NCBI GenBank assembly: GCA_025499705.1
Contig: JAFMVE010000006.1
Coordinates: 62,001 to 126,000, forward strand
DNA length: 64,000 nucleotides
Source of the DNA: Carboxylicivirga caseinilyticus
GTDB taxonomy: Bacteria > Bacteroidota > Bacteroidia > Bacteroidales > Marinilabiliaceae
Reading direction: 5' to 3'
Position numbers and translations under genes: made by a program. Shown here one piece after another: positions 1 to 64,000 of this stretch (its first letter is position 1; each line of letters opens with the position of its first letter). Below the pieces are notes generated by a model, which ran no database searches, was not told the DNA's origin, and was given only the letters and a program-made list of their open reading frames with translations.

Positions 1-179
1 AAGAAACTCCTGACCAGATTATGGGTGAAGATGAAAAGCAGAGTTTAATTAAAAGTCTTACTAATGAAAGAAGACATATAACAAGAGATTTATGGCCTTT
101 ATTGGGTAAAATATTCGCCGAAGATGCGGTGGCTTTCGCCAAGCGCGTAAAATCATATTGGTTGATAAGCAGAGAATAG
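1..179 (+). CDS. C-terminal end of an unidentified protein (5' truncated by window)
   Basis: An open frame enters from the left edge in the frame starting at base 3 and ends at TAG 177-179. It encodes about 58 residues rich in Glu, Lys and Arg, ending in KSYWLISRE. The codon use looks like that of the neighbours and no stop interrupts the frame. I do not recognise the family from this fragment. It is followed by two hairpins, the second a good rho-independent terminator, so this is very likely the true end of a rightward transcription unit. The rest of the gene lies outside the window. Confidence 0.6.
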   Translation, partial: ETPDQIMGEDEKQSLIKSLTNERRHITRDLWPLLGKIFAEDAVAFAKRVKSYWLISRE

Positions 180-197
180 GTCCCGAAGGACCTATTC
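174..197. terminator. Perfect 10-bp hairpin overlapping the stop codon
   Basis: GAATAGGTCC (174-183) pairs perfectly with GGACCTATTC (188-197) around the loop CGAA. Read on the minus strand the loop is UUCG closed by C-G, the extra-stable tetraloop. It includes the TAG of the gene ending at 179. No T-run follows on either strand, so it may be a transcript-end stabiliser or a weak leftward terminator for creD rather than a classical terminator. Confidence 0.45.
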
Positions 198-225
198 AAA
201 AATCAAAAATAATATTAGGAATCAG

Positions 226-259
226 GCACTAATTCGAAGGGGTCGAATTAGTGCTTTTT
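226..259. terminator. Rho-independent terminator between converging genes
   Basis: GCACTAATTCGA (226-237) and TCGAATTAGTGC (243-254) form a perfect 12-bp stem with a 5-nt loop, followed on the plus strand by TTTTTA. The right arm lies inside the last codons of creD, so the same bases code for the creD C-terminus and end the rightward transcript entering from the left edge. Confidence 0.75.
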
Positions 260-1554
260 AGTTTAGTCGAAGCTTTCATGATAAATGCCAAAGCTACAAA
301 CAATCCAATGTTACCAGCTAGGAATGCAAAGTCGTTTAATTGCAGAAGAACAAATAAGAATGCATAAAGAATAATTAATAGTGCTGCTACCCAAAAAGCC
401 TGCACCTTATCTTTCAACACTCCATAAGAATATAGTGTTACCATTGAAATGATTGCTGCAGATGCAACCAGGTATGCCCATGTGAAGCCCATAAATTCGC
501 TCAGCGCGGTGAGGATAGAAAAAAACAACACCAAAGCCAGACCCACCAGCAAATATTGTAAAAGCTGGATTGTTTTCTTTTTAACCAATTCGATAAAAAG
601 GAAAACCAATAATGTAAGGCAGATAATAAGAATTCCATATTTAGCTGATCGTAATGATTTTTGATAATGATTTACCGGAACGTATAATTCAACACCCAGT
701 TGATGTTCGTTGATTGAATGTTTCGAACCGATCCAGTATTGCGGGAAATTGCGGTTGAGATGAGTGATGATCCATTGGGCTTTAAAACCATCATCAGAAA
801 TAGTGCTTTCGGTAGGCAGGAACGAACCGTTAAAACTTGGATCTTTCCATGTTGATGACAGATTGATATCTGTCTTTTTCCCAATAGGATTGAAAGAAAT
901 AGCCTTTGCTCCACTGATGTTTATCGCAATGTCAAATGGAATTTTTTGTTCCAGCATTTCGCTTGAAACAGGGAACTTGACTGTCATTCCTGAAGTAGCC
1001 AGATCGGTAGTTGCCATGCCTGCTTCCGGATCGTATGATTGGTTGTTTATTTTAAAGTCTACCTTTCCTTTTATTCCTCTGTTATCAGTTATGGCGATTG
1101 ATATACAGGCTTTGCTCCAATCAACTTCATCTGCATCAGGGTTGAGTTTGCTCAATGAGTCGAAATTACCTTTGATAGAGAGGTTCGTATTGTAAATAAC
1201 AGTTTCGTAAATTCCCCGATGCTTTTTATCGGGTTCGATAAAACCTTGTGAGTTTAATTCATCCGGCATGATGTGTAACCATCGTTTTGTTTTGATTTCG
1301 TGTCCATCTTTATCCAAAGAATTGTAGTAAACCGGTACATGCATAATCGGACCAGAAATGATTTGCGGACCTCCCCATTGTTGCATTATTTCAGTTTCTA
1401 CTTGTTGATCTGTGGCTTCTCTCTCGCGGATCACAGATTTTACCATGCTTAAGGGAATGAGTAATACCAGTATCAGTATGCCAACTGTAACTAGTTTAAA
1501 AGTAATGGTTTGATACCATTGCTCTGTTCCTGTTGTTTTAAGTTTTACTTCCAT
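229..1554 (-). CDS. creD: CreD family inner-membrane protein
   Basis: About 441 residues when started at the Met at 1552-1554. The frame is open ten codons further, to 1584, but that longer form would overlap the dyad at 1571-1587. It has one N-terminal membrane segment (about residues 18-40), a long extracytoplasmic domain (about 40-310) with the family-typical stretch around GPQIISGPIMHVPV, and five C-terminal membrane segments. This is the CreD/Cet layout (PF06123). CreD belongs to the CreBC regulon in enterobacteria and has been linked to envelope integrity and colicin tolerance, but its biochemical role is unknown. Here no CreBC pair is present. The gene follows a winged-helix regulator gene, and that pairing with creD recurs in Bacteroidota. 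The family call is firm; the physiological role is not. Confidence 0.9.
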   Translation of the reverse strand: MEVKLKTTGTEQWYQTITFKLVTVGILILVLLIPLSMVKSVIREREATDQQVETEIMQQWGGPQIISGPIMHVPVYYNSLDKDGHEIKTKRWLHIMPDELNSQGFIEPDKKHRGIYETVIYNTNLSIKGNFDSLSKLNPDADEVDWSKACISIAITDNRGIKGKVDFKINNQSYDPEAGMATTDLATSGMTVKFPVSSEMLEQKIPFDIAINISGAKAISFNPIGKKTDINLSSTWKDPSFNGSFLPTESTISDDGFKAQWIITHLNRNFPQYWIGSKHSINEHQLGVELYVPVNHYQKSLRSAKYGILIICLTLLVFLFIELVKKKTIQLLQYLLVGLALVLFFSILTALSEFMGFTWAYLVASAAIISMVTLYSYGVLKDKVQAFWVAALLIILYAFLFVLLQLNDFAFLAGNIGLFVALAFIMKASTKLKSTNSTPSN

Positions 1555-1570
1555 AATTATTAAATAAAGT

Positions 1571-1587
1571 ACTTTGTAAAACAAAGT
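1571..1587. promoter_or_regulatory. Operator-like dyad upstream of creD (ACTTTG-N5-CAAAGT)
   Basis: ACTTTGTAAAACAAAGT is a perfect 6-bp dyad with a 5-bp centre, 17 bp before the chosen creD start. The same half-sites and spacing recur at 2541-2557, just before the first gene of this unit. On the minus strand the dyad contains TCACTTTG, which differs from the Bacteroidota -7 box TAnnTTTG at one fixed base, so a bound repressor would cover the promoter. The likely ligand is the winged-helix protein encoded at 1604-1900; this is inference. Confidence 0.5.
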
Positions 1588-1603
1588 GAATGATTAAAAA
1601 AAA

Positions 1604-1900
1604 TTACGTATTACCTAATAGTTGTTCAAGTGCAGCGAGGTGTTTCTTAAAAGATAATTTTCCATACTCGGTTACACTATATGTTGTATTGGGTTTTCGG
1701 CCCACAAATTTTTTTGATACATTAATCAGCTCGTTTGTCTCCAGTGCCTTCAGGTGACTGGCTAAATTTCCATCCGTTACACCCAGCAGGTCTTTGAGTG
1801 CATTAAAATCGAGTACGTCATTTACCATAAGAGCAGACATAATGCCTAATCTCACCCGATTCTCAAAATTCTTATTTAGTCCTGCTATAATCTCTTTCAT
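1604..1900 (-). CDS. Winged-helix transcriptional regulator (HTH_34/PadR-like)
   Basis: A 98-residue protein made of a single winged-helix domain. A helix-turn-helix lies around residues 32-52 (DFNALKDLLGVTDGNLASHL), followed by a wing containing GRKPNTTYSVTEYG and a short C-terminal helix. This matches the small MarR/ArsR-type regulators of the HTH_34 class (PF13601). These usually act as dimeric DNA binders without a ligand-binding domain. Its start codon overlaps the stop of the upstream membrane-protein gene (ATGA at 1897-1900), so the two are translationally coupled. creD follows after a gap holding an operator-like dyad. Autoregulation through the two ACTTTG-N5-CAAAGT dyads is the simplest model. 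Confidence in the fold is high; the target is inferred. Confidence 0.85.
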   Translation of the reverse strand: MKEIIAGLNKNFENRVRLGIMSALMVNDVLDFNALKDLLGVTDGNLASHLKALETNELINVSKKFVGRKPNTTYSVTEYGKLSFKKHLAALEQLLGNT

Positions 1901-2532
1901 CGGTCGTATTTAAGGTACATTACAATACCGTAAATTATATGAAATACTCCAAAGCCAAGGGTCCAGAATAACAATCCGTAATTAAGAAATATGCCAGCTG
2001 CCAATCCTAATACGACTTCAATGTACCCTAAGTACTGAATATCACGATGTGTATAGCGCGATGCCATAATCAAAGCAATTCCGTAAAAAATAAGCATAAC
2101 AGAGGCAACCATTCGAATGTTCTCATGATAGATCAAGATCAGACTAAAAAGACCTCCTATCGTTAAGATTGAAACCATGCTCCACATTACTTTTTTAGCA
2201 GTATGTGTCCAGAATGATACTTTTGCCTTACGGGCTTTTCTATAGCTTAACCACCATGCAAATGTTACTGCTACAATTAATACCCCAGTTGCAATTCCCA
2301 ATAATCCAAGTCGTATAAACAAGGTATTGCCGTGGTACAGATCGACCATGTGCTCATCGTATTTTACCATTCCTGAATCCAATATAAAGAAGTAAGCTAT
2401 GGCTGCACCAATTATTGCAACTAAACCGGCAGCAACTCCCGAAAGCCCGCTAAGAGACAGAAATTTTGATGACTCTTCCATCATTTGGCGAATCGCCTTG
2501 ATATCTTGAATTGTCGGATTATTATCTTTCAT
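1897..2532 (-). CDS. Integral membrane protein of unknown function in the creD operon
   Basis: About 211 residues from the Met at 2530-2532. The open frame runs 13 codons further upstream but would cover the dyad at 2541-2557. After a short soluble N-terminus (residues 1-25) there are five or six hydrophobic segments, including a Gly/Ala-rich first one (GVAAGLVAIIGAAIAYFF). I recognise no catalytic motif. It is the first gene of a three-gene leftward unit with the winged-helix regulator (4-bp overlap) and creD. By position it may be the sensor or effector that the regulator serves, but this is inference only. Confidence 0.75.
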   Translation of the reverse strand: MKDNNPTIQDIKAIRQMMEESSKFLSLSGLSGVAAGLVAIIGAAIAYFFILDSGMVKYDEHMVDLYHGNTLFIRLGLLGIATGVLIVAVTFAWWLSYRKARKAKVSFWTHTAKKVMWSMVSILTIGGLFSLILIYHENIRMVASVMLIFYGIALIMASRYTHRDIQYLGYIEVVLGLAAGIFLNYGLLFWTLGFGVFHIIYGIVMYLKYDR

Positions 2533-2540
2533 TACATAGA

Positions 2541-2557
2541 ACTTTGAATTGCAAAGT
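2541..2557. promoter_or_regulatory. Second operator-like dyad (ACTTTG-N5-CAAAGT)
   Basis: ACTTTGAATTGCAAAGT lies 9 bp before the start of the first gene of the creD unit. It has the same half-sites and 5-bp spacer as the dyad at 1571-1587; the centres differ, which is the signature of a protein-binding site rather than a repeat. On the minus strand it includes TTACTTTG, one mismatch from a TAnnTTTG -7 box. Confidence 0.5.
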
Positions 2558-2637
2558 AAAATAAAAAACATAAGTAAAACAAGTGTCTTATAAACTTTTC
2601 TATTAGCAATATGTTTTTATCAAAAAAAGAAGAAAAT

Positions 2638-3078
2638 ATGTATACAGGATTACTTCATGCACACAGTGGATTACGATATATAGTAATAGTATTATTGGTT
2701 GCTGTTATTGTTCAGAGCCTTTGGGGTTGGTTAGGTAAACGAAACTTTACTGCAGGTAACAGAAGAATTGCGGTTATATCCATGTCTTTAATACACATCC
2801 AGTTTTTAATTGGAGCTGTTTTATTTTTTGTAAGCCCGAAAGTGATTTTCGATCCCGAATTATTCGGAGGAGCCATTATTCGTTTCTTTACCTTGGAACA
2901 TCCTTTATTAATGCTGATTGCAATAGCTTTTATAACTGTTGGACAAATCCGTTCAAAATCATATACTAATTTTAAAAGTCATAAGGTTTTATTCTGGGCT
3001 AATTTCATAGGTTTTGTCTTGATAATGGTTTCTATTCCATGGCCATTTCGTGAGCAATTGGGTGCCGGATGGTTCTAA
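2638..3078 (+). CDS. Small four-helix membrane protein with paired histidines (cytochrome b-like)
   Basis: Start chosen at the internal ATG 2638 (MYTGLLHAHSGLRY), where the family-like sequence begins; the frame is open from 2611. The 146-residue product has four membrane helices. His residues sit at the helix ends (LLHAHSG, LIHIQF, LEHPLL, KSHKVLFW), as in di-heme or b561-like cytochromes. Bacteroidota genomes commonly encode similar small proteins, often labelled cytochrome b. No heme-binding motif can be proven by eye and no partner oxidase or dehydrogenase is adjacent. It stands alone between the divergent creD unit and an ABC exporter pair. Function: uncertain, possibly electron transfer. 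Confidence 0.65.
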   Translation: MYTGLLHAHSGLRYIVIVLLVAVIVQSLWGWLGKRNFTAGNRRIAVISMSLIHIQFLIGAVLFFVSPKVIFDPELFGGAIIRFFTLEHPLLMLIAIAFITVGQIRSKSYTNFKSHKVLFWANFIGFVLIMVSIPWPFREQLGAGWF

Positions 3079-3189
3079 TTGAGGTATTTAAACACTTTTG
3101 ATTATCTATCAGCATTGAAATTCCACTTTTTTAAGCTTTTTAAAAATCTTATCTTCACATCTGGTTTATAATTAACTTAACAATAACCT

Positions 3190-4128
3190 ATGATGTTTTT
3201 AGAAGCAAAAAAGGTGGTAAAGCAGTATGCAGCTCACCTTGCTCTCGATCATGTTGATCTGGAAGTTCCTGAAGGTTCTATATACGGATTGCTCGGTCCG
3301 AACGGAGCAGGAAAGACAACATTGATTCGAATAATTAATCAAATTACGGGTCCTGATTCCGGTGAGATTTTAATCAATGGGCAAAAATTAAAGCCAGAAG
3401 ATGTTCATCGTATTGGGTATCTGCCCGAAGAACGGGGTTTATATAAAAAGATGAAAGTGGGTGAGCAGGCCATCTATCTTGCCCGTTTAAAAGGACTATC
3501 TCGAAACGATGCTATCAAAAAATTAAAATATTGGTTTGAGAAATTCGAGATTCAGGCCTGGTGGGATAAAAAGGTAGAAGAGCTATCAAAAGGGATGCAG
3601 CAAAAAATTCAGTTTGTTGTGACCATTCTACACGATCCAAAGCTGTTGATTTTCGACGAACCATTTAGTGGATTCGATCCAATTAACGCCAATCTTCTTA
3701 AGCAGGAAATTATTGCTCAGAAAGAGAAGGGAGCAACTATTCTTTTTAGTACTCATAATATGGGATCGGTTGAAGAAATTTGTGATCATATTACTTTAAT
3801 CAATAAATCGAAAACGATTTTAACCGGACAGGTTGATGATATCAAGCAAGAATACAAGGACAATCTGATCAAACTTGATTTTACAGGTGATTCAGATACA
3901 TTGGATAAATTTTTGGGAGGCGATTATCTGATTCAAAATATTATTCAGAATCACAGAATGAACACAGCTATGGTTCAAATGCCCAAAGAGGGTTCCATTA
4001 ATCAGATGGTTAGCAAAATTATTGACCATGTTGAGATTCAAGGAATGCAGGAATTATTACCGTCGATGAATGAAATCTTTATTAAGGTAGTGGAACAAAG
4101 TAATCAACCTAATCCCGTAAACGAATAG
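3190..4128 (+). CDS. ABC-2 type transporter, ATP-binding subunit
   Basis: A 312-residue ATPase with Walker A GPNGAGKT at about 36-43, the signature LSKGMQQK at about 140, Walker B LLIFDEP near 158 and an H-loop His in STHNMG. The C-terminal ~90 residues form the DUF4162-like extension found in NatA/YhaQ-type subunits. Translation could begin at either of two adjacent ATGs (3190 or 3193). The permease gene starts 2 bp after its stop, so the two are co-transcribed and form one exporter. The substrate is unknown. The NatAB group exports sodium and others move antibiotics or lipids, so no substrate should be assumed. Confidence 0.92.
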   Translation: MMFLEAKKVVKQYAAHLALDHVDLEVPEGSIYGLLGPNGAGKTTLIRIINQITGPDSGEILINGQKLKPEDVHRIGYLPEERGLYKKMKVGEQAIYLARLKGLSRNDAIKKLKYWFEKFEIQAWWDKKVEELSKGMQQKIQFVVTILHDPKLLIFDEPFSGFDPINANLLKQEIIAQKEKGATILFSTHNMGSVEEICDHITLINKSKTILTGQVDDIKQEYKDNLIKLDFTGDSDTLDKFLGGDYLIQNIIQNHRMNTAMVQMPKEGSINQMVSKIIDHVEIQGMQELLPSMNEIFIKVVEQSNQPNPVNE

Positions 4129-4130
4129 TC

Positions 4131-5480
4131 ATGAGTAAAATTTCACTTATTATACAACGCGAGTATCTTACCAGGGTTCGTAAGAAGAGCTTTATTGTAA
4201 TGAGTATTATCGGTCCTGTTTTATTTGGAGCAATGATGGTGTTGCCAGCCTGGTTTTCATCAATGGAAGATACTACTGAAAAGCGTATTGCTATTGTTGA
4301 TCAGACAGGTGAGTATGCAGAGCAGATAACAGATACAGAATTTCTGAAATTCGACTGGTTACAAAATAGTAATCAGCAAGAGGTTGCTTCTGATTATAAG
4401 GAGCAAGGTTATTATGCTTATCTGTTTATTGAAAAAGATTTGCTAGATCATCCTGATGCTGTGACTATTTATTCAGATGCTCAAATTACCATTGATGTGA
4501 AGGAGCATATTTCAAGAAAATTGGAGCAGTTACTCGAACAAAAGAAGTTGGCCAGTTATAATATAAGTGGTTTAGATGCCATTATTAAGGAAGTTAATAA
4601 TGTAAAAGTTAAGGTGAAAACCATTAAGCTGGGTGAAGATGGAACAGAAAAAGAGAGTTCACAGTTTATTACAATTATGGCGGCTCTGGTTTTTGCCATG
4701 CTGGTTTATTTCTTTGTACTTCTTTATGGTACACAGGTAATGCGTGGTGTTCTTGAAGAAAAAACAAGCCGTATTGTTGAGGTGATTGTTTCATCAGTAA
4801 AGCCATTTCAGTTAATGATGGGGAAAATAGTGGGTATAGCAATGGTTGCCCTTACACAGTTTGCTATTTGGGTAGTGTTGACTATGATGCTTTATTTCGG
4901 AATTTCAGCTTTTGTTTTTGATGGAGGTAAGGTCCCAACCCGAATGGATAGTCAGATTGAAAGTGTTCAGGCTTTAGATGATAATAGTAATTCAGTCGAG
5001 ATGACTGAATTTCAGAAAAACTTTACTGATGTTACCAGTAAAATTAAAGCCATTAATCTGGTTGGCATATTGTTCGCTTTTGTATTCTACTTTATTGGGG
5101 GATATTTGTTATATGCAAGTTTATTTGCTGCTTTAGGAGCCGCCTTGGATAGCGAAGCCGATAGTCAGCAATTTGTCATGCCGGTAATGATGCCACTCAT
5201 ATTATCTATTTATGTGGCCATGGCAGCATTTAGGAATCCAGCTGGTGATTTAGCTTTCTGGTTTTCAATGATTCCATTTACATCTCCAATAGTAATGATG
5301 GCTCGTATGCCTTTTGAGCCGCCTATCTGGGAACTAATATTATCAATGTTAATACTTACAGGCACATTTATTTTTACAACCTGGTTTGCCGGACGTATCT
5401 ATCGTACAGGAATTTTAATGTACGGAAAGAAAGTGTCGTATGGTGAACTTTGGAAGTGGTTTAGATATTCAGGAAAATAA
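4131..5480 (+). CDS. ABC-2 type transporter, permease subunit (NatB/YhaP-like)
   Basis: A 449-residue protein. A first membrane helix lies at about residues 22-42, followed by a ~140-residue extracytoplasmic domain. A cluster of membrane helices fills residues 180-440, interrupted by a second soluble stretch at about 270-300. The EEKTSRIVEVIVSSVKPFQL segment before the third helix is characteristic of ABC-2 permeases of the NatB/YhaP group. It pairs with the ATPase gene directly upstream. A strong terminator begins 13 bp after its stop, so the exporter is a two-gene unit. Substrate unknown. Confidence 0.9.
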   Translation: MSKISLIIQREYLTRVRKKSFIVMSIIGPVLFGAMMVLPAWFSSMEDTTEKRIAIVDQTGEYAEQITDTEFLKFDWLQNSNQQEVASDYKEQGYYAYLFIEKDLLDHPDAVTIYSDAQITIDVKEHISRKLEQLLEQKKLASYNISGLDAIIKEVNNVKVKVKTIKLGEDGTEKESSQFITIMAALVFAMLVYFFVLLYGTQVMRGVLEEKTSRIVEVIVSSVKPFQLMMGKIVGIAMVALTQFAIWVVLTMMLYFGISAFVFDGGKVPTRMDSQIESVQALDDNSNSVEMTEFQKNFTDVTSKIKAINLVGILFAFVFYFIGGYLLYASLFAALGAALDSEADSQQFVMPVMMPLILSIYVAMAAFRNPAGDLAFWFSMIPFTSPIVMMARMPFEPPIWELILSMLILTGTFIFTTWFAGRIYRTGILMYGKKVSYGELWKWFRYSGK

Positions 5481-5492
5481 ATACTTCAGATG

Positions 5493-5517
5493 AGCCGGGT
5501 TAGCCCGGCTTTTTCTT
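5493..5517 (+). terminator. Rho-independent terminator after the ABC exporter operon
   Basis: AGCCGGG (5493-5499), loop TTAG, CCCGGCT (5504-5510), then TTTTCTT. The GC-rich 7-bp stem and T-run are classical for the plus strand, and the hairpin separates the exporter genes from the phosphatase gene at 5555. Confidence 0.88.
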
Positions 5518-5554
5518 GCAATTTAGTATTTTAGCATACTCAAAATAAACTTTT

Positions 5555-6487
5555 ATGCGCATAGCAATACTTGACTTAGGAACCAATACAATCAATCTGC
5601 TCATTGCTGAAAAAAACGGGCAGGAATCTTATCAGATATTACATGAAAGTAAATATCCTGCCAAGCTTGGTAAAGGTGGGATAAATGATCGCAGAATATT
5701 GCCTGAGGCAATGGATCGTGGTATTGCGGCACTAAAAACGCATCAGATTACAATGGAACCTTATAAGGTCGAAAAAGTGGTTTGTATTGCTACGGCTGCA
5801 ATTCGCAGTGCCTCAAACGGACAGGAATTTGTTCAAAGGGCAAAAGACGAATGTGGTTTGGATATCAATGTGATTGATGGGCAAAAAGAGGCTCAATTGA
5901 TTTTTGATGGCGTAAAGCAGATAGTGCCAATTGGAGAAGAACGAGTGATGATACTTGATATTGGCGGTGGTTCCAATGAATTTATTATTGCTAATAAAGA
6001 TGGTGTTCTTTGGAAGCACAGCTTTGATTTGGGAATGGCTCGTTTGTTGGATCGTTTTCAACCGTCTGATCCTATTTCAGATGAAGAAATTCAAGCTGTA
6101 GAAAGCTATATAAAAGACGAACTGGCATTATTGTATGAGGCGTTTGAGAAATATCCCTGTGATACTTTAATTGGTTCATCCGGTTCGTTTGATACGATTG
6201 CCGGAATGATTGCGGCTATTCATCATCCACATTTGGATATGCAAAAAATACTGACTTATCATGTGCCCTTGCAATTCGTTGAAGAGTTACATTTTAAGTT
6301 TCTAAAATCAACTCATGCCGAACGTGAAAAAATGGAGCGCATGGATCTGCACCGGGTTGAAATGATTGTATTAGCAAGTATTTTTATTAACTTCATCGTT
6401 CGTGAATTTAAATTAAAAACCTTCTGGCAGTGTGCTTTTGCGCTAAAGGAAGGAACTATTTATCAAATATTACGAAACCAGTTATAA
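5555..6487 (+). CDS. Ppx/GppA family phosphatase (exopolyphosphatase-like)
   Basis: A 310-residue actin-fold phosphatase. Phosphate-binding loops are visible as DLGTNTINLLIAE at about 7-19 and DIGGGSNEF at about 134-142, with GSSGSFDTIAG further on. These match the Ppx/GppA family, which hydrolyses inorganic polyphosphate or pppGpp. The length fits the short two-domain Ppx1-type enzymes without the C-terminal HD-like domain of E. coli Ppx. It starts a rightward run with the sigma-54 activator (9-bp gap) and aspartase. Substrate choice between polyP and (p)ppGpp cannot be read from the sequence. Confidence 0.9.
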   Translation: MRIAILDLGTNTINLLIAEKNGQESYQILHESKYPAKLGKGGINDRRILPEAMDRGIAALKTHQITMEPYKVEKVVCIATAAIRSASNGQEFVQRAKDECGLDINVIDGQKEAQLIFDGVKQIVPIGEERVMILDIGGGSNEFIIANKDGVLWKHSFDLGMARLLDRFQPSDPISDEEIQAVESYIKDELALLYEAFEKYPCDTLIGSSGSFDTIAGMIAAIHHPHLDMQKILTYHVPLQFVEELHFKFLKSTHAEREKMERMDLHRVEMIVLASIFINFIVREFKLKTFWQCAFALKEGTIYQILRNQL

Positions 6488-6496
6488 ACACTCAGA

Positions 6497-7657
6497 ATGG
6501 CCAAAATATTAGTAATCGACGATCAGCGTAGTATACGAAATACCCTTAAAGATATCCTGGAATACGAAAGTCATACCGTTGAGTTAGCAGAGCATGGAGA
6601 AGAAGGTGTTGAAATGTATAATGCCAATAAGTACGATGTTGTTTTATGCGATATTAAAATGCCTAATATGGATGGCATGGAGGTGTTGGATAAGATCATC
6701 AATCATGAGAATGATGCACCTGTAATAATGATCTCTGGTCATGGTAATATTGATACAGCAGTGGAAGCGATTAAAAAAGGAGCTTACGATTTTATTGAAA
6801 AGCCACTGGATCTTAATCGTTTGCTGGTAACCATTCGTAATGCTGTTGAGAAAAAAGATCTGGTAACTGAAACTAAAGTGCTGAAACGTAAGGTTAGTAA
6901 AACCTACGAGATGATCGGAGAATCAGAGCCGATTGCCAGGGTGAAAGATATGATTGATAAAGTTGCACCAACCGATGCGCGCGTATTGATTACAGGTGAG
7001 AATGGAACCGGAAAAGAGTTGGTTGCCCGTTGGTTACACGAAAAAAGTAACCGTGCATCTATGCCATTTGTTGAGGTCAATTGCGCTGCCATTCCATCTG
7101 AGTTGATAGAAAGCGAGTTGTTTGGTCATGAAAAAGGAGCCTTTACATCTGCTCATAAGCAACGCAAAGGTAAATTTGAGCAAGCCAATGGTGGTACCAT
7201 TTTTTTAGATGAGATTGGCGATATGAGTTTGCCTGCTCAGGCCAAAGTATTAAGAGCATTACAGGAAAATATTATTAGTCGTGTAGGTAGTGACAAGGAT
7301 ATCAAAGTTGACGTGAGAGTGCTGGCTGCAACCAATAAAAATCTAAAAGAAGAAATCTCGAAAGGTAATTTCAGAGAGGATTTGTATCATCGATTAAGCG
7401 TGATATTGATTCACGTTCCTTCTTTAAATGATCGTAAGGAAGATATTCCAATTCTGACGGACCATTTTAATAAGCTTATTTGTGCTGAATTAGGAATGCC
7501 TTTAAAATCATTTACGGATAGTGCTGTTGATGAGCTAAAAACCATTAACTGGACCGGTAATATTCGTGAGTTTCGAAATGTAATTGAACGATTAATCATT
7601 CTTGGTCAAAACAGCATTACCGAAGAAGATGTGCAGGCATATGCCCGTCCAATGTAA
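6497..7657 (+). CDS. Sigma-54 activator response regulator lacking a DNA-binding domain
   Basis: A 386-residue NtrC-family protein. A receiver domain occupies residues 1-120, with the phospho-acceptor Asp in VVLCDIKMPNMDG near 53. An AAA+ domain follows at 140-375, with Walker A GENGTGKE near 168, the sigma-54 contact loop GAFTSA near 218, Walker B (IFLDEIGD) and an arginine-finger region. The protein stops at ARPM right after the AAA+ lid, where a Fis-type helix-turn-helix would normally follow. It therefore probably activates sigma-54 polymerase from solution or through a partner, as suggested for similar truncated forms. No histidine kinase is adjacent. Its targets are unknown. Confidence 0.92.
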   Translation: MAKILVIDDQRSIRNTLKDILEYESHTVELAEHGEEGVEMYNANKYDVVLCDIKMPNMDGMEVLDKIINHENDAPVIMISGHGNIDTAVEAIKKGAYDFIEKPLDLNRLLVTIRNAVEKKDLVTETKVLKRKVSKTYEMIGESEPIARVKDMIDKVAPTDARVLITGENGTGKELVARWLHEKSNRASMPFVEVNCAAIPSELIESELFGHEKGAFTSAHKQRKGKFEQANGGTIFLDEIGDMSLPAQAKVLRALQENIISRVGSDKDIKVDVRVLAATNKNLKEEISKGNFREDLYHRLSVILIHVPSLNDRKEDIPILTDHFNKLICAELGMPLKSFTDSAVDELKTINWTGNIREFRNVIERLIILGQNSITEEDVQAYARPM

Positions 7658-7669
7658 CAATCAACATTT

Positions 7670-9103
7670 ATGAGAAAGGAAGCAGATTTTCTTGGTGAAC
7701 TGTCATTGCCGTCAGAAGCTCTTTATGGGATACATTCCTTAAGAGCCAGGGAAAATTTTCCTAATCAAAAACCATTTCAATTGGAATGGTATAAAGCAAT
7801 GGGTAAAGTCAAGCTTGCCTGCTATCGAACCTATGCTAAATTTAAAGCAGCGGCTGAAGAAAAGTATAATTCAGACCAGTTGCCCATTACATTCTTTGAT
7901 CATACAACTATTGAAGTGCTGGAGGAAGCTGCCTCAGAAATTGCAGGAGGAAAGCATTTTGATCAGTTTATTGTTCCTGCTGTACAAGGCGGAGCGGGTA
8001 CGTCGATCAATATGAATGTCAATGAGATCATTGCCAACCTTGCAATTCTTAAGCTAGGTGGTGTTCCGGGTGATTATAAAAAGGTAGATCCTTTTGAACA
8101 TGCTAATGTTTTTCAATCAACCAACGATACCGTACCAACTGCCTTAAAAGTGGCAGCAATGATACTTCTGGATAAGCTGGAAGAGATAATTAATGAACAT
8201 CGCCAGCAGGTTGAAAAGCTCGAAAAGGAACATCGTAATGTGTTACGTCACGGGTATACGCAGATGCAGAAAGCGGTGCCATCTACTTATGATAAACTTT
8301 TTAGTGCCTATAATAATGCTTTGTCGCGCGATTGGTGGAGAGTTTCGAAATGTTCGGAACGTATTAAAGAAGTGAATTTGGGAGGAGGAGCAACAGGTAC
8401 CGGATTGAGTATTCCCCGTTTCTTTATTATGCACGTTGTTAATGAGCTGCAACATCTAACTGGTGTACCCGTTACGAGGGGAGAGAACCTGACAGATACC
8501 ACCTCTAACCTGGATAGCTTTGTGGAGGTTCATGCTATACTTAAAGCACATGCAGTAAATCTTGAAAAGATGGTAAACGATCTCCGTTTATTGGCTTCAG
8601 ATATTGCTTCAGGTAGTAAATTACTGATTCCACAACGTCAGGTTGGTAGTTCAATTATGCCGGGTAAGATTAATCCGGTTATACCAGAGTTTGTCATTAG
8701 TTCGGTGCATAAGATTTACGCAAATGATTTGTTAATATCTAACTTGTGCGGGCAGGGCTGTCTGGAGTTAAATGCATATTTACCCGTTATTGGTGATGCA
8801 TTACTCGAATCATTGCATTTATTGATTGACGCCAATCATTCAATGTTAAATAACCTGGTTGTAGGTCTGGAAATTCCATCAGAAGAGGAGGATATATTTC
8901 TGAATCCTGCAATAAGTACAGCGCTGATTCCTTATATCGGTTATCATAAAGCAACACAGTTTGCCCGGTTTATGAGACAAAATAATACCAGTATTTTTGA
9001 GGCAAATAATAGTCTTAATTTGATAAAGAAAGAAGTTCTGGACGAATTGATGAAACCGGAATCACTAATTCGACAAGGGTATAGTTTAAAGGATATAATT
9101 TAG
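7670..9103 (+). CDS. aspA: Aspartate ammonia-lyase
   Basis: A 477-residue enzyme of the fumarase/aspartase superfamily, converting L-aspartate to fumarate and ammonia in the cytoplasm. The signature GSSIMPGKINPV is at about 325-336, carrying the mobile SS loop. The aspartase-typical QGGAGTSINMNVNEIIAN is at about 107-124 and FQSTNDTVPTA follows. The length is standard. It follows the sigma-54 activator by 12 bp. In several anaerobes aspA sits among the hydrogenase maturation genes hydE, hydF and hydG. Here hydF is only 5 kb away on the other strand, which may reflect a rearranged cluster. Under anaerobic growth it would feed fumarate respiration. Confidence 0.92.
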   Translation: MRKEADFLGELSLPSEALYGIHSLRARENFPNQKPFQLEWYKAMGKVKLACYRTYAKFKAAAEEKYNSDQLPITFFDHTTIEVLEEAASEIAGGKHFDQFIVPAVQGGAGTSINMNVNEIIANLAILKLGGVPGDYKKVDPFEHANVFQSTNDTVPTALKVAAMILLDKLEEIINEHRQQVEKLEKEHRNVLRHGYTQMQKAVPSTYDKLFSAYNNALSRDWWRVSKCSERIKEVNLGGGATGTGLSIPRFFIMHVVNELQHLTGVPVTRGENLTDTTSNLDSFVEVHAILKAHAVNLEKMVNDLRLLASDIASGSKLLIPQRQVGSSIMPGKINPVIPEFVISSVHKIYANDLLISNLCGQGCLELNAYLPVIGDALLESLHLLIDANHSMLNNLVVGLEIPSEEEDIFLNPAISTALIPYIGYHKATQFARFMRQNNTSIFEANNSLNLIKKEVLDELMKPESLIRQGYSLKDII

Positions 9104-9200
9104 TTTATTAGCTAAAAATGAAGCATTAAGCTTTTATTTTCAAACATCTTTTCTATATTTAACCTAAAATTCAAGAAACACCCGCAAAATTCTCTGAATA

Positions 9201-9809
9201 GTGAAAACAAACCTAACTAACCTGCCGTTTTACACTGCCGATAATGATGAAAATAAAGATCAGTCGGAGTATCCATTTGATTTTACGTATGAACTGGGAA
9301 CCGGAGGTAAGGCTTCCGGTAAAGTTATTTTTAACGAAAGAGAAATCACATTTGAAGTAACAAACAGTGGAAATCCGCTATTTGAATTGCTCAAAGGAAT
9401 GGCAAAATTAATATTTGAACCATCTCATATCTGGGGTGAGGATAATATTAGTTGGGTTGATTGGTATGATGAAACTGGATTTCTGCGTTGGGTTATTGGA
9501 ACTGAAGATGGCATAAATGTGACCATTAAATTGATTCAATACGAAGATTTGTTTGATGAATCAACGGGCACTTTGGTAGGTGAGGGATCAATGAATATGA
9601 CTGACTTTTATTATGCCATCATTCATAAACTGGATAAGTTCATTAAGCGTTTGGGGTTACTCAATTACGAACAAAAATGGCAGAAGGATGAATTCCCGTT
9701 AACTTATTTCCTTTTATTGAAGAAATATCTGATAGAGAAAGGCTGCTGGATACCCACCAATGAAAAAGTGGGATCATTAAATGATGAATTGGATTTTTTA
9801 TTGGCATAA
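9201..9809 (+). CDS. Conserved-looking hypothetical protein, 202 aa
   Basis: Begins with GTG at 9201; no ATG is available near the N-terminus. The product is soluble and acidic, with no signal peptide or membrane segment. The first half is beta-rich (YELGTGGKASGKVIF, then EREITFEVTNSG) and aromatic residues cluster in DNISWVDWYDETGFLRWVIG. The C-terminal half is predicted helical. I do not recognise a domain. It stands alone between aspA (97-bp gap) and a PAS histidine kinase gene (94-bp gap), with codon use like its neighbours. No function is proposed. Confidence 0.65.
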   Translation: MKTNLTNLPFYTADNDENKDQSEYPFDFTYELGTGGKASGKVIFNEREITFEVTNSGNPLFELLKGMAKLIFEPSHIWGEDNISWVDWYDETGFLRWVIGTEDGINVTIKLIQYEDLFDESTGTLVGEGSMNMTDFYYAIIHKLDKFIKRLGLLNYEQKWQKDEFPLTYFLLLKKYLIEKGCWIPTNEKVGSLNDELDFLLA

Positions 9810-9903
9810 ACAATTAGTGTTTGTTTTCTTTTCAGGCTAAAACAATTGATTTAGGCTATAAATTCATATATTAGAGATTGCAATTGTAAACTAGATTGCC
9901 TTA

Positions 9904-11466
9904 ATGAATAAGAAGCCTACATACGAAGAGCTGGAGGAGAAAGTAAAAAGGCTGGAAGCCTTATTAAATGATCAACCACAAATTAATTTAATACAAGAAC
10001 TCAAAGAGAGCGAATCAAGGTTTAAAGCCTTGTCGGACGCTGCTCATGAGGGCATCTTTATTCATGATAATGGATTAGGACTAGAGGTAAATAACGTTGG
10101 CTGCGAGATGTTTGGCTATGACCCCGGAGAATTAATAGGTAGGCATGCTTTAGAAATTTTTACTGAAGATTCGAGAAAGTTGGTGATGACCAACATTAAG
10201 AATGGCGTAACGCACGCATACGAGGCAACCGGTTTAAGAAAAGATGGGTCCACTTTTACGGTTGAGATTACAGGTAAAAATTGTATCTATCATGGTAAAG
10301 AAGTAAGGGTTGCAGCCCTGCGTGATGTGACTGAAAGAAAGATAGCCGAACAGGCCCTGAAAGATAGTGAAAGCAAGTTTCGTGAAGTATTCGAGAATGC
10401 CGGCGATGGAATCTTGATTGGAGATCTTCAGGGGAGAATGATTGAGGTGAATGAAGCTTTTCTTAAGATGACAGGATATGATCGTGAAGATATTATTGGG
10501 TTTCATATTAAGAAAATTTTCTCACAGCAATCATTATCAGATAAGCCATTGCGATTCGATATGCTGAATAAGGGGCAAACGCTGATATTCGAAAGAGATA
10601 TAACCGGAAAAGAAGGTCAGTTGATACCGGTTGAGATGAATTCCAAAAGGCCTCATGCCAATTATTACTTGTCAATCATTAGAGATTTGCGAGAGAGAAG
10701 AAAAGCGGCGAGTGAATTGGAAAGAAAGAACAAGGAACTTTTATTGGCCAAGCAGAAAGCAGAAGAAAGTGATCGGTTAAAAAGTTCATTCCTGGCAAAT
10801 ATGAGTCATGAGATTCGAACACCTATGAATGGGATTCTGGGATTTGCCGAGTTGGTAAGAGCTGAAGATTGTGATAATAAAACACGGATGGAATATCTGG
10901 ATGTTATTATCAGTAGTGGTCATCAGTTATTGGACATCATCAATGATGTTCTCGAGATTTCTCGCATTGAAACAGGACAGATCAATATCATGAAATCAGA
11001 CATTAAAGTAAATGATTTACTTCGTGATATAAGCGTCTTTTTTCAACCATTGGCTCGCCAGAATCATAATACAATTCAGATTGAATGTCCGGAGAACTCA
11101 GAAATGCAGATTGTCTATGCCGATGAGATGAAGATGCGTCAGGTACTTACCAATTTGGTTAACAATGCACTGAAATTTACACTGAATGGGACAGTTAAAG
11201 TTGGATATGAAATTGAGAATACCTACCTGAAATTTTTTGTTCAGGATACAGGTATTGGAATACCTGCTGATTTCCTTGATAAAGTATTTGAACGTTTCTT
11301 GCAGGCAGAGTATAATGATCAGATGAAGCAGCGTGGAACCGGACTTGGGTTGGCAATTTGCAAGCGTTTAATAGAGATAATGGAAGGTGATATCTGGGTT
11401 CAATCAGTTGAAAATGAAGGATCCACTTTCTATTTTACTTTGCCATTGGATAAAAAAAAGAACTGA
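9904..11466 (+). CDS. PAS-PAS sensor histidine kinase
   Basis: A 520-residue soluble kinase. It begins with a short coiled coil (YEELEEKVKRLEALL), then two PAS domains at about 33-150 and 155-270 (SDAAHEGIFIHDNG, ENAGDGILIGDLQG). The HisKA domain holds the phospho-accepting His302 in MSHEIRTPMNG, and the HATPase_c domain shows N, G1 and G2 boxes (LTNLVNNALKF, DTGIGIP, GTGLGLAICK). There is no membrane segment, receiver or HAMP domain, so it senses a cytoplasmic cue through PAS. No response regulator lies next to it, making it an orphan kinase. A bidirectional terminator follows immediately. Confidence 0.93.
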   Translation: MNKKPTYEELEEKVKRLEALLNDQPQINLIQELKESESRFKALSDAAHEGIFIHDNGLGLEVNNVGCEMFGYDPGELIGRHALEIFTEDSRKLVMTNIKNGVTHAYEATGLRKDGSTFTVEITGKNCIYHGKEVRVAALRDVTERKIAEQALKDSESKFREVFENAGDGILIGDLQGRMIEVNEAFLKMTGYDREDIIGFHIKKIFSQQSLSDKPLRFDMLNKGQTLIFERDITGKEGQLIPVEMNSKRPHANYYLSIIRDLRERRKAASELERKNKELLLAKQKAEESDRLKSSFLANMSHEIRTPMNGILGFAELVRAEDCDNKTRMEYLDVIISSGHQLLDIINDVLEISRIETGQINIMKSDIKVNDLLRDISVFFQPLARQNHNTIQIECPENSEMQIVYADEMKMRQVLTNLVNNALKFTLNGTVKVGYEIENTYLKFFVQDTGIGIPADFLDKVFERFLQAEYNDQMKQRGTGLGLAICKRLIEIMEGDIWVQSVENEGSTFYFTLPLDKKKN

Positions 11467-11489
11467 CATTTTAGCCAGTTCTTCTTTTC
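11451..11489. terminator. Bidirectional terminator between converging genes
   Basis: AAGAACTG (11458-11465) and CAGTTCTT (11476-11483) flank a 10-nt loop. On the plus strand CTTTTCTT follows; on the minus strand a run of T from the A-tract at 11452-11459 follows. It serves both the kinase (stop 11466) and the leftward ligase gene (stop 11490). Confidence 0.78.
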
Positions 11490-13958
11490 TTATGCTTTCT
11501 GATTTAATGATATTCTTTGATAAACCATGTTCGTGAGCTTCTCATAGGAAGATTGCCCAGGATAAATAGGTTTTAAAAATTCAACACTAACCTTTCGCCA
11601 TGGTTTTGGAAATTTTGATCCTTTGGGTAATGCATCTTTGGCACCTTTAATGGATACAGGTACAATAGGTACATTAAGCTCCTTACTTAAAATAGCAAAT
11701 GTTTTTTTGAACTCACCTAATTTTCCATCAAACGAACGGGTTCCTTCAGGAAAGATGATCAGATTCTTTTTCTTCTTTAAAGCTTCACCCATCTTTTGAA
11801 TCGACTCTTTCAGATCTTTATTAAGGTCCATTATAATCACATGATGGCGATTGGCTATGTACTTTAAAAATCTTGAGTTAACATGCTTTTCTTTTGCGTA
11901 GAAATAGGTGTTTCTGATGGTCTGCTTTTTGAGAAATGAAGCCACAAATAATCCATCGAAGAAACTCTGATGGTTAGGTGCTATGATGCATGGACCATCA
12001 GGTATATTAGTCATTCCCTTACCTTTAAAACGGAAGTACAGGCGGAAGAAATATTTCGATAATTTCACGAAAAGAGTTCCGGTTAGCCAAGTCTTAGGTA
12101 ACTGAAGATTCACCTTCTCTTTAAGTATTTTCGACCAGTTAATTTTTTCAATAGAAAGGCGTGTACTTTTTGAGGCTACATATTCACTTAGTTTTAATAC
12201 CGAAGGAAATTTAACCATTTCATTCACATCCATCTCAACCCCAAAGGTTGACTGTAAAAATACCTGTAAACCAACCTTGTCAAGCGAGTCCATCCCTAAA
12301 TCCATCTCCAGATGATTACCCGGACGGACAGTGCAATTTTTTTCGTTGGCAATAAAGTCGCTAATAACCAGGTATTCCTTCAAGGTTATTTCTTCTGTTT
12401 CTTCTTCTTTCTGTGATATTTTATCCTGACTTACCAGTTCGTGAAGCATGAAACGCTGGAGCTTTCCAAGTCGTGTTCGTGGTAGTTCCGATTCATAGAC
12501 AGAAAAAGCTGTGATTTTTTTATATGGAGCAACAGATTGATTGTATTTATCAATTACTTCCCATTTGATTGTATTGTGAATGGCTTCTTCATTTTGGCCT
12601 TGTAACTCGGCTTTATTGGGTACAATGATGGCTCTGAGTTGATCTTTATCAGCAAATACGCCTATGTCAGCAACGCAGGCTGCCATGTTCTCAATTTTAG
12701 CTTCAATTTCAACCGGGTTAATGTTTTTACCATTTGAAAGAACGATAATTTCCTTTTTTCTACCGGTAATATATAAATAACCATCTTCGTCTAATTGTCC
12801 TAAATCGCCCGTGTATAGCCAACCATCTCTAAGCACTTGGGCAGTTTCTTCAGGTCGGTTGAAATAACCTTGCATGACATTCGCACCTCTTACAGCGATC
12901 TCTCCATCTTTAATTTCTACTGTTGCACAAGGCAGGATTTGACCAGGACTACCAATTTTAACTTTACCAGGACGAGTAAAGCTTATCATCGGAGCCGTCT
13001 CTGTCATTCCATAACCTTCCAACACCTCAAATCCTAGTATTTTGTAATCGTTTCCTACTTCCGGATCCAAAGCTGCTCCCCCTGATACCATAAATTTAAC
13101 AGCACCTCCAAATTTCTTATGAACAGACTTAAATATAGTTTTAGAGAATGCAGGTGAATTTATTGTTGCGGCCAGATTGAATAAGGCTTTTGCAACAAAG
13201 CTGTTATCTATCTTTGTTCGTATTCCTTTTCGAATAGCTGCATAAAGGCGAGGTACGCCAATAATTATAGTAACTTTATTTTCCTGTAAGGTTCTCAAAA
13301 TATCATCAGAAACCATGGATGGCGAAACTGCAATTTTGGCACCTACAAAAAGAGGAGCCATCATGGTACCCATCAAAGGAAATATATGATGAAGCGGTAA
13401 TAACATCATTACAACTTCATCACCAGAGTATATTTCAACACCTTTGGAAACAGCATCAATATTGGCTAATAAATTTCCAAATGATAACATAACTCCTTTG
13501 GGACTTCCGGTAGTTCCAGAAGTATAAATAATTACCGCTGTTTTATCTTCGGGAGTAGGCATTTCAGATAAAACGAAATCCTTTGGTGCCTCTATTTGTT
13601 CACATTCTTCAATTATCAGAACCTGAGTGTTGATGCCGGAACGAAGAACTGCTTCGTCTAACTGCTTTTTCTTTTCTCTCGAAGTGAAAACGATCTCAGG
13701 AAAGCAATCTTTAAGAATGTATGCTACTTCGTCGACTGTTGACATAAAGTCGATCGGAACCATGGTTGCTTCGCATTGCCATCCGGCATAGAAGGAATAA
13801 ATCCATCCAACCTGGTTCTCAGAATAAATAGCAATACGTTTTGCTTTGATATCTATTATTTGACTAGCGAAATTGGCTATTTTATCAGTTAACTGGTCGT
13901 AGCTAATGGTAATATCTCCACAGACTATCGCCGTCTTTTTTCCTGCATTACAGATCAT
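11490..13958 (-). CDS. Fused acyl-AMP ligase / acyl carrier protein / PlsC acyltransferase
   Basis: An 822-residue three-part protein. Residues 1-520 form an AMP-dependent acyl synthetase: TSGTTGSPKG at 146-155, EGYGMTETAP, YTGDLG and the GRKKEIIVLSNGKN hinge. Residues ~525-600 form a carrier domain with the phosphopantetheine Ser558 in LGMDSLDK. Residues ~625-822 form a PlsC-type acyltransferase with NHQSFFDG (HX4D) near 662 and FPEGTRSFDG. The order is opposite to E. coli Aas, where the acyltransferase comes first and there is no carrier domain. The likely role is to activate fatty acids, hold them on the built-in carrier and pass them to lysophospholipid or glycerophosphate. GAGGAG just before the ATG is an unusually good Shine-Dalgarno for this phylum. 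The domains are sure; the acyl acceptor is inferred. Confidence 0.9.
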   Translation of the reverse strand: MICNAGKKTAIVCGDITISYDQLTDKIANFASQIIDIKAKRIAIYSENQVGWIYSFYAGWQCEATMVPIDFMSTVDEVAYILKDCFPEIVFTSREKKKQLDEAVLRSGINTQVLIIEECEQIEAPKDFVLSEMPTPEDKTAVIIYTSGTTGSPKGVMLSFGNLLANIDAVSKGVEIYSGDEVVMMLLPLHHIFPLMGTMMAPLFVGAKIAVSPSMVSDDILRTLQENKVTIIIGVPRLYAAIRKGIRTKIDNSFVAKALFNLAATINSPAFSKTIFKSVHKKFGGAVKFMVSGGAALDPEVGNDYKILGFEVLEGYGMTETAPMISFTRPGKVKIGSPGQILPCATVEIKDGEIAVRGANVMQGYFNRPEETAQVLRDGWLYTGDLGQLDEDGYLYITGRKKEIIVLSNGKNINPVEIEAKIENMAACVADIGVFADKDQLRAIIVPNKAELQGQNEEAIHNTIKWEVIDKYNQSVAPYKKITAFSVYESELPRTRLGKLQRFMLHELVSQDKISQKEEETEEITLKEYLVISDFIANEKNCTVRPGNHLEMDLGMDSLDKVGLQVFLQSTFGVEMDVNEMVKFPSVLKLSEYVASKSTRLSIEKINWSKILKEKVNLQLPKTWLTGTLFVKLSKYFFRLYFRFKGKGMTNIPDGPCIIAPNHQSFFDGLFVASFLKKQTIRNTYFYAKEKHVNSRFLKYIANRHHVIIMDLNKDLKESIQKMGEALKKKKNLIIFPEGTRSFDGKLGEFKKTFAILSKELNVPIVPVSIKGAKDALPKGSKFPKPWRKVSVEFLKPIYPGQSSYEKLTNMVYQRISLNQKA

Positions 13959-13984
13959 AACTCCTCAGTTGCGTTGAAATCGAA

Positions 13985-13992
13985 CAAATATA
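13985..13992 (-). promoter_or_regulatory. Candidate -7 box for the acyl-ligase fusion gene
   Basis: On the minus strand this reads TATATTTG, an exact match to the Bacteroidota -7 consensus TAnnTTTG, about 27 bp before the start codon. No convincing -33 TTTG is seen at the usual distance. Confidence 0.4.
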
Positions 13993-14057
13993 AAAAAAAC
14001 AAGTTGGTAATTTTGTTTTCTCGGATTGATTTTTAATATAGTGACATAGTTAAATAA

Positions 14058-15281
14058 CTATAAGTAATCTGGTTTAATGGTTTTATTATTGGTTAGGAAA
14101 GGTGCTACAGCACGCTCATAAATTCCCTGAACATAGGCAATTGTCATGCCATAGTTGGTTATAGGTATTTGCGCGTCTTTAGCCAGATTTAATCTGTTAT
14201 GTAATTGTTTTCGGGTAATCATACACCCTCCGCATTGTATCACCAGCGAATAGTCAGTAATTGGCCTTTTTATGTTGTCGAGTCCGGCTACTACATCAAA
14301 ATGTAGTTTTTTACCGGTGTAGGCAGAAATCCATCTGGGTATTTTAACTCTGCCAATATCATCGCAGGCGACATGATGCGAGCACGATTCCAGGAGTAAA
14401 ATTCTGTCACTGTTCTTTAGTTCATCAATTTTGGGTGTTCCTTTCAAGTAGCTTTCAAAATCGCCTTTGAAATGAGCTAATAAAATACTGAATCCTGTTA
14501 GTGGAATATCTTTGGGTACCGAGGCATCTGCTTTCAAAAAAATCTGACTATCAGTAATAGCAAGGACTGGTTTAATACCCGTCTTTTTTAAAAATGAATC
14601 TACTTCTCTCTCCTTTAAAACAATACAAACAGCATCGTTATCCAGAATATCCCTGATGGCCTGAATCTGTGGAAGTATTAGCCTGCCTTCCGGGGCCTCA
14701 ATATCTATAGGTGTAATTAATAAAACAATATCACCATATGAAATAAGATCGCCAACGAGAGTGGGCATTTTATAGGCTGATTCAGGTATCGCTAGTTGAA
14801 TTTTTCGTACTAATGGATTAATGTCTGAATCGATTACCGAAAAATTCATTACTTCAACTGCATTCTGTTGTCTGGCAATTTGTAACCAGTCTTCACTAGC
14901 TTTATTAATATCACTCTTGTTGTGTAAAATTATATATGGTACCTCCTGTTTTTGAAAAGTCTCAATTAAATCAGTTTCATGCTTGTCCCACTCGTTATTA
15001 CTAACGACCAGTATGGCTAGGTCGATTAATTGAATCGACTGAGTTGTTTTTTTGATTCTCAGTTCACCTAATTCACCTATGTCATCAATACCAGCAGTAT
15101 CAATTAGTACCACTGGACCAAATCCACTGATTTCAAATGATTTTTTTACAGGATCGGTTGTTGTTCCGGCAATATCAGAAACGATAGCAATATCTTGATT
15201 AGCCAGTTTATTAATTATAGAACTTTTGCCATTGTTTCTTCGGCCAAAAATACCAATATGAGGCTTTCGATCTCTACTCAT
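14058..15281 (-). CDS. hydF: [FeFe] hydrogenase H-cluster maturation GTPase HydF
   Basis: About 407 residues from the Met at 15279-15281 (MSRDRKPHIGIFGRRNNGKS). The frame is open to 15305, but a -7-like box at 15303-15310 argues for the shorter form. The N-terminal GTPase domain has G1 GRRNNGKS, G3 DTAG and G4 NKSD. The C-terminal domain has CSHH and IQCGGC, the iron-sulfur site that receives and delivers the 2Fe subcluster with HydE and HydG. The His that often precedes CxxC is Gln here. HydE, HydG and the hydrogenase itself are not in the window. HydF presence implies H2 metabolism in this organism. Confidence 0.92.
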   Translation of the reverse strand: MSRDRKPHIGIFGRRNNGKSSIINKLANQDIAIVSDIAGTTTDPVKKSFEISGFGPVVLIDTAGIDDIGELGELRIKKTTQSIQLIDLAILVVSNNEWDKHETDLIETFQKQEVPYIILHNKSDINKASEDWLQIARQQNAVEVMNFSVIDSDINPLVRKIQLAIPESAYKMPTLVGDLISYGDIVLLITPIDIEAPEGRLILPQIQAIRDILDNDAVCIVLKEREVDSFLKKTGIKPVLAITDSQIFLKADASVPKDIPLTGFSILLAHFKGDFESYLKGTPKIDELKNSDRILLLESCSHHVACDDIGRVKIPRWISAYTGKKLHFDVVAGLDNIKRPITDYSLVIQCGGCMITRKQLHNRLNLAKDAQIPITNYGMTIAYVQGIYERAVAPFLTNNKTIKPDYL

Positions 15282-15302
15282 TTTAATCACCAAATTAGAT
15301 GT

Positions 15303-15310
15303 CAAAGGTA
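15303..15310 (-). promoter_or_regulatory. Candidate -7 box for hydF
   Basis: On the minus strand this reads TACCTTTG, an exact TAnnTTTG match 22 bp before the chosen hydF start. It overlaps the alternative upstream start at 15305, which supports the downstream Met. No clear -33 element. Confidence 0.4.
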
Positions 15311-15390
15311 GATTAATTTCGAAAATGTTACAGATTGAAAGTGAAAAAGATAACGAATCGTATTATTATGAGGTTAATTGCATGCGGTAA

Positions 15391-15420
15391 AAGAAAAATG
15401 GAGAGCTTTTAAACTCTCCA
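15391..15420 (-). terminator. Rho-independent terminator after the 117-aa gene
   Basis: On the minus strand TGGAGAG (from 15414-15420) and CTCTCCA (from 15399-15405) form a 7-bp stem followed by TTTTTCTT. It ends the leftward transcript from 15446-15799 and insulates hydF. Confidence 0.75.
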
Positions 15421-15445
15421 ATCTATTAGTTTGGGTGTTGAATGA

Positions 15446-15799
15446 TTAACCTGTATAGGCAAGTAAATTTTGTTTTATAAAAATTCGATACGTTAAGGCA
15501 TCCAGTTGCTTAAAGGGTAAAATGGCCATGTTGTCAAAGCGCAGATGATGTTCAAACTGATTGATTATTCGATCCACCTCATTGGCATAACCAGGATAAT
15601 CATTACGGATTTTCAGGCAACTCTGTCGGATGATTTCAATTTTCACTTTGTTTTCTTCTTCAGGCTCGGCCAGGTAGGCTAGACGATTGTTTATGTGTTG
15701 TAATACTTTAATCTTGTTTGTAATGTTTAGTTCAATATTTGTCCATGCCTTTGTTCCGTTTTCAACAAGCTTATTTAATACTTCGTTGCGAATCTTCAT
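15446..15799 (-). CDS. Small hypothetical helical protein, 117 aa
   Basis: A soluble, mostly helical protein without signal peptide or membrane segment. Heptad-like patterns run through NITNKIKVLQHINNRLAYL and the Glu/Lys-rich middle. Two His and several aromatic residues lie in the C-terminal third (HHLRFDN, YRIFIKQNLLAY). I recognise no family. It has its own downstream terminator and a 291-bp upstream gap, so it is probably a single-gene transcript lying between hydF and the K+ channel gene. Confidence 0.6.
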   Translation of the reverse strand: MKIRNEVLNKLVENGTKAWTNIELNITNKIKVLQHINNRLAYLAEPEEENKVKIEIIRQSCLKIRNDYPGYANEVDRIINQFEHHLRFDNMAILPFKQLDALTYRIFIKQNLLAYTG

Positions 15800-16090
15800 A
15801 GTTCTGTAGTTAGTCTTAGTTTGTTTTATCTATTAATTGCAGAACTTTCAAATCGTAACACCTTTTTAATAAAAAATATATGCTGTCTGTCAAAAAAGTA
15901 TTAGAACTAATAATATGAAAGGTGATGATAAATGATTTGATTCATAAGATGTGGTTTCATAACCTTTTGGATATCTTAAGTAGTGATTATTTATGAACGA
16001 TCAATCAAATGAATTTTTATTGCCTAAGATAATTTCTAGAAGTAGAACAACATATAATTTATCTAAGCATGATGTGTTGACCATTAGCTA
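15800..16090. other. AT-rich intergenic region, nothing assigned
   Basis: A 291-bp spacer between the 117-aa gene and the end of the K+ channel gene. It holds no open frame of note, no strong hairpin with a T-run and no clear TAnnTTTG box. It should contain the promoter of the 117-aa gene and the end of the channel operon transcript. Confidence 0.5.
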
Positions 16091-17116
16091 TCAAAGTCCT
16101 TCTTTTACCCCAAATAATTTTTCGAGTTGGTTTTTATTCTGGCCAACAGAAATGACAATGAGATACTGATCTTTTTCAATGCTTTGTGTGTCGGATGGAT
16201 TTTTTATAATTCTATTATCAATAACTAATCCAATCAGGATGACATTAATTTCTTTTTTCATTTTGACAAATGCGTCAAAGTATGTCAAACCCTTGTATGG
16301 ATTTTGTTCGGTCACTTTAAATTGCTGAATGTCCTGATCTTCCATTTTAATACTGGTAGAAATCAGGTCCTCAGTGAATTCAGCAACATGAGGTTCAAAT
16401 AAATAGCTTGCTACAAGTCGTGCTGCCACTTCGCTTCGTGAAACCACATGTTTGATGCCTGTATTGATCAAAGTCTCCTTCAAATCGGGATTGGTACAAT
16501 TAACGATTATATTAAGGTTCGAAAACTCTCTTTTGAGGTTCAATACAAAGACAAGCGTTTCGGTATCTTCATTAAAGTTGATAAATACAGCCTTGGTTTT
16601 TTCAATATTGGCTTTTCGATATGCCTCCATATTGTTGTAATCGGCAAACATAGCAAAGCATTGATCATGCGGGTAAAGATCTTTAATCAATTCCAAATCA
16701 CTTTTAAGATTGGTGACAAACGCAATGTTATGACCTGTAGGGAAGATTTGGTCAGCTACTTTTCTGCCAAAATCATTCCAACCGATAATTAAATAATGAT
16801 CTTCGAATTTTGTTCCGAAAAAACCGTTCTTCTTCTTTTCCATATATGTATTTATTCTACTGCTGATTTCACCAATAAAATAGCCTATAACTCCAAGGCT
16901 ACCTAAAATTACAAATAGTCCCACTACCTTTCCAAGTGGTGTAACGGGATAAAAGTCACCGTACCCTACAGTTGTTAGGGTTACAATGGCATACCAGAGG
17001 GCATCAGTAATCGACTGAATATTAGCATTAGGATCTTTGCTTTCGATTACTGAAATAAGATAGATTAAAAAGAGATAGACAATAAAGCCAATTGCTAATC
17101 CTGCTTTTTTCTTCAT
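16091..17116 (-). CDS. Potassium channel with RCK (TrkA-N/TrkA-C) domain
   Basis: A 341-residue two-helix channel. The first helix is at residues 6-24, the pore helix and selectivity filter TTVGYGDF at about 48-55, and the second helix at about 64-86. A Rossmann-type TrkA-N domain at ~105-230 (IIGWNDFGRKVADQ) follows, and a TrkA-C domain lies at ~255-330. The layout is that of MthK-like ligand-gated K+ channels. It is the last gene of the leftward PspA/DUF350/polyamine cluster, 12 bp after the AdoMet decarboxylase. Polyamines are known blockers of K+ channels in other systems, so adjacency to polyamine genes is suggestive. Gating ligand unknown. Confidence 0.93.
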   Translation of the reverse strand: MKKKAGLAIGFIVYLFLIYLISVIESKDPNANIQSITDALWYAIVTLTTVGYGDFYPVTPLGKVVGLFVILGSLGVIGYFIGEISSRINTYMEKKKNGFFGTKFEDHYLIIGWNDFGRKVADQIFPTGHNIAFVTNLKSDLELIKDLYPHDQCFAMFADYNNMEAYRKANIEKTKAVFINFNEDTETLVFVLNLKREFSNLNIIVNCTNPDLKETLINTGIKHVVSRSEVAARLVASYLFEPHVAEFTEDLISTSIKMEDQDIQQFKVTEQNPYKGLTYFDAFVKMKKEINVILIGLVIDNRIIKNPSDTQSIEKDQYLIVISVGQNKNQLEKLFGVKEGL

Positions 17117-17128
17117 ATCACAGTTTTT

Positions 17129-17497
17129 CTAATGTATAGTTAGTTCAGTTTCACAACTCAATTCCTCAACTTCATTCTCCCACCGATTTGAAAGTGGGCT
17201 TTGCTTGCATAAGTTTATAAAATTCAGCGCCTTTTCTTTATTGCAGCTGCTGAGTTCAATATACGACCATCCACTTTGGGCAAAAGTGTGAATTGCTAAA
17301 TGAGATTCAGCCAATAACCAAAATGCGGTGAAACCATTAAGCGGAAACTCCTGATCAGTATAATTAAGTACATTAAATCCGCTTTCACTCAAAACGTGAT
17401 CAAAGTTATTTTTGAGTTCCGTCGGATTGGTTTGTTTAATCCATCCTTTAATATTATATATTTTTGGAGGCAGTTCTACTGCATTTATTTTTGTCAT
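17129..17497 (-). CDS. speD: S-adenosylmethionine decarboxylase proenzyme-like protein (short, SpeD type)
   Basis: A 122-residue protein of the prokaryotic AdoMet decarboxylase type. The self-cleavage site AESH is at 63-66, where Ser65 would become the pyruvoyl group, and the proton-donor Cys is seen as Cys85 in SSC. His66 and His70 of the HLAIH stretch match the family. The product, decarboxylated AdoMet, is the aminopropyl donor for the synthase encoded 11 bp upstream. Residues after the active Cys diverge from the usual FTCG (here LSSCN). It belongs to the PspA-linked cluster rather than to ordinary spermidine biosynthesis, judging by neighbours. Activity is likely but not proven. Confidence 0.85.
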   Translation of the reverse strand: MTKINAVELPPKIYNIKGWIKQTNPTELKNNFDHVLSESGFNVLNYTDQEFPLNGFTAFWLLAESHLAIHTFAQSGWSYIELSSCNKEKALNFINLCKQSPLSNRWENEVEELSCETELTIH

Positions 17498-17508
17498 ATT
17501 AACTTGCT

Positions 17509-19062
17509 TTAATATAAATCCCAGTTACCTTTTAAGTAATATTTATAAAGTACCGGATCATGTATTCTGTTCACTTTTACTGAATCAGATTGCCCTGGAA
17601 ATATATCTTTACCAAAAGAGGTTATCAGTTGCATTGCTTCATTATTCAGCCATTGCGTTTTAATATTGATGAAATCCAATGACTGGACCTCATGCTTAAG
17701 GTTAATGGCACGCTCTGTTTTGATGCCCATTGACCAGCCCCATTCGCCCAATGTTATAACCTGGTTATGTAATGGAATGGTATTAAAACCTGCTTCTCTC
17801 ATTGTGTTTACAATACATTTAAAGGCTTTGGTTGCGAAATACGGACTGCCTGCCTGTGTAATAATCATGCCTTCGGGGCGCAGATGCTTATGACACACAT
17901 TGTAAAATTCAACTGAATATAACCTTCCCAGTTCCACGGTTCGGGGATCCGGTAAGTCGATTATTATTATATCGTAAAAGTCTTTGCTATGAGTCAGGTA
18001 ATGATATCCGTCTGCATTGATAATTTCAACTTTAGAATCATTCATCGAACCTTTATTCAGATTGGTTAAGATCGGGTTTTCCTGGCCTAATTTTGTCATG
18101 GCAGGGTCCAGATCAACTAACCGTATGCTTTCAACCATTGGGTATTTAAGTACTTCACGAGCTGCACAACCATCTCCGCCTCCCAGTATTAATACTTTTT
18201 GCGGGTTGGGATGTAAGGTCATAATAGGATGCACCAAAGGCTCGTGATACATTACTTCATCCATGGTACATAGCTGTTGATTACTGTTTAGATAAAGCCA
18301 GTAATCATTTTCCCATTGAGTAATGACAATCTTCTGGTATTGACTTTGCTCTGAATAAACAACTTTATCCTTGTACTTAATCTGTTCACCATATTTTATA
18401 ATGGGGTCGGAAAAGATGACTCCCGAAATAATTATAATGGTCACAATCCATATCGAAGCATTGATGTATTTTTTATACTGTTGGGCAATGAGTTTATTTA
18501 GCATCAGGTAAACACCTATTGCAACACCAAAATTTACCGTTCCCAAAAAGAAAGGAAGGTAAGTTAAGCCTAGGAATGGTAGTCCCAGAACAACAAAGAA
18601 GATTCCGCCTATCAGACTCCCGTAATAATCTTTTTCCAGTACGTTTGAGATATTAATTCTTAAGGATTCATATTCATTGTTGATGCGCATCACTAAAGGA
18701 ATCTCCATGCCAATTAAAGTACCTATGATGATGGAGAATCCGTAAATAAATATTGCTAAGGAAGTTGTGAATGCCGAAATGGTATAGACCACCATTGGGG
18801 CAAATGAAACTACCAATGACAAGATAAATTCCAGTATCAGAAACTTCTCAGTGAGGTTTGTTTTAAATGATTTACTAATACGACTTCCCAGACCCATTGA
18901 AAACATCATGGTGGATACAATCATGGTCCATTGTAAAATGGAATCACCCAAAAAATAGGTAGCCAGTGTTGAAAGAAGGTATTCAGCTATGATTCCACTG
19001 AAGCCGGTGGCAAAGATAGCTGCCATAAGAATGGCAGAGTATTTATTTCGTACTTTAAACAT
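17509..19062 (-). CDS. Membrane-anchored spermidine synthase-like aminopropyltransferase
   Basis: A 517-residue protein. About seven membrane helices fill residues 8-220, and a spermidine synthase domain follows (250-500). Motifs seen are LGGGDGCAAREVL at 293-305 for the AdoMet-type donor, VDLDPAM and the catalytic-loop IIDLPDPR. It would transfer an aminopropyl group from decarboxylated AdoMet, made by the next gene, to an amine near the membrane. Gene order synthase then decarboxylase, 11 bp apart, suggests a dedicated pair. A hairpin terminator lies in the 72-bp gap before it (19078-19116), so expression may be attenuated relative to the pspA half of the cluster. The acceptor amine is unknown. 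Confidence 0.9.
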   Translation of the reverse strand: MFKVRNKYSAILMAAIFATGFSGIIAEYLLSTLATYFLGDSILQWTMIVSTMMFSMGLGSRISKSFKTNLTEKFLILEFILSLVVSFAPMVVYTISAFTTSLAIFIYGFSIIIGTLIGMEIPLVMRINNEYESLRINISNVLEKDYYGSLIGGIFFVVLGLPFLGLTYLPFFLGTVNFGVAIGVYLMLNKLIAQQYKKYINASIWIVTIIIISGVIFSDPIIKYGEQIKYKDKVVYSEQSQYQKIVITQWENDYWLYLNSNQQLCTMDEVMYHEPLVHPIMTLHPNPQKVLILGGGDGCAAREVLKYPMVESIRLVDLDPAMTKLGQENPILTNLNKGSMNDSKVEIINADGYHYLTHSKDFYDIIIIDLPDPRTVELGRLYSVEFYNVCHKHLRPEGMIITQAGSPYFATKAFKCIVNTMREAGFNTIPLHNQVITLGEWGWSMGIKTERAINLKHEVQSLDFINIKTQWLNNEAMQLITSFGKDIFPGQSDSVKVNRIHDPVLYKYYLKGNWDLY

Positions 19063-19077
19063 TTAGTCAAGATAATG

Positions 19078-19116
19078 CAAAAACACGGAGAACATGGGTT
19101 TACCTGATCTCCGTGT
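19078..19116 (-). terminator. Internal terminator/attenuator in the PspA-polyamine cluster
   Basis: On the minus strand ACACGGAGA (from 19108-19116) and TCTCCGTGT (from 19083-19091) form a perfect 9-bp stem followed by TTTTGC. It sits between the DUF350 gene (stop 19135) and the synthase gene (start 19062), so part of the transcription should stop here. Confidence 0.7.
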
Positions 19117-19134
19117 AAATTCAGCAATGTTGTA

Positions 19135-20004
19135 TCAGATACACCAGGTAATCATAACAGATCCGCCAATATAAGCGAATGCTTCAATGATAGCAGCCCC
19201 TACGTTGGGTTTTTCCTGGTTAATAATCTCATCTGTTAAACGTTGACCCGGTAAAAGGATCTTATCAGTTAAAAAGCGCATTACAGGTAATAACAGAATT
19301 CCTAAAGCCAATTCAAAACCAGCTTCGGTAAAGGTGTATGTCCAGCCTTCAAAATCACCCATTAATGCATGACGAATAAGGTTGGCTATAGCTATCAATG
19401 CTCCGGCAAAGCCAACACCTACAGCTACATTATCTTTTTCAATGTGTTCGTGAATATCGTATGGGGTAATCAGTTGATAAACTGCTGCAGTTATAAATAA
19501 TGCAATTTGTCCTGCAAACCAGAATACCACAGCTGATGTGATTCCTTCCAGTAATGTCCCACTTTCGCCAGTAACTGCTCCAAAGATAATCAAACCTGAA
19601 GCGACTGAAATGGCACCTTCAATAACACCGGTACCTGAATTTCTGTCTTCAATAATTTCTTTCTTAACCGAGAATTTACTCAATATTATCTTGTCGTTCA
19701 GCCAGATAGATATGTTTAAAAGGACAATGGCCAGAATGCCATATATAGCAATATCCTGGATATCGAGGAGTAAACCTCGTGAAGGTCCAACTATAGCACT
19801 TCCAATGGCGGCTAATAATCCGATAAAATAACCAACATGGGCAAAAGAGAATGCCAGGTTATCTTTTTCAACCAGTTCTTCCTTTACATTAAAACCTTTA
19901 TTAACCAGCTGGTAAACCATTTTCCCAATGAAGAAAATTGCAAAACCAACAGCAATGTATATTACAGCATCATATAAGATGTTTGAATAGTATGATAAAG
20001 TCAT
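19135..20004 (-). CDS. DUF350 family membrane protein, two-repeat form
   Basis: A 289-residue membrane protein with two tandem DUF350 units, about residues 1-135 and 145-289. Each has four predicted helices and a conserved segment of the kind KDNLAFSFAHVGYFIGLLAA or KDNVAVGVGFAGALIAIANL. E. coli YjfL is a one-repeat relative found beside YjfJ (PspA-like). The molecular function is not established; channel-like roles have been proposed from neighbourhood analysis. It follows the Ser/Gly-rich protein gene by 21 bp and precedes the internal terminator, making it the last gene of the first half of the cluster. Confidence 0.9.
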   Translation of the reverse strand: MTLSYYSNILYDAVIYIAVGFAIFFIGKMVYQLVNKGFNVKEELVEKDNLAFSFAHVGYFIGLLAAIGSAIVGPSRGLLLDIQDIAIYGILAIVLLNISIWLNDKIILSKFSVKKEIIEDRNSGTGVIEGAISVASGLIIFGAVTGESGTLLEGITSAVVFWFAGQIALFITAAVYQLITPYDIHEHIEKDNVAVGVGFAGALIAIANLIRHALMGDFEGWTYTFTEAGFELALGILLLPVMRFLTDKILLPGQRLTDEIINQEKPNVGAAIIEAFAYIGGSVMITWCI

Positions 20005-20025
20005 GTCTAAAAAGTTGAGTTAGTA

Positions 20026-20841
20026 TTATTTGCCAAATCCTCCACTACGGCTGCGTGATGAAGAGCCACTGTAGCGACTTGAACTACGACTCGTTTTATT
20101 AGAGTAACTGGAGCTGGATGAATAACTCCTTGAGCTTTTAGCTGCTGTGGAGCGCTTCACTTCACTTCTTACACTTTGCTTAAATGAAGAAGGTTTATTT
20201 CCCCAGGTACTGCTTTTTCCTGTGCCAGATGAGGTATAGGTATTTGTTCCGTAAACTGTTCTTCCTGAAGGGCCGTAATAAGGACGGGAACCATAATATC
20301 CTCCGCCATAATAATCATCGTAATACGATCTGCGGGCTGGGTAGGTCATCATGTTAAACATGGATGACATAAAAGCATATCTGCCATAAAATTCCCAGAA
20401 TGATGATCCGTTACGTTCAGTCCAATGTCCGTATTTAGGATTACCTACATAATGATTATAACCTGCAGGACTGGCTTGCTTACTAAGTTTGCCATCTTTC
20501 TTCGAAACAATTTCCATTCCCATATTATCCACATTGGCTGCGAAAAAAGCATCAGGTACTTCTTCCCAGTCAGTTGTAGAAGATAATACTGTATCGGGGT
20601 GTTCAACTATTACATTATACATGTGGTAGTAATTACTACCTCTCGAATCCATGTCAAGAAGTATAATGGAATAGTTTTGTTCGTTATTAAGGCTAGTAAT
20701 TAGTTTATCAACCGGTGTTTTCTGCCATGAGCTGGCAGTTGAGTCAACTCTTCTGGATCGGTTTGTGCAGTTATTACAGGAGCGCAAAACTATAAATCCT
20801 AAGATAACTACTATAATTACCTTTGCAATTCCGTTGTTCAT
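20026..20841 (-). CDS. Membrane-anchored protein with Gly/Tyr- and Ser/Arg-rich tail (YgiB/YjfM-like context)
   Basis: A 271-residue protein. An N-terminal hydrophobic helix (about 5-20) ends in RSCNNC, so it is either a signal anchor or an odd lipobox. A globular part at ~40-150 and an aromatic-rich stretch follow. The low-complexity tail is dominated by Gly/Tyr (about 160-185) and then Ser/Arg, ending in RSGGFGK. DUF1190 proteins YgiB/YjfM, which neighbour PspA-like genes in enterobacteria, also end in Ser/Gly-rich tails. I infer a functional parallel, not proven homology. It lies between DUF4178 (23-bp gap) and DUF350 (21-bp gap). Confidence 0.75.
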   Translation of the reverse strand: MNNGIAKVIIVVILGFIVLRSCNNCTNRSRRVDSTASSWQKTPVDKLITSLNNEQNYSIILLDMDSRGSNYYHMYNVIVEHPDTVLSSTTDWEEVPDAFFAANVDNMGMEIVSKKDGKLSKQASPAGYNHYVGNPKYGHWTERNGSSFWEFYGRYAFMSSMFNMMTYPARRSYYDDYYGGGYYGSRPYYGPSGRTVYGTNTYTSSGTGKSSTWGNKPSSFKQSVRSEVKRSTAAKSSRSYSSSSSYSNKTSRSSSRYSGSSSRSRSGGFGK

Positions 20842-20864
20842 AATTTAATTGTTTGGGTTTTTAA

Positions 20865-21410
20865 TTATTCTTCACCCGGTAGAATATTTGATATTTCAAA
20901 TGGTTTAATACTTTTTCCGATGGAGGCTTCAAATTCTTTCTCATCCCATTGCTCAATGCATAAAAGATGTTCGCCTGTGGTGTCTTCAAAATCCCAGGAG
21001 CGGAATTCTTCCCATTCTGTTCCTTTAGTGATATTATGAAAATAGCCAGGCAATTCTTTCTCCATATGATAGGTGATGCCTTTATAGGTTATTTTTTTGG
21101 GTGGTTGCTGATGTGCAATCAGGGTGTCAGTAAGGTCATCCTTAAGGGCTCTCACCTTAACCTTTTGCATAAAAGAAACTTCCAATTCGTCATCTTCCTC
21201 TATGCCTAAATATCGGGTCTCAGCCCCGTTGTTAATTTGAAATTCGCGGGTGAAATAATTGTTTCCCCAGTCGTATTCCATTATAGCTTCCACTACCCAT
21301 GTTGATAAATCGTATTCAAACACGAATCCAACATCCAGATCCTGAATCCGAATGTTGGTACTATCGTAATGCGATTCCTTCTTCTTCTTAAAAATATCAA
21401 ATAATCCCAT
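20865..21410 (-). CDS. DUF4178 domain protein
   Basis: A 181-residue soluble protein, beginning MGLFDIFKKKKE and then a beta-rich domain. That domain has the DUF4178 pattern of a barrel entering with LDVGFVFEYDLSTWVVEAI and ending with EWEEFRSWDF...LCIEQW. DUF4178 genes recur beside pspA, DUF350 and polyamine genes in many bacteria; their function is unknown. It is the third gene of this cluster, 20 bp after pspA and 23 bp before the Ser/Gly-rich protein. It occupies the place that YjfK (DUF2491) holds in E. coli. Confidence 0.85.
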   Translation of the reverse strand: MGLFDIFKKKKESHYDSTNIRIQDLDVGFVFEYDLSTWVVEAIMEYDWGNNYFTREFQINNGAETRYLGIEEDDELEVSFMQKVKVRALKDDLTDTLIAHQQPPKKITYKGITYHMEKELPGYFHNITKGTEWEEFRSWDFEDTTGEHLLCIEQWDEKEFEASIGKSIKPFEISNILPGEE

Positions 21411-21430
21411 ATGAGTATTAAACGGGTATG

Positions 21431-22138
21431 TTATTCACTTTTGCTTTTTAACTTAGCTTTCAACTCTTCCAGTGAATTCGATGCTTTCACATTTTTTTCC
21501 GAAAGAACTTCATCAATTTCATCATCAAGGCTCTTGTTTTCAAGACTTATCTCGCCGTAGGCCTCTGATAAAGCTTCTTGTTGGGCAACTTTTTCTTTCA
21601 TCTTTTCAAGCATCGAAACGGTTCCTGAACTATCAATGCCACTTAATTGCTTGTTTATCTTTTGTGTGGCACTACTCACCCTTGCACGGGCTTTAAGTGT
21701 GCGTAATTCATTTTCGTAACTCGAAATGGTGCTCTTTAGTTTTTTAACGTTTTTATCTAGCGTTGCAATGTTACTGTCAAAACGGTTAACCTCTTCCTGA
21801 GCTCTTCTGGCAGCCTCTAAAGCCTCTTCTTTTTTCGAGAGTGCTTCTGTGGCCAAACGATCGGCTTCGGCTACATCTAACTCACCTTTTTCGGCTTTTT
21901 GAATTAAAAGAATTGCTTTTTGCTCATAGCTTTGAGCCAATGACTTACTGTCGTTTAAATCTTTTTTACTTCTGATAGACATAGCTTTTACTTCCGCTAA
22001 TGCCTGAAGACTGTTATCCAAATCTTTTTTAAGGTCGCGAATACCTTGCTCTGTCATTTTAATTGGATCTTCCAATTTATCCACTATGGCGTGAGCTTCG
22101 GCTTTTCCTACATTAAATATTCTGTTGAAAATTCCCAT
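21431..22138 (-). CDS. pspA: PspA/IM30 family membrane-remodelling protein
   Basis: A 235-residue all-helical protein with the PspA/Vipp1 layout. It starts MGIFNRIFNVGKAEAHAIVDKLEDP, with an amphipathic first helix, then has a long coiled coil through residues 25-190 rich in Ala, Glu and Lys. PspA proteins are ESCRT-III-like, assemble on damaged inner membrane and protect the proton gradient. No PspF, PspB or PspC gene is present. Instead the partner genes are those of the YjfI-YjfM type plus a polyamine/K+ channel module. It follows the DUF2170-like gene by 13 bp. The variant most resembles YjfJ by context. Confidence 0.93.
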   Translation of the reverse strand: MGIFNRIFNVGKAEAHAIVDKLEDPIKMTEQGIRDLKKDLDNSLQALAEVKAMSIRSKKDLNDSKSLAQSYEQKAILLIQKAEKGELDVAEADRLATEALSKKEEALEAARRAQEEVNRFDSNIATLDKNVKKLKSTISSYENELRTLKARARVSSATQKINKQLSGIDSSGTVSMLEKMKEKVAQQEALSEAYGEISLENKSLDDEIDEVLSEKNVKASNSLEELKAKLKSKSE

Positions 22139-22151
22139 TTCTGAATTGGTT

Positions 22152-22547
22152 TTAAGCTTTTGAAAATTCGATTAATTGATCGGAATACTCTGACAATAAA
22201 AGTTTAAGAGAATTCAGACTTCCTTCCAACTCATTTAAGTCAAGATTTTCGAGTTGAAGGGTATCGCGGAAAATTACTTTTTTACCTTCTTCGTCTAAAA
22301 CAAAGGCGCCATGTACAATTTGACGGTTCATCACCAGTAGTGATTTATAAATATCTTCAGAACCTTTTCCCAGTTCAAAAAGTAGTCCTTCGATAATCAG
22401 GATTGAATCTTCACAATCGACTATTAAATTTGAAATGCCGTCTTCTTCTTTTTCAACGACAAATAATTCTTCCACGGCGTCTTCCGACACAATGCGGTAT
22501 TCAAGGTCAAGGAGGAAGTCTCTAACCTTGTTAAAATGTTCACTCAT
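22152..22547 (-). CDS. YjfI/DUF2170-like small protein, first gene of the PspA cluster
   Basis: About 131 residues from the Met at 22545-22547 (MSEHFNKVRDFLLDL). The frame extends to 22586, but a promoter-like box lies at 22584-22591. It is an acidic alpha-beta protein resembling the YbjN/secretion-chaperone fold, with a central hydrophobic strand-turn (SILIIEGLLFEL) and a C-terminal helix pair. In E. coli the DUF2170 gene yjfI precedes the pspA-like gene yjfJ, and this gene has the same place and size. I assign it by fold and position, so the family name is less certain than the domain type. It may act as a PspA adaptor. Confidence 0.7.
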   Translation of the reverse strand: MSEHFNKVRDFLLDLEYRIVSEDAVEELFVVEKEEDGISNLIVDCEDSILIIEGLLFELGKGSEDIYKSLLVMNRQIVHGAFVLDEEGKKVIFRDTLQLENLDLNELEGSLNSLKLLLSEYSDQLIEFSKA

Positions 22548-22566
22548 GTTTAACGTGTTTTTATTA

Positions 22567-22591
22567 TTGGTTATGGGACAAACCAAATATA
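22567..22591 (-). promoter_or_regulatory. Candidate promoter of the PspA cluster with overlapping dyad
   Basis: The minus strand reads TATATTTG at 22584-22591, an exact TAnnTTTG -7 box, about 37 bp before the first gene. A 6-bp dyad, TTGGTT (22567-22572) and AACCAA (22581-22586), overlaps the box and the expected start of transcription, so it may be an operator. No -33 TTTG is visible. Confidence 0.42.
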
Positions 22592-22703
22592 TAAAAAGAT
22601 TGGGAGGAAGGAAAGAGAATCAGGGTTTATATATTGCCAGATGAATTCCTACTTAGATTGTTTTTTTTGTGATCGGTTTAAATACCAAATCTTCTTGTTC
22701 TTA

Positions 22704-23762
22704 TCAATTACGGTAATATCGTTCAACTTTAACCTCTTTATATAATTGATCAGTCGATCCGGATAATGATGTTACAAATTGCTGTGCCAAAAGAGGAGCT
22801 ATTAAACCGCCACGTGAGCCCAACCCGTTAAAAATTCCGATGTTTGGTTGATGAGGTAGAAATCCGATTACGGGTCTGCGATCGTGCATGGTAGGCCTTA
22901 TTCCTGTTAGTTGATCCTTAATGGACAAGGGGAGTTTAGATATTTTTTTCCATGAATTGATTAGTTCTTCCTTCTTTTCTTTCGAAGGAGAAAGATCTTT
23001 CCACTCATGTTCAAAAGTGGCTCCAATCTTAAAATTGTTTTTTCCCACAGGCATTATAAAGATACCCTTTAAAAGAATGTTTTTGAGTTCAAGATCAGGT
23101 ATTTCAATATTCAATAATTCGCCTTTGGTATTCCTGAAATTAAGAGCTTCAAAGAGTTTACTCTGGCTATCTTTCTCTCCTCTGCAAAAGAGTATTTTTT
23201 TTGCATTGATTCCATTCCATCTTATCTCATAGGGGTTCAATACCAGATCTTCGTCTTTGAAATTAGCTTCGATCAGCATGTTTGATTGAATCAGAAAGCT
23301 ACGGTATGCTGTCAGAAGATCATAGATATGCAAACGAGCACCTTGCTTAATCTGACCATATCCAAAAGGAGCTTCAATACCTGTTGGTAGTTCCGGAAGG
23401 TTGTTATTAAGATTGATGTAATTTTGAAGTTCACCGGCTTCCATTCTGTGTTGCCAAAAGGATGAATCTTTTTCACCATAAATCTTGTCCATCAAAACGG
23501 GATAGAAGAACCTTGTTTGAAGAAATTCCTCCATTTCAGAATAAAGGTTGTGGGCATAAGGCAGAAATAAATCTACGTTCCAGGATTTAACCATGCGTTT
23601 AATCCCTATTGGATTGATTAATCCAGCAGCTACTTTAGATGCTGAGCCAACATGGGGAGTGTCAATTACCAGGTGTTTAATTTGATTTTTATGCAGATGA
23701 TAGGAGACCAATGTTCCGGCCAGTCCCTGACCAACAATTAGAATTTCTGTCTGTGCGTTCAT
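22704..23762 (-). CDS. FAD-dependent oxidoreductase of the DAO/glycine oxidase type
   Basis: A 352-residue flavoprotein with an N-terminal dinucleotide-binding motif GQGLAGTLVSYHL at about 9-21, a middle substrate domain and a C-terminal FAD-closing segment (GIFNGLGSRGGLIAP). It resembles ThiO, DadA and the MnmC C-domain, which oxidise amino groups of small amines or modified tRNA bases. Its start is 67 bp after the stop of a histidine kinase gene, so the two may share a transcript. Nothing nearby fixes the substrate. It is not part of the PspA cluster, whose promoter lies downstream of its stop. Confidence 0.82.
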   Translation of the reverse strand: MNAQTEILIVGQGLAGTLVSYHLHKNQIKHLVIDTPHVGSASKVAAGLINPIGIKRMVKSWNVDLFLPYAHNLYSEMEEFLQTRFFYPVLMDKIYGEKDSSFWQHRMEAGELQNYINLNNNLPELPTGIEAPFGYGQIKQGARLHIYDLLTAYRSFLIQSNMLIEANFKDEDLVLNPYEIRWNGINAKKILFCRGEKDSQSKLFEALNFRNTKGELLNIEIPDLELKNILLKGIFIMPVGKNNFKIGATFEHEWKDLSPSKEKKEELINSWKKISKLPLSIKDQLTGIRPTMHDRRPVIGFLPHQPNIGIFNGLGSRGGLIAPLLAQQFVTSLSGSTDQLYKEVKVERYYRN

Positions 23763-23829
23763 AAACTATTCGGTGCGTATAATTATAACACAAAGAAGAT
23801 ATAATCAAATTTGTTCAAATCAGATGGGC

Positions 23830-24762
23830 TTATTGAACAGGAATGGAGAAGAAGAATGTACTTCCTTTTCCGGGTAATGATTCAAGCCAAATTTTACCAT
23901 TTAACAGTTCAATCATTTCTTTACAGATTGATAATCCTAATCCGCTACCTCCGGAACGATTCAGCCTCTCAATTTCAATTTGTTTGAATTTCTTAAACAG
24001 ATTTTTGTGCAAATCTTGTTTTATTCCAACTCCGGTATCTTCCACAAAAAAGGTTATTTCTGTTTGACTTAGTTCAAAGCCTATCTGAATTTTCCCTTTA
24101 TAGGTGTATTTAATAGCATTGTTAATCAGATTGTGGAAAACCCTTCTGAGTTTTTCTTCATCTGAATTTATTTGATAATTATCCGGTACTTCTTGATGTG
24201 ATAAAACCAGTCTGACATTTTCGTTCATCACAGGATAAAAATAACTGTAGACAGATTTTATAAAAGGTTGAATCTCAAAATTAGAATTATTTAATGTCAT
24301 GGTGCCTGAAGTGAGCAGCGATGTGTCAATCAGATCGGTGACAACGGTTAATAGTTCTTTTGAACTTTTTTCAATTATTTTCAGGTATTCCTTTATTTCA
24401 TCATCTGTATTCTCGAGCGACATCGTAAGTTCTGAGAAGCCAATAATGGCGTTCATCGGGGTGCGAAGTTCATGCGAAATGTTTTTTATAAATTCTGTCT
24501 GAAGATTTTCGTGTTTTTTGGCTTTGGCATTGGCCTTATTAATTTTTTTAATCAGGTGCTTTGTTAAGAAGAAAATAACTACCGTGCACATGATTACGAA
24601 TACCCATTCCTTGTATAGAAATACTTTAACAAGCATGGACTCATTCTTAAACAGAGCTAACGCAAAATGGTCTGAAACCAAAAGCCAGATTACTCCTATT
24701 AACAAAAAGGTTGCAGATAGCCTTGCCTCGTATGGAATTTGTTTAGCTAACTTTTTAATCAT
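23830..24762 (-). CDS. Membrane-bound sensor histidine kinase
   Basis: A 310-residue kinase with two N-terminal helices (about 14-35 and 52-70) enclosing only ~15 extracytoplasmic residues, so it probably senses the membrane itself or an intramembrane partner. A short coiled coil leads into HisKA with His97 in ISHELRTPMNA. HATPase_c boxes follow (LINNAIKYT, DTGVGI, GSGLGLSICK). There is no HAMP, PAS or receiver domain, and no response regulator gene is adjacent. It overlaps nothing and precedes the FAD oxidoreductase gene on the same strand. Confidence 0.92.
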   Translation of the reverse strand: MIKKLAKQIPYEARLSATFLLIGVIWLLVSDHFALALFKNESMLVKVFLYKEWVFVIMCTVVIFFLTKHLIKKINKANAKAKKHENLQTEFIKNISHELRTPMNAIIGFSELTMSLENTDDEIKEYLKIIEKSSKELLTVVTDLIDTSLLTSGTMTLNNSNFEIQPFIKSVYSYFYPVMNENVRLVLSHQEVPDNYQINSDEEKLRRVFHNLINNAIKYTYKGKIQIGFELSQTEITFFVEDTGVGIKQDLHKNLFKKFKQIEIERLNRSGGSGLGLSICKEMIELLNGKIWLESLPGKGSTFFFSIPVQ

Positions 24763-24967
24763 ATTTAAAAATAAAAATTTGAAAAAAGCAATTCAAGTTA
24801 TAGGAGGTCTTTATAACAAATTATTTACGTCTTGGTTCTTTTCAAATACAATATAGCATCAGAAATATGGGATAAGTCATGCTATTTTAATAGATATTTA
24901 TCATACCTGTTACTTGACTTCTTAAGGGCTATTATCGATTATTGAGATAAAATTTTAAAAAAGAGTT

Positions 24968-25360
24968 ATGGATCTCAAAAATAATATGATAGGATGGTTT
25001 GAAATTCCGGTTAATGATATGAACCGTGCAATTGACTTTTATAAACAGGTTTTTTGTATAGATGAAATGCAAAAACAGGATTTTGGTGAAGTGCAAATGG
25101 CATTTTTTCCATGGGATGAGAAAATACCCGGATCTCCCGGCGGTTTAGTTTGTTATCCAACCGAATATAAACCTTCAGAAAGTGGTGTGCTTATATATTT
25201 TAATTCAATAGCCGGAGATTTAAACGAAGAATTAGGCAGAATAGAAGGAGCTGGAGGTAAAGTGTTAATGCCAAAAAAGCTGATTGCAGATGATATAGGT
25301 TATATGGCATTGTTTTTAGATACCGAAGGAAACAGAATTGCTCTTCATAGCCGTATATAA
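24968..25360 (+). CDS. VOC superfamily protein (glyoxalase/bleomycin-resistance fold)
   Basis: A 130-residue single-domain protein with paired beta-alpha-beta-beta-beta modules. It opens with WFEIPVNDMNRAIDFYKQVF and ends MALFLDTEGNRIALHSR. Close relatives in Bacteroidota are usually annotated as glyoxalase-like. The expected metal-ligand positions are only partly recognisable, so lactoylglutathione lyase activity should not be assumed. It is a single rightward gene between two leftward units, closed by a bidirectional terminator. Confidence 0.88.
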   Translation: MDLKNNMIGWFEIPVNDMNRAIDFYKQVFCIDEMQKQDFGEVQMAFFPWDEKIPGSPGGLVCYPTEYKPSESGVLIYFNSIAGDLNEELGRIEGAGGKVLMPKKLIADDIGYMALFLDTEGNRIALHSRI

Positions 25361-25387
25361 AAAAAGGAACCATTAGGTTCCTTTTTT
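25361..25387. terminator. Bidirectional terminator between VOC gene and dnaJ
   Basis: AAAAAGGAACC (25361-25371) and GGTTCCTTTTT (25376-25386) form an 11-bp stem with the loop ATTA; A- and T-runs make it work on both strands. It begins 1 bp after the VOC stop and ends 4 bp before the dnaJ stop. Confidence 0.88.
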
Positions 25388-25390
25388 ATG

Positions 25391-26545
25391 TTATTCAAAC
25401 ATGTTTTTCATTCTGCTAAAGAAACTTTCTCCCGTTCCATTTGATGGATGAAAGCTTTCAGAAGTCTGCATTTTTTCAACCGCCTTTCTGTCTTCTTTAG
25501 ATATGTTTTTAGGAATAAATACCTGAATTTGAACAAGTAGATCTCCTCTTCCATAGCTGTTTACTTCCGGCAAACCTTTTCCTCTTAAACGAAGAATCTT
25601 ACCAGGCTGTGTTCCTGGTTCAATTTTAACTTTAACCTTACCTTCTACCGTTGGGATTTCAACCGGAGTTCCTAAAATAGCATCAGGGATGCTAATGTTA
25701 AGGTTGTAGATAAGATTGTTACCGTCGCGCATTAGTTCAGGATGTTTTTCTTCTTCTATTAATACTAGAAGATCTCCATTAACTCCACCCCGGCGAGCGG
25801 CATTACCCTTGCCTGAAACCGAAAGTTGCATGCCTTCTTCAACACCGGCAGGAATATTTAAGCTAATCACTTCATCATCACGAACAATACCTTCTCCGGC
25901 ACATGAAGTACATTTATTGGTAATGATTTTTCCATCTCCTCCACAGGTCGGACAGGTAGATGAAGTTTGCATCTGTCCAAGAATGGTATTGGAAATACGT
26001 GTTACCTGACCAGAACCATGACACGTAGAGCAGTTACTGTATGATGAGCTGTCAGCAGCACCGGTACCGGAACATGAGTTACATTGAACGTATTTTTTTA
26101 CCTTGATTTTCTTTTCAGCACCATTGGCAATTTCTTCAAGGTTAAGTTTTACCTTAACCCGCAGGTTCGAGCCTTTGTTTACTCGTCTGCCACCTCTTGA
26201 TGAACCGCCAAAACCTCCAAATCCACTGAAGCCACCAAATCCACCACCAAAGATATCTCCAAAGTGAGAGAAAATATCGTCCATAGACATACCTCCTCCA
26301 AAGCCTCCTCCGGCTGCGCCGCCAACACCGGCATGACCAAACTGGTCGTAACGCTGGCGTTTTTCGGCATTGGATAGAACCTCGTAGGCTTCAGCTGCTT
26401 CTTTAAATTTCTCTTCAGCCGCTTTGTCGCCCTGATTTTTGTCCGGGTGGTATTGAATGGCCTTTTTGCGGTAAGCTTTTTTTATTTCTTCCGCATTTGC
26501 ATTTTTCGATACCTCAAGTATTTCGTAATAATCTCTTTTTGACAT
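25391..26545 (-). CDS. dnaJ: Chaperone protein DnaJ
   Basis: A 384-residue type I Hsp40. The J domain (1-70) carries HPD, followed by a Gly/Phe-rich linker (about 75-115). Four CxxCxGxG zinc repeats occur at ~150-225 ([32 protein letters not shown]) before the C-terminal substrate-binding domains. It stimulates DnaK ATP hydrolysis and hands over unfolded clients. grpE lies 11 bp upstream in the same unit; dnaK is not in the window. Confidence 0.97.
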
Positions 26546-26556
26546 TTGCTTTTAGT

Positions 26557-27171
26557 TTATTCCCCAACAACAACCTTCGAAAAACGGATTACTTTTTCAT
26601 TTAAAGTGTATCCTTTCTCTACACAATCAATAACTTTTCCTTTCATCTCTTCTGTAGGTGAAGGAATCTTAGTGATCGCCTCGTGAAGGTCAGTGTCAAA
26701 GTCTTTTTCTTTCGCTTCAATCTCCTTGATACCCTGTTGTTTCAGGTATTCATTAAATTTGTTGTAAATTAATTTGATACCTTCTTTTAAAGCATCAATA
26801 TCTTTGGCTTCATCAATGTGAGCTAATGCGCGGTCAAAATCGTCGACCACCGGAAGCAATGCCAATAACAGACCTTCGCCAGCCGATTTGCTAAGCTCCA
26901 TCTTTTCTTTTAATGTACGTCGGCGATAGTTGTCAAATTCAGCACTCAAACGAACATATTTGTCGTTAAGATCTGCAAGTTTTTCAGTCAGCTTTTCTTC
27001 TTCCGATTGTTCAATGGTTACCTCTTCATTTAATTCTTCTGTTTCTTCAGAAGTGCTCTGCTCTTCCACAGAGGCTTCAGTTTCTTGCGCTTGCTCGTTA
27101 GTAGGCTCAACTGTTTCTTCTACTTCATTAGCCTTCTCTGCATCCTGCTTTTTTGATGACTTCTTTACCAT
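26557..27171 (-). CDS. grpE: GrpE nucleotide exchange factor
   Basis: A 204-residue protein. A long acidic, Glu/Thr-rich N-terminal region covers residues 1-60. It is followed by the long dimerisation helix (LNDKYVRLSAEFDNYRRRT) and the beta domain ending VIDCVEKGYTLNEKVIRFSKV. It opens DnaK for ADP release in the heat-shock cycle. The acidic extension is longer than in E. coli but common in Bacteroidota. It is the promoter-proximal gene of grpE-dnaJ. Confidence 0.97.
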   Translation of the reverse strand: MVKKSSKKQDAEKANEVEETVEPTNEQAQETEASVEEQSTSEETEELNEEVTIEQSEEEKLTEKLADLNDKYVRLSAEFDNYRRRTLKEKMELSKSAGEGLLLALLPVVDDFDRALAHIDEAKDIDALKEGIKLIYNKFNEYLKQQGIKEIEAKEKDFDTDLHEAITKIPSPTEEMKGKVIDCVEKGYTLNEKVIRFSKVVVGE

Positions 27172-27231
27172 GTATATATTTTTTATTTGTTCTATCGAAA
27201 TGAATACAAGAATTACTTAGGTATTCGTTCG

Positions 27232-27239
27232 CAAATTTA
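27232..27239 (-). promoter_or_regulatory. Candidate -7 box for grpE-dnaJ
   Basis: On the minus strand this reads TAAATTTG, an exact TAnnTTTG match about 60 bp before grpE. No CIRCE-type inverted repeat is visible between this box and the start codon. Confidence 0.4.
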
Positions 27240-27320
27240 CACAAATATTTTGCCAAGCTGATTTTGTTCGTCAAATTGACAGTTTTTCATTAGGCTCAAT
27301 GCAATTAGCTGTAATAATGA

Positions 27321-27357
27321 CAAAAAAGGCAATCCCCCTTTGTAGAGAATTGCCTTT
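27321..27357 (-). terminator. Rho-independent terminator after the thioredoxin-fold pair
   Basis: On the minus strand AAAGGCAAT (from 27349-27357) and ATTGCCTTT (from 27325-27333) form a 9-bp stem with a 15-nt loop, followed by more T (TTTG). It closes the two-gene unit 27377-28456. Confidence 0.78.
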
Positions 27358-27376
27358 GTAATGTTATGTTGTCAGC

Positions 27377-27904
27377 TTATTTTAACTGTTGTTTTAAAAG
27401 TGCCTCCAGTGCAGGGCCACGAAGGTTTTTTCCAACTATTACGCCGTTCCCGTCGATCAGGAAATTACTCGGAATACCTCTTACTCCATACATAACAGCA
27501 GTTCTTGTTTGCCATCCGTTAAAATCGCAAACATGATAGGACCAAACTAAATTGTCTGTTTTAATAGCTTCTTTCCATGCTTCCGGATCTTTATCCAGTG
27601 AAACACTGAAAACTGTAAATCCTTCACCATTTTTGAAAGTTTGTTCTTTGTATTTATTAAAAGCAGAAACAACTGTTGGATTTTCGTAGCGGCATGGCTT
27701 ACACCAACTGGCCCAAAAATCTATTAATACCATTTTTCCTGATAATTCAGATAGAGAAATGGTTTTGCCTTCAGGAGTTTCCATCTTAATCTCAGGCGCT
27801 TTATTTCCAATGTTTACGCCTTGTTTTTGCCCTGAAGCATTGAATGCAAAAAGCGCACAAAATAGCATTACTGCTCCAAAAGAGTGTAATATTTTTTTAT
27901 CCAT
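27377..27904 (-). CDS. Exported TlpA-like thioredoxin-fold oxidoreductase
   Basis: A 175-residue protein with an N-terminal signal sequence (about 1-25, cleavage near NASGQ) and an AhpC/TSA-thioredoxin domain. The active site is WCKPC, with Cys68 and Cys71. The cis-Pro is seen in RGIPSNFL. TlpA/ResA proteins reduce disulfides or haem-ligating cysteines in the periplasm. It follows a paralog that lacks the CXXC by 21 bp. The DsbD-type reductant at 59238 could supply electrons, but that link is inference. Confidence 0.9.
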   Translation of the reverse strand: MDKKILHSFGAVMLFCALFAFNASGQKQGVNIGNKAPEIKMETPEGKTISLSELSGKMVLIDFWASWCKPCRYENPTVVSAFNKYKEQTFKNGEGFTVFSVSLDKDPEAWKEAIKTDNLVWSYHVCDFNGWQTRTAVMYGVRGIPSNFLIDGNGVIVGKNLRGPALEALLKQQLK

Positions 27905-27925
27905 AATGGAAAATTAAAGAGATTT

Positions 27926-28456
27926 TTAAATCGCTGAGAGGGTGTTAAGCGATTTTTCAATTTTAGATAATCCGGCATCTTTGGCCAGAATACGTCCTTC
28001 ACCGTCCAATAAAATATTAACGGGAGCGTTGATTTGGTATGCTTGAGCAACTTCACCTTCTTTTCCGGTAAAATCACAAATTTGAATGAATTCGGCAATT
28101 TCGTCTTGTTCAATAGCCAGATTCATTGGTGATTTAAAACGATCTAATGAGATGTTTACAATCACAAGATCTTGTCCGTTACGGAAAGATGATTTGCTGT
28201 ACTGTTCGTTGATCTGCGTAAGTTGGTAATTATTCATTCTTGATTGAGCGTGATAAGAGGCCCAAAAATTAATTATTACCATTTTACCCTTAAATTCATT
28301 CAGATCAAAATCGACTCCATCGATCGTTTGTGTTTTGATGGCAGGAGCTTCGTTACCTATATCCAGGCCAACCTCTGCAATGTTTTTATCATCTATAAAT
28401 GATAAAAATGCAATTCCCACAAACACAGTAGCTAACATTAATTTTAGCTGCTTCAT
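27926..28456 (-). CDS. Exported thioredoxin-fold protein without a CXXC active site
   Basis: A 176-residue protein with a signal sequence (about 1-22) and the same TlpA-type fold as the downstream gene. The two align through GNEAPAIKT, KMVIINFWAS and the INAPVNILLDGEGRI region. Where the paralog has WCKPC this one has YHAQS (68-72), so both redox cysteines are replaced (His69, Ser72). The fold residues around the site are kept, as expected for a protein still under selection. It is the first gene of a two-gene unit. It may bind a client or chaperone its paralog, and it cannot do dithiol exchange. Confidence 0.82.
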   Translation of the reverse strand: MKQLKLMLATVFVGIAFLSFIDDKNIAEVGLDIGNEAPAIKTQTIDGVDFDLNEFKGKMVIINFWASYHAQSRMNNYQLTQINEQYSKSSFRNGQDLVIVNISLDRFKSPMNLAIEQDEIAEFIQICDFTGKEGEVAQAYQINAPVNILLDGEGRILAKDAGLSKIEKSLNTLSAI

Positions 28457-28802
28457 ATGAATATATTTTGATTAAAAATCGAGTTAAAGTTTCAAAAAAA
28501 AAAAGATGCGATGCTGTAGTTTTAGATGAACATACGTTTATATGTGATTAGCGGCTTAATTGAGCTTGCAAATTTAAAGTGGGTTACAAAAATGGACAAC
28601 TAAAAAGTACTAGGAATTGATGTTTATATTTTTATATTATGAAGCTGGTGTTGTATTAAAGTGCAGTAAATCAAATAAATAACACAACTAAAAGTGCGGT
28701 CTTTTGTATAAAATAACTCATAGAATCATTCTAAATAGGATGATTTAGTAGTGTTTTTGTAATTAAAAAATGTTAAAAATAATTGATTTCTATCTTCGAA
28801 AA
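28457..28802. other. 346-bp intergenic region, AT-rich, no gene seen
   Basis: It lies between murA (stop 28803, leftward) and the thioredoxin-fold unit (start 28456, leftward). A weak imperfect hairpin near 28724-28745 (AATCATTC and GGATGATT) could end the murA transcript but has no proper T-run. A run of 11 A (28494-28504) is the only other notable element. It must hold the promoter of the pair downstream, but I cannot place it. Confidence 0.5.
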
Positions 28803-30116
28803 CTACTGAGCTTCTACTCTTTTTATTTTTGCGCCCAGTTGCTGAAGTCGAATATCTATGTTTTGGTATCCACGATCAATTTGTTCAATGTTCTGAATTG
28901 TACTTTTCCCTTTTGCGGATAAAGCAGCAATTAACAAAGCAACACCTGCGCGTATATCCGGAGAGGTAAGTTTTGCCCCTCTTAGCATAGTTTCTTTATT
29001 TAAACCAATAACAGTGGCTCTGTGTGGATCACATAGGATGATACGAGCTCCCATGTCAATCAGTTTATCAACAAAGAATAAGCGACTCTCAAACATTTTT
29101 TGATGAATCAGAACACTTCCTTTTGCCTGAGTGGCAATAACAAGAAAAACACTCAGTAAGTCAGGTGTTAAACCAGGCCATGGTGCATCAGCAATGGTCA
29201 TGATAGAACCATCTATAAAAGTTTCAATTTCATAAGTTTCCTGAGAAGGAATAAATATGTCATCGCCTTTAATCTCCATTTTTATACCCATTCGTTCAAA
29301 TGCCATTGGAATAACTCCCAAATGTTGAACTCCTGCATTCTTTATGGTGATTTCCGATCCGGTCATAGCTGCCATACCAATAAAGCTTCCTACCTCAATC
29401 ATATCTGGTAAGATCTCATGTTGGCAACCATTCATTTTATTTACCCCTTCAATATAAAGAAGGTTGGAACCGATGCCTTCTATTTTAGCACCCATAGAAA
29501 CCATCATTCTGCATAGTTGTTGCAGATACGGTTCGCATGCAGCATTATATATGGTTGTTCTTCCAGGTGTGAGAGAGGCTGCCATTACAATATTAGCTGT
29601 ACCTGTAACCGAAGCTTCATCTAATAACATGTAGGTGCCTTTCATTTCACTGGCTTCTACCGTGTAAAAGATATCCTGGGCATCGAAATTGAATTTAGCT
29701 CCCAGTTTTTCAAAACCAATAAAATGGGTATCAAGTCTGCGTCGGCCAATTTTATCCCCTCCTGGTTTTGGGAAATAGGCTTTACCAAAACGAGCCAATA
29801 ATGGTCCCATAATCATGATAGATCCGCGAAGGGAAGAAGCTCTTTTTTTAAATTCTTTGCTTTGAAGAAATTCCAGATTTACATTGTCGGCCTGGAACTC
29901 ACATGTATTTCTTGAGATCCGGTTGATTTTTACTCCCATCTCATGAAGTAAGTCTATCAGGTTGTTAACGTCAACGATGTCAGGGATGTTATTGATTGTA
30001 ACTTTCTCTGATGTTAGTAGTATTGCACAGATTACCTGTAAGGCTTCGTTTTTTGCACCTTGGGGAGTGATTTCGCCTTTTAAACGAATACCACCCTCAA
30101 TTTCAAAGCAATTCAT
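28803..30116 (-). CDS. murA: UDP-N-acetylglucosamine 1-carboxyvinyltransferase with Asp at the fosfomycin site
   Basis: A 437-residue MurA, the first committed enzyme of peptidoglycan synthesis, joining PEP to UDP-GlcNAc in the cytoplasm. Catalytic Lys22-Asn23 lie in AKNEAL. The catalytic loop reads PGGDKIGRRRLDTH, so the usual Cys (Cys115 in E. coli, PGGCxIG) is Asp121. This natural Cys-to-Asp change keeps activity and gives fosfomycin resistance in mycobacteria and chlamydiae. It follows a DUF4290 gene by 34 bp, a pairing common in Bacteroidota. Confidence 0.95.
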   Translation of the reverse strand: MNCFEIEGGIRLKGEITPQGAKNEALQVICAILLTSEKVTINNIPDIVDVNNLIDLLHEMGVKINRISRNTCEFQADNVNLEFLQSKEFKKRASSLRGSIMIMGPLLARFGKAYFPKPGGDKIGRRRLDTHFIGFEKLGAKFNFDAQDIFYTVEASEMKGTYMLLDEASVTGTANIVMAASLTPGRTTIYNAACEPYLQQLCRMMVSMGAKIEGIGSNLLYIEGVNKMNGCQHEILPDMIEVGSFIGMAAMTGSEITIKNAGVQHLGVIPMAFERMGIKMEIKGDDIFIPSQETYEIETFIDGSIMTIADAPWPGLTPDLLSVFLVIATQAKGSVLIHQKMFESRLFFVDKLIDMGARIILCDPHRATVIGLNKETMLRGAKLTSPDIRAGVALLIAALSAKGKSTIQNIEQIDRGYQNIDIRLQQLGAKIKRVEAQ

Positions 30117-30150
30117 TTATGGGAGTTTAAAAGATTAGCAATAAAAATAT

Positions 30151-30762
30151 TTATTTCTTATCGTTACTGCGTTTTGGGTTGCGCCTTTTGTTAGTTTTTG
30201 CTTTACTCTGAAAAGTTTCTCTAATTTCAGGAAGTTTGGTGTCTTCACTTACTTTTAATTTACCCCCTGAAAGTCTTGATAAATCATTGAAAATTCTATC
30301 ATCAGTAACAGAATCCTGATTCCAGTGATACAATGACTTTTTCATATGTCCTGCAATCAAAAGAATTAGCTTTTCTTTTTGGTCGCCGCCTTCTTCAAAT
30401 TCAATGGCTTTGGCAATCATCTCTTCTACCAATTCGCCATAGTGCATATAACTTATTTTGCTGTTCTTATATGGCACTTTATCAGGTCTGGCATTAAGCG
30501 ATTCTCTTTCAGGTAAGTCATATGGGAAATCAATGTCTAATTTAAAGTCAGACATGATAGCAAGATGATCCCAGAGTTTATGTTTGAAATCATTAATGTC
30601 ACGCAGGTGAGGAAACATGTTACCCATAATGCCAATAATGGTTTTGGCACATCGGGTTCTTTCTTCGCGATCTTCAATTGTCACAGCATGGTCGATCATC
30701 TTCTGAATATGTCGCCCGTATTCCGGCATTGCCAGGGTTTTGCGATTCGAATTATAATCCAT
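30151..30762 (-). CDS. DUF4290 family protein
   Basis: A 203-residue soluble protein. The N-terminal helical domain has the DUF4290 pattern (LAMPEYGRHIQKMIDHAV, then FPHLRDINDFKHKLWDHLAIM) and the C-terminal tail is basic and disordered (KTNKRRNPKRSNDKK). The family is largely limited to Bacteroidota and typically sits directly upstream of murA, as here. Its function is not established. The positive tail suggests nucleic acid or ribosome contact, but that is inference. Confidence 0.88.
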   Translation of the reverse strand: MDYNSNRKTLAMPEYGRHIQKMIDHAVTIEDREERTRCAKTIIGIMGNMFPHLRDINDFKHKLWDHLAIMSDFKLDIDFPYDLPERESLNARPDKVPYKNSKISYMHYGELVEEMIAKAIEFEEGGDQKEKLILLIAGHMKKSLYHWNQDSVTDDRIFNDLSRLSGGKLKVSEDTKLPEIRETFQSKAKTNKRRNPKRSNDKK

Positions 30763-30893
30763 GTATTCTGAAATTCTTCTACAATTTTTTAAGCTCCAAA
30801 AATGGTTGAGTGTTTAAGGAAATAGTTTCTTTTAATCCTTTTGGAGGTAGGTTACACTATAATCTAAGTGACAGGGTAACTGATGCTACAAAA

Positions 30894-33182
30894 CTAAAGC
30901 AAAATTTTAAGTTTGGCAAATTTGAGTAATAATTGTTTTTGCCCTGCATTCTCAAACATTACAGTTGCTTTTCTGTTGGGTTCTAACCCTTCTACATTTA
31001 CTACTTTACCTCGTCCAAATCTTTCATGCTCAACCATCGCACCAGGTACAATCTGATTGGGTGAAGCAGCATTGAAATTCACGTTTATTTTAGGCTTTTC
31101 GTTATTTCCTGAATAATTCATTCTGATTTTCGGAGTTTCAGCTCTTGTGTTACCTAGCTTGCGGAAGTTGCGAGGTAATGCCGTTGAATTAGATTTGGGC
31201 TGAGAAGAGACAATATCATCAGCATGAACATCAAGGTAACTCTGATCAATATCGCCGATGAAACGGCTGGGGCGGCTATATGTTAATTCGCCATACTTGT
31301 ATCTTGATCGGGCAAATGAAATGGTAGCGTTTTGTTCAGCTCGTGTAATAGCCACATAAAAAAGACGTCTTTCTTCCTCCAGAGCTTTCTCACTGTCAAC
31401 AGATTGTAATGAAGGAAACAGTCCTTCTTCAACACCTACGATATACACGTTTTTAAACTCCAGTCCTTTTGCAGAGTGGATCGTCATCAAGGTTATTTTA
31501 TTGATGTCATCTTTACTTTCATTATCCTGATCCGTTAATAATGAAACTTCTTCTAGGAAATTAACAAGGTTGGGAGTAATGCCTTCTTCCTGCTTGGTGG
31601 TGCTGAAATCTTTGATACCATTCAATAATTCATTGATGTTATCGATGCGTCCTTGTCCTTCAATGGATTTGTCGCCGTGAAGATCATGCATTATACCACT
31701 GGCTGATGCAATCTCAGCTGCCAGTTCGTAAGCAGATAGTTGTTCAAGCTGAGCGGCAAAACGGGTTATCAATGCTATAAAGGTATGCAGCTTTTTTAAG
31801 GTGCCTGCATTTACACCCAACTGTGCTGCAGTTGCATTTAATAGCAGTTCCCAGATGGTTCTTCCTGAAGCATCCGCGGCAGCTGTTATTTTATCTAATG
31901 TGGTTTTACCAATACCTCTGGCCGGGTAATTAATTACTCTTTTCAATGCTTCCCCGTCAGCCGGGTTAACGGTTAACCTGAAATAGGCCAGCAGATCTTT
32001 GATTTCTTTTCGTTGATAGAATGATAAACCTCCATATATTTTATAGGGAAGGTTTTTCTTACGCAACGCTTCCTCAAATACCCTCGATTGAGCATTGGTA
32101 CGATAGAGTATTGCAAAATCCTTAAAATCCAGCTGATACTTCATTCGTTTCTCAAAAATATCATTGGTAATTAAAAAGCCTTCTTCAATATCAGAGTATG
32201 CTTTTAATACACGTACTGGATTTCCAACAGCATTTTCAGAATATACATTTTTTTGTATCTGTCCCTGATTTTTTTCTATGATGCTGTTAGCAGCATTAAC
32301 TATGTTTTGCGATGAACGATAGTTTTGTTCCAGCTTAAATATTTTATATCCGGGGTAATCGTTTCTGAAATTCAGTATATTTTCGATTTTGGCACCCCTG
32401 AAACTATAAATACTCTGGGCATCATCTCCAACAACACATATGTTGTTATGTTTTTCGGCCAGTTTTTTAATGATCAGATACTGCGAAAAGTTGGTATCCT
32501 GGTACTCATCCACCAATATATAATCGTACTGTTGTTGATATTTCTTGAGTATATCCGGAAAATCGCGAAAGAGGATGTTGGTATTCAACAGTAAATCATC
32601 AAAATCCATCACTCCTGATTTATAGCATTCGCGCATGTATTGCGAATAAATCTCATGAACCAAGGGTATTTGTGAAGCTTTGTCGGCAGCAATACGATTC
32701 ACATCGCGGGCATAGGCAACAGGTGTCACTAAATCATTTTTTGCTGCTGATATGCGAGAAAGAACGCTTCCTGGTTTGTATGCCTTATCATTCAGCTTCA
32801 TCTTTTTACAAATACTTTTTATCAGATTCTTCGAATCTGTACTATCGTAAATAGTGAATGAAGAAGGATAACCCAGATGTTTTGATTCAAAGCGAAGTAT
32901 ACGTGCAAAGATAGAGTGAAAAGTACCCATCCATAAACTTGCGGCATTATGCTGTCCAACAACCGTTGCGATACGATCTTTCATCTCGCGGGCAGCTTTG
33001 TTCGTAAAAGTCAGAGCTAATATACGGTACGGTTTTACATCCTGCTTTAATAAATGAGCAATCCGATAGGTTAATACCCTTGTTTTTCCCGATCCGGCAC
33101 CTGCGATTACCAGAGTTGGTCCTTCTGTTTCGACCACGGCAGCGCGTTGCACCTCGTTCAACTCTTCCAAATAATTCTGCAC
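30894..33182 (-). CDS. uvrD: UvrD/PcrA-type superfamily 1 DNA helicase
   Basis: A 762-residue 3'-5' helicase with all SF1A motifs: Q motif NEVQRAAV, Walker A GAGSGKT at about 28-34, motif II DEYQDTNFSQY, motif III GDDAQSIYSFRGA, motif IV QNYRSS, motif V LMTIHSAKGLEF and motif VI FYVAITRAE. The C-terminal ~120 residues end in a Tudor-like unit (VEHERFGRGKVVNVEG) typical of PcrA, used to contact RNA polymerase or repair proteins. It functions in nucleotide excision repair and removal of RecA filaments. Confidence 0.96.
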   Translation of the reverse strand: MQNYLEELNEVQRAAVVETEGPTLVIAGAGSGKTRVLTYRIAHLLKQDVKPYRILALTFTNKAAREMKDRIATVVGQHNAASLWMGTFHSIFARILRFESKHLGYPSSFTIYDSTDSKNLIKSICKKMKLNDKAYKPGSVLSRISAAKNDLVTPVAYARDVNRIAADKASQIPLVHEIYSQYMRECYKSGVMDFDDLLLNTNILFRDFPDILKKYQQQYDYILVDEYQDTNFSQYLIIKKLAEKHNNICVVGDDAQSIYSFRGAKIENILNFRNDYPGYKIFKLEQNYRSSQNIVNAANSIIEKNQGQIQKNVYSENAVGNPVRVLKAYSDIEEGFLITNDIFEKRMKYQLDFKDFAILYRTNAQSRVFEEALRKKNLPYKIYGGLSFYQRKEIKDLLAYFRLTVNPADGEALKRVINYPARGIGKTTLDKITAAADASGRTIWELLLNATAAQLGVNAGTLKKLHTFIALITRFAAQLEQLSAYELAAEIASASGIMHDLHGDKSIEGQGRIDNINELLNGIKDFSTTKQEEGITPNLVNFLEEVSLLTDQDNESKDDINKITLMTIHSAKGLEFKNVYIVGVEEGLFPSLQSVDSEKALEEERRLFYVAITRAEQNATISFARSRYKYGELTYSRPSRFIGDIDQSYLDVHADDIVSSQPKSNSTALPRNFRKLGNTRAETPKIRMNYSGNNEKPKINVNFNAASPNQIVPGAMVEHERFGRGKVVNVEGLEPNRKATVMFENAGQKQLLLKFAKLKILL

Positions 33183-33342
33183 TACTTACTTTTATGATGA
33201 TTGATGATACTGCAAAAATATAAGATCATTTGAGAAAAAGTGGAGGATATGACTATTTTTAAGGATGAATACTCTTTTCGCAACGAAAGAGCCTGGCTGT
33301 AAGTAATAAGTTGTTGCTTTTTATCGTTTGAAAGAAATATTA

Positions 33343-33350
33343 TAGCTTTG
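33343..33350 (+). promoter_or_regulatory. Candidate -7 box for the T9SS cargo gene
   Basis: TAGCTTTG matches TAnnTTTG exactly, 44 bp before the start codon at 33395. The -33 region is not convincing. Confidence 0.35.
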
Positions 33351-33394
33351 AATGGTTGAACAACACTTCAAAAATTGAAGTAATCACTTGATAC

Positions 33395-34600
33395 ATGAAT
33401 AACACACATCGATTTTTTATTATACTGGTATTTCTGTTGCCTCAGCTAATGATTGGTCAGAGCATTACATCCAATGCTTTTTATTCAGAGAATACTGATT
33501 ACCCGGGAGGCAACAATGATCCGATATTTTTTTATTCAACTATGTCGGATGCACAATTACTGGCACCCATTGTTGCCGGTGCAACTTATAACTGGTATTC
33601 GTTTAATACTGCAACAGGTGCTTTTGACATACTTGAACAGAGTGGTGGTGAGACATTAATGAATGTGACAGAGAAAGGATATAAGGTGGACGTAATAGGC
33701 GGAGGAACTGTTACTCCATATTTTTGCTGGAATTTTGTTCCAGCTGCAGCAATTGATTCTATTGGTCTGCCTACAGAATCATGCAGTAATATAAGGTTAA
33801 CAGGATATGTAAATAATAAGCCTCTTGTTTATTATAATCATAAGGGAGATGGAAACTCTCAGCTGATTGATTATGGATACAGCTGGTCATCTGCTCCAAC
33901 CGGACCAATTGATGGAGTAACGGAAGTTACTCAACTGATTACTGCACCTACTGAAGACACTGAATACTCTTTTGTAGTTGGGCAAAAGTTTGCAGTCGGT
34001 ATAACCCCGGCTACATTGAGTTATGCATATGAAGCCATTGCAGTATCTGCTGTTTTTAGTTTTGAAACAGAAGGAACGGCTGATAATGAAGCAACAGAAG
34101 GTTCAGCTCCTATGGTGGTGCGATATTCAGACGAATCTTTGGGTAATGTTACTGATTGGGAATGGACTTTTGGTGATGCAGGGAAAGATTATGTGGCAGA
34201 CCCAATATTTACTTTCCAAAAAGCCGGTGATTATGCGGTTAGTTTATGGGTAATGAACTCAGATTCGGGGTGTGAATCAGATAGTGAAGTACAAACCTTT
34301 ACCGTAAAAGAAATCGTTTTGAAGGTTCCAACGGCTTTTACTCCGTTTAGTAGTCCTGGTGAAAATGATGAGTTTAAAGTACTATACAGATCCATTAAAA
34401 AATATCGCATTGTTATCTATAACCGATGGGGACGCAAAGTATTTTCAAGTAGTGACCCAGCACAGGGATGGAATGGTCGGATAGGAAACAGAAAAGCCGA
34501 ACCAGGTGTGTATTTTTACGAGATAGAAGCAGAAGGCTACAATGAAGGAGAAAAAGTGACGCGAGAAGGAGCTGTTCACTTGATTGTGACTCAAAACTAA
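33395..34600 (+). CDS. Secreted protein with PKD domain and type B T9SS C-terminal signal
   Basis: A 401-residue exported protein. It has a signal peptide (1-21) and an unassigned N-terminal region (~22-230). A PKD-type domain lies at ~235-310, with VTDWEWTFGDAG and FTFQKAGDYAVSLWV. The gliding motility-associated C-terminal domain occupies ~312-401, with PTAFTPFSSPGENDEF, IYNRWGRKVF, WNGR and PGVYFYEI. This domain routes proteins through the type IX secretion system to the surface or medium. The N-terminal part has no recognised catalytic motif. It is a single-gene unit with a terminator after it. Confidence 0.9.
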   Translation: MNNTHRFFIILVFLLPQLMIGQSITSNAFYSENTDYPGGNNDPIFFYSTMSDAQLLAPIVAGATYNWYSFNTATGAFDILEQSGGETLMNVTEKGYKVDVIGGGTVTPYFCWNFVPAAAIDSIGLPTESCSNIRLTGYVNNKPLVYYNHKGDGNSQLIDYGYSWSSAPTGPIDGVTEVTQLITAPTEDTEYSFVVGQKFAVGITPATLSYAYEAIAVSAVFSFETEGTADNEATEGSAPMVVRYSDESLGNVTDWEWTFGDAGKDYVADPIFTFQKAGDYAVSLWVMNSDSGCESDSEVQTFTVKEIVLKVPTAFTPFSSPGENDEFKVLYRSIKKYRIVIYNRWGRKVFSSSDPAQGWNGRIGNRKAEPGVYFYEIEAEGYNEGEKVTREGAVHLIVTQN

Positions 34601-34620
34601 GATTGGCAATTAAAATATTA

Positions 34621-34651
34621 AAGGGGTTGATTTGTTATGAATCAACCCCTT
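34621..34651. terminator. Bidirectional terminator between T9SS cargo gene and EF-G paralog
   Basis: AAGGGGTTGATT (34621-34632) and AATCAACCCCTT (34640-34651) form a perfect 12-bp stem with a 7-nt loop. It lies between converging stops at 34600 and 34665. T-rich sequence follows on both strands. Confidence 0.8.
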
Positions 34652-34664
34652 ATTTATTATTTAA

Positions 34665-36821
34665 TTAATCATCATCTTGTTCCGCCTCGAAGGTTTTAAT
34701 AAGTTCCGTTTGAATTTCAGGTGGAACTTTATCATACTGAGCAAATTCCATAGTGTAGAAAGCACGTCCGCCGGTGATACTACTTAATGAAGTAGAATAC
34801 TTGTTCATTTCTTTCAAAGGCACTTTGGCTTTGATTACCTCAAAACCTTTTTCACTTGACATGCCTTCAATCATGGCACGTCGTCCCTGAAGGTCACTCA
34901 TTACATCACCCATGCGATCACTAGGAACTTTTACTTCCACATTGTATACAGGTTCCAGAATTTTAGGGCCTGCAACTTTAAAAGCCTGGCTAAAGGCATT
35001 TCGTCCGGCCAACTTAAATGAGATTTCATTGGAATCAACAGGGTGCATCTTTCCGTCATAAACAAATACCCTGATATCGCGGGCATATGATCCGGTAAGC
35101 GGCCCTTCTTCCATTCTTTCCATGATACCTTTTAGAATTGCAGGCATGAAGCGTGCATCAATTGAACCACCTACAATACAGTTGTTATAAACCAGTTTGC
35201 CGCCCCAAGGTAACTTTACTTCATCGGTGTCACGAACGTTGAGTTTAATTTCCTGTCCATCAATTTTCATGGTTGCCGGAGTAGGCATGTCTTCATAGTA
35301 TGGTTCGATAATCATATGAACCTCACCAAATTGTCCGGCACCACCTGATTGTTTTTTATGGCGATAGTCAGCACGGGCAACCTTTGTTATGGTTTCACGA
35401 TATGGGATTCGAGGAGACAGGAATTCAATCTCAATCTTGTCATTGTTCTCAATCCTCCATTTCATAGTGTTTAAATGGAACTCACCCTGACCATGGACTA
35501 TAATTTGTTTCAGCTCTTTTGAATATTCAACAACCAGTGTCGGATCTTCTTCATGCATACGTTGAAGAACTTCTCCTAATTTTTCATCATCACTTTCGCT
35601 TTTTGCCTTAATAGCTGTTCGGTATTTAGGATTTGGATAGTGAATCGGTTCAAACAGGTAATCACAACCTTTTTCGTTTAAGGTATGATTGATATGTGTT
35701 TCTTTTAATTTAACGGTTACACCAATATCACCGGCAACCAGTTCTGTTACTTTATGACGATTGTTACCTGCTACACAATTAAGTTGGGCAACTCGTTCTT
35801 TGGCGTTTTTATTGGCATTGATCAGGTCCATGCCTTCAGATACCTTACCTGACATTACCTTGAAGAAAGAAACTTCTCCCAAGTGAGGTTCAACTGATGT
35901 TTTGAATATAAACAAGGAAGTTGGTCCGTTTGTATCACATTTTACTTCTACTCCGTCTTTAGTAACAGGTGCAGGCATGTCAGATACATTAGGAACCACA
36001 TTGCCAAGGAATTCCATTAAACGTCGACCTCCCATGTCTTTTTTAGCTGAAACACAGAATACCGGGAATAAATCGCGGGCAACCAGACCTTTTCTGATAC
36101 CCTGACGCATCTGATCTTCGTTTAAGGTTCCTTCTTCAAAATAAAGTTCCATTAACGACTCATCATTTTCGGCTGCTGCTTCTACCAATGCGTTGTGTAA
36201 TTCGTCTGCTTTCTCTTTTTGGTCAGCCGGAATATCAAGAATCTGTGGTTCGCCACCATCAGGAGCCCACTGGTACATTTTCATTTTCAGAACATCTACC
36301 ACTGCATTAAAATCAGTACCTACATTAATAGGATATTGAATAACAACTACCTTTTTACCAAAAACTTCAATTGCATTTTCAAGCGTCTGTTCATAATTGG
36401 CCTTTTCATGGTCAAGCTGATTCATTACAAAAATTACAGGCTTGTTGTATTGTTCTGTATACCTAAAAAGGTTTTCGGTACCAACCTCAACACCTTGAGT
36501 GGAGTTAAGAAGCATTAATGCTGTATCGGTAACATTTAGTGAGGTAACTGCTCCACCAATAAAGTCATCAGAACCAGGGCAGTCAATAATGTTAAACTTA
36601 CGATCAAGATATTCGGTAAACAGTACAGATGAAAAAACCGAGTAACCATATTCATGCTCCACCCGGTGATAATCTGATACTGTGTTATGGCTTTCAATGT
36701 CGCCACGTCTGTTAATGACACCACCTTCGTACAGCATTGCTTCTGCGAGGGTGGTTTTACCCGAGCCGCTGCTACCAAGCAGCGCCAGGTTTTTAATTTG
36801 ATCAGCTTGATATACTTTCAT
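34665..36821 (-). CDS. EF-G paralog (EF-G2-like) with altered GTPase switch residues
   Basis: A 718-residue five-domain elongation factor G relative. The P-loop is GSSGSGKTT (16-24) instead of AHxDAGKTT. The switch I region is VEHEYGYSVFSS, without the RGITI sequence. The G3 motif is DCPGSDDF (80-87), with Ser84 in place of the catalytic His of DTPGHVDF. G4 is NQLD. Domains II-V are intact to the C-terminus. Actinobacterial EF-G2 and the Bacteroides EF-G2, reported to translocate without GTPase activity, show this kind of change. The canonical fusA is not in the window. It is probably used in slow growth or starvation; this is inference. Confidence 0.9.
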   Translation of the reverse strand: MKVYQADQIKNLALLGSSGSGKTTLAEAMLYEGGVINRRGDIESHNTVSDYHRVEHEYGYSVFSSVLFTEYLDRKFNIIDCPGSDDFIGGAVTSLNVTDTALMLLNSTQGVEVGTENLFRYTEQYNKPVIFVMNQLDHEKANYEQTLENAIEVFGKKVVVIQYPINVGTDFNAVVDVLKMKMYQWAPDGGEPQILDIPADQKEKADELHNALVEAAAENDESLMELYFEEGTLNEDQMRQGIRKGLVARDLFPVFCVSAKKDMGGRRLMEFLGNVVPNVSDMPAPVTKDGVEVKCDTNGPTSLFIFKTSVEPHLGEVSFFKVMSGKVSEGMDLINANKNAKERVAQLNCVAGNNRHKVTELVAGDIGVTVKLKETHINHTLNEKGCDYLFEPIHYPNPKYRTAIKAKSESDDEKLGEVLQRMHEEDPTLVVEYSKELKQIIVHGQGEFHLNTMKWRIENNDKIEIEFLSPRIPYRETITKVARADYRHKKQSGGAGQFGEVHMIIEPYYEDMPTPATMKIDGQEIKLNVRDTDEVKLPWGGKLVYNNCIVGGSIDARFMPAILKGIMERMEEGPLTGSYARDIRVFVYDGKMHPVDSNEISFKLAGRNAFSQAFKVAGPKILEPVYNVEVKVPSDRMGDVMSDLQGRRAMIEGMSSEKGFEVIKAKVPLKEMNKYSTSLSSITGGRAFYTMEFAQYDKVPPEIQTELIKTFEAEQDDD

Positions 36822-36995
36822 AAAACTTGATTTAAGAGTTTGTAACTAATTTTTATTAGGTAATAAAAAGGGTGATTGTAAAATTAGCAATATTTAGTTA
36901 CCGACCAAGAAAATCACTATTAATCTGAAAGTGGCTGCTCTTATTTAGTGCTGGTTTAAAAAAGGATATCTGTAAGCCTAAGTTTAATACATGTT

Positions 36996-37049
36996 CTTAC
37001 AAATTTTTATCGATTTTAGAATGACAGATAATTTAATTGAATTTGTAAG
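36996..37049. repeat. Perfect 10-bp inverted repeat in a divergent promoter region
   Basis: CTTACAAATT (36996-37005) and AATTTGTAAG (37040-37049) are separated by 34 bp, between the leftward EF-G paralog gene and the rightward DUF190 gene. It could be a spaced operator, but in 60% AT DNA a chance match of this size is possible. Confidence 0.3.
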
Positions 37050-37098
37050 TATTAAATCGTAATTTACCTACACTAATAAATACACCAAACACACTTTT

Positions 37099-37449
37099 AT
37101 GGTACTTGATGGAGATGCAAAGAAACTCAAAATTATAGTTAGTGAGGAAGGAATAGTGTACCAGCGTTCACTCTATGAAGCAATCTTATTTGCTGCAAAG
37201 AAATATAAAATTGCAGGTGCTACAGCTCACAAAGGTATTCTTTCGTATGGGGCGGATGATTTAGCCAATAATGCAAAAGCTTTTTCGTTGCCAGAGAATA
37301 TGCCTGTCATTATTGAAATGGTTGATCGGGAAGAACGCATTTATGATTTTGCCGAGATTGTTTCGAAGTTAATCGATAAATCGGGCTGTGGTGGAATTGT
37401 TTATGTTGAAAGCGTGGATGTAGTTACATACAAAAAAAGCGTCTGCTAA
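37099..37449 (+). CDS. DUF190 family PII-like protein
   Basis: A 116-residue protein of the DUF190 group, with the ferredoxin-like PII fold. The typical start is KKLKIIVSEEG, the middle has HKGILSYGAD and the end is GGIVYVESVDVVTYK. In many bacteria DUF190 genes stand beside fluoride channel genes (crcB), but none is present here. PII-like proteins bind small ligands and regulate partners. No ligand or partner can be named from the sequence. It precedes the alkaline phosphatase-like gene by 61 bp, and a -7 box in the gap suggests separate transcription. Confidence 0.88.
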   Translation: MVLDGDAKKLKIIVSEEGIVYQRSLYEAILFAAKKYKIAGATAHKGILSYGADDLANNAKAFSLPENMPVIIEMVDREERIYDFAEIVSKLIDKSGCGGIVYVESVDVVTYKKSVC

Positions 37450-37483
37450 GGTAATTCCTTTTTTATTTCGCTGTTGCTATAGT

Positions 37484-37491
37484 TATATTTG
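37484..37491 (+). promoter_or_regulatory. Candidate -7 box for the alkaline phosphatase-like gene
   Basis: TATATTTG is an exact TAnnTTTG match, 19 bp before the start codon at 37511. No -33 TTTG at standard distance. Confidence 0.35.
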
Positions 37492-37510
37492 GGCACCAAA
37501 TTTAATTATA

Positions 37511-39112
37511 ATGACACGATTTAGATTTACCATATATATACTACTCGTACTAAGTTTTAGTTATTCGGCTATAGCTCAGCATCGTATTGCCTCACCCAAG
37601 CCAAAGCTGGTTGTGTTTTTTCTGATCGATGAATTAAGTACAGACCAGCTTGTAGCATTCAGAGATAAATTTAGCAATGAAGGATTCAATCGTTTAATTG
37701 ACGGAGGAGCCTTTTATAGAAATGCATCTTTTCCGGCAGGATCAGTTTATGCCGGGTGTAATCTTTCGACTTTGTACAGTGGAGCTTATCCCTCAACTCA
37801 TGGTATAATCTCAGATGTATGGTATGATAAATTAAAATACAATAAGGTTCTGGCCGATGCTGCAGATATTGATAAAGGAGTTTTGCCTTCAGCTAAAAAT
37901 ATGCTGGCTTCCACTTTTACAGATGAGTTGAAATGGATGTATAATGGTCAGTCGAAAGTAACAAGCATTGGTTTTAACCCTGATTTTCTTGTTTGGACTG
38001 GCGGTCATTCACCTGATTATACATACTACCCTGACGAAACCACTGGAAATATGGTACTCAATGCAGATACTTCCATAATTAAGCTGCCTGATTGGGTAAA
38101 TGAGTTTAATGGAAAGAAATTACTGGATGTTTATGCCGAGAGGCAGTGGGGACCAATTGCTGATTTGAGTGAGTATCATCAATTACAGTATTTCAGTGAA
38201 GAACTGCCACAAGGACATACGTTTTTGTATTCTTTAAAGAAGGGAAAAGAAAATAATGTTTATCAAAATGTTTTGGAATCACCTTATGGAAATAAGTTGA
38301 TCAGAGATTTTACCGTTAGTCAGGTGTTAAACGGTGAATATGGAAAGGATGAGGTTACTGATATTTTAACGGTTCAGTTTACAACTCGCTCTGCACATCG
38401 TACTTCTGCTGCTGCTTTTGAGGCAGAAACAGAGGATATGTTGCTTCGTTTAGACCAGGAGATTGCTGATATGCTTAAAATACTGGATAGTGAAGTAGGT
38501 CTGGAGAATACATTGGTTATAACCAGTGCCATTGCAGCACCTGTAAGATCTGTAGTTGATAATGGAAGGGCAAATATTCCTACCGGTTTATTTAGTGGCA
38601 GAAAGGCTGCTTCTTTATTAAATCTTTACCTGATGGCAATTCATGGGCAAGGAACCTGGGTTAAGGCTTATCACGATGGTCAGGTTTATTTGAATCATGA
38701 GTTACTGGAGCAATCGAAAATATCGAAAAAGGAAATACTGGATCAATCGGCTAAGTTTTTGATGCAGGTTGAAGGTGTTGCTTATGCCTTACCCGCTGAT
38801 GAACTTATGGCATCAACATCCGATCTGGCTGCTATGGAAAGCTTAAAACTCAATTATCATCCAAAACGTTCCGGTGATATTCTGATTAGACTGCAACCCG
38901 GCTGGAATGAAGAAATTGATGGTAAGGATCCTGTACATCGCCACTGGACTTCATCTACCGTACCATTGGTTTTTTACGGATGGAAAATTGGCAGAAGAAA
39001 TATTTACGAAAAAGTATCTATGGCTGATGTAGCTCCAACTATCTCTTCTTTTCTTGAGATACCCTTTCCTAATGGATGTGAGGGTAAACCTTTAAAAGAA
39101 GTTTTGCCTTAG
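37511..39112 (+). CDS. Exported alkaline phosphatase-fold protein lacking most metal ligands
   Basis: A 533-residue protein with a signal peptide (1-22) and a type I phosphodiesterase/PafA-like fold, recognised from LIDELSTDQL, GAYPSTHGIISDVWYD, AETEDMLLRLDQEIADML and VPLVFYGWKIG. In PafA the zinc ligands are two Asp-His pairs plus one Asp and one His. Here Asp40 and a His near 476 are kept. The DYxGH site reads RSAHRT and the ADHG site reads SAIAAP, so both Asp-His pairs are gone. The nucleophile loop is also unusual (AGSVYAGC). It is probably a binding protein or scaffold rather than an enzyme. It converges with an aspartyl protease-like gene that has also lost its catalytic residues. Confidence 0.85.
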   Translation: MTRFRFTIYILLVLSFSYSAIAQHRIASPKPKLVVFFLIDELSTDQLVAFRDKFSNEGFNRLIDGGAFYRNASFPAGSVYAGCNLSTLYSGAYPSTHGIISDVWYDKLKYNKVLADAADIDKGVLPSAKNMLASTFTDELKWMYNGQSKVTSIGFNPDFLVWTGGHSPDYTYYPDETTGNMVLNADTSIIKLPDWVNEFNGKKLLDVYAERQWGPIADLSEYHQLQYFSEELPQGHTFLYSLKKGKENNVYQNVLESPYGNKLIRDFTVSQVLNGEYGKDEVTDILTVQFTTRSAHRTSAAAFEAETEDMLLRLDQEIADMLKILDSEVGLENTLVITSAIAAPVRSVVDNGRANIPTGLFSGRKAASLLNLYLMAIHGQGTWVKAYHDGQVYLNHELLEQSKISKKEILDQSAKFLMQVEGVAYALPADELMASTSDLAAMESLKLNYHPKRSGDILIRLQPGWNEEIDGKDPVHRHWTSSTVPLVFYGWKIGRRNIYEKVSMADVAPTISSFLEIPFPNGCEGKPLKEVLP

Positions 39113-39141
39113 TTTTCTATTAATTCTGATTTGAATTCTGT

Positions 39142-40020
39142 TTATTCGTTAACGAACAAAGCTTTTGCTTCTTCGGTGATGGGCTGAAGGTAAATCTTTC
39201 CTCCTTTAAAATCAAAGGTTATTAAAAAGTGTCTAAGAAATTGATATCCTATAATTGGCCTTATGTCATCACAAAAAGTAATGGGTACATTATACAGAAC
39301 AAAATTATAATCGAAATTTACCTGCGATACTATTTGTTCATACATATCAATTACAGTAACATCATCCAATGACACGCGGTAGCCAGTCATGCTGTTTTTA
39401 ATTCGATATCGTTTTTCGAGTGCAGGGCCATTCCATGAAAGATTAATGCCGACAGGCATGGATACTTCCAGTTCAACGGGTTGCCGCATGTATTGCCAGG
39501 GTTCAATATCAATAGTTGGTGTCTTATGTAATAAACTCTGAGTAAAACCTATGGTATTGGTTTCTTCGGGAATACTCAGTTCTTTAATGTTATCGGCTAT
39601 ACGAATTAATTTCTTATCAAAATCGAACTGAACTGCCAGTTTATTGAACAAGTCAGCTCCGATAGTGCCAATTACAGGGGCCGGGAAAGCATATTCACTT
39701 CTATTGCCCAGATGTCGTTTGGTTTTAAATTTAGTATTTGAAATGACCCTGTCGCCAATGGTTATCTGCTTAAATTTAAAGGTTGTCTCGAGGGTATCCA
39801 GACCTAGATCATGCAAACGATAATTCATGTCTTTTCGCAGGTAGTTACCTCCTGATGTTTCAACAATAAATAATTGTGGCAGATTAATGCCATCTATTTT
39901 AAGTTCCACAACCAGCTGGCCGGTTGGTAGCTGAGTATATGGTATTTCAGTAATTTTTGCGGATAGATTACAAATGAAGAATGTGGTAAGGAGTATTAAT
40001 ATGGTTGGTTTTCTTTTCAT
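39142..40020 (-). CDS. Exported double retropepsin-fold protein with catalytic Asp replaced
   Basis: A 292-residue protein with a signal peptide (1-21) and two aspartyl protease-like units. The first (about 25-140) carries ETSGG at 54-58 where DTGA is expected, and ends with IGTIGADLFNKLAVQFDF. The second (about 165-285) has NLSWNGPALEKRY at the DTGS position, and ends with IIGYQFLRHFLITFDF. The fold-forming Gly-rich ends are kept while both catalytic Asp are lost, so it is probably proteolytically inactive. Codon use is normal and there is no frameshift. It likely serves as a surface or periplasmic binding protein. Substrate or partner unknown. Confidence 0.8.
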   Translation of the reverse strand: MKRKPTILILLTTFFICNLSAKITEIPYTQLPTGQLVVELKIDGINLPQLFIVETSGGNYLRKDMNYRLHDLGLDTLETTFKFKQITIGDRVISNTKFKTKRHLGNRSEYAFPAPVIGTIGADLFNKLAVQFDFDKKLIRIADNIKELSIPEETNTIGFTQSLLHKTPTIDIEPWQYMRQPVELEVSMPVGINLSWNGPALEKRYRIKNSMTGYRVSLDDVTVIDMYEQIVSQVNFDYNFVLYNVPITFCDDIRPIIGYQFLRHFLITFDFKGGKIYLQPITEEAKALFVNE

Positions 40021-40113
40021 CGTATATCGTTTCTAATGGTTCGATAAAGCTAAGATAATTGTAAATACTAAGTTTTCATATAAAAACTCTAATGAAAAGA
40101 ATGGAATAGAATA

Positions 40114-40158
40114 CAAGAAAAAGCCATCATCGTCAGCATAAAACTAACAATGATGGCT
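40114..40158 (-). terminator. Strong rho-independent terminator after the chemoreceptor operon
   Basis: On the minus strand AGCCATCAT (from 40150-40158) pairs with ATGATGGCT (from 40122-40130). The stem extends inward by six more pairs including U-G wobbles (TGTTAG with CTGACG), and TTTTTCTTG follows. It lies 142-186 bp after the chemoreceptor stop. Confidence 0.82.
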
Positions 40159-40299
40159 ACCATCTGATTTACTTTAAAGGAGATGACCGACACAGAACCG
40201 ATCATCTCACTTCCCCCTTAAATCACCCCTTGCCCCTTATTACCAAGTGGTCCCTCTCTTTAGAGGTAATGTAGATTATAGATATTAATGAACTTGGTT

Positions 40300-42192
40300 T
40301 TATACTCTAAAAAATGACATGATCTCACTTAGTTGTTCAGCCTGACTGGCCAATTCCTCTGAGCTGGTTGCCATTTCTTCGCTGGCTGCAGCATTTTGCT
40401 GTGTTATATTGCTTAACTCCTGTATAGCTGAATTTATCTGTTCCGATCCCTGGTTTTGCTCGTGTGATGCAGCAGCTATCTCTTTTACCAGTCCCACAGC
40501 TTTCTCCATCTGAGGAACAACCTGTTCCAGTCGTTCGCCTGCAACTCTGGCTTTTGCAACGCCATTATTTGAAACCGTAAATATATCGTTGGCAGCTATT
40601 TTACTACGCTCAGCTAATTTGCGAACTTCTCCGGCAACAACAGCAAACCCCCGGCCATGCTCTCCCGCCCTTGCCGACTCTACTGCTGCATTTAAGGCCA
40701 GGATGTTGGTTTGCATTGCTATTTCGTTAATGATCTGAATCTTTTCTGCAATCTCAATCATAGATACTGCTGCTTCTTTAGCTGTATCATAACCGATCTG
40801 AATATTTTGTGCAGTGGTTTGTACAATTTCTTCTGCTTTTCCTGAATTGAAGTTGTTCTGCTCAATATTTGCTACCATCTCTTCCATTGATGAAGATACC
40901 TCCTCAGTGGATGATGCCTGTTCCGAAGCTCCTTGTGAAATCTGTTCAGAGGCAGTACTTAATTGCATACTTGCATCCGATACATTTCTGGCTCCCTGCT
41001 GTACACTTGATATAACCTCTTTTAATTTGTAAGACATCATGGTTAATGCATTGGCCAAAATACCAACTTCATCTTTTTGACTAATATCAAGCTGATGTGT
41101 AAGGTTACCTTCGGCCAGGGCCTTGGCCAGATCAACAGCTTTGTTTAATCCTCTACTTATGTTTCTGCTTAATAATGTGTTAATTATAAAGAATAGAGCC
41201 AGTGATATAAACATTGATAATAAAATTGAGCTCCGTGCCTCTCTAACCGACTTCATTAAATCATCATGAAATACTGTAATGACTACATAAGAATCTACTT
41301 CATCAACATATTCATAATAAATCTCAACGTCTTCGTCTCTCCAGTTGGTTCGTATCTTATCTTGTTCCTTACCTGATTCTGTTATCAGTTTAAATATTGA
41401 TTCTTCTGAAATGTCTTTCCCCTCTTCTGTTTTGTGAATCAGTATTTCGCCATCAGCCTCCAATAAAAATGGATATCCATTTTCATAGTAGGTTTTAGAA
41501 TAGAATATTTCTTTTAGCCCACTCAGATCTTTTTCGTTCACTCCAAAATAGAGCATACCTTCAACTTTACCGTCGATTACGATCGGGCTGTATCCTGTGA
41601 GATACCAATCATTAACAACAAAGGCTCTACCAAAAAATGTTTTACCATCGTTAACAGTTTGTGCTACAGGTGAACTGTTAGGAATGTAAGTATTTACGGC
41701 TCTTTGCCCATTGTTATCTAAAATATTGGTTGAAATTCTTAAATATCCACCCGGTATGCGTTGGAAAATAGTAGCGGTACCGCCAATCTTTTCTTTAATG
41801 GCATCAACAATTGCATGATTACCATGTATTTTATTACCCCCAATAGTCCATGAGTTAAGAGTAACAGAACTTTCTTCTTTGGTCGCCTGGTTAATAGCAG
41901 TGTATTGGTTCTCATCGCGATGATCAATTTTTATTTCCCCTAAGTTGTTAATGTAACATTCAACGTAGTGTAAACCTATATCTATTTCTTCCTGGTTTAA
42001 TTTGATTTCGTTTTTTAGAAATCTTGAGATATCATCAACCTGTTCTGTCAACCGGTTATGGGCATCTTCAAGAAAGGTTTTCTTCTCCATTGAAACCGTG
42101 TAGATTGTTAAAGCAATAAATATTACTGCTATCGTTAGCCCCAAAATTATATTGAGTCTGGCACCTATTCTGATATCATTAATAAACTTCAT
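40300..42192 (-). CDS. Methyl-accepting chemotaxis-type protein with Cache sensor
   Basis: A 630-residue transmembrane receptor. The first helix is at about 11-30, a double-Cache-like extracytoplasmic domain at ~35-320 and the second helix at ~322-342. A HAMP domain follows ([14 protein letters not shown]), then the long signalling hairpin. Its tip has the near-invariant [20 protein letters not shown] and [16 protein letters not shown]. There is no CheR-tethering pentapeptide; the end is MSFFRV. No CheA, CheW or flagellar gene is in the window, so output may not be flagellar. The gene overlaps a receiver-only regulator by 4 bp (ATGA). Confidence 0.93.
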
Positions 42193-42626
42193 AATGTTTC
42201 CCCCCTTTTTGAGTTTATTTCTTGTGTAAGATTCTTCAGTTTTAGGTTGGTTGGAAAAGAGTAACTATTATTGTGTACTTCTGTTAATACTTTAGACATG
42301 TGATCAAATACAGTGTTTTTCGGAACGAACCCTCTGAAGCCTGAACCAATCAGGTCGTTCAGAAAAACACTGTCTGAATGATTTGTTACGGCAACCAGTT
42401 TCAGGTGATGATACCTGTATAATAATCTTTTGGCTACCTCAAATCCATTCATATCAGGCATTTCAATATCCAATAATATGATATCGGCCTGATTCAGTTT
42501 ACTACTACTCAATAAATCGCCCCCCGAACTAAACTGATCGATAACATTGTAGTGTAACTTCTCTTCTAAAAAGAAGGTCACTGCTTCCAGGAAGCTCTTA
42601 TTATCGTCAACAACAATTAGTTTCAT
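42189..42626 (-). CDS. Receiver-domain response regulator without output domain
   Basis: About 145 residues from the Met at 42624-42626 ([15 protein letters not shown]). A longer reading to 42674 lacks family similarity. The phospho-acceptor Asp lies in [15 protein letters not shown] and the switch Thr in VAVTNHS. The final ~25 residues form a tail rather than a DNA-binding domain, though the receiver looks like the NarL type ([10 protein letters not shown]). Its stop overlaps the receptor start, so the pair is made together. It may act as a phosphate sink or as a CheY-like messenger for the receptor. Confidence 0.88.
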
Positions 42627-42822
42627 TGTTCTAGTTAGTTTTAACCCGATACATAGGTTTTTTAATACTCCCACTCTTCATCTTTTATTGATGATGTAAA
42701 GATAGAGTACCCAGGAGGCGTTTTTTAGAGGTAATTTGTAGGAATTTATAGGGTATTTTTACCTTATTGTTGTTGAGGGTTTTCCATGTAGTGGGTTAGG
42801 GAAAACTTGTCGGAAGGAAATG

Positions 42823-43479
42823 TTATAGTTCTATTAGTTGATTCTTAATGGCATATACAACAAGGCTTACAGCATTCTTACTGCCTGTTTTTTCAAGCAT
42901 AAGGGTTTTATAATTCGAAACTGTTTTGGGAGAAAGGTTTGTTTTGTCTGCAATTTCTTTAGCCGATAAACCATCCACCATATAGGTAAGTATCTCTATT
43001 TCTTTCGAATTTAGTTCTATTTCGGGCTGACTATCCGTTTGATTTTTTTCCTGACGGTATTTTATAATCATTTCCTGTAATAAAGCTGCTGAAAAGAAGG
43101 TGCCGCCCTTTAAAACAGACCTGATTGCATTTGATAATTCTTCGAGGTTTGCTGTTTTGAATACAAAACCTTTAGCACCTGAAGTCATCATGTCGTAATA
43201 ATACTGATGGTCTGTAAACATTGAAATTGCCAATACTTTTATATCAGGTTTAATTTCCATTGCTTTCTGAAGGGCTTCAATACCATTCATACGGGGCATT
43301 TCAATATCCATTAAAACAAGGTCAGCATCATTGTGGTGCAGCAACTCTATAAATTCCAGTCCGTTTGAAGCCTGTGCTACAACCTTACCAATATTATTGA
43401 GCTCAAGTAGTGTTTTTAAGCCATCTCTGAATAAATCATGGTCATCAACTAATATTATATTGGGAAGATCTGTGTTCAT
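42823..43479 (-). CDS. NarL/LuxR-type response regulator
   Basis: A 218-residue regulator. The receiver (1-120) has phospho-acceptor Asp in ADLVLMDIEMPRMNG. A LuxR-type helix-turn-helix lies at ~150-215 (LNSKEIEILTYMVDGLSAKEIA, then LSPKTVSNYKTLMLEKTG). It follows the histidine kinase gene by 22 bp, and the kinase is of the HisKA_3 class that normally partners NarL-type regulators. This is therefore a cognate pair, the last two genes of the unit that begins with an iron alcohol dehydrogenase. Confidence 0.95.
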   Translation of the reverse strand: MNTDLPNIILVDDHDLFRDGLKTLLELNNIGKVVAQASNGLEFIELLHHNDADLVLMDIEMPRMNGIEALQKAMEIKPDIKVLAISMFTDHQYYYDMMTSGAKGFVFKTANLEELSNAIRSVLKGGTFFSAALLQEMIIKYRQEKNQTDSQPEIELNSKEIEILTYMVDGLSAKEIADKTNLSPKTVSNYKTLMLEKTGSKNAVSLVVYAIKNQLIEL

Positions 43480-43501
43480 TTCCTGATTGTTTTACCTTTT
43501 A

Positions 43502-44737
43502 TTAATCTATATCATTTCCGTTCGAAAGGTGAGTGGCAACAATTATTTTCACCTTAAATCCTTTTCCTTTCTTTTGTTTGAAATCGATTATACCGCCTAC
43601 ACTTTTTACTCTGTTTATAATATTGTTGATACCCATACCCAGGTTGGTTTTATTCCTATGATCCTCAGATAAACCTTTTCCATCATCGGAGTATGTAAAA
43701 TAAATAATTTCACCTTCTTTTTTTATGGTAATCTCTGAGGTACTGGCGCCTGCATGTTTTATTGTGTTATTAATAAGCTCGGTTGTTACCCTGTAAAACA
43801 TTACTTCAAGGTCTTTATCCAATCGTTGAGATAAATTGTGTTTCAGGTTAACTTGTAACTTACCTGTTTCTTTTATTTTTTCAATAAAAATATTCAGAGC
43901 TTCAATCAGGCCATAATTTGTTAAAACATGTGGACTTAGGTTCTGTGAGACTTCTTTAATTGATTTGGTAGCCTCGTTGATACTTTCATTAATTTTCTTC
44001 TTAATGATCTCGATATGATCCTGGTTATCGGTGTCATTCAGCCATTGAAGGTATAGTTTAATGGTTGATAAGATGGGACCAATGCCATCATGTAACTCCT
44101 TTGCAAATCGAACCCTTTCTCTTTCTTCAGTTCTGATGGTTGCCAAACTGAAATCCTGTTCCAGCTTTTTAAGTTTTGTAATATCTCTTACAATTGCCTG
44201 TACATAATTATTATCGCCAATCGTAATACTATTTAATGATGCTTCAGTATAAGCCAGCGATTTATCTTTTCTTATTACTACCCAATCAAATATTTGTGAT
44301 TCACCTCCCATCAGTTTTGTTTTGTAATTCTCTAGGGCTGTAACGGTTAATTCTCCATTTGCCTGATATTCGGGTGAAAAATCTATTGGACTAAGTCCCA
44401 TTACATCATTTTTGCTGTCATATTGCAGAAGTTTTAAAGCCTGATTGTTGCATTCAACACAATGATCAACGGTATCAAAAATAAAGATGGCATCATTGGC
44501 ACTTTCAAACAATTCTCTAAAGCGCTCTTCTTCAATTTCAAGTAATATCTTAGTATTTACAAGATCTTCAATTGTTTTATTCAGTTCAATGGTTTTTGTT
44601 TCCAGAGCTTTAGTTTTTTGCTCTAATTCATGAATGTGTTGCTGAAGCTGAGGATAATAGCTTTTACTAACGGAATCTTCACCGAGACCAAGAACTTTTC
44701 TTCTAATAGCTTCCTTATCGTCGTTATATTCACTCAT
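43502..44737 (-). CDS. PAS-containing HisKA_3 sensor histidine kinase
   Basis: About 411 residues from the Met at 44735-44737 (MSEYNDDKEAIRRKVLG). A frame open to 44836 would run into the alcohol dehydrogenase gene. A coiled coil (~25-75) leads to a PAS domain (~80-205: ESANDAIFIFDTVDHC). HisKA_3 follows with the phospho-His in AKELHDGIGPILSTIK, and then a HATPase domain. No membrane segment is present, so the signal is cytoplasmic. The NarL-type regulator encoded 22 bp downstream is the cognate partner. Its coupling to an iron alcohol dehydrogenase gene 26 bp upstream suggests sensing of alcohol, aldehyde or redox state. Confidence 0.93.
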   Translation of the reverse strand: MSEYNDDKEAIRRKVLGLGEDSVSKSYYPQLQQHIHELEQKTKALETKTIELNKTIEDLVNTKILLEIEEERFRELFESANDAIFIFDTVDHCVECNNQALKLLQYDSKNDVMGLSPIDFSPEYQANGELTVTALENYKTKLMGGESQIFDWVVIRKDKSLAYTEASLNSITIGDNNYVQAIVRDITKLKKLEQDFSLATIRTEERERVRFAKELHDGIGPILSTIKLYLQWLNDTDNQDHIEIIKKKINESINEATKSIKEVSQNLSPHVLTNYGLIEALNIFIEKIKETGKLQVNLKHNLSQRLDKDLEVMFYRVTTELINNTIKHAGASTSEITIKKEGEIIYFTYSDDGKGLSEDHRNKTNLGMGINNIINRVKSVGGIIDFKQKKGKGFKVKIIVATHLSNGNDID

Positions 44738-44763
44738 ACATGAACCTGTTGAAATCTTCTTAT

Positions 44764-45912
44764 TTAGTATAGTAGTTTTGTAAATAGCTTTTTGATGTCC
44801 TCTAACTCTACAACTCTTGGATTTGTTGCAATACAAGGATCATAAAAAGCATTGGTGGTAATTTGTTCAATGTTGATATCTTCAACATTATAATGGTTAA
44901 ATGAAGTTGCAACACCAAGTGAACGTGCTAATTGTTTTACTTTATCTGTTAGCTTAGCCTTAATCTGATCGTCAGGTGTTTTAATATCACCTCCCATACT
45001 TATATAAATATCCTTGAATTTTTCAGGACAACTTTCGAAGTTAAAGTCTATACAATAATCCATTAAAATAGCGTTGCACTCTCCATGTGGTAAATCTTTC
45101 AATCCACCCAGGCTGTGGGCCATTGCATGAATTATTCCTAAACTGGCATTAGAGAATGCTATACCTGCCAGCATACTTCCCTTCATTACATTGTTTCTGG
45201 CTTCCACATTATAAGGTTCATTAACTGCAGTCAATAAATTGTTGCTCAGTAATTCAATAGCTTTTAGTGCATTTATATTTGTAAATACAGAACTGGCGTT
45301 AGAAACATACGCTTCTATGGCATGTACCAAGGCATCAATCCCCGTATTGGTAGTTAATTCAGCATCCATTGATGTAGTAGTTATGGCATCAATAATTGCT
45401 ACATCAGGAACAAGTGCCTTGCTAATAATGGCTATCTTCTTTTGTTTATGGGTGTTTAAAATGATGGCAAATTGAGAGATGTCGGCAGAAGAACCGGCTG
45501 TTGTAGGAATACAGATTAATGGAGTCATTGGAACACGAATATTATCAACACCTTCGAATTCGTTAATGTCTTTGCCATTTGTACAAACAATACCAATTCC
45601 TTTCGCACAATCAATTACACTACCACCTCCAATGGCAATAATAAGATTACATTTTTCTTTTATGTACAATTTAGCTCCTTCGTTCACCTCATAGTCTTTG
45701 GGATTTGGAGTGATATTGTTATAAATAATGTAATTGAGTTGATTTTCCTGTAACGATTCTTCCAGTTCTTTTACCCATCCCGCCTTCTGTACACCAGAAT
45801 CGGTTACCAGAAGAATCTTGTTTGCATTGAAGTTTTTAGCAAATTTGGCAGCAAGGCCAATTGAATTATCTCCATAAACAATCTCCGGAACCCTGTATTT
45901 TCTTAAGTTCAT
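44764..45912 (-). CDS. Iron-containing alcohol dehydrogenase
   Basis: A 382-residue group III alcohol dehydrogenase. The N-terminal nucleotide-binding domain has GGGSVIDCAKGIG. The iron-binding helical domain has the His motif IHAMAHSLGG followed by LPHGECNAILMDY, and Asp in TGIDALVHAIEAY. It reduces aldehydes or oxidises primary alcohols or diols with NAD(P)H. It is the first gene of a unit with a histidine kinase and a NarL-type regulator, an uncommon enzyme/two-component arrangement. The substrate is not defined. Confidence 0.93.
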   Translation of the reverse strand: MNLRKYRVPEIVYGDNSIGLAAKFAKNFNANKILLVTDSGVQKAGWVKELEESLQENQLNYIIYNNITPNPKDYEVNEGAKLYIKEKCNLIIAIGGGSVIDCAKGIGIVCTNGKDINEFEGVDNIRVPMTPLICIPTTAGSSADISQFAIILNTHKQKKIAIISKALVPDVAIIDAITTTSMDAELTTNTGIDALVHAIEAYVSNASSVFTNINALKAIELLSNNLLTAVNEPYNVEARNNVMKGSMLAGIAFSNASLGIIHAMAHSLGGLKDLPHGECNAILMDYCIDFNFESCPEKFKDIYISMGGDIKTPDDQIKAKLTDKVKQLARSLGVATSFNHYNVEDINIEQITTNAFYDPCIATNPRVVELEDIKKLFTKLLY

Positions 45913-46034
45913 ACCAAAATTATTCGTTGCGTTACCGAAATAAGTTACAAGAAAATTTCTTTTTTACTTAATTTTTTAATGAGTTTATCAAATTATTGTA
46001 GTTTTTAATCACTTGACTGGCTATACTATCCTTT

Positions 46035-46898
46035 TCAATTGTATTTTTTTCGGTATTGAAGAGGAGTTAGTTTGGTAATTTGTTTGAACTGCCTGTTGAA
46101 GTAAGAAATACTGTTATAGCCACATTTTGCTGCAATATTTCCAAAACTGTCTGTTGTGCCAGCAATTAAGTTACCAGCGTATTCAATTCTCATTTCGTTC
46201 AAAAAAACTGTATATGGTTTCCCGGTTCGTTGTTTAAAATAACGACAGAATGAATTTGGAGTCATATTTGCCACTTCTGAAATTTCCTGTAATTCAATGT
46301 CTTCCTTGAAATTTTTGGATAAATACTGAAATACAATATTGATTCTTTCATTATCAGCTTGTTTGATTGGTGTATGATAACTTATAGTTGACAGGCTGCG
46401 GCAATCTTTTGATTGAGCAAAAATATTGAGGATGTTCATAAATGTTTGAAATCGTTCGAAGCCATCCTGTGTTTGGCAATCTTTTATTAATTGGGATACT
46501 TCAGTTTTGTCGTTACCTTCAAGCCTTAATCCTTTTGTAGCTTCTGTCAATAACCTTTTAATATGCGCCATTTCCGGAATTTCAAAGAATTGCTGACCAA
46601 ATGACTCATCCTTAAAGAAAAGCGAAATACTGTGAACGTTTAATTCGGAGTCAGGCTCATAATAGACTTCATCACATCGGGTTACGTGCGGTACGTTTTT
46701 CCCAATCATAAATATATCACCGGGTTGGAAACGCTCGATATGATTGCCAATAAAGCTGGTTCCTTCTCCTTTTAAAATGAGTGTTATCTGGTGTTCAGGG
46801 TGATAATGAATATTGTCATAGAAAGTTGATCCTTTATCGACCTGATGGCGAAAAGAATTATTGCCGGTTTTAGGAATGATAAATCTGATAGCTTTCAT
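46035..46898 (-). CDS. AraC family transcriptional regulator, probable hydroxyproline regulator
   Basis: A 287-residue regulator. The N-terminal cupin sensor domain (~20-100) has YHPEHQITLILKGEG, FQPGDIFMIGKNVPH and a His in the barrel. The C-terminal AraC double helix-turn-helix is at ~190-287: LQEISEVANMTPNSFCRYF and GNIAAKCGYNSISYFNRQF. The gene is divergent from the hydroxyproline operon, with 148 bp between starts, which is the usual layout for a local activator. It would bind in that gap and respond to hydroxyproline or a pathway intermediate. The link rests on position, not on sequence. Confidence 0.9.
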   Translation of the reverse strand: MKAIRFIIPKTGNNSFRHQVDKGSTFYDNIHYHPEHQITLILKGEGTSFIGNHIERFQPGDIFMIGKNVPHVTRCDEVYYEPDSELNVHSISLFFKDESFGQQFFEIPEMAHIKRLLTEATKGLRLEGNDKTEVSQLIKDCQTQDGFERFQTFMNILNIFAQSKDCRSLSTISYHTPIKQADNERINIVFQYLSKNFKEDIELQEISEVANMTPNSFCRYFKQRTGKPYTVFLNEMRIEYAGNLIAGTTDSFGNIAAKCGYNSISYFNRQFKQITKLTPLQYRKKYN

Positions 46899-46992
46899 AA
46901 GTAATAAAATGCCTTAAATTACCATTAAATATAGTTAATGCTATAAAAGTAGAATAAATAGTTCAAAAAATGGTTAATATAAGAGTAAAAAA

Positions 46993-47016
46993 GGATATAA
47001 ATATCCGATATGTTTG
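46993..47016 (+). promoter_or_regulatory. Promoter of the hydroxyproline operon with adjoining palindrome
   Basis: TATGTTTG (47009-47016) is an exact TAnnTTTG -7 box, 30 bp before the first gene. Directly upstream lies a perfect 14-bp palindrome, GGATATAAATATCC (46993-47006). No -33 TTTG is seen, consistent with an activator-dependent promoter. GTTAAT occurs twice further upstream (46934 and 46973) and may be part of AraC-type half-sites. Confidence 0.5.
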
Positions 47017-47046
47017 TAATGTAGATTAATCATTAAAACTATAAGT

Positions 47047-47943
47047 ATGAAACCAACCTGGACAGGAGTATATCCAGCAGTAACAACGAAGTTTAAAGAA
47101 AATGGAGAGCTTGATATAAAAGCCTTTATTAAAAACATAGAACACCAGATTGAGTCAGGTGTTTCTGGAATTATTCTGGGAGGATCATTGGGTGAATCCA
47201 GTACGCTGAGTGCCGATGAGAAAATTCAACTGGTACAGGCACTTCAACCTTATCGGTCAAAAGTGCCGGTTATCATGAATATTGCCGAGTCGAGCACTGA
47301 AAGAGCAATTGAGGCTGCTATAAGAGCTGAAAAAGAAGGGGCTGATGGCCTGATGTTATTGCCTCCACTTTTGTATAAGGCCGATGCAGAGGAAACAGTT
47401 GCGTATTTCAAAGAAGTGGCTTCCTCAACATCCTTACCGATTTTGCTTTATAATAATCCGGTTGATTATAAAATTGAAATCACAGTAGATATGTTTGAGC
47501 AACTGAAAGATGTGAGCAATATTGAAGCTGTGAAAGAATCAACCCGTGATTTGACCAATATTACCCGAATGAAAAATGCTTTTGGCGATCGCTTTAAGAT
47601 TATGGGTGGTGTTGATACGCTTTGCCTGGAAGCTCTTTTACTGGGGGCTGATGGTTTGGTGGCAGGATTGGTTTGTGCCTTTCCAAAAGAAACAGTTGTG
47701 TTATTTGAATTAGCCAAACAAGGTAAAATCGAAGAAGCCGTTCAGTTGTATCGTTGGTTTATGCCATTACTCGAAATGGATATTCATGCTAAACTGGTTC
47801 AGTATATTAAGTTGTGTGAAGTTTATACAGGGATAGGAACGGAGTATGTGCGCGCACCTAGAAAAATAATAACAGGAGCTGAGCGAGAAGGAATTGTAGC
47901 AACTATTGAAGCTGCTTTGAAGAATCGACCTGTTTATAATTAA
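47047..47943 (+). CDS. DapA-family lyase, probable 1-pyrroline-4-hydroxy-2-carboxylate deaminase
   Basis: A 298-residue TIM-barrel enzyme of the dihydrodipicolinate synthase family. The substrate loop is GGSLGESSTL at about 45-54, the Tyr is in YNNPVDY and the Schiff-base Lys is in EAVKEST near 160. Family members do aldol or deamination reactions. In hydroxyproline catabolism the DapA-type enzyme deaminates 1-pyrroline-4-hydroxy-2-carboxylate to 2,5-dioxopentanoate, and the three following genes encode the other steps of that pathway. lysA/dapB neighbours are absent, so lysine synthesis is unlikely. Confidence 0.88.
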   Translation: MKPTWTGVYPAVTTKFKENGELDIKAFIKNIEHQIESGVSGIILGGSLGESSTLSADEKIQLVQALQPYRSKVPVIMNIAESSTERAIEAAIRAEKEGADGLMLLPPLLYKADAEETVAYFKEVASSTSLPILLYNNPVDYKIEITVDMFEQLKDVSNIEAVKESTRDLTNITRMKNAFGDRFKIMGGVDTLCLEALLLGADGLVAGLVCAFPKETVVLFELAKQGKIEEAVQLYRWFMPLLEMDIHAKLVQYIKLCEVYTGIGTEYVRAPRKIITGAEREGIVATIEAALKNRPVYN

Positions 47944-47954
47944 AAAAATTACTT

Positions 47955-49430
47955 ATGACTGATATTAAGACGGAAGTTGAGAATGCAATGCAGCATGCTG
48001 CTGATGCATTTCTCATCTTTAAGAAAACTTCAGGCAAGCAACGAGCTGATTTTTTAAGGTTAATTGGAAAAGAAATTGTTGACCTTGGTGATACTCTTAT
48101 CCAGACCGTAATAAAAGAGTCACATCTTCCGGAGGGTAGAGTCGTGGGAGAAAGAGGAAGAACAGTTGGTCAGCTTGAGAAATTTGCAGATTTGGTTGAA
48201 GAAGGATCGTGGAGAGAAGCAGTAATCGACAAAGGTGATGCGGGGCGGCTACCTTTACCCAAACCTGATTTAAGAAAACTGTTGATTCCTATGGGCCCGG
48301 TAGTTGTATTTGGAGCAGGTAATTTTCCATTAGCCTTCTCGGTGGCAGGTGGCGATACTGCGTCTGCTCTGGCAGCAGGAAATCCGGTGGTGGTTAAAGG
48401 TCACCCTGCTCATCCAGAAACAAGCTTGTTGGTTGCTTCTGCTATCAATAAAGCCATTGAAAAGAGTGGATTGCCTAAAGGAGTGTTTTCAATGATTCAG
48501 GAGGACGGGATTGAATCAGGTAAATTATTGGTTCAACATCCGGTTGCTAAAGCAGTTGGATTTACCGGGTCGACTATTGCCGGTATGGCTTTGGTAAAAT
48601 TGGCAAGTGAACGCGACGAACCAATACCTGTTTTTGCAGAGATGGGAAGCATCAATCCTGTGGTGATTTTAAAAGATGCCTTAAAAAATAAATATGCTTC
48701 CATTGCTTCCAATTTGGTTGCCTCGATAAATATGGGAACAGGGCAATTTTGTACGAATCCGGGTTTGATTGTTACTACCAAAACAGATGGATTTGATGAT
48801 TTTGTTTTAGAATTGTCAAAGCAAGTGAGTCAAACCTCAGGAGCGCGAATGTTTAGCAATGGAGTATTGCGTAACTATCAAATAAATGCTGATAAGGTTC
48901 TGTCTCATTCAACAGTTCAATTAGTAGCAAAAGGTATTGATGCTGATGCTGAAGTTGTACCTCCTGCAGTGGCCACAGTTTCTGCTTCTGATTTTATAAA
49001 ACACCCGCAGTTGCATGAAGAAGTGTTTGGTCCGTTTAGCTTGCTGGTTGTTTGTGATGATGATTCACAGTTAGTAGAGGTATTAGCTAATTTAAAAGGA
49101 CAGCTAACAGCAACTCTTCAAGCTGAAGAAGAGGAGTTAGGTAAGAATCAGGCATTAATTAATTTGTTGGTTGAAAAGTGTGGAAGATTGCTGCTGAACG
49201 GGGTGCCAACAGGTGTTGAGGTAGGTGCGGCAATGCAACATGGGGGACCGTTCCCGGCATCCAGTGATTCGCGATTTACGTCGGTAGGTGTTGATGCTAT
49301 CAAGCGATTTGTTCGACCTGTTTGTTATCAGGATTTTCCCGATCATTTATTACCTCTGGAATTACAAAATGGCAATCCTCTTTCTATCTGGCGCAGGGTT
49401 GATAACAAATGGACCAGAGAAGAGATTTAA
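47955..49430 (+). CDS. 2,5-dioxovalerate (2-oxoglutarate semialdehyde) dehydrogenase
   Basis: A 491-residue NAD(P)-dependent aldehyde dehydrogenase. It has the catalytic Glu229 in FAEMGSINP and the nucleophile Cys266 in TGQFCTNPG. The glycine-rich GFTGSTIAG lies in the nucleotide site, and LHEEVFGPFSLL comes later. The FAEMGSINP and TGQFCTNPGL motifs are typical of the 2-oxoglutarate-semialdehyde subgroup (KGSADH). It starts 11 bp after the deaminase gene. It would oxidise 2,5-dioxopentanoate to 2-oxoglutarate, the last step of hydroxyproline breakdown into the citric acid cycle. Confidence 0.9.
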   Translation: MTDIKTEVENAMQHAADAFLIFKKTSGKQRADFLRLIGKEIVDLGDTLIQTVIKESHLPEGRVVGERGRTVGQLEKFADLVEEGSWREAVIDKGDAGRLPLPKPDLRKLLIPMGPVVVFGAGNFPLAFSVAGGDTASALAAGNPVVVKGHPAHPETSLLVASAINKAIEKSGLPKGVFSMIQEDGIESGKLLVQHPVAKAVGFTGSTIAGMALVKLASERDEPIPVFAEMGSINPVVILKDALKNKYASIASNLVASINMGTGQFCTNPGLIVTTKTDGFDDFVLELSKQVSQTSGARMFSNGVLRNYQINADKVLSHSTVQLVAKGIDADAEVVPPAVATVSASDFIKHPQLHEEVFGPFSLLVVCDDDSQLVEVLANLKGQLTATLQAEEEELGKNQALINLLVEKCGRLLLNGVPTGVEVGAAMQHGGPFPASSDSRFTSVGVDAIKRFVRPVCYQDFPDHLLPLELQNGNPLSIWRRVDNKWTREEI

Positions 49431-49468
49431 CTAATACACATAACTCTTAAACCTTTAACCATAAACAA

Positions 49469-50485
49469 ATGGCGAAAAAAAAATTTTTTTGTATCGACGG
49501 ACATACCTGCGGGAATCCAGTAAGAGTTGTGGCCGGTGGTGTTCCAAACCTTAAGGGGAAAAGCATATTCGAAAAACGTGAGCATTTTTTAACGGAATAT
49601 GATTGGATTCGAACGGGTTTGATGTTTGAACCACGGGGTCATGAACAGATGTCGGGAAGCATGATATTTGCACCTGAGAATCCTCAGAATGATGCAGGTA
49701 TATTGTTTATCGAAACCAGTGGTTGCCTGCCCATGTGTGGTCATGGAACCATTGGAACCGTTACCATTGCCATCGAAGAAGGCTTAATTACTCCACATAC
49801 TCCCGGTGAATTGCGACTGGAAACGCCTGCAGGTCTTGTGTTGGCTAAGTACAAGCAAAATGAGAAAGGTAAGGTGGTTTCTGTAAAAATCATTAATGTT
49901 CCATCCTTTTTGTATAAAAAGGGCCTTACCATTGTGAGTCCTGATTTGGGTGAATTAACCGTTGATGTTGCTTACGGTGGAAACTTTTATGCCATTGTTG
50001 ATGAACAGAAAAACTTCTCTGGATTACATCATTTTACTGCAGATGAGTTAATCTCATACAGTGGTGAAGTTAGGAGACTGTTGAATGAGAAATACAGTTT
50101 TGTACATCCTCAGAATGAAAAAATCAATGGATTGAGTCATGTGCTATGGACTGGTAATACTATTAGTGAAGAGGCAGATGCCCGTAATGCAGTGTTTTAT
50201 GGAGAGAAAGCCATCGATCGTTGCCCTTGCGGAACAGGTACATCGGCTCGTATGGCTCAATGGTACTCATTGGGTAAACTGGAGGTTGGATCATCTTTTT
50301 TACATGAAAGTGTGATTGGCAGTCAGTTTATCGGTACGGTAGAATCGGACCTGAAGATTGGAGATTTTGATGCCATAGTACCTGGTATTGAAGGCTGGGC
50401 TAAGATTACAGGATACAATCATATTATTATTGATGATGAGGATGATCCGTATGCATTTGGTTTCAGAGTAGTTGGTAAGTTATAG
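49469..50485 (+). CDS. 4-hydroxyproline 2-epimerase (proline racemase family)
   Basis: A 338-residue racemase with the two catalytic cysteines of the family: Cys90 in PMCGHGTIGT and Cys254 in DRCPCGTGTSARMA. Both are present, so it is a two-base epimerase rather than a trans-3-hydroxyproline dehydratase, which has a Thr. It interconverts trans-4-hydroxy-L-proline and cis-4-hydroxy-D-proline, the entry step of the pathway. The gene begins 38 bp after the dehydrogenase and is followed after 3 bp by the FAD oxidase. Confidence 0.92.
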   Translation: MAKKKFFCIDGHTCGNPVRVVAGGVPNLKGKSIFEKREHFLTEYDWIRTGLMFEPRGHEQMSGSMIFAPENPQNDAGILFIETSGCLPMCGHGTIGTVTIAIEEGLITPHTPGELRLETPAGLVLAKYKQNEKGKVVSVKIINVPSFLYKKGLTIVSPDLGELTVDVAYGGNFYAIVDEQKNFSGLHHFTADELISYSGEVRRLLNEKYSFVHPQNEKINGLSHVLWTGNTISEEADARNAVFYGEKAIDRCPCGTGTSARMAQWYSLGKLEVGSSFLHESVIGSQFIGTVESDLKIGDFDAIVPGIEGWAKITGYNHIIIDDEDDPYAFGFRVVGKL

Positions 50486-50488
50486 TCT

Positions 50489-51727
50489 ATGAAAAAGAAG
50501 GTATTAATTATCGGGGCCGGAGCTATTGGTCTCCATTGTGCCTATTATCTTCACGAAAAGGGTTGTGAAGTTGAGGTTGTTGAGGCAGCAGAGCAACAAG
50601 ATGAAAGTGGATGCTCCTATGGGAACTGTGGGTTGATTGTCCCCAGCCACTTTGTACCAATGGCATCACCGGCAATGCTTCATCAAGGATTAAAAATGAT
50701 TTTTGATTCGAAAAGTCCGGTTTATCTTCCATTACTAAGAAATATAAAAAATATTGGGTGGTTCTCCCGCTTCCTGCTGGCTGCGAATAAAAGCAAAGTA
50801 AAGAACGGTATTCCTGTCCTTTATCAGTTGAATAACGAAAGCCATAAATTATATCAAGAGTTGGATAAAATATCCAATCACAAAACTCAATATCAGCATA
50901 AAGGATTATTGATGATGTGCACTACTGATAAAGGATTGGATGAAGAAGCTGAGCTGACAAAAATTGCAGATTCTTTAAACATTAATACCCATGTTTTAAG
51001 CTTGTCGGAAGTGTTGGAAAAGGAACCTCGTTTGTCGCTTGATATAAAAGGTGCGGTATTATATGAAAGTGATGGAAATGTTTCTCCTGATAGTCATATG
51101 CGTTGGTTGAAGTCTTATCTTGAAGAGTCTGGCGTGGTTTTTCATTATGGAACAGCAACTGAAAAGATCATGATAAATAAGGGGAGAATTAGCGGAGTAA
51201 AGGCAAAAGGTGAGACATTTTATGCAGATGATTATGTTTTGGCGGCTGGTGTTTATTCATCATTTATAGCCAGATCCATTGGATTATCTTTGCCTGTTAT
51301 TGCCGGGAAAGGGTATAGTATTGATATACCATCAGAAGAAATACCATTAAAGACTCCGGCTATTTTATCAGAAGCCAAGGTTGCTTTAACTCCTTTGGGT
51401 CATAAGGTAAGGCTGGGAAGTGGAATGGAATTTGGCGGAAGAGTGGGTGAGTTAAGACTGAAACGAATACAATCGATGCTAGATAAAACGAGTGCTGCAA
51501 TTCCATCGATTCAACCAATGAGAGCCGAAAAACAAACCGTTTGGGAGGGGTTGAGACCTCTTAGTCCAACAGGTGTACCTTATATTGGTAAAAGTAAGGC
51601 ATATAAGAACTTATTTGTGGCAGCAGGACATGCAATGATGGGAATGAGTCTGGCACCAATAACCGGTAAGTTAATTTCACAGCATGTGATGGGCGAAAAG
51701 CCAGATATTGATTTAGGAAGCTATTGA
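50489..51727 (+). CDS. FAD-dependent D-hydroxyproline dehydrogenase (DadA-like)
   Basis: A 412-residue flavoprotein with GAGAIGLHCAYYLHEKG at about 8-24 (FAD binding) and the C-terminal VAAGHAMMGMSLAP segment. It resembles D-amino acid dehydrogenase DadA. As the fourth enzyme of the hydroxyproline unit it would oxidise cis-4-hydroxy-D-proline to 1-pyrroline-4-hydroxy-2-carboxylate. Its start lies 3 bp after the epimerase stop. The stop (51725-51727) overlaps by 7 bp the end of the opposing PcrB gene, with no terminator between. Confidence 0.9.
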   Translation: MKKKVLIIGAGAIGLHCAYYLHEKGCEVEVVEAAEQQDESGCSYGNCGLIVPSHFVPMASPAMLHQGLKMIFDSKSPVYLPLLRNIKNIGWFSRFLLAANKSKVKNGIPVLYQLNNESHKLYQELDKISNHKTQYQHKGLLMMCTTDKGLDEEAELTKIADSLNINTHVLSLSEVLEKEPRLSLDIKGAVLYESDGNVSPDSHMRWLKSYLEESGVVFHYGTATEKIMINKGRISGVKAKGETFYADDYVLAAGVYSSFIARSIGLSLPVIAGKGYSIDIPSEEIPLKTPAILSEAKVALTPLGHKVRLGSGMEFGGRVGELRLKRIQSMLDKTSAAIPSIQPMRAEKQTVWEGLRPLSPTGVPYIGKSKAYKNLFVAAGHAMMGMSLAPITGKLISQHVMGEKPDIDLGSY

Positions 51728-52458
51728 TTGAATGATTTTATTACCTCACTAAACTCCTCAATTAACGAAAGGTCTTTTTCCAGAGCATTGCCTGTAACAA
51801 TGATATCGGCACCGGCTTTACAGGCTGTTTCAATTTTTGATGAAGTGTTCAATCCTCCGCCAATCATTAACGGAATATCTATTTGTTGTTTAACCGATGA
51901 GATCATTTCGGCAGAAACCGGATTTTTAGCTCCACTGCCGGCATCCATATAAATAAGTTTCATTCCCAGGTATTGACCGGCCAGGGCAGTGGCGATGGCA
52001 ATGTCATTCTTGTCGGCTGGAATAGGTAAGGTATGACTGATGTATTGAACAGAAGTAGTACAACCTCCGTCAATCAGTAAATACCCTGTCGAAATGGTTT
52101 CAGTATTGTTAGCCTTGATTAATGGAGCACTGGCCACATGGTGACTGATAAGATATTCCGGATTACGCCCCGAAAGAAGGGATAGAAACAGAACCGCATC
52201 AGCGTTGGATGCATATTGAGTTGAAGAACCGGGATATAAAACAACCGGTAAATGAATATGCTTCTTCAATTCATTAAGAAAGACATAAGTATCGGTACTC
52301 ACAAGACTGCCACCAACCAGAAGTAAATCGGGTGTGACACGATCTAATAAAGCAGATAGTGATTTCATCTGTTCAGTTCCGAATTTATCTGGATCGAGCA
52401 GTAAGGCAAGTTGTTTTTTCTGTTGCTTGAAATTATCTGATATCTGCTTATAAATCAT
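51721..52458 (-). CDS. pcrB: PcrB-type prenylglyceryl phosphate synthase (GGGP synthase family)
   Basis: A 245-residue TIM-barrel enzyme of the GGGPS/PcrB family. It has LLLDPDKF at the start, LLVGGSLVS, the phosphate loops YMDAGSGAKNP and IGGGL, and IIVTGNALEKD near the end. The family joins a prenyl diphosphate to sn-glycerol-1-phosphate, giving archaeal-type ether lipid precursors; members are known in Bacteroidota and Firmicutes. The gene overlaps the phosphopantetheinyl transferase gene by 11 bp. It is the last gene of the ssb-gldE-gldD unit. The prenyl length and product use in this organism are unknown. Confidence 0.9.
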   Translation of the reverse strand: MIYKQISDNFKQQKKQLALLLDPDKFGTEQMKSLSALLDRVTPDLLLVGGSLVSTDTYVFLNELKKHIHLPVVLYPGSSTQYASNADAVLFLSLLSGRNPEYLISHHVASAPLIKANNTETISTGYLLIDGGCTTSVQYISHTLPIPADKNDIAIATALAGQYLGMKLIYMDAGSGAKNPVSAEMISSVKQQIDIPLMIGGGLNTSSKIETACKAGADIIVTGNALEKDLSLIEEFSEVIKSFNQ

Positions 52459-53092
52459 TTTTGTTGTTTAGATGATATACTAATGCGTAATCGGGTGTTA
52501 TTTCGTAATCAAGAATCAGATCCTGATCGTGTTGTTTGTAACTACAATGCGAATTGAATTCTCCTCTTTCACAAATATTAAAAGCATTAATGCGGAAATG
52601 TTCTTTAAAAACCACTCCCCATTCGTCAAAGTATTTGTATAATGTTTCTTTAGCAGACCAGATTAAAGTCAGGAAGTTAACTTTCTCTTTGTCTGTAATA
52701 AATTGCCATTCTTCATCATGAACAAAGCGGGATGCTGCTTTTTCGACGCGTGGAGAACAAATTTCAATATCCAGAGCCGTTGGGTGGTCTGATATGCTAA
52801 CAGCTACAAAATTAGTAGCATGTGAGATGCTGATGTGCTTTGATTGATTAACCAGAAATGGTTTACCGTTATCAGTATAGTTTATTTGTGGGTAATCGTT
52901 AATGAATTGCTGTAGTATGATTCGGGAGCAAATCCATTCTTTCTTGCGTTTATCCAGTTTAAATGTATCAAATACCTGTTGATCAGTATTAGATAAATCA
53001 ATCATTTCAAGCAACTCGTCGAGACTCTCTGTTAAATGCCAGATAGCCACTTTGCCCTGTGTGTTTTTCTCTATTATTCTCTCCAGTGGCAT
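52448..53092 (-). CDS. 4'-phosphopantetheinyl transferase (Sfp/AcpT superfamily)
   Basis: A 214-residue protein of the Sfp-type two-lobe fold. It has KHISISHATNFVAVSIS, the Mg-binding ALDIE at about 107-111 and LIWSAKETLYKYF around residues 147-159. It transfers phosphopantetheine from CoA to the Ser of carrier proteins, so it could activate the carrier domain of the acyl-ligase fusion at 11490-13958 and the cell's ACP. The gene follows gldD by 7 bp and overlaps pcrB by 11 bp. Confidence 0.92.
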   Translation of the reverse strand: MPLERIIEKNTQGKVAIWHLTESLDELLEMIDLSNTDQQVFDTFKLDKRKKEWICSRIILQQFINDYPQINYTDNGKPFLVNQSKHISISHATNFVAVSISDHPTALDIEICSPRVEKAASRFVHDEEWQFITDKEKVNFLTLIWSAKETLYKYFDEWGVVFKEHFRINAFNICERGEFNSHCSYKQHDQDLILDYEITPDYALVYHLNNKNDL

Positions 53093-53099
53093 CGTTCAG

Positions 53100-53690
53100 T
53101 TATTTCCATTCAATACTTTCGATAAGATGCTCAATGTCTTCCTTCACAAATTGAATAACAGGAGCCAGCGAATCTTTGTTAGGTACCGTATTAAAATATA
53201 ACGAACCTCTTAAAAAATGCTTTGTGCTGTCGGTTACAAAAAACTGGAAAGGAGAAGCCGCATTGCCTTTGATTTCGTATAAAACACCCATCACTTGTTT
53301 ATCAGGATTTTCGAAATATCGCTCATTAATGGCATCTGCCTTAATGCTATGCTTATAAGCCAACTTACGACTATCTTCCAATAAATCGTAAAAACGGTCG
53401 CCAACTGTTTTGTAGCTTAAATGAATTTGCCCGTTTAAGGTTGGGAACGATACATTACACCAATATGCCTCAGCGTCTGGTAAAGTGTCGGCCACTATTT
53501 TGGCATATTCAGGATATTCAAATTTATATGGGTAAGTGGAGTCGAATAACTGGTAACTGTGTTCAGGAAATTCTATTCTAAAATACCCTCTTGGTTTTGG
53601 AGATTGGTGTCCCCTGCATGATGCCAGAATCGCAATTAAGGTTATCGCAAATAATGATAACATTACTGAATTAGTCCATCCTCTTCTCAT
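53100..53690 (-). CDS. gldD: Gliding motility lipoprotein GldD
   Basis: A 196-residue lipoprotein. The signal ends in the lipobox ILASC (Cys near residue 25), and the family-typical KPRGYFRIEFPEHSY follows. GldD is required for gliding and type IX secretion in Flavobacterium, but its exact role there is not defined. The order gldE then gldD is conserved in Bacteroidota, as is ssb before gldE. The start overlaps the gldE stop (ATGA at 53687-53690). Confidence 0.95.
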   Translation of the reverse strand: MRRGWTNSVMLSLFAITLIAILASCRGHQSPKPRGYFRIEFPEHSYQLFDSTYPYKFEYPEYAKIVADTLPDAEAYWCNVSFPTLNGQIHLSYKTVGDRFYDLLEDSRKLAYKHSIKADAINERYFENPDKQVMGVLYEIKGNAASPFQFFVTDSTKHFLRGSLYFNTVPNKDSLAPVIQFVKEDIEHLIESIEWK

Positions 53691-55018
53691 TTCTTTTTCT
53701 CCTTTTTCAACTCAAATTTTATCCTCTTAATCCTTCGGTTATCAACCGATAAAACAGTGAAGATAAATTTCTTGTATTCAATCTTTTCGTTCTTTTGAGG
53801 TATTTCACCTTTCAGTTCAAGAATCAGACCGGCAAGTGTTTCAGCTTCGCCTCTTACATCATCAAATGAATCCTCTTCGGTGTTGGTGGCTTTATGGAAA
53901 TCGTTAATTTGAGTTTTAGCTTCAAAACTATAGGATCCGTCCGGAAGGATGGTGTAAAAATCTTCATCATCATCCAACTCGTCATTGATGTCACCAACAA
54001 TTTCTTCCAGAATATCCTCAAGTGTTACAATGCCTGATGTACCTCCATACTCATCAACCACAATGGCCATATGAATCTTTCTTGATTGGAATTCATCCAG
54101 TAAGTCATTCAGCATTTTTGTTTCCGGAACATAATAGGCTTCCCTGATAAGTTTCTGCCAATTAAAATCAGGATCATTATCTAAATGAGCCAGTAAGTCT
54201 TTTACGTATAAAACTCCTTTAACATTATCAGGAGTATCTTCGAAAACGGGTATGCGCGAATAACCTGAATCAATAATGGTTTGTAATACTTTGTTGTAGT
54301 CACTTTTTATCTCAACATCGATCACATCTACTCGAGCTGTCATTATTTCATCCACATTGATGTTACCGAACTTAACAATTCCTTGTAATATCTCTTTTTC
54401 CTCGGTAATATCGTTACCTGTTAATTCAAGTGCATGAGAGATGTCGTCCATTGAAAGGTTATTCAATCTACGCGATAACCTGCGATTAACAAATCCAGTT
54501 GATTTGGTCAGTATCAGGCTAAGCGGACTAAGAATCTTTGTAAGAATCCATAATGGATAAGCCATCAGGCCGGCAAACATTAAAGGTGATTTAGAAGCAT
54601 ACACTTTAGGTAATATTTCACCAAAGAACAATATTATTGATGTGATGAAAATAATCTCAATGAGTATCTGAATCAAGCTGTTGCCATTAAATACAATCAG
54701 TTCACTTGTAATGAATGAGGTTAGTATTACTATTGCAACATTAACAAAGTTATTGCCAATCAGAATTGTTGCCAGTAAAGTCTCTTTGTCATCAAGGTGG
54801 TCTAAAATAAGTTTATTTTTTCTCGAATTTTTCTCTTTTAGCTTGTCCAGATCAATAGGTTCAAGCGAGAAATATGCAACTTCAGAACCAGAAATCAGTC
54901 CTGAAGACAACAAGAAAAAGAGGTTTAAGAGAATGGCAAACGCAGTACTTACCGAAAAAGGTAGAAAATCAATTCCTACGCTTGCCTGCATTATAAGGGG
55001 AATACTATCAGCTTCCAA
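53687..55018 (-). CDS. gldE: Gliding motility-associated CBS/CorC protein GldE
   Basis: A 443-residue membrane protein of the CNNM/HlyC-CorC type. The N-terminal DUF21 domain has about four helices (20-180), a CBS pair lies at ~210-335 (MTARVDVIDV; MAIVVDEYGGTSGIVTLEDIL) and the C-terminal transporter-associated domain at ~350-440. Family members are linked to divalent metal transport. GldE is the paralog placed beside GldD and helps its function in gliding. It follows ssb by 21 bp. Confidence 0.94.
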   Translation of the reverse strand: MEADSIPLIMQASVGIDFLPFSVSTAFAILLNLFFLLSSGLISGSEVAYFSLEPIDLDKLKEKNSRKNKLILDHLDDKETLLATILIGNNFVNVAIVILTSFITSELIVFNGNSLIQILIEIIFITSIILFFGEILPKVYASKSPLMFAGLMAYPLWILTKILSPLSLILTKSTGFVNRRLSRRLNNLSMDDISHALELTGNDITEEKEILQGIVKFGNINVDEIMTARVDVIDVEIKSDYNKVLQTIIDSGYSRIPVFEDTPDNVKGVLYVKDLLAHLDNDPDFNWQKLIREAYYVPETKMLNDLLDEFQSRKIHMAIVVDEYGGTSGIVTLEDILEEIVGDINDELDDDEDFYTILPDGSYSFEAKTQINDFHKATNTEEDSFDDVRGEAETLAGLILELKGEIPQKNEKIEYKKFIFTVLSVDNRRIKRIKFELKKEKKK

Positions 55019-55039
55019 TCAATATCTATTTAAATTGAA

Positions 55040-55507
55040 CTAAAATGGTAGATCATCCGTTTCATCTTCCTTCAAAAAATCATCGTTTTGAGGAGGGGAA
55101 GAAATTGGCTGTGATTGAGGCGTTGTAGATTGTTGGCTACCCATTCCGGAATCACCATTATTGGCACCGTCACCTCGTCTTCCTAATAATTGCAAATTAT
55201 CGGCATATATCTCAGTTACATAACGCTTATTTCCATCTTTGTCGTCGTATGAACGTGTCCTGAGCTTTCCTTCAATATAGATCTGAGTACCTTTTTTTAC
55301 ATAACTTTCAACTACTTTGGCTAAGCCTCTCCATACAACAATGTTATGCCATTCGGTCCTGTCCGGAATTTCCTGTCCATTACGTGTGGTATAACCTCGT
55401 TCGGTAGTTGCCAGCGGAAAATTTGCTACAGCACCATCGTTTTCGAAGTGTCTTACTTCAGGATCTTTCCCTACGTTTCCTACTAAAATTACTTTATTAA
55501 CCGACAT
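55040..55507 (-). CDS. ssb: Single-stranded DNA-binding protein
   Basis: A 155-residue SSB with an N-terminal OB fold (1-110; VILVGNVGKDPEVRHFENDG and WHNIVVWRGLAKVVESYVKKG) and a Gly/Gln/Ser-rich linker. The acidic tail DETDDLPF at the C-terminus recruits repair and replication proteins. It is the first gene of a five-gene leftward unit with gldE, gldD, the PPTase and pcrB. A complete -33/-7 promoter precedes it. Confidence 0.97.
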   Translation of the reverse strand: MSVNKVILVGNVGKDPEVRHFENDGAVANFPLATTERGYTTRNGQEIPDRTEWHNIVVWRGLAKVVESYVKKGTQIYIEGKLRTRSYDDKDGNKRYVTEIYADNLQLLGRRGDGANNGDSGMGSQQSTTPQSQPISSPPQNDDFLKEDETDDLPF

Positions 55508-55532
55508 TATATGTTTATTAAATTTGCGAATT

Positions 55533-55563
55533 TAAAAGTACAAAACTTTCAATTTAAAACAAA
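55533..55563 (-). promoter_or_regulatory. Bacteroidota-type promoter of the ssb-gldE-gldD unit
   Basis: On the minus strand TTTG (55560-55563) is followed after exactly 19 bp by TACTTTTA (55533-55540), a -33/-7 pair with one mismatch to TAnnTTTG. Transcription would start near 55526, 19 nt before ssb. It overlaps none of mutY, whose stop is at 55566-55568. Confidence 0.6.
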
Positions 55564-55565
55564 CG

Positions 55566-56609
55566 TTACTCTTTTTTGTATCCGGGTATATTTTGTTCGT
55601 TAAAAAAGTTAACAACTAATTGTGGAAATGGATAATTAATGCATTCAGCTTTTTTTACTGTTTGATAATCATTGATGCCAAGTTTTTCTATTGCATTTGT
55701 CGTTGTCAGGAAAAAGCTTGAATGAATAATCTGATGACTCAGTATATGTTTGGTCTCATTCAATAATTTAACCTTTTCATTTATTTGCTTTTTGAAAAAG
55801 TTGGCAGAAAGTTTCTTTTCAGACTCTATTAATGGTAACTGATAGAGATTTTGCCAAATATCTTTTCCATTTCGTTGTTGTATATATAAGGTATCTGTTT
55901 CGTCGACTAAAAAATAGTTGAAGTATCGGTGTCGTTGGCTAATCTTCTTGCTTTTTACCGGAAGGTTGGGTATTTGACCTGTAAGAAAAGCCACACAGTC
56001 CGTTTGAAAAGGACATTGATCACACTCCGGAGATTGAGCCTTGCAGATAACAGCTCCCATTTCCATCATAGCCTGATTATGGTGTGCCGGTTCATTAGTG
56101 TTTAATAATTCATTGGCAAGTTCGGTAAAGCGTTTTTTTCCTTCGGTTGAGTCAATGGGTGTGTCTATTCCTTTTATTCTTGATATGAATCTATAGACAT
56201 TACCGTCTAAAACAGCATATGGTAACTGAAAAGCAAAAGAAGCTATGGCAGCTGCAGTATAAGTACCAATACCTTTTAAATTAAGAATCTCTTTATAGGT
56301 GTTCGGAAATTGAGAATTGTGTTTTTCAACAATTGTTTTAGCCGCCTGATGTAAATTTCTGGCCCTGGAGTAATAACCTAAACCCTGCCACAATCGGAGT
56401 ACCTGTTCCTCATTGGCCTGTGCAAGTGATTGTACATTAGGAAAGTTATCAATGAAACGATGATAATAATCTAAACCTTGTGCAACACGGGTTTGCTGAA
56501 GTATGATTTCTGATATCCAAATTTTATATGGATCAGTGGTTTGGCGCCAGGGAAGGTTCCTGTAATTGTTATTATACCAGTCAAGCAATCGTGTTCCGAA
56601 ATCCGTCAT
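55566..56609 (-). CDS. mutY: A/G-specific adenine DNA glycosylase MutY
   Basis: About 347 residues from the Met at 56607-56609 (MTDFGTRLLDWYNNNYR); the frame is open six codons further. It has the helix-hairpin-helix LNLKGIGTYTAAAIASFAF with the catalytic Asp in VLDGNVYR. The iron-sulfur motif is CKAQSPECDQCPFQTDC (C-X6-C-X2-C-X5-C). A C-terminal Nudix-like domain recognises 8-oxoG. It removes adenine opposite 8-oxoguanine. It is divergent from the HU gene and lies just before ssb on the same strand, an order conserved in Bacteroidota. Confidence 0.95.
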   Translation of the reverse strand: MTDFGTRLLDWYNNNYRNLPWRQTTDPYKIWISEIILQQTRVAQGLDYYHRFIDNFPNVQSLAQANEEQVLRLWQGLGYYSRARNLHQAAKTIVEKHNSQFPNTYKEILNLKGIGTYTAAAIASFAFQLPYAVLDGNVYRFISRIKGIDTPIDSTEGKKRFTELANELLNTNEPAHHNQAMMEMGAVICKAQSPECDQCPFQTDCVAFLTGQIPNLPVKSKKISQRHRYFNYFLVDETDTLYIQQRNGKDIWQNLYQLPLIESEKKLSANFFKKQINEKVKLLNETKHILSHQIIHSSFFLTTTNAIEKLGINDYQTVKKAECINYPFPQLVVNFFNEQNIPGYKKE

Positions 56610-56637
56610 TATTAAAATTTTAAGCAAAAATAATCGT

Positions 56638-56672
56638 TTTGTTTTTTTTTATTGAGATTTCATTTATCTTTG
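56638..56672 (+). promoter_or_regulatory. Bacteroidota-type promoter of the HU-rng unit
   Basis: TTTG (56638-56641) and TATCTTTG (56665-56672, an exact TAnnTTTG) are 23 bp apart. The predicted start of transcription lies near 56680, about 53 nt before the HU start codon. Confidence 0.55.
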
Positions 56673-56732
56673 CAATCTGAATTTTAGAGAATTAGCTGTA
56701 AATAATTGATAATTAAATAATTTTAAGAGAAA

Positions 56733-57017
56733 ATGACAAAGGCTGATATTGTAAACGAAATTTCGAAAAATACTGGAATTGAGAAAGTTACTGTTCAGAA
56801 GACTGTTGAAGCCTTCATGGACACTATTAAAGGTTCATTAGTGAAAGGTAAAAATGTGTATTTGAGAGGTTTTGGGTCTTTCGTAGTGAGAAAAAGAGCA
56901 GAAAAGACTGCACGTAATATTTCTAAGAATACTACTATTATTATTCCAGAGCACTTTATTCCTTCATTCAAGCCTTCTAAGAGCTTTGTTACAAAAGTGA
57001 AGAATAACGTAAAGTAA
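56733..57017 (+). CDS. HU/IHF family DNA-binding protein
   Basis: A 94-residue nucleoid protein with the dimerisation helices at residues 2-40 and the DNA-grasping arm (FGSFVVRKRAEKTARNISK, then IIIPEHFIPSFKPSKSF). The arm differs from the common ARNPxTGE sequence (here ARNISKNTT). It bends DNA and helps chromosome compaction. The genes for a 30-residue basic protein (26 bp after its stop) and RNase G follow. Confidence 0.95.
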   Translation: MTKADIVNEISKNTGIEKVTVQKTVEAFMDTIKGSLVKGKNVYLRGFGSFVVRKRAEKTARNISKNTTIIIPEHFIPSFKPSKSFVTKVKNNVK

Positions 57018-57042
57018 GTATAACCAATTAAAACGTGAAACC

Positions 57043-57135
57043 ATGCCAAGTGGAAAAAAACGTAAAAGACATAAGATGGCTACGCACAAGCGTAAGAAAA
57101 GACTAAGAAAAAACCGTCATAAGAAGAAGAAATAA
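57043..57135 (+). CDS. Tiny Lys/Arg-rich protein, AURKAIP1/COX24 (mS38-like) type, 30 aa
   Basis: ATG at 57043 opens a 30-codon gene with 19 Lys/Arg residues (motifs MPSGKKRKRHK and KKRLRKNRHKKKK), ending at TAA 57133-57135. It is too short for most gene callers. Bacteroidota encode this peptide at the same place between HU and RNase G; it carries the COX24_C-like motif found in mitochondrial ribosomal protein mS38. A ribosome-associated role is therefore likely, but not proven for bacteria by what is visible here. Confidence 0.85.
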   Translation: MPSGKKRKRHKMATHKRKKRLRKNRHKKKK

Positions 57136-57238
57136 ATTTCTTTAGTCTAAGAAAAATTAGCAAACAGAAAGTGTTTCACTTTCTGTTTGTTGTTTGTATT
57201 TATATACAACGATCTTTGAAATAAATTGCGATCATATA

Positions 57239-58789
57239 GTGAATGCAGAACTGTTTGTAGATGTTGCTCCCGATCATCTTTCAATGGCACTATTGGAAGA
57301 CAAGCGTTTGGTAGAACTCCGCAAGGAGAAAAGTAATGTTCAGTTCGCTGTTGGAGATATTTATCTCGGAAGGGTAAAGAAAATTATGCCCGGCCTTAAT
57401 GCAGCGTTTATTGATGTAGGATATGAGAAAGATGCCTTTTTACATTATCTAGATCTTGGACCACAATTTCGTTCCCTACAGAAATTTTTGAATATTGCTT
57501 CCAACAAAAAGGGAGTTGTTGCATTGCACAAGCTTAAACCGGAACCAGACATTAATAAAAATGGAACCATTCCGGAAGTTTTAACAGCAGGACAAAATGT
57601 TTTGGTCCAGGTGGCCAAAGAGCCCATTTCAACAAAAGGGCCTCGATTAACATCAGAATTATCAATAGCAGGAAGAAACCTGGTACTGCTTCCTTTCTCC
57701 GACAAAGTATCGGTAAGTCAGAAAATTTCTTCAGCAGAAGAAAGAAGTCGCCTGAAACGATTGGTAACGAGTATAAAACCTAAGAATTATGGTGTTATAA
57801 TCCGAACCGTTGCCGAAGGTAAACAAGCTGCCGAACTGGATAAAGAATTACGTACATTAGTTAAAAGGTGGGAAGAAAATACCGCCAAAATTAAGGATGT
57901 GAAAGCACCGGGTTTGGTTGTTGGTGAAATTGGCAGAACTTCAGCATTATTAAGGGATATTTTAAATCCTACATTTAATTCCATATTTGTGAATAATGAA
58001 GAAGTATGCAGTGAAATAAAAGATTATGTCGGTTTGATTGCACCTGACCGACAAAAAATTGTAAAGCACTATAAGGGTGGTGCTCCAATATTTGACCAGT
58101 TTCAAATTCATCGTCAAATAAAGGCATTATTCGGAACTACAGTATCGTTTAAAAGCGGTGCTTACCTTATTATTGAACATACCGAAGCCCTTCATGTAAT
58201 TGATGTTAATAGTGGTAACCGTTCTAAATCGGCCTCCAACCAGGAGAACAATGCCCTCGAGGTAAATCTCGCAGCAGCCGACGAAATTGCTCGTCAACTT
58301 AGGCTTAGAGATATGGGTGGAATCATTGTTGTTGACTTCATTGATATGCAGAATAACGAAAATCGTCAAAAGGTTTTCGAAAAAATGAAACAGGCCATGG
58401 CGTCTGATCGAACCAAGCACAATATTTTACCATTGAGTAAATTTGGCTTGATGCAGATTACCCGCCAACGTGTAAGACCTGAAATGCATATTCAAACAAC
58501 GGAAAGTTGTCCGACCTGTAACGGTACCGGCACAATCCAACCAGCTATTTTTTGGCCAAAGGTATTGGAGGATGCTGTGAAAAAAGCTGTGCAAGCACTT
58601 AAAATGAAGAAGTTGATCCTGAAGGTTCATCCTATTGTGTATGCTTACCTTAAAAAAGGTTTTCCGTCTAAAGTATTGCGATGGAAATTTAAATACACAC
58701 ATGGTTTGAAAGTAATGCCTTCCGACTCACTGGGCTTCTTGGAATTCAAGATTGTAGATAATGAAGATAATGAGGTTGACCTGTCATAG
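57239..58789 (+). CDS. rng: Ribonuclease E/G family endoribonuclease
   Basis: I place the start at GTG 57239, giving a 516-residue protein that begins MNAELFVDVAPDHLSMALLE like other RNase G. The longer reading from TTG 57194 adds 15 residues unlike the family. It has an S1-like domain (~35-125), an RNase H-like region and catalytic Asp residues in HVIDVNSGNR and VVDFIDM. The Zn-link is CPTCNGTG near the C-terminus. It cuts single-stranded AU-rich RNA in mRNA decay and rRNA maturation. The gene follows the 30-residue basic gene by about 100 bp and ends in a terminator. Confidence 0.95.
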   Translation: MNAELFVDVAPDHLSMALLEDKRLVELRKEKSNVQFAVGDIYLGRVKKIMPGLNAAFIDVGYEKDAFLHYLDLGPQFRSLQKFLNIASNKKGVVALHKLKPEPDINKNGTIPEVLTAGQNVLVQVAKEPISTKGPRLTSELSIAGRNLVLLPFSDKVSVSQKISSAEERSRLKRLVTSIKPKNYGVIIRTVAEGKQAAELDKELRTLVKRWEENTAKIKDVKAPGLVVGEIGRTSALLRDILNPTFNSIFVNNEEVCSEIKDYVGLIAPDRQKIVKHYKGGAPIFDQFQIHRQIKALFGTTVSFKSGAYLIIEHTEALHVIDVNSGNRSKSASNQENNALEVNLAAADEIARQLRLRDMGGIIVVDFIDMQNNENRQKVFEKMKQAMASDRTKHNILPLSKFGLMQITRQRVRPEMHIQTTESCPTCNGTGTIQPAIFWPKVLEDAVKKAVQALKMKKLILKVHPIVYAYLKKGFPSKVLRWKFKYTHGLKVMPSDSLGFLEFKIVDNEDNEVDLS

Positions 58790-58804
58790 GTCAACCTTTT
58801 TTTT
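58773..58804 (+). terminator. Rho-independent terminator after rng
   Basis: AGGTTGACCT (58773-58782) and AGGTCAACCT (58788-58797) form a 10-bp stem with a 5-nt loop, followed by TTTTTTT. It includes the stop codon of rng. Confidence 0.9.
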
Positions 58805-59237
58805 GTCCTTTTTTCAAATAATTTTTCGAATTATGAATGGCAGAAAATGAACAGTGTGTCATTTCGTCGGATTATCTGTCAGTAAAATTTAATGTTAAAA
58901 TTTTGTTAATGCATTCACCCTTTTTTACTTCTTAGGTGTCTTACTATTAGATGAATTGTAAATGGGAAGTGAAAATCCTGTTAATAATGGAATTGTCAGA
59001 TATTCAATAGGTTGATAAAATTCAGACTTATTTCAGATCTAAAATTGTAGATTTGTTAGTAATAATGCATTTATCTGCAAAAATATGAAATGAATCAATT
59101 ATTAGATCATTAACAAATTAATTTCATTTACATATCTAGAAAAGTGTATATATTGGCAGGGAATTTGTAACCCTCAATTAAAATATTTACAAACATTGAT
59201 GTTTAAACCTGGATTATACAATTAGCAAGATTTAAAT
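58805..59237. other. 433-bp intergenic region before dsbD, no gene seen
   Basis: A very AT-rich spacer with no frame longer than a few dozen codons and no strong hairpin. A TATATTGG at 59149-59156 is one mismatch from TAnnTTTG and could be the dsbD -7 box, about 82 bp before the gene. The length is more than a normal promoter needs, so a long leader or an unseen small RNA cannot be excluded. Confidence 0.5.
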
Positions 59238-61175
59238 ATGAAAAGAACATTTTTAGCACTAGTAATGATGTTGTCAGTTATGGGTAGTCTTTTTGCTCAG
59301 ATGGATCAACATATTACCTGGAAATTTTCGACAAAAGTATTAGAGGATAATAAAGTAGAAGTAATCTGTGAAGCAACTGTTGATGATGGCTGGCATGTAT
59401 ACTCCTCTGTTTTGCCTGAGGGGACCGCTATTCCTACCAGTATAGAAATTGAAGAGAGTGATGCTTATACAGTATTGGATGGAATCAAGGAGTTTCCTGA
59501 ACCTAAGATATATTACGATGAAACTTTTAAAGCTGAGCTGCAATGGTTTGAAGGTGAAGCTAAGTTTTCAAGGATTGTTCAATTAAATGGAACCGGAGAT
59601 ATTACTGTAAAAGGATATGTTGAATCGATGATTTGTAACGATGAAACATGTATGCCTCCTGAAATGATTGATTTTGAACTTACGGTAAAGCAAACATCTA
59701 ATGAAGTTAAGGAAAGTACTGATGCCTCATCTACTGAAGAAGAAGAGTCTTACTGGACGATTTTTCTATTGGCTTTTGGTGGAGGTTTGGCAGCCTTATT
59801 AACTCCTTGTGTTTTCCCTATGATACCAATGACGGTAAGCTTTTTTACCAAACAAAGTGCAACAAAGGCTGCCGGCATTAGAAATGCAATTACCTATGGT
59901 GTTTCAATAATTGCAATTTATGTAATATTGGGAGTTGCAGTTTCTGCAATTTTTGGAGCCAGTGCGTTAAACGAATTATCAACCAATGTGTGGTTTAATT
60001 TATTTTTCTTCCTACTATTGGTTGTTTTCGCTGCATCTTTCTTTGGTGCTTTTGAAATAGTTATGCCAAGCTCTTGGGTGAATTTTACAACTAAAAACGA
60101 AGATAAAGGAGGAATTATAGGAATTTTCTTTATGGCTTTTACTTTAGCACTCGTTTCTTTTAGTTGTACAGGCCCAATTGTAGGTTCGTTGTTGGTTAAG
60201 GCTGCAACGGGTGGTTATATGGGACCAATCATTGGAATGTTGGGTTTTTCTTTGGCATTGGCGCTTCCTTTTGCGTTATTTGCTGCCTTCCCGGGCTATC
60301 TTAATTCGTTACCAAAATCAGGAGGTTGGTTAAACTCTGTGAAAGTTGTTCTAGGATTTTTAGAATTGGCCTTTGCATTCAAGTTTCTTTCTATTGCTGA
60401 TATGACAATGGGGTGGCATATTCTTGAGAGAGAGGTTTTTATAGCAATATGGATTGCTGTCTTTGCTGCAATGGGTTTTTATCTTATGGGGAAAATAAAA
60501 TTGCCTCATGATTCTCCGATGAATCATGTTCCTGTGCCAAGGTTTCTGTTAGCTTTGGTTGTTTTTAGTTTTACTATTTATATGATACCTGGATTATGGG
60601 GTGCGCCAGTTAATCTGATTAGTGGATTTCCTCCTCCAAAGAACTACGCAGAGTCTCCATATGGAGTAGGGAATGAAACACCAGGAATTATTAGTTCTGG
60701 TAATAATAATCATGCTATGGGGCTTCCAGAAGGTATGCACCCTGGACCACAAGGAATTCCGGCATTTGATGATTATGATAAAGCGCTGGCCTATGCTAAA
60801 AAAGTAAATAAACCAATGTTATTGGATTTTACTGGATTAGGATGTACAAACTGTCGCAAAATGGAAGATGCTGTATGGTCAAATCAATCAGTTAAATCTA
60901 TTTTAACCAACGATTACATTCTGGTGTCCTTGTATGTTGATGACAGAAAGAAACTTGATGAACCATATGTATCTGATGTAACAGGTAAGAAAATTAGAAC
61001 CGTTGGTAATAAATGGGCTGAATTTCAATTTGTGCGTTATCAGCAGCAAGGACAGCCATATTATGTTCTTGTTGATGAAGAGGAAAATACACTTAATGAT
61101 CCGGTTGCATACGATCCGGATGTGGAAAAGTATAAAAACTGGTTGTTAGACGGTCTGCAAAAATTCAAGGATTAA
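59238..61175 (+). CDS. dsbD: Thiol:disulfide interchange protein DsbD
   Basis: A 645-residue three-part protein. It has a signal peptide (1-20) and a periplasmic N-terminal domain with the Cys pair in CNDETCMPPE. An eight-helix membrane domain carries one Cys in TPCVFPM and one in FSCTGPIVG. The C-terminal thioredoxin-like domain has CTNC in TGLGCTNCRKMED. It moves electrons from cytoplasmic thioredoxin across the inner membrane to periplasmic thiol proteins such as TlpA/DsbC-type proteins. All key Cys are present. A terminator follows. Confidence 0.95.
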   Translation: MKRTFLALVMMLSVMGSLFAQMDQHITWKFSTKVLEDNKVEVICEATVDDGWHVYSSVLPEGTAIPTSIEIEESDAYTVLDGIKEFPEPKIYYDETFKAELQWFEGEAKFSRIVQLNGTGDITVKGYVESMICNDETCMPPEMIDFELTVKQTSNEVKESTDASSTEEEESYWTIFLLAFGGGLAALLTPCVFPMIPMTVSFFTKQSATKAAGIRNAITYGVSIIAIYVILGVAVSAIFGASALNELSTNVWFNLFFFLLLVVFAASFFGAFEIVMPSSWVNFTTKNEDKGGIIGIFFMAFTLALVSFSCTGPIVGSLLVKAATGGYMGPIIGMLGFSLALALPFALFAAFPGYLNSLPKSGGWLNSVKVVLGFLELAFAFKFLSIADMTMGWHILEREVFIAIWIAVFAAMGFYLMGKIKLPHDSPMNHVPVPRFLLALVVFSFTIYMIPGLWGAPVNLISGFPPPKNYAESPYGVGNETPGIISSGNNNHAMGLPEGMHPGPQGIPAFDDYDKALAYAKKVNKPMLLDFTGLGCTNCRKMEDAVWSNQSVKSILTNDYILVSLYVDDRKKLDEPYVSDVTGKKIRTVGNKWAEFQFVRYQQQGQPYYVLVDEEENTLNDPVAYDPDVEKYKNWLLDGLQKFKD

Positions 61176-61196
61176 TTATTTCTTTATTATAGATTC

Positions 61197-61225
61197 AAAG
61201 CCTCTTCATCATGAAGAGGCTTTTT
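61197..61225 (+). terminator. Rho-independent terminator after dsbD
   Basis: AAAGCCTCTTCA (61197-61208) and TGAAGAGGCTTT (61212-61223) form a perfect 12-bp stem with a 3-nt loop, continuing as TTC. This is one of the strongest terminators of the window. Confidence 0.9.
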
Positions 61226-61299
61226 CTTTGCAGTTATTTCCTTCTTTGCATTGTTCAAATTATTGTAACATAGTTATTACCTGTGATAATTTGTTTGTA

Positions 61300-61307
61300 T
61301 ACGTTTG
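61300..61307 (+). promoter_or_regulatory. Candidate -7 box for the OmpA-like pair
   Basis: TACGTTTG is an exact TAnnTTTG match, giving a leader of about 130 nt before the ATG at 61445. No -33 TTTG at standard distance. Confidence 0.35.
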
Positions 61308-61400
61308 AAGTATATAATGAGTTTAATTGTGCATGATTAATGTTCGTGTAAATTTTTACCACTTTAGTAAAAAAACTATTTAATTATGGTTTTATGGCGC

Positions 61401-61423
61401 GAGTAAAAGCTTTAGCTTTACTC
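61401..61423 (+). repeat. Hairpin in the leader of the OmpA-like gene
   Basis: GAGTAAAAGCT (61401-61411) and AGCTTTACTC (61414-61423) pair with one bulged A and a two-base gap, about 21 bp before the chosen start. It may shape the 5' leader. An upstream ATG at 61394 would read through it but gives a peptide unlike a signal sequence. Confidence 0.4.
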
Positions 61424-61444
61424 ATTAGTGCTAAATATTTGCAT

Positions 61445-62812
61445 ATGAACCGTTTTTTGACCTTTATCTGTTTTTTACTATTGACTTCTATTAGCTTCTC
61501 GTCAATAGCTCAGATTGATTTTGCCAACCTTAAGGAAGAACAGATTTATCGAAAAGGAAATAAGTATAATACCTGGGCTCTTACCCTTGGCTATGGGCCT
61601 GTTACCTACTATGTAGATGTAATTGATTATACTGTTTTTCCTAAAAGTGATTGGAAGTTTGGTCCTACCATTATGCTGAGTAAGCAATTTAATCGTCCAT
61701 GGGGATTGGATGCACAGTTTATGATGGCTGATATGTATGGTCAAAAAAATACCCGTTACTTTAAAGGTGATCTGCTTGATTTTTCTTTGAATGTCACCTT
61801 TTCAATAAACCAATTGGTGTTGTTCGGACCCATTAAGGATAAATGGGATATATATGGAAAAATTGGATTTGGATTAACCTATTTCAGAAGTAAACAATAT
61901 CGTTTGACAGAAGGATCATATACTAATCCGGATGGTACCATTGAGTTGCTTCATCCTGGTGATGTTTTAAAAGTGAAACATGTTTATGATTATAATTTTG
62001 GCTATCCTGATGCATATGGTTGGGATCGCGAAGATTATCTGGCAGTTGGTTATGAAAGAAGTGGGGTGGGAGCGCCTGATTCCAAAACAGACCGAAAAAA
62101 TGAAATTGTTATTCCTTTTGGTGTAGGTGTCAAATATAGGATTAATAAGAATTTTGATATTGGCTCTGAAGTAATGTTGCGCAATCTGAATGCGGATAAT
62201 CTGGATGTAAATCTAACGGGTGCTGATAACGATGGCTACATGTATACATCCTTCAATCTGACATATAAAATAGGTAGAAAAAACAAACGACATGCAGTCT
62301 GGACGTACAAGGATTTCAATATGGAATATAAACGTCTGCGACAAAATGATCCATTGGCCATTCGATTGGATTCCATCAGATCTGAAATTAAATATTTAGC
62401 TGCGCAGGATTCACTTGCCGGAGATACAACAACTATTTATACAGAATCGATCATTTACCAGGAAGGTATTTCAGAGTCAGTGTTTTTTGATTTTGATAAA
62501 TCTGATATCACCAAACGGTCAGAACGAACACTGGCGAAGTTAGCTCGTGTAATGAAATCAAACGAACAGATTAGAATCAGAATCGTTGGTTACTGCGATG
62601 AACGTGGATCAGAAGCATATAATCTTGCTTTAAGTAAAAGGCGTTGTATGTCTGTGTTGAATACAATGGTAAATCAATTTAAGATACCGGCAGATCGGTT
62701 CCAGATTGATCCAAGAGGAGAGAGTGAAATGCTGTCGGATACAAAAAAACTTCAGCCATATGGCTTGCATTTAGTGAATCGTCGGGTTGATATGTTTGTA
62801 ATTGTTGAATAA
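61445..62812 (+). CDS. OmpA family outer-membrane protein
   Basis: About 455 residues from ATG 61445 (MNRFLTFICFLLLTSISFSS, signal peptide to SIAQ). The N-terminal region (~22-290) looks like an outer-membrane beta-barrel, with repeated aromatic-ended strands (NTWALTLGYGPVTYY, WDIYGKIGFGLTYF). The C-terminal OmpA domain (~345-455) has SVFFDFDKSDITKRSERTLAKL and SEAYNLALSKRRC with the peptidoglycan-binding NRRVDMFV. It would anchor the outer membrane to the cell wall. A paralog follows after 1 bp. Confidence 0.92.
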   Translation: MNRFLTFICFLLLTSISFSSIAQIDFANLKEEQIYRKGNKYNTWALTLGYGPVTYYVDVIDYTVFPKSDWKFGPTIMLSKQFNRPWGLDAQFMMADMYGQKNTRYFKGDLLDFSLNVTFSINQLVLFGPIKDKWDIYGKIGFGLTYFRSKQYRLTEGSYTNPDGTIELLHPGDVLKVKHVYDYNFGYPDAYGWDREDYLAVGYERSGVGAPDSKTDRKNEIVIPFGVGVKYRINKNFDIGSEVMLRNLNADNLDVNLTGADNDGYMYTSFNLTYKIGRKNKRHAVWTYKDFNMEYKRLRQNDPLAIRLDSIRSEIKYLAAQDSLAGDTTTIYTESIIYQEGISESVFFDFDKSDITKRSERTLAKLARVMKSNEQIRIRIVGYCDERGSEAYNLALSKRRCMSVLNTMVNQFKIPADRFQIDPRGESEMLSDTKKLQPYGLHLVNRRVDMFVIVE

Positions 62813-62813
62813 T

Positions 62814-64000
62814 ATGGGGCATTTAAGTAAAAAGATATGCATGTTGTTAATGCTTGCATTGAGCGGACATTATTGCTTTGCCCAGTATTCAACCGACAAT
62901 CGTGTGATTTTTGAGCACATGCGCTATAGTTCGGAAAAACGTTTTAATACATGGTCTGTTTCATTAGGATATGGACCGCTCATAATGTATAATGATCTGG
63001 CAGATTATTCGGTTTTTCCAACCCACTGGAAATTTGGTCCTATAATTTCAGTATCAAAACAGTGGGTTCCTGCGATGGCTTTTGATTTTCAATTCCTGTC
63101 TTCTGATTTTCGAGGTGGTAATACTACTTTTTATAGTGAAGGAAATCTAATGGATTTTTCCATTAACAGTGAGACATATATCAATCAGATATTGCCACTA
63201 CCGGGTCCGTTAAATGATAAATGGAACTTCTACCTCAAGTTGGGGTTTGGCTTAACAGCTTTTCGAAACAGAGTAAGGTATACTGATACAAATGAATTTG
63301 TTCACAACAGAGATTTTAGCTCGGCCAATGAGGAGGATGGCTATATCGTTTCAGGTTATGATGCTGACGACCCAACAAAGTCGAAAGCAAGGGCAAAGGA
63401 ATTTGTTGTGCCCATAGGTGTAGGTGTTCAATATCGTTTAAACAGAAGTTTTGATCTGGCTTTTGAATCTACCATGAGGCTGTCAATAGAAGATAAACTG
63501 GATAATATATTGGTAGGTGCTGAGAATGATAAATATTGGAGTTCAAGTATCAGCCTGTGCTATAAAATTGGTAAAAAAGATAAGCGACATAGTCGCTGGA
63601 CATACCGAGGATATGGTTTTAATGTTTTTGGAGCTCCCAAGAATGATCCTTTGGTTAGTGAAATAAGAGTGCTGGAAGAAGACTTTAAGAAATATCGCGA
63701 GGGCCGGGTTGTTAAAAAAGATTCTGTAACGGTTATTCATAATGCTCAAAAGATTTATGGAACGGCAAATCTGGTGACTGTTTTCTTTGAATTGGAAAAA
63801 TATAATGAAATTGATAAAGAATCGTTGGTTGAATTGGCTACACTTGCCCTAAATATGACCAAGAATAAATCGTGGAAAGCTGATATTTATGGATTTGCTA
63901 ACGAATATGATGAGGGAGACAAGAATATTGAGATCAGTCGAAAACGTTGTGAAAGAATTCTCCAGTTTTTCGTAAGAGATCTTGGTCTCGATAGGGAACG
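62814..64000 (+). CDS. Second OmpA family protein, truncated by the window edge
   Basis: ATG at 62814 opens a frame that runs without a stop to the right edge (395 codons visible). It starts with a signal peptide ending CFAQ and aligns with the preceding gene. Shared blocks include RFNTWSVSLGYGPLIMYNDL, FPTHWKFGPIISVSKQW, DKWNFYLKLGFGLTAF and VPIGVGVQYRLNRSFDLAFE. The OmpA domain begins at TVFFELEKYNEIDKESLVEL. The tandem pair probably arose by duplication; identity by eye is well below that of a recent copy. Confidence 0.88.
   Translation, partial: MGHLSKKICMLLMLALSGHYCFAQYSTDNRVIFEHMRYSSEKRFNTWSVSLGYGPLIMYNDLADYSVFPTHWKFGPIISVSKQWVPAMAFDFQFLSSDFRGGNTTFYSEGNLMDFSINSETYINQILPLPGPLNDKWNFYLKLGFGLTAFRNRVRYTDTNEFVHNRDFSSANEEDGYIVSGYDADDPTKSKARAKEFVVPIGVGVQYRLNRSFDLAFESTMRLSIEDKLDNILVGAENDKYWSSSISLCYKIGKKDKRHSRWTYRGYGFNVFGAPKNDPLVSEIRVLEEDFKKYREGRVVKKDSVTVIHNAQKIYGTANLVTVFFELEKYNEIDKESLVELATLALNMTKNKSWKADIYGFANEYDEGDKNIEISRKRCERILQFFVRDLGLDRE

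What the first reader, a model, noticed from the sequence alone, without database searches (positions are those of the whole stretch)
16091..22547. Eight-gene PspA / DUF350 / polyamine / K+ channel cluster
In order of transcription: a YjfI(DUF2170)-like protein, PspA, DUF4178, a Ser/Gly-rich membrane protein, a double DUF350 protein, a membrane-bound aminopropyltransferase, a short AdoMet decarboxylase and an RCK-type K+ channel. Gaps are 11-23 bp, except 72 bp before the aminopropyltransferase. E. coli yjfIJKLM is the nearest known layout for the first half, and links between PspA, DUF350 and polyamine genes have been noted in comparative genomics. What looks distinct here is the joining of a local decarboxylated-AdoMet supply, a membrane aminopropyltransferase and a K+ channel, with no ATP-grasp amidoligase in the run. 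Hypothesis: membrane damage sensed by PspA/DUF350 drives local polyamine synthesis that tunes the K+ channel or membrane charge. Function is inference; gene identities are read from sequence.
Basis: partly seen in the sequence, partly recalled or inferred. Interest (0 to 1): 0.75.

Follow-up and report, generated by a model that had tools for sequence, protein, structure and literature searches.

The report
Lysine-tailed protein with membrane aminopropyltransferase
This gene cluster is probably not there to make polyamines: it pairs an enzyme that adds aminopropyl groups, apparently on the outer face of the membrane, with an anchored protein that nearly always ends in lysine, which is the likely target.

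Summary
The eight genes, order and gaps are as described; gene 1 is CesT/Tir-type by Pfam, not DUF2170. The core is published: Ravi et al. 2024 describe CesT/Tir-PspA-DUF4178-lipoprotein-DUF350-membrane spermidine-synthase operons. The exact eight-gene order recurs in 20 of 60 well-covered loci; SpeD and a K+ channel are common additions. It is not the only spermidine route: the genome also has a carboxyspermidine decarboxylase gene. What no source I read mentions: the Ser/Gly-rich protein has a disordered, cationic tail ending -GK in 61 of 61 uncut homologues. Differently built anchored proteins with other subfamilies of the enzyme also end in Lys: 27 of 29 enzyme-bearing genomes in a 395-genome sample have one. 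The two exceptions sit beside an ATP-grasp ligase and a -GG tail instead. Charge bias in 127 sequences predicts a periplasmic catalytic domain, on the tail's side of the membrane. Best explanation: SpeD makes decarboxylated AdoMet, and the enzyme uses it across the membrane to aminopropylate the partner's C-terminal lysine, a spermidine-like arm analogous to spermidine ligation by YjfC/YgiC. The K+ channel's role is unresolved. All inference from sequence; the modification has not been observed.

The parts
22152..22547 (-). CesT/Tir-type chaperone-like protein (131 aa), first gene of the run
   Evidence: Pfam PF22550 E 8e-53
21431..22138 (-). PspA/IM30 family protein (235 aa)
   Evidence: Pfam PF04012 E 1.7e-43
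20865..21410 (-). DUF4178 protein (181 aa)
   Evidence: Pfam PF13785 E 3.5e-26; a DUF4178 homologue is fused to a K-ended membrane tail in L276
20026..20841 (-). Ser/Arg/Gly-rich tail protein (271 aa), membrane-anchored; proposed aminopropyl acceptor
   Evidence: invariant Cys22 in 52 sequences; folded core, disordered tail; no PDB fold match; -GK end 61 of 61
20029..20133 (-). disordered cationic tail, residues 237-271, ending ...SRSRSGGFGK; 20029-20031 is the codon of the C-terminal Lys
   Evidence: pLDDT under 50 for 237-269; -GK in 61 of 61, 8 of 8 (own gene included), 12 of 12
19135..20004 (-). DUF350 membrane protein, double-length (289 aa)
   Evidence: Pfam PF03994, two stretches, E 5.6e-56
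18391..19062 (-). N-terminal membrane domain of the aminopropyltransferase (residues 1-224), MFS-half-like, predicted seven passes, N terminus inside
   Evidence: AlphaFold2 model pLDDT 84.6; Foldseek hits are mostly MFS transporters, weak E-values; charge bias
17509..18390 (-). spermidine-synthase-like catalytic domain, predicted periplasmic
   Evidence: Pfam PF01564 E 1.9e-39; active-site positions kept in 127 sequences
17129..17497 (-). short AdoMet decarboxylase (SpeD), 122 aa; the only PF02675 match in the genome
   Evidence: ESH and a downstream Cys in 46 of 46 homologues of the 80 loci
16091..17116 (-). two-pass K+ channel with RCK (TrkA_N) domain, TVGYGD filter
   Evidence: TVGYGD in 39 of 39 neighbourhood channels

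Best explanation
The cluster is an envelope-stress operon whose enzymatic core modifies a protein rather than making free polyamine. SpeD makes decarboxylated AdoMet in the cytoplasm. The membrane aminopropyltransferase, a half-MFS-like membrane domain joined by a seventh helix to a spermidine-synthase domain, has its catalytic domain on the periplasmic face; two subunits may pair their half-MFS domains to pass dcAdoMet across. It transfers the aminopropyl group to the epsilon-amine of the C-terminal lysine of the partner tail protein (window 20026-20841), giving a spermidine-like arm on an already cationic, disordered tail. PspA/CesT and DUF350/DUF4178 assemble or gate this at a stressed membrane, and the K+ channel supplies a K+ conductance, perhaps balancing charge. 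Shown: gene content, conservation, co-occurrence, the terminal Lys, conserved catalytic residues. Predicted: topology. Inferred: the transfer, the route of dcAdoMet, the roles of PspA, DUF350 and the channel.
For: (1) The tail protein ends -GK in 61 of 61 uncut homologues, 8 of 8 in the 395-genome sample (own gene included, some overlap with the 61) and 12 of 12 read in genomes where it lies away from the enzyme; background C-terminal Lys 117 of 718 and -GK 4 of 718. (2) Other enzyme subfamilies carry differently built anchored proteins, most often just before DUF350, also ending in Lys (-YHK, -QHK, -SHK, -FGK, -GGK); 27 of 29 enzyme-bearing genomes of 395 have a K-ended tail protein, and so do 11 of 12 plasmid loci read, the twelfth (L215) being a fragment of the enzyme. 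Control: K-ended membrane ORF before random gene starts 15 of 510, against 19 of 33 DUF350 starts under the same rule. (3) The family was not found without the enzyme: 8 of 8 holders in 395 genomes; 13 of 13 genomes tested with a lone enzyme gene have it elsewhere. (4) SpeD: 29 of 29 enzyme genomes against 51 of 366 others. (5) Positive-inside bias: mean K+R 1.98/3.24/2.96/3.64 at N terminus, loops 2, 4, 6; 0.09/0.14/0.24 in loops 1, 3, 5; same order in both subfamily groups, though loop 5 reaches 1.07 in the other-subfamily group: enzyme domain and tail on the same side. (6) Active-site positions D369, D372, Y272, Q243 unchanged in 127 of 127. (7) Chemistry fits: where an ATP-grasp ligase stands instead, tails end -GG (YjfM, YgiB; 9 of the 10 S/R/G-tailed neighbours listed among 24 ligase loci).
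Against: No modified lysine was reported in any paper listed by my searches. Seven enzyme-bearing genomes lack a PF02675 decarboxylase: 5 of 14 in the order sample and 2 of 13; three of them hold DUF2617, next to the enzyme in two (L028, L030) and about 9 kb away in L027. dcAdoMet outside the cytoplasm is unprecedented as far as I recall. The tail protein's conserved core, DUF350 and DUF4178 are unexplained. L029 has SpeD and enzyme but no K-ended neighbour was found. Several K-ended ORFs (L199, L209, L212, L216-L219) were first found by searching for a terminal K, so they are not unbiased (L217 and L218 recur, which did not ask for K). A strict lipobox rule finds only 29 of 61 tail proteins, a looser one 59 of 62, and the window's own N terminus is atypical, so lipid anchoring of each is not assured. 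Three ATP-grasp loci (L244, L245, L249) have a neighbouring lipoprotein-like ORF ending -VK, and L250 an -LGS tail, so -GG is not a rule for all ligase loci. The Foldseek MFS match is weak by E-value (0.012).
Confidence: 0.5

Rival explanations
1. The enzyme aminopropylates another envelope amine (an aminophospholipid such as phosphatidylethanolamine, a peptidoglycan or LPS amine); the K-ended protein only recruits or orients it.
For: Membrane-embedded enzyme with a predicted periplasmic active site. In L067, L077, L117, L118 and L121 a second enzyme copy stands without an SGTM-type tail protein of its own detected (small K-ended partners were not looked for there). Ravi et al. leave 'aminopropylation of other substrates' open.
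Against: Does not explain why differently built partner proteins share a terminal Lys or why the terminal residue differs beside ATP-grasp ligases.
Confidence: 0.2
2. The C-terminal Lys is a Braun-lipoprotein-type anchor that is linked to peptidoglycan by L,D-transpeptidases, and the aminopropyltransferase has an unrelated acceptor.
For: E. coli Lpp also ends in Lys and is joined through it to peptidoglycan (recalled; the search listing showed Lpp papers holding the words C-terminal lysine). The tail is long and disordered, with a lipobox-like motif in many members.
Against: Co-occurrence with the aminopropyltransferase even when unlinked; short tails of some 20-30 residues on single-pass partners.
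Confidence: 0.13
3. One reading: membrane stress drives local free polyamine synthesis that tunes the K+ channel or membrane charge.
For: SpeD and a synthase with its catalytic residues lie beside a K+ channel; a channel stands in 28 of 60 full-context runs.
Against: Own genome has a separate carboxyspermidine decarboxylase; predicted periplasmic active site; Li et al. 2019 (abstract recalled, paper not held): no spermidine and no complementation of a synthase deletion by such fusions.
Confidence: 0.1
4. The terminal Lys is only a recognition or sorting signal (for DUF350, a protease or a chaperone), not a modification site.
For: Extreme C-terminal conservation can serve binding; DUF350 is the usual gene neighbour of the tail protein.
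Against: The terminal residue follows the chemistry of the partner enzyme (amine with the aminopropyltransferase, Gly carboxyl with ATP-grasp), in genomes G212 and G306 too.
Confidence: 0.07

Closest known systems
CesT/Tir-PspA operon, second group of Ravi et al. 2024 (PMC11237479; section 19 read in full; other passages)
   Same: CesT/Tir, PspA, DUF4178, a lipoprotein ('Ctha_1186'), 8TM DUF350 and a spermidine-synthase domain fused to a 7TM transporter-like domain
   Different: SpeD and an RCK K+ channel are added here; in the text of that section a K+ channel is given for the third (ATP-grasp) group only. The terminal Lys and the periplasmic topology are not mentioned there. Its figures and supplementary tables were not seen.
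AdoMet decarboxylase plus MFS-spermidine-synthase fusion, Li et al. 2019 Biochem J 476:2579 (not held; abstract recalled; cited)
   Same: class 1b SpeD, fused membrane synthase, DUF350 neighbours; authors conclude that the acceptor is not putrescine
   Different: no acceptor proposed, as far as I recall; here a candidate is named
E. coli yjfIJKLMC and ygiBC; peptide-spermidine ligases YjfC/YgiC, Pederick et al. 2023 (title seen in reference lists)
   Same: CesT/Tir-type protein, PspA, DUF350 and an exported S/R/G-tailed protein
   Different: ATP-grasp ligase and a -GG tail instead of an aminopropyltransferase, SpeD and a -GK tail
Braun lipoprotein Lpp (recalled)
   Same: anchored protein with a C-terminal Lys used as an amine
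   Different: linked to peptidoglycan by transpeptidases; no aminopropyltransferase partner

Membership tests
Ravi group-2 CesT/Tir-PspA operon | CesT/Tir-PspA dyad at the head of the operon | tested here: met
Ravi group-2 CesT/Tir-PspA operon | spermidine-synthase domain fused to an N-terminal membrane domain, double DUF350, DUF4178 | tested here: met
Ravi group-2 CesT/Tir-PspA operon | 'Ctha_1186' lipoprotein | tested here: inconclusive
   a lipobox-like motif in 29 of 61 (strict rule) or 59 of 62 (loose rule) homologues; the authors' own domain model was not available
Housekeeping spermidine synthase (SpeE) | catalytic and dcAdoMet-binding residues | tested here: met
   (residue roles recalled from solved synthases)
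Housekeeping spermidine synthase (SpeE) | soluble cytoplasmic enzyme that is the organism's only spermidine route | tested here: not met
   membrane-fused, predicted periplasmic; carboxyspermidine decarboxylase present
Peptide-spermidine ligase (YjfC/YgiC) system | ATP-grasp GSP_synth enzyme | tested here: not met
   no PF03738 match in the own genome at E 1e-15
Peptide-spermidine ligase (YjfC/YgiC) system | exported partner protein with S/R/G tail ending -GG | tested here: not met
   an S/R/G tail is present but ends -GK
MFS transporter (membrane domain) | six-helix MFS half fold | tested here: inconclusive
   48 of the 50 Foldseek rows listed are MFS-type (the other two are ZIP transporters; family names partly recalled), prob 0.98-1.00, but best E 0.012 and TM-score by query 0.38-0.62
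Braun-type lipoprotein | covalent link of the C-terminal Lys to peptidoglycan | not testable with these tools
   needs biochemistry

The most novel reading that the evidence does not exclude
A widespread bacterial post-translational modification: an extracytoplasmic aminopropyltransferase that moves dcAdoMet through its own half-MFS domain and converts the C-terminal lysine of a dedicated anchored protein into N6-(3-aminopropyl)lysine. The 'polyamine-independent' AdoMet decarboxylase would gain its missing acceptor, and dcAdoMet a first use outside the cytoplasm; the ATP-grasp/-GG and aminopropyltransferase/-GK systems would be two chemical solutions to putting a polyamine arm on an envelope protein.
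Probability: 0.4. Interest if true: 0.9.

Novelty: new variant of a known kind. Interest (0 to 1): 0.7.

Why it matters
As I recall it, the 2019 work on these decarboxylase-fusion pairs ended on an open question: what does the enzyme aminopropylate, if not putrescine? The terminal-lysine rule names a single residue to look at, in a protein encoded two genes upstream, and turns the question into one mass-spectrometry experiment. If true it adds a protein modification, links polyamine chemistry to PspA-type membrane stress, and explains why two unrelated enzymes recur beside the same DUF350/PspA genes.

Tried and rejected
Housekeeping spermidine pathway: rejected. Phylogenetic test of K+ channel with SpeD: 27 of 35 runs with SpeD have the channel against 1 of 25 without, but the tree gives only 5 and 3 changes and one to three supported independent pairs, so the link may be shared descent; not used. 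K+ channel charge-balance idea: no test found. Fold of the tail protein's core: no PDB match (best E 0.15). Promoter and terminator scans were uninformative (18 promoter-like sites against 26.7 in shuffles, 7 terminator-like against 4.5). DUF2617 as a hidden AdoMet decarboxylase: motif likeness only, profile comparison not run. The slot test with a crude hydropathy threshold found a K-ended ORF upstream of 19 of 33 DUF350 genes, missing many lipoprotein-like ones; its control starts came from the 80 Bacteroidota-type loci only. The 27-of-29 count rests on reading the loci one by one. Rows left out of counts: L122's cut tail protein; 20 of 80 loci with short context; two of the fifteen loci with a lone enzyme gene, L074 and L100, were not given. 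Plasmid hits H11, H13 and H15-H20 were not read.

Literature: searches (open-access library only, capped listings) showed no paper on a C-terminal-lysine acceptor for this enzyme; subscription papers (Li 2019, Pederick 2023) were not read. Passages only were seen of PMC10407285, PMC11107197, PMC12568646, PMC12506659 and PMC10948618.
Full report
What is there. The window (contig C112 of a 5.65-Mb genome; nearest named relative found by the aminopropyltransferase is Carboxylicivirga linearis, 87% identity, which may leave out very near records) holds eight minus-strand genes at 16091-22547 with gaps of 11-23 bp and one of 72 bp. Pfam gives a family for seven of the eight. The first gene is CesT_Tir_1; the fifth has no Pfam match.

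What is known. Section 19 of Ravi et al. 2024 (PMC11237479, section read in full; [quoted passage not shown] and a further group with an ATP-grasp ligase and a K+ channel. That paper cites Li et al. 2019 for AdoMet decarboxylase linkages. Li et al. is not held; from memory, its abstract says that such decarboxylases are active but no spermidine is made and the fusion does not replace a synthase, so another acceptor is likely. Pederick et al. 2023 (title seen only) report peptide-spermidine ligase activity for E. coli YgiC and YjfC. So the cluster is a known kind; SpeD plus the channel make it a variant.

Neighbourhood survey. Of 60 with full context, 20 have exactly CesT-PspA-DUF4178-tail protein-DUF350-aminopropyltransferase-SpeD-channel; per gene: DUF4178 46, tail protein 46, DUF350 44, SpeD 35, PspA 28, channel 28, CesT 27. 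The aminopropyltransferase stands alone in 12 of 60. ATP-grasp genes were not sought by profile in these 80 loci; I recognised none among the recurrent clusters. The channel is of two kinds: 33 of 39 are over 320 aa and 6 of 39 under 290; all 39 carry TVGYGD. One of the short ones (L118) and one further short channel from another genome (L206) are Ion_trans proteins without TrkA_N, which suggests that the K+ conductance, not the RCK sensor, is what is kept. The coupling of channel and SpeD (27 of 35 against 1 of 25) cannot be separated from shared descent.

Not the only spermidine pathway. The genome has one PF02675 match, in this cluster, and besides the fused synthase one weak PF01564 match elsewhere (30 bits). 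It also has a carboxy(nor)spermidine decarboxylase at 512 bits; two same-family genomes without the fused synthase have it too. The dehydrogenase partner of that pathway was not searched for.

The tail protein. The fifth gene belongs to a family with an invariant Cys at window position 22 (52 sequences). A lipobox-like motif was found in 29 of 61 by a strict rule and 59 of 62 by a loose one. The last 50 residues average 36% Ser, 16% Arg, 10% Gly, 9% Lys and under 1% acid. The model shows a folded core (residues about 43-150) and a disordered tail (237-269 under pLDDT 50). Yet the end is fixed: 61 of 61 uncut homologues end -GK (FGK 43, YGK 8, SGK 5, GGK 5). Background: 117 of 718 other ORFs end in K, 4 of 718 in GK.

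Co-occurrence. In 395 genomes of the phylum, the tail family is in 8, the aminopropyltransferase in 29, PF02675 in 80. All 8 tail genomes have the enzyme; all 29 enzyme genomes have SpeD, against 51 of 366 others. Of the fifteen loci with a lone enzyme gene, 13 were tested: the tail protein is elsewhere in 13 of 13 genomes, ending -GK in 12 of 12 read, and SpeD is in 11 of 13. Against: in the order sample 5 of 14 enzyme genomes lack PF02675.

A rule across subfamilies. In 21 of the 29 genomes the window-type tail protein was not found. I read all 21 loci. Nineteen have another anchored protein ending in Lys, mostly 45-83 residues with one N-terminal helix; in 16 of the 19 it lies just before a short DUF350. 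Ends include -FYHK, -YYHK, -HYHK, -YQHK, -RGGK and -SFGK. In L276 the tail is fused to DUF4178 and ends -RGFGK; in L195 it is fused to a larger zinc-ribbon-type protein and ends -SHK. L198's lies between DUF4178 and the enzyme; L199's, found by a terminal-K search, lies about 1.5 kb before DUF350. The two without (G212, G306, one genus) have the enzyme beside an ATP-grasp ligase, SpeD and a tail ending -YGG. On plasmids, 11 of 12 loci read have a K-ended anchored protein, the twelfth (L215) being a fragment of the enzyme; they come from Ensifer, Tritonibacter, Novosphingobium, Burkholderia, Alteromonas and Gemmatirosa, four classes (for the loci; 75, 77, 84, 89, 92 for the tails). The Alteromonas one is a 510-residue protein with a lipobox-like start, ending -GPSSGK. 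Six of these eleven were first found by looking for a terminal K, so they are weaker; two of the six recur, which did not ask for K. Control: 15 of 510 random gene starts have a K-ended membrane ORF upstream, against 19 of 33 DUF350 starts under the same crude rule. L029 has none.

The ligase counterpart. E. coli YjfM and YgiB end -GG. Of 24 PF03738 loci in the 395 genomes, 10 show an adjacent S/R/G-tailed ORF: nine end -GG and one (L250) -LGS; three (L244, L245, L249) have a different lipoprotein-like ORF ending -VK; the rest show none of these. The listing rule favoured GG and GK ends, and no GK end appeared. G314 holds both systems: -FYHK with the aminopropyltransferase and -RGFGG with the ligase. 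A ligase needs a terminal carboxyl and an aminopropyltransferase an amine; the tails offer just that.

Topology and catalysis. The membrane domain model (pLDDT 84.6) has six DSSP helices, the fifth 54 residues long and so probably two passes; Foldseek returns mostly MFS transporters, weakly (best E 0.012, prob 1.00). Across 127 sequences (a few genes fetched twice) K+R is concentrated at the N terminus and loops 2, 4 and 6 and nearly absent from loops 1, 3 and 5; the pattern holds in the 100 window-like and the 27 other sequences, with loop 5 at 1.07 in the latter. Seven passes from an inside N terminus put the synthase domain outside, where the tails are also expected. Positions Q243, D268, Y272, D369, D372 and Q403 are unchanged in 127 of 127, D297 in 124; the best solved relatives are thermospermine synthase and polyamine aminopropyltransferases. 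SpeD keeps ESH and a downstream Cys in 46 of 46.

Conclusion. The data favour modification of the tail protein's C-terminal lysine by a periplasmic aminopropyltransferase. The gene association, the terminal residue and the co-occurrence are shown; the topology is predicted; the reaction and the roles of PspA, DUF350 and the channel are inferred.

Noticed in passing
L028:4396-4896, L030:6132-6674, L027:541-1044: Genomes G036, G084 and G090 lack PF02675 but hold DUF2617, next to the aminopropyltransferase in L028 and L030 and about 9 kb from it in L027; the three share a GxSH...C stretch and an H[ST]YPE motif reminiscent of SpeD's HTWPE. DUF2617 may be a hidden AdoMet decarboxylase.
   Followed up: partly
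L193:4053-5678, L195, L196, L197, L202, L118:11621-13129, L214:7439-9055: A flavin amine-oxidase-like protein, several with a twin-Arg-like start, lies next to the aminopropyltransferase in other subfamilies (annotated; L193 and L118 tested by Pfam); if periplasmic it could remove or oxidise the arm.
   Followed up: partly
L117, L118, L121, L062, L206: SpeD and the channel move to other places in the operon, and in L118 and L206 an Ion_trans channel without RCK replaces the two-pass RCK channel.
   Followed up: partly
L067, L077, L117, L118, L121: A second aminopropyltransferase copy without a window-type tail protein of its own stands near the full operon.
   Followed up: no
L049, L059, L068, L106: A rhomboid-like membrane protein recurs in or beside the operon in 7 of 80 loci (only L106's tested by Pfam).
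   Followed up: no
L192-L194, L196, L202, L203, L268, L270-L274: In the small-tail subfamily the zinc-ribbon-type protein (DUF4178-like by analogy, not tested) ends in a conserved [RK]W-x(2)-S-x-YSPY-like motif, a second fixed C terminus.
   Followed up: no
L070:1372-6360, L118:3-4790, L118:4907-6994: A very large protein (13 of 80 loci) and a flotillin-like protein (7 of 80), both recognised by eye only, cluster nearby, as in the first group of Ravi et al..
   Followed up: no
window 22584-22591: TATATTTG about 40 bases before the first gene fits the Bacteroidota -7 motif TAnnTTTG (recalled); no clear -33 element.
   Followed up: no
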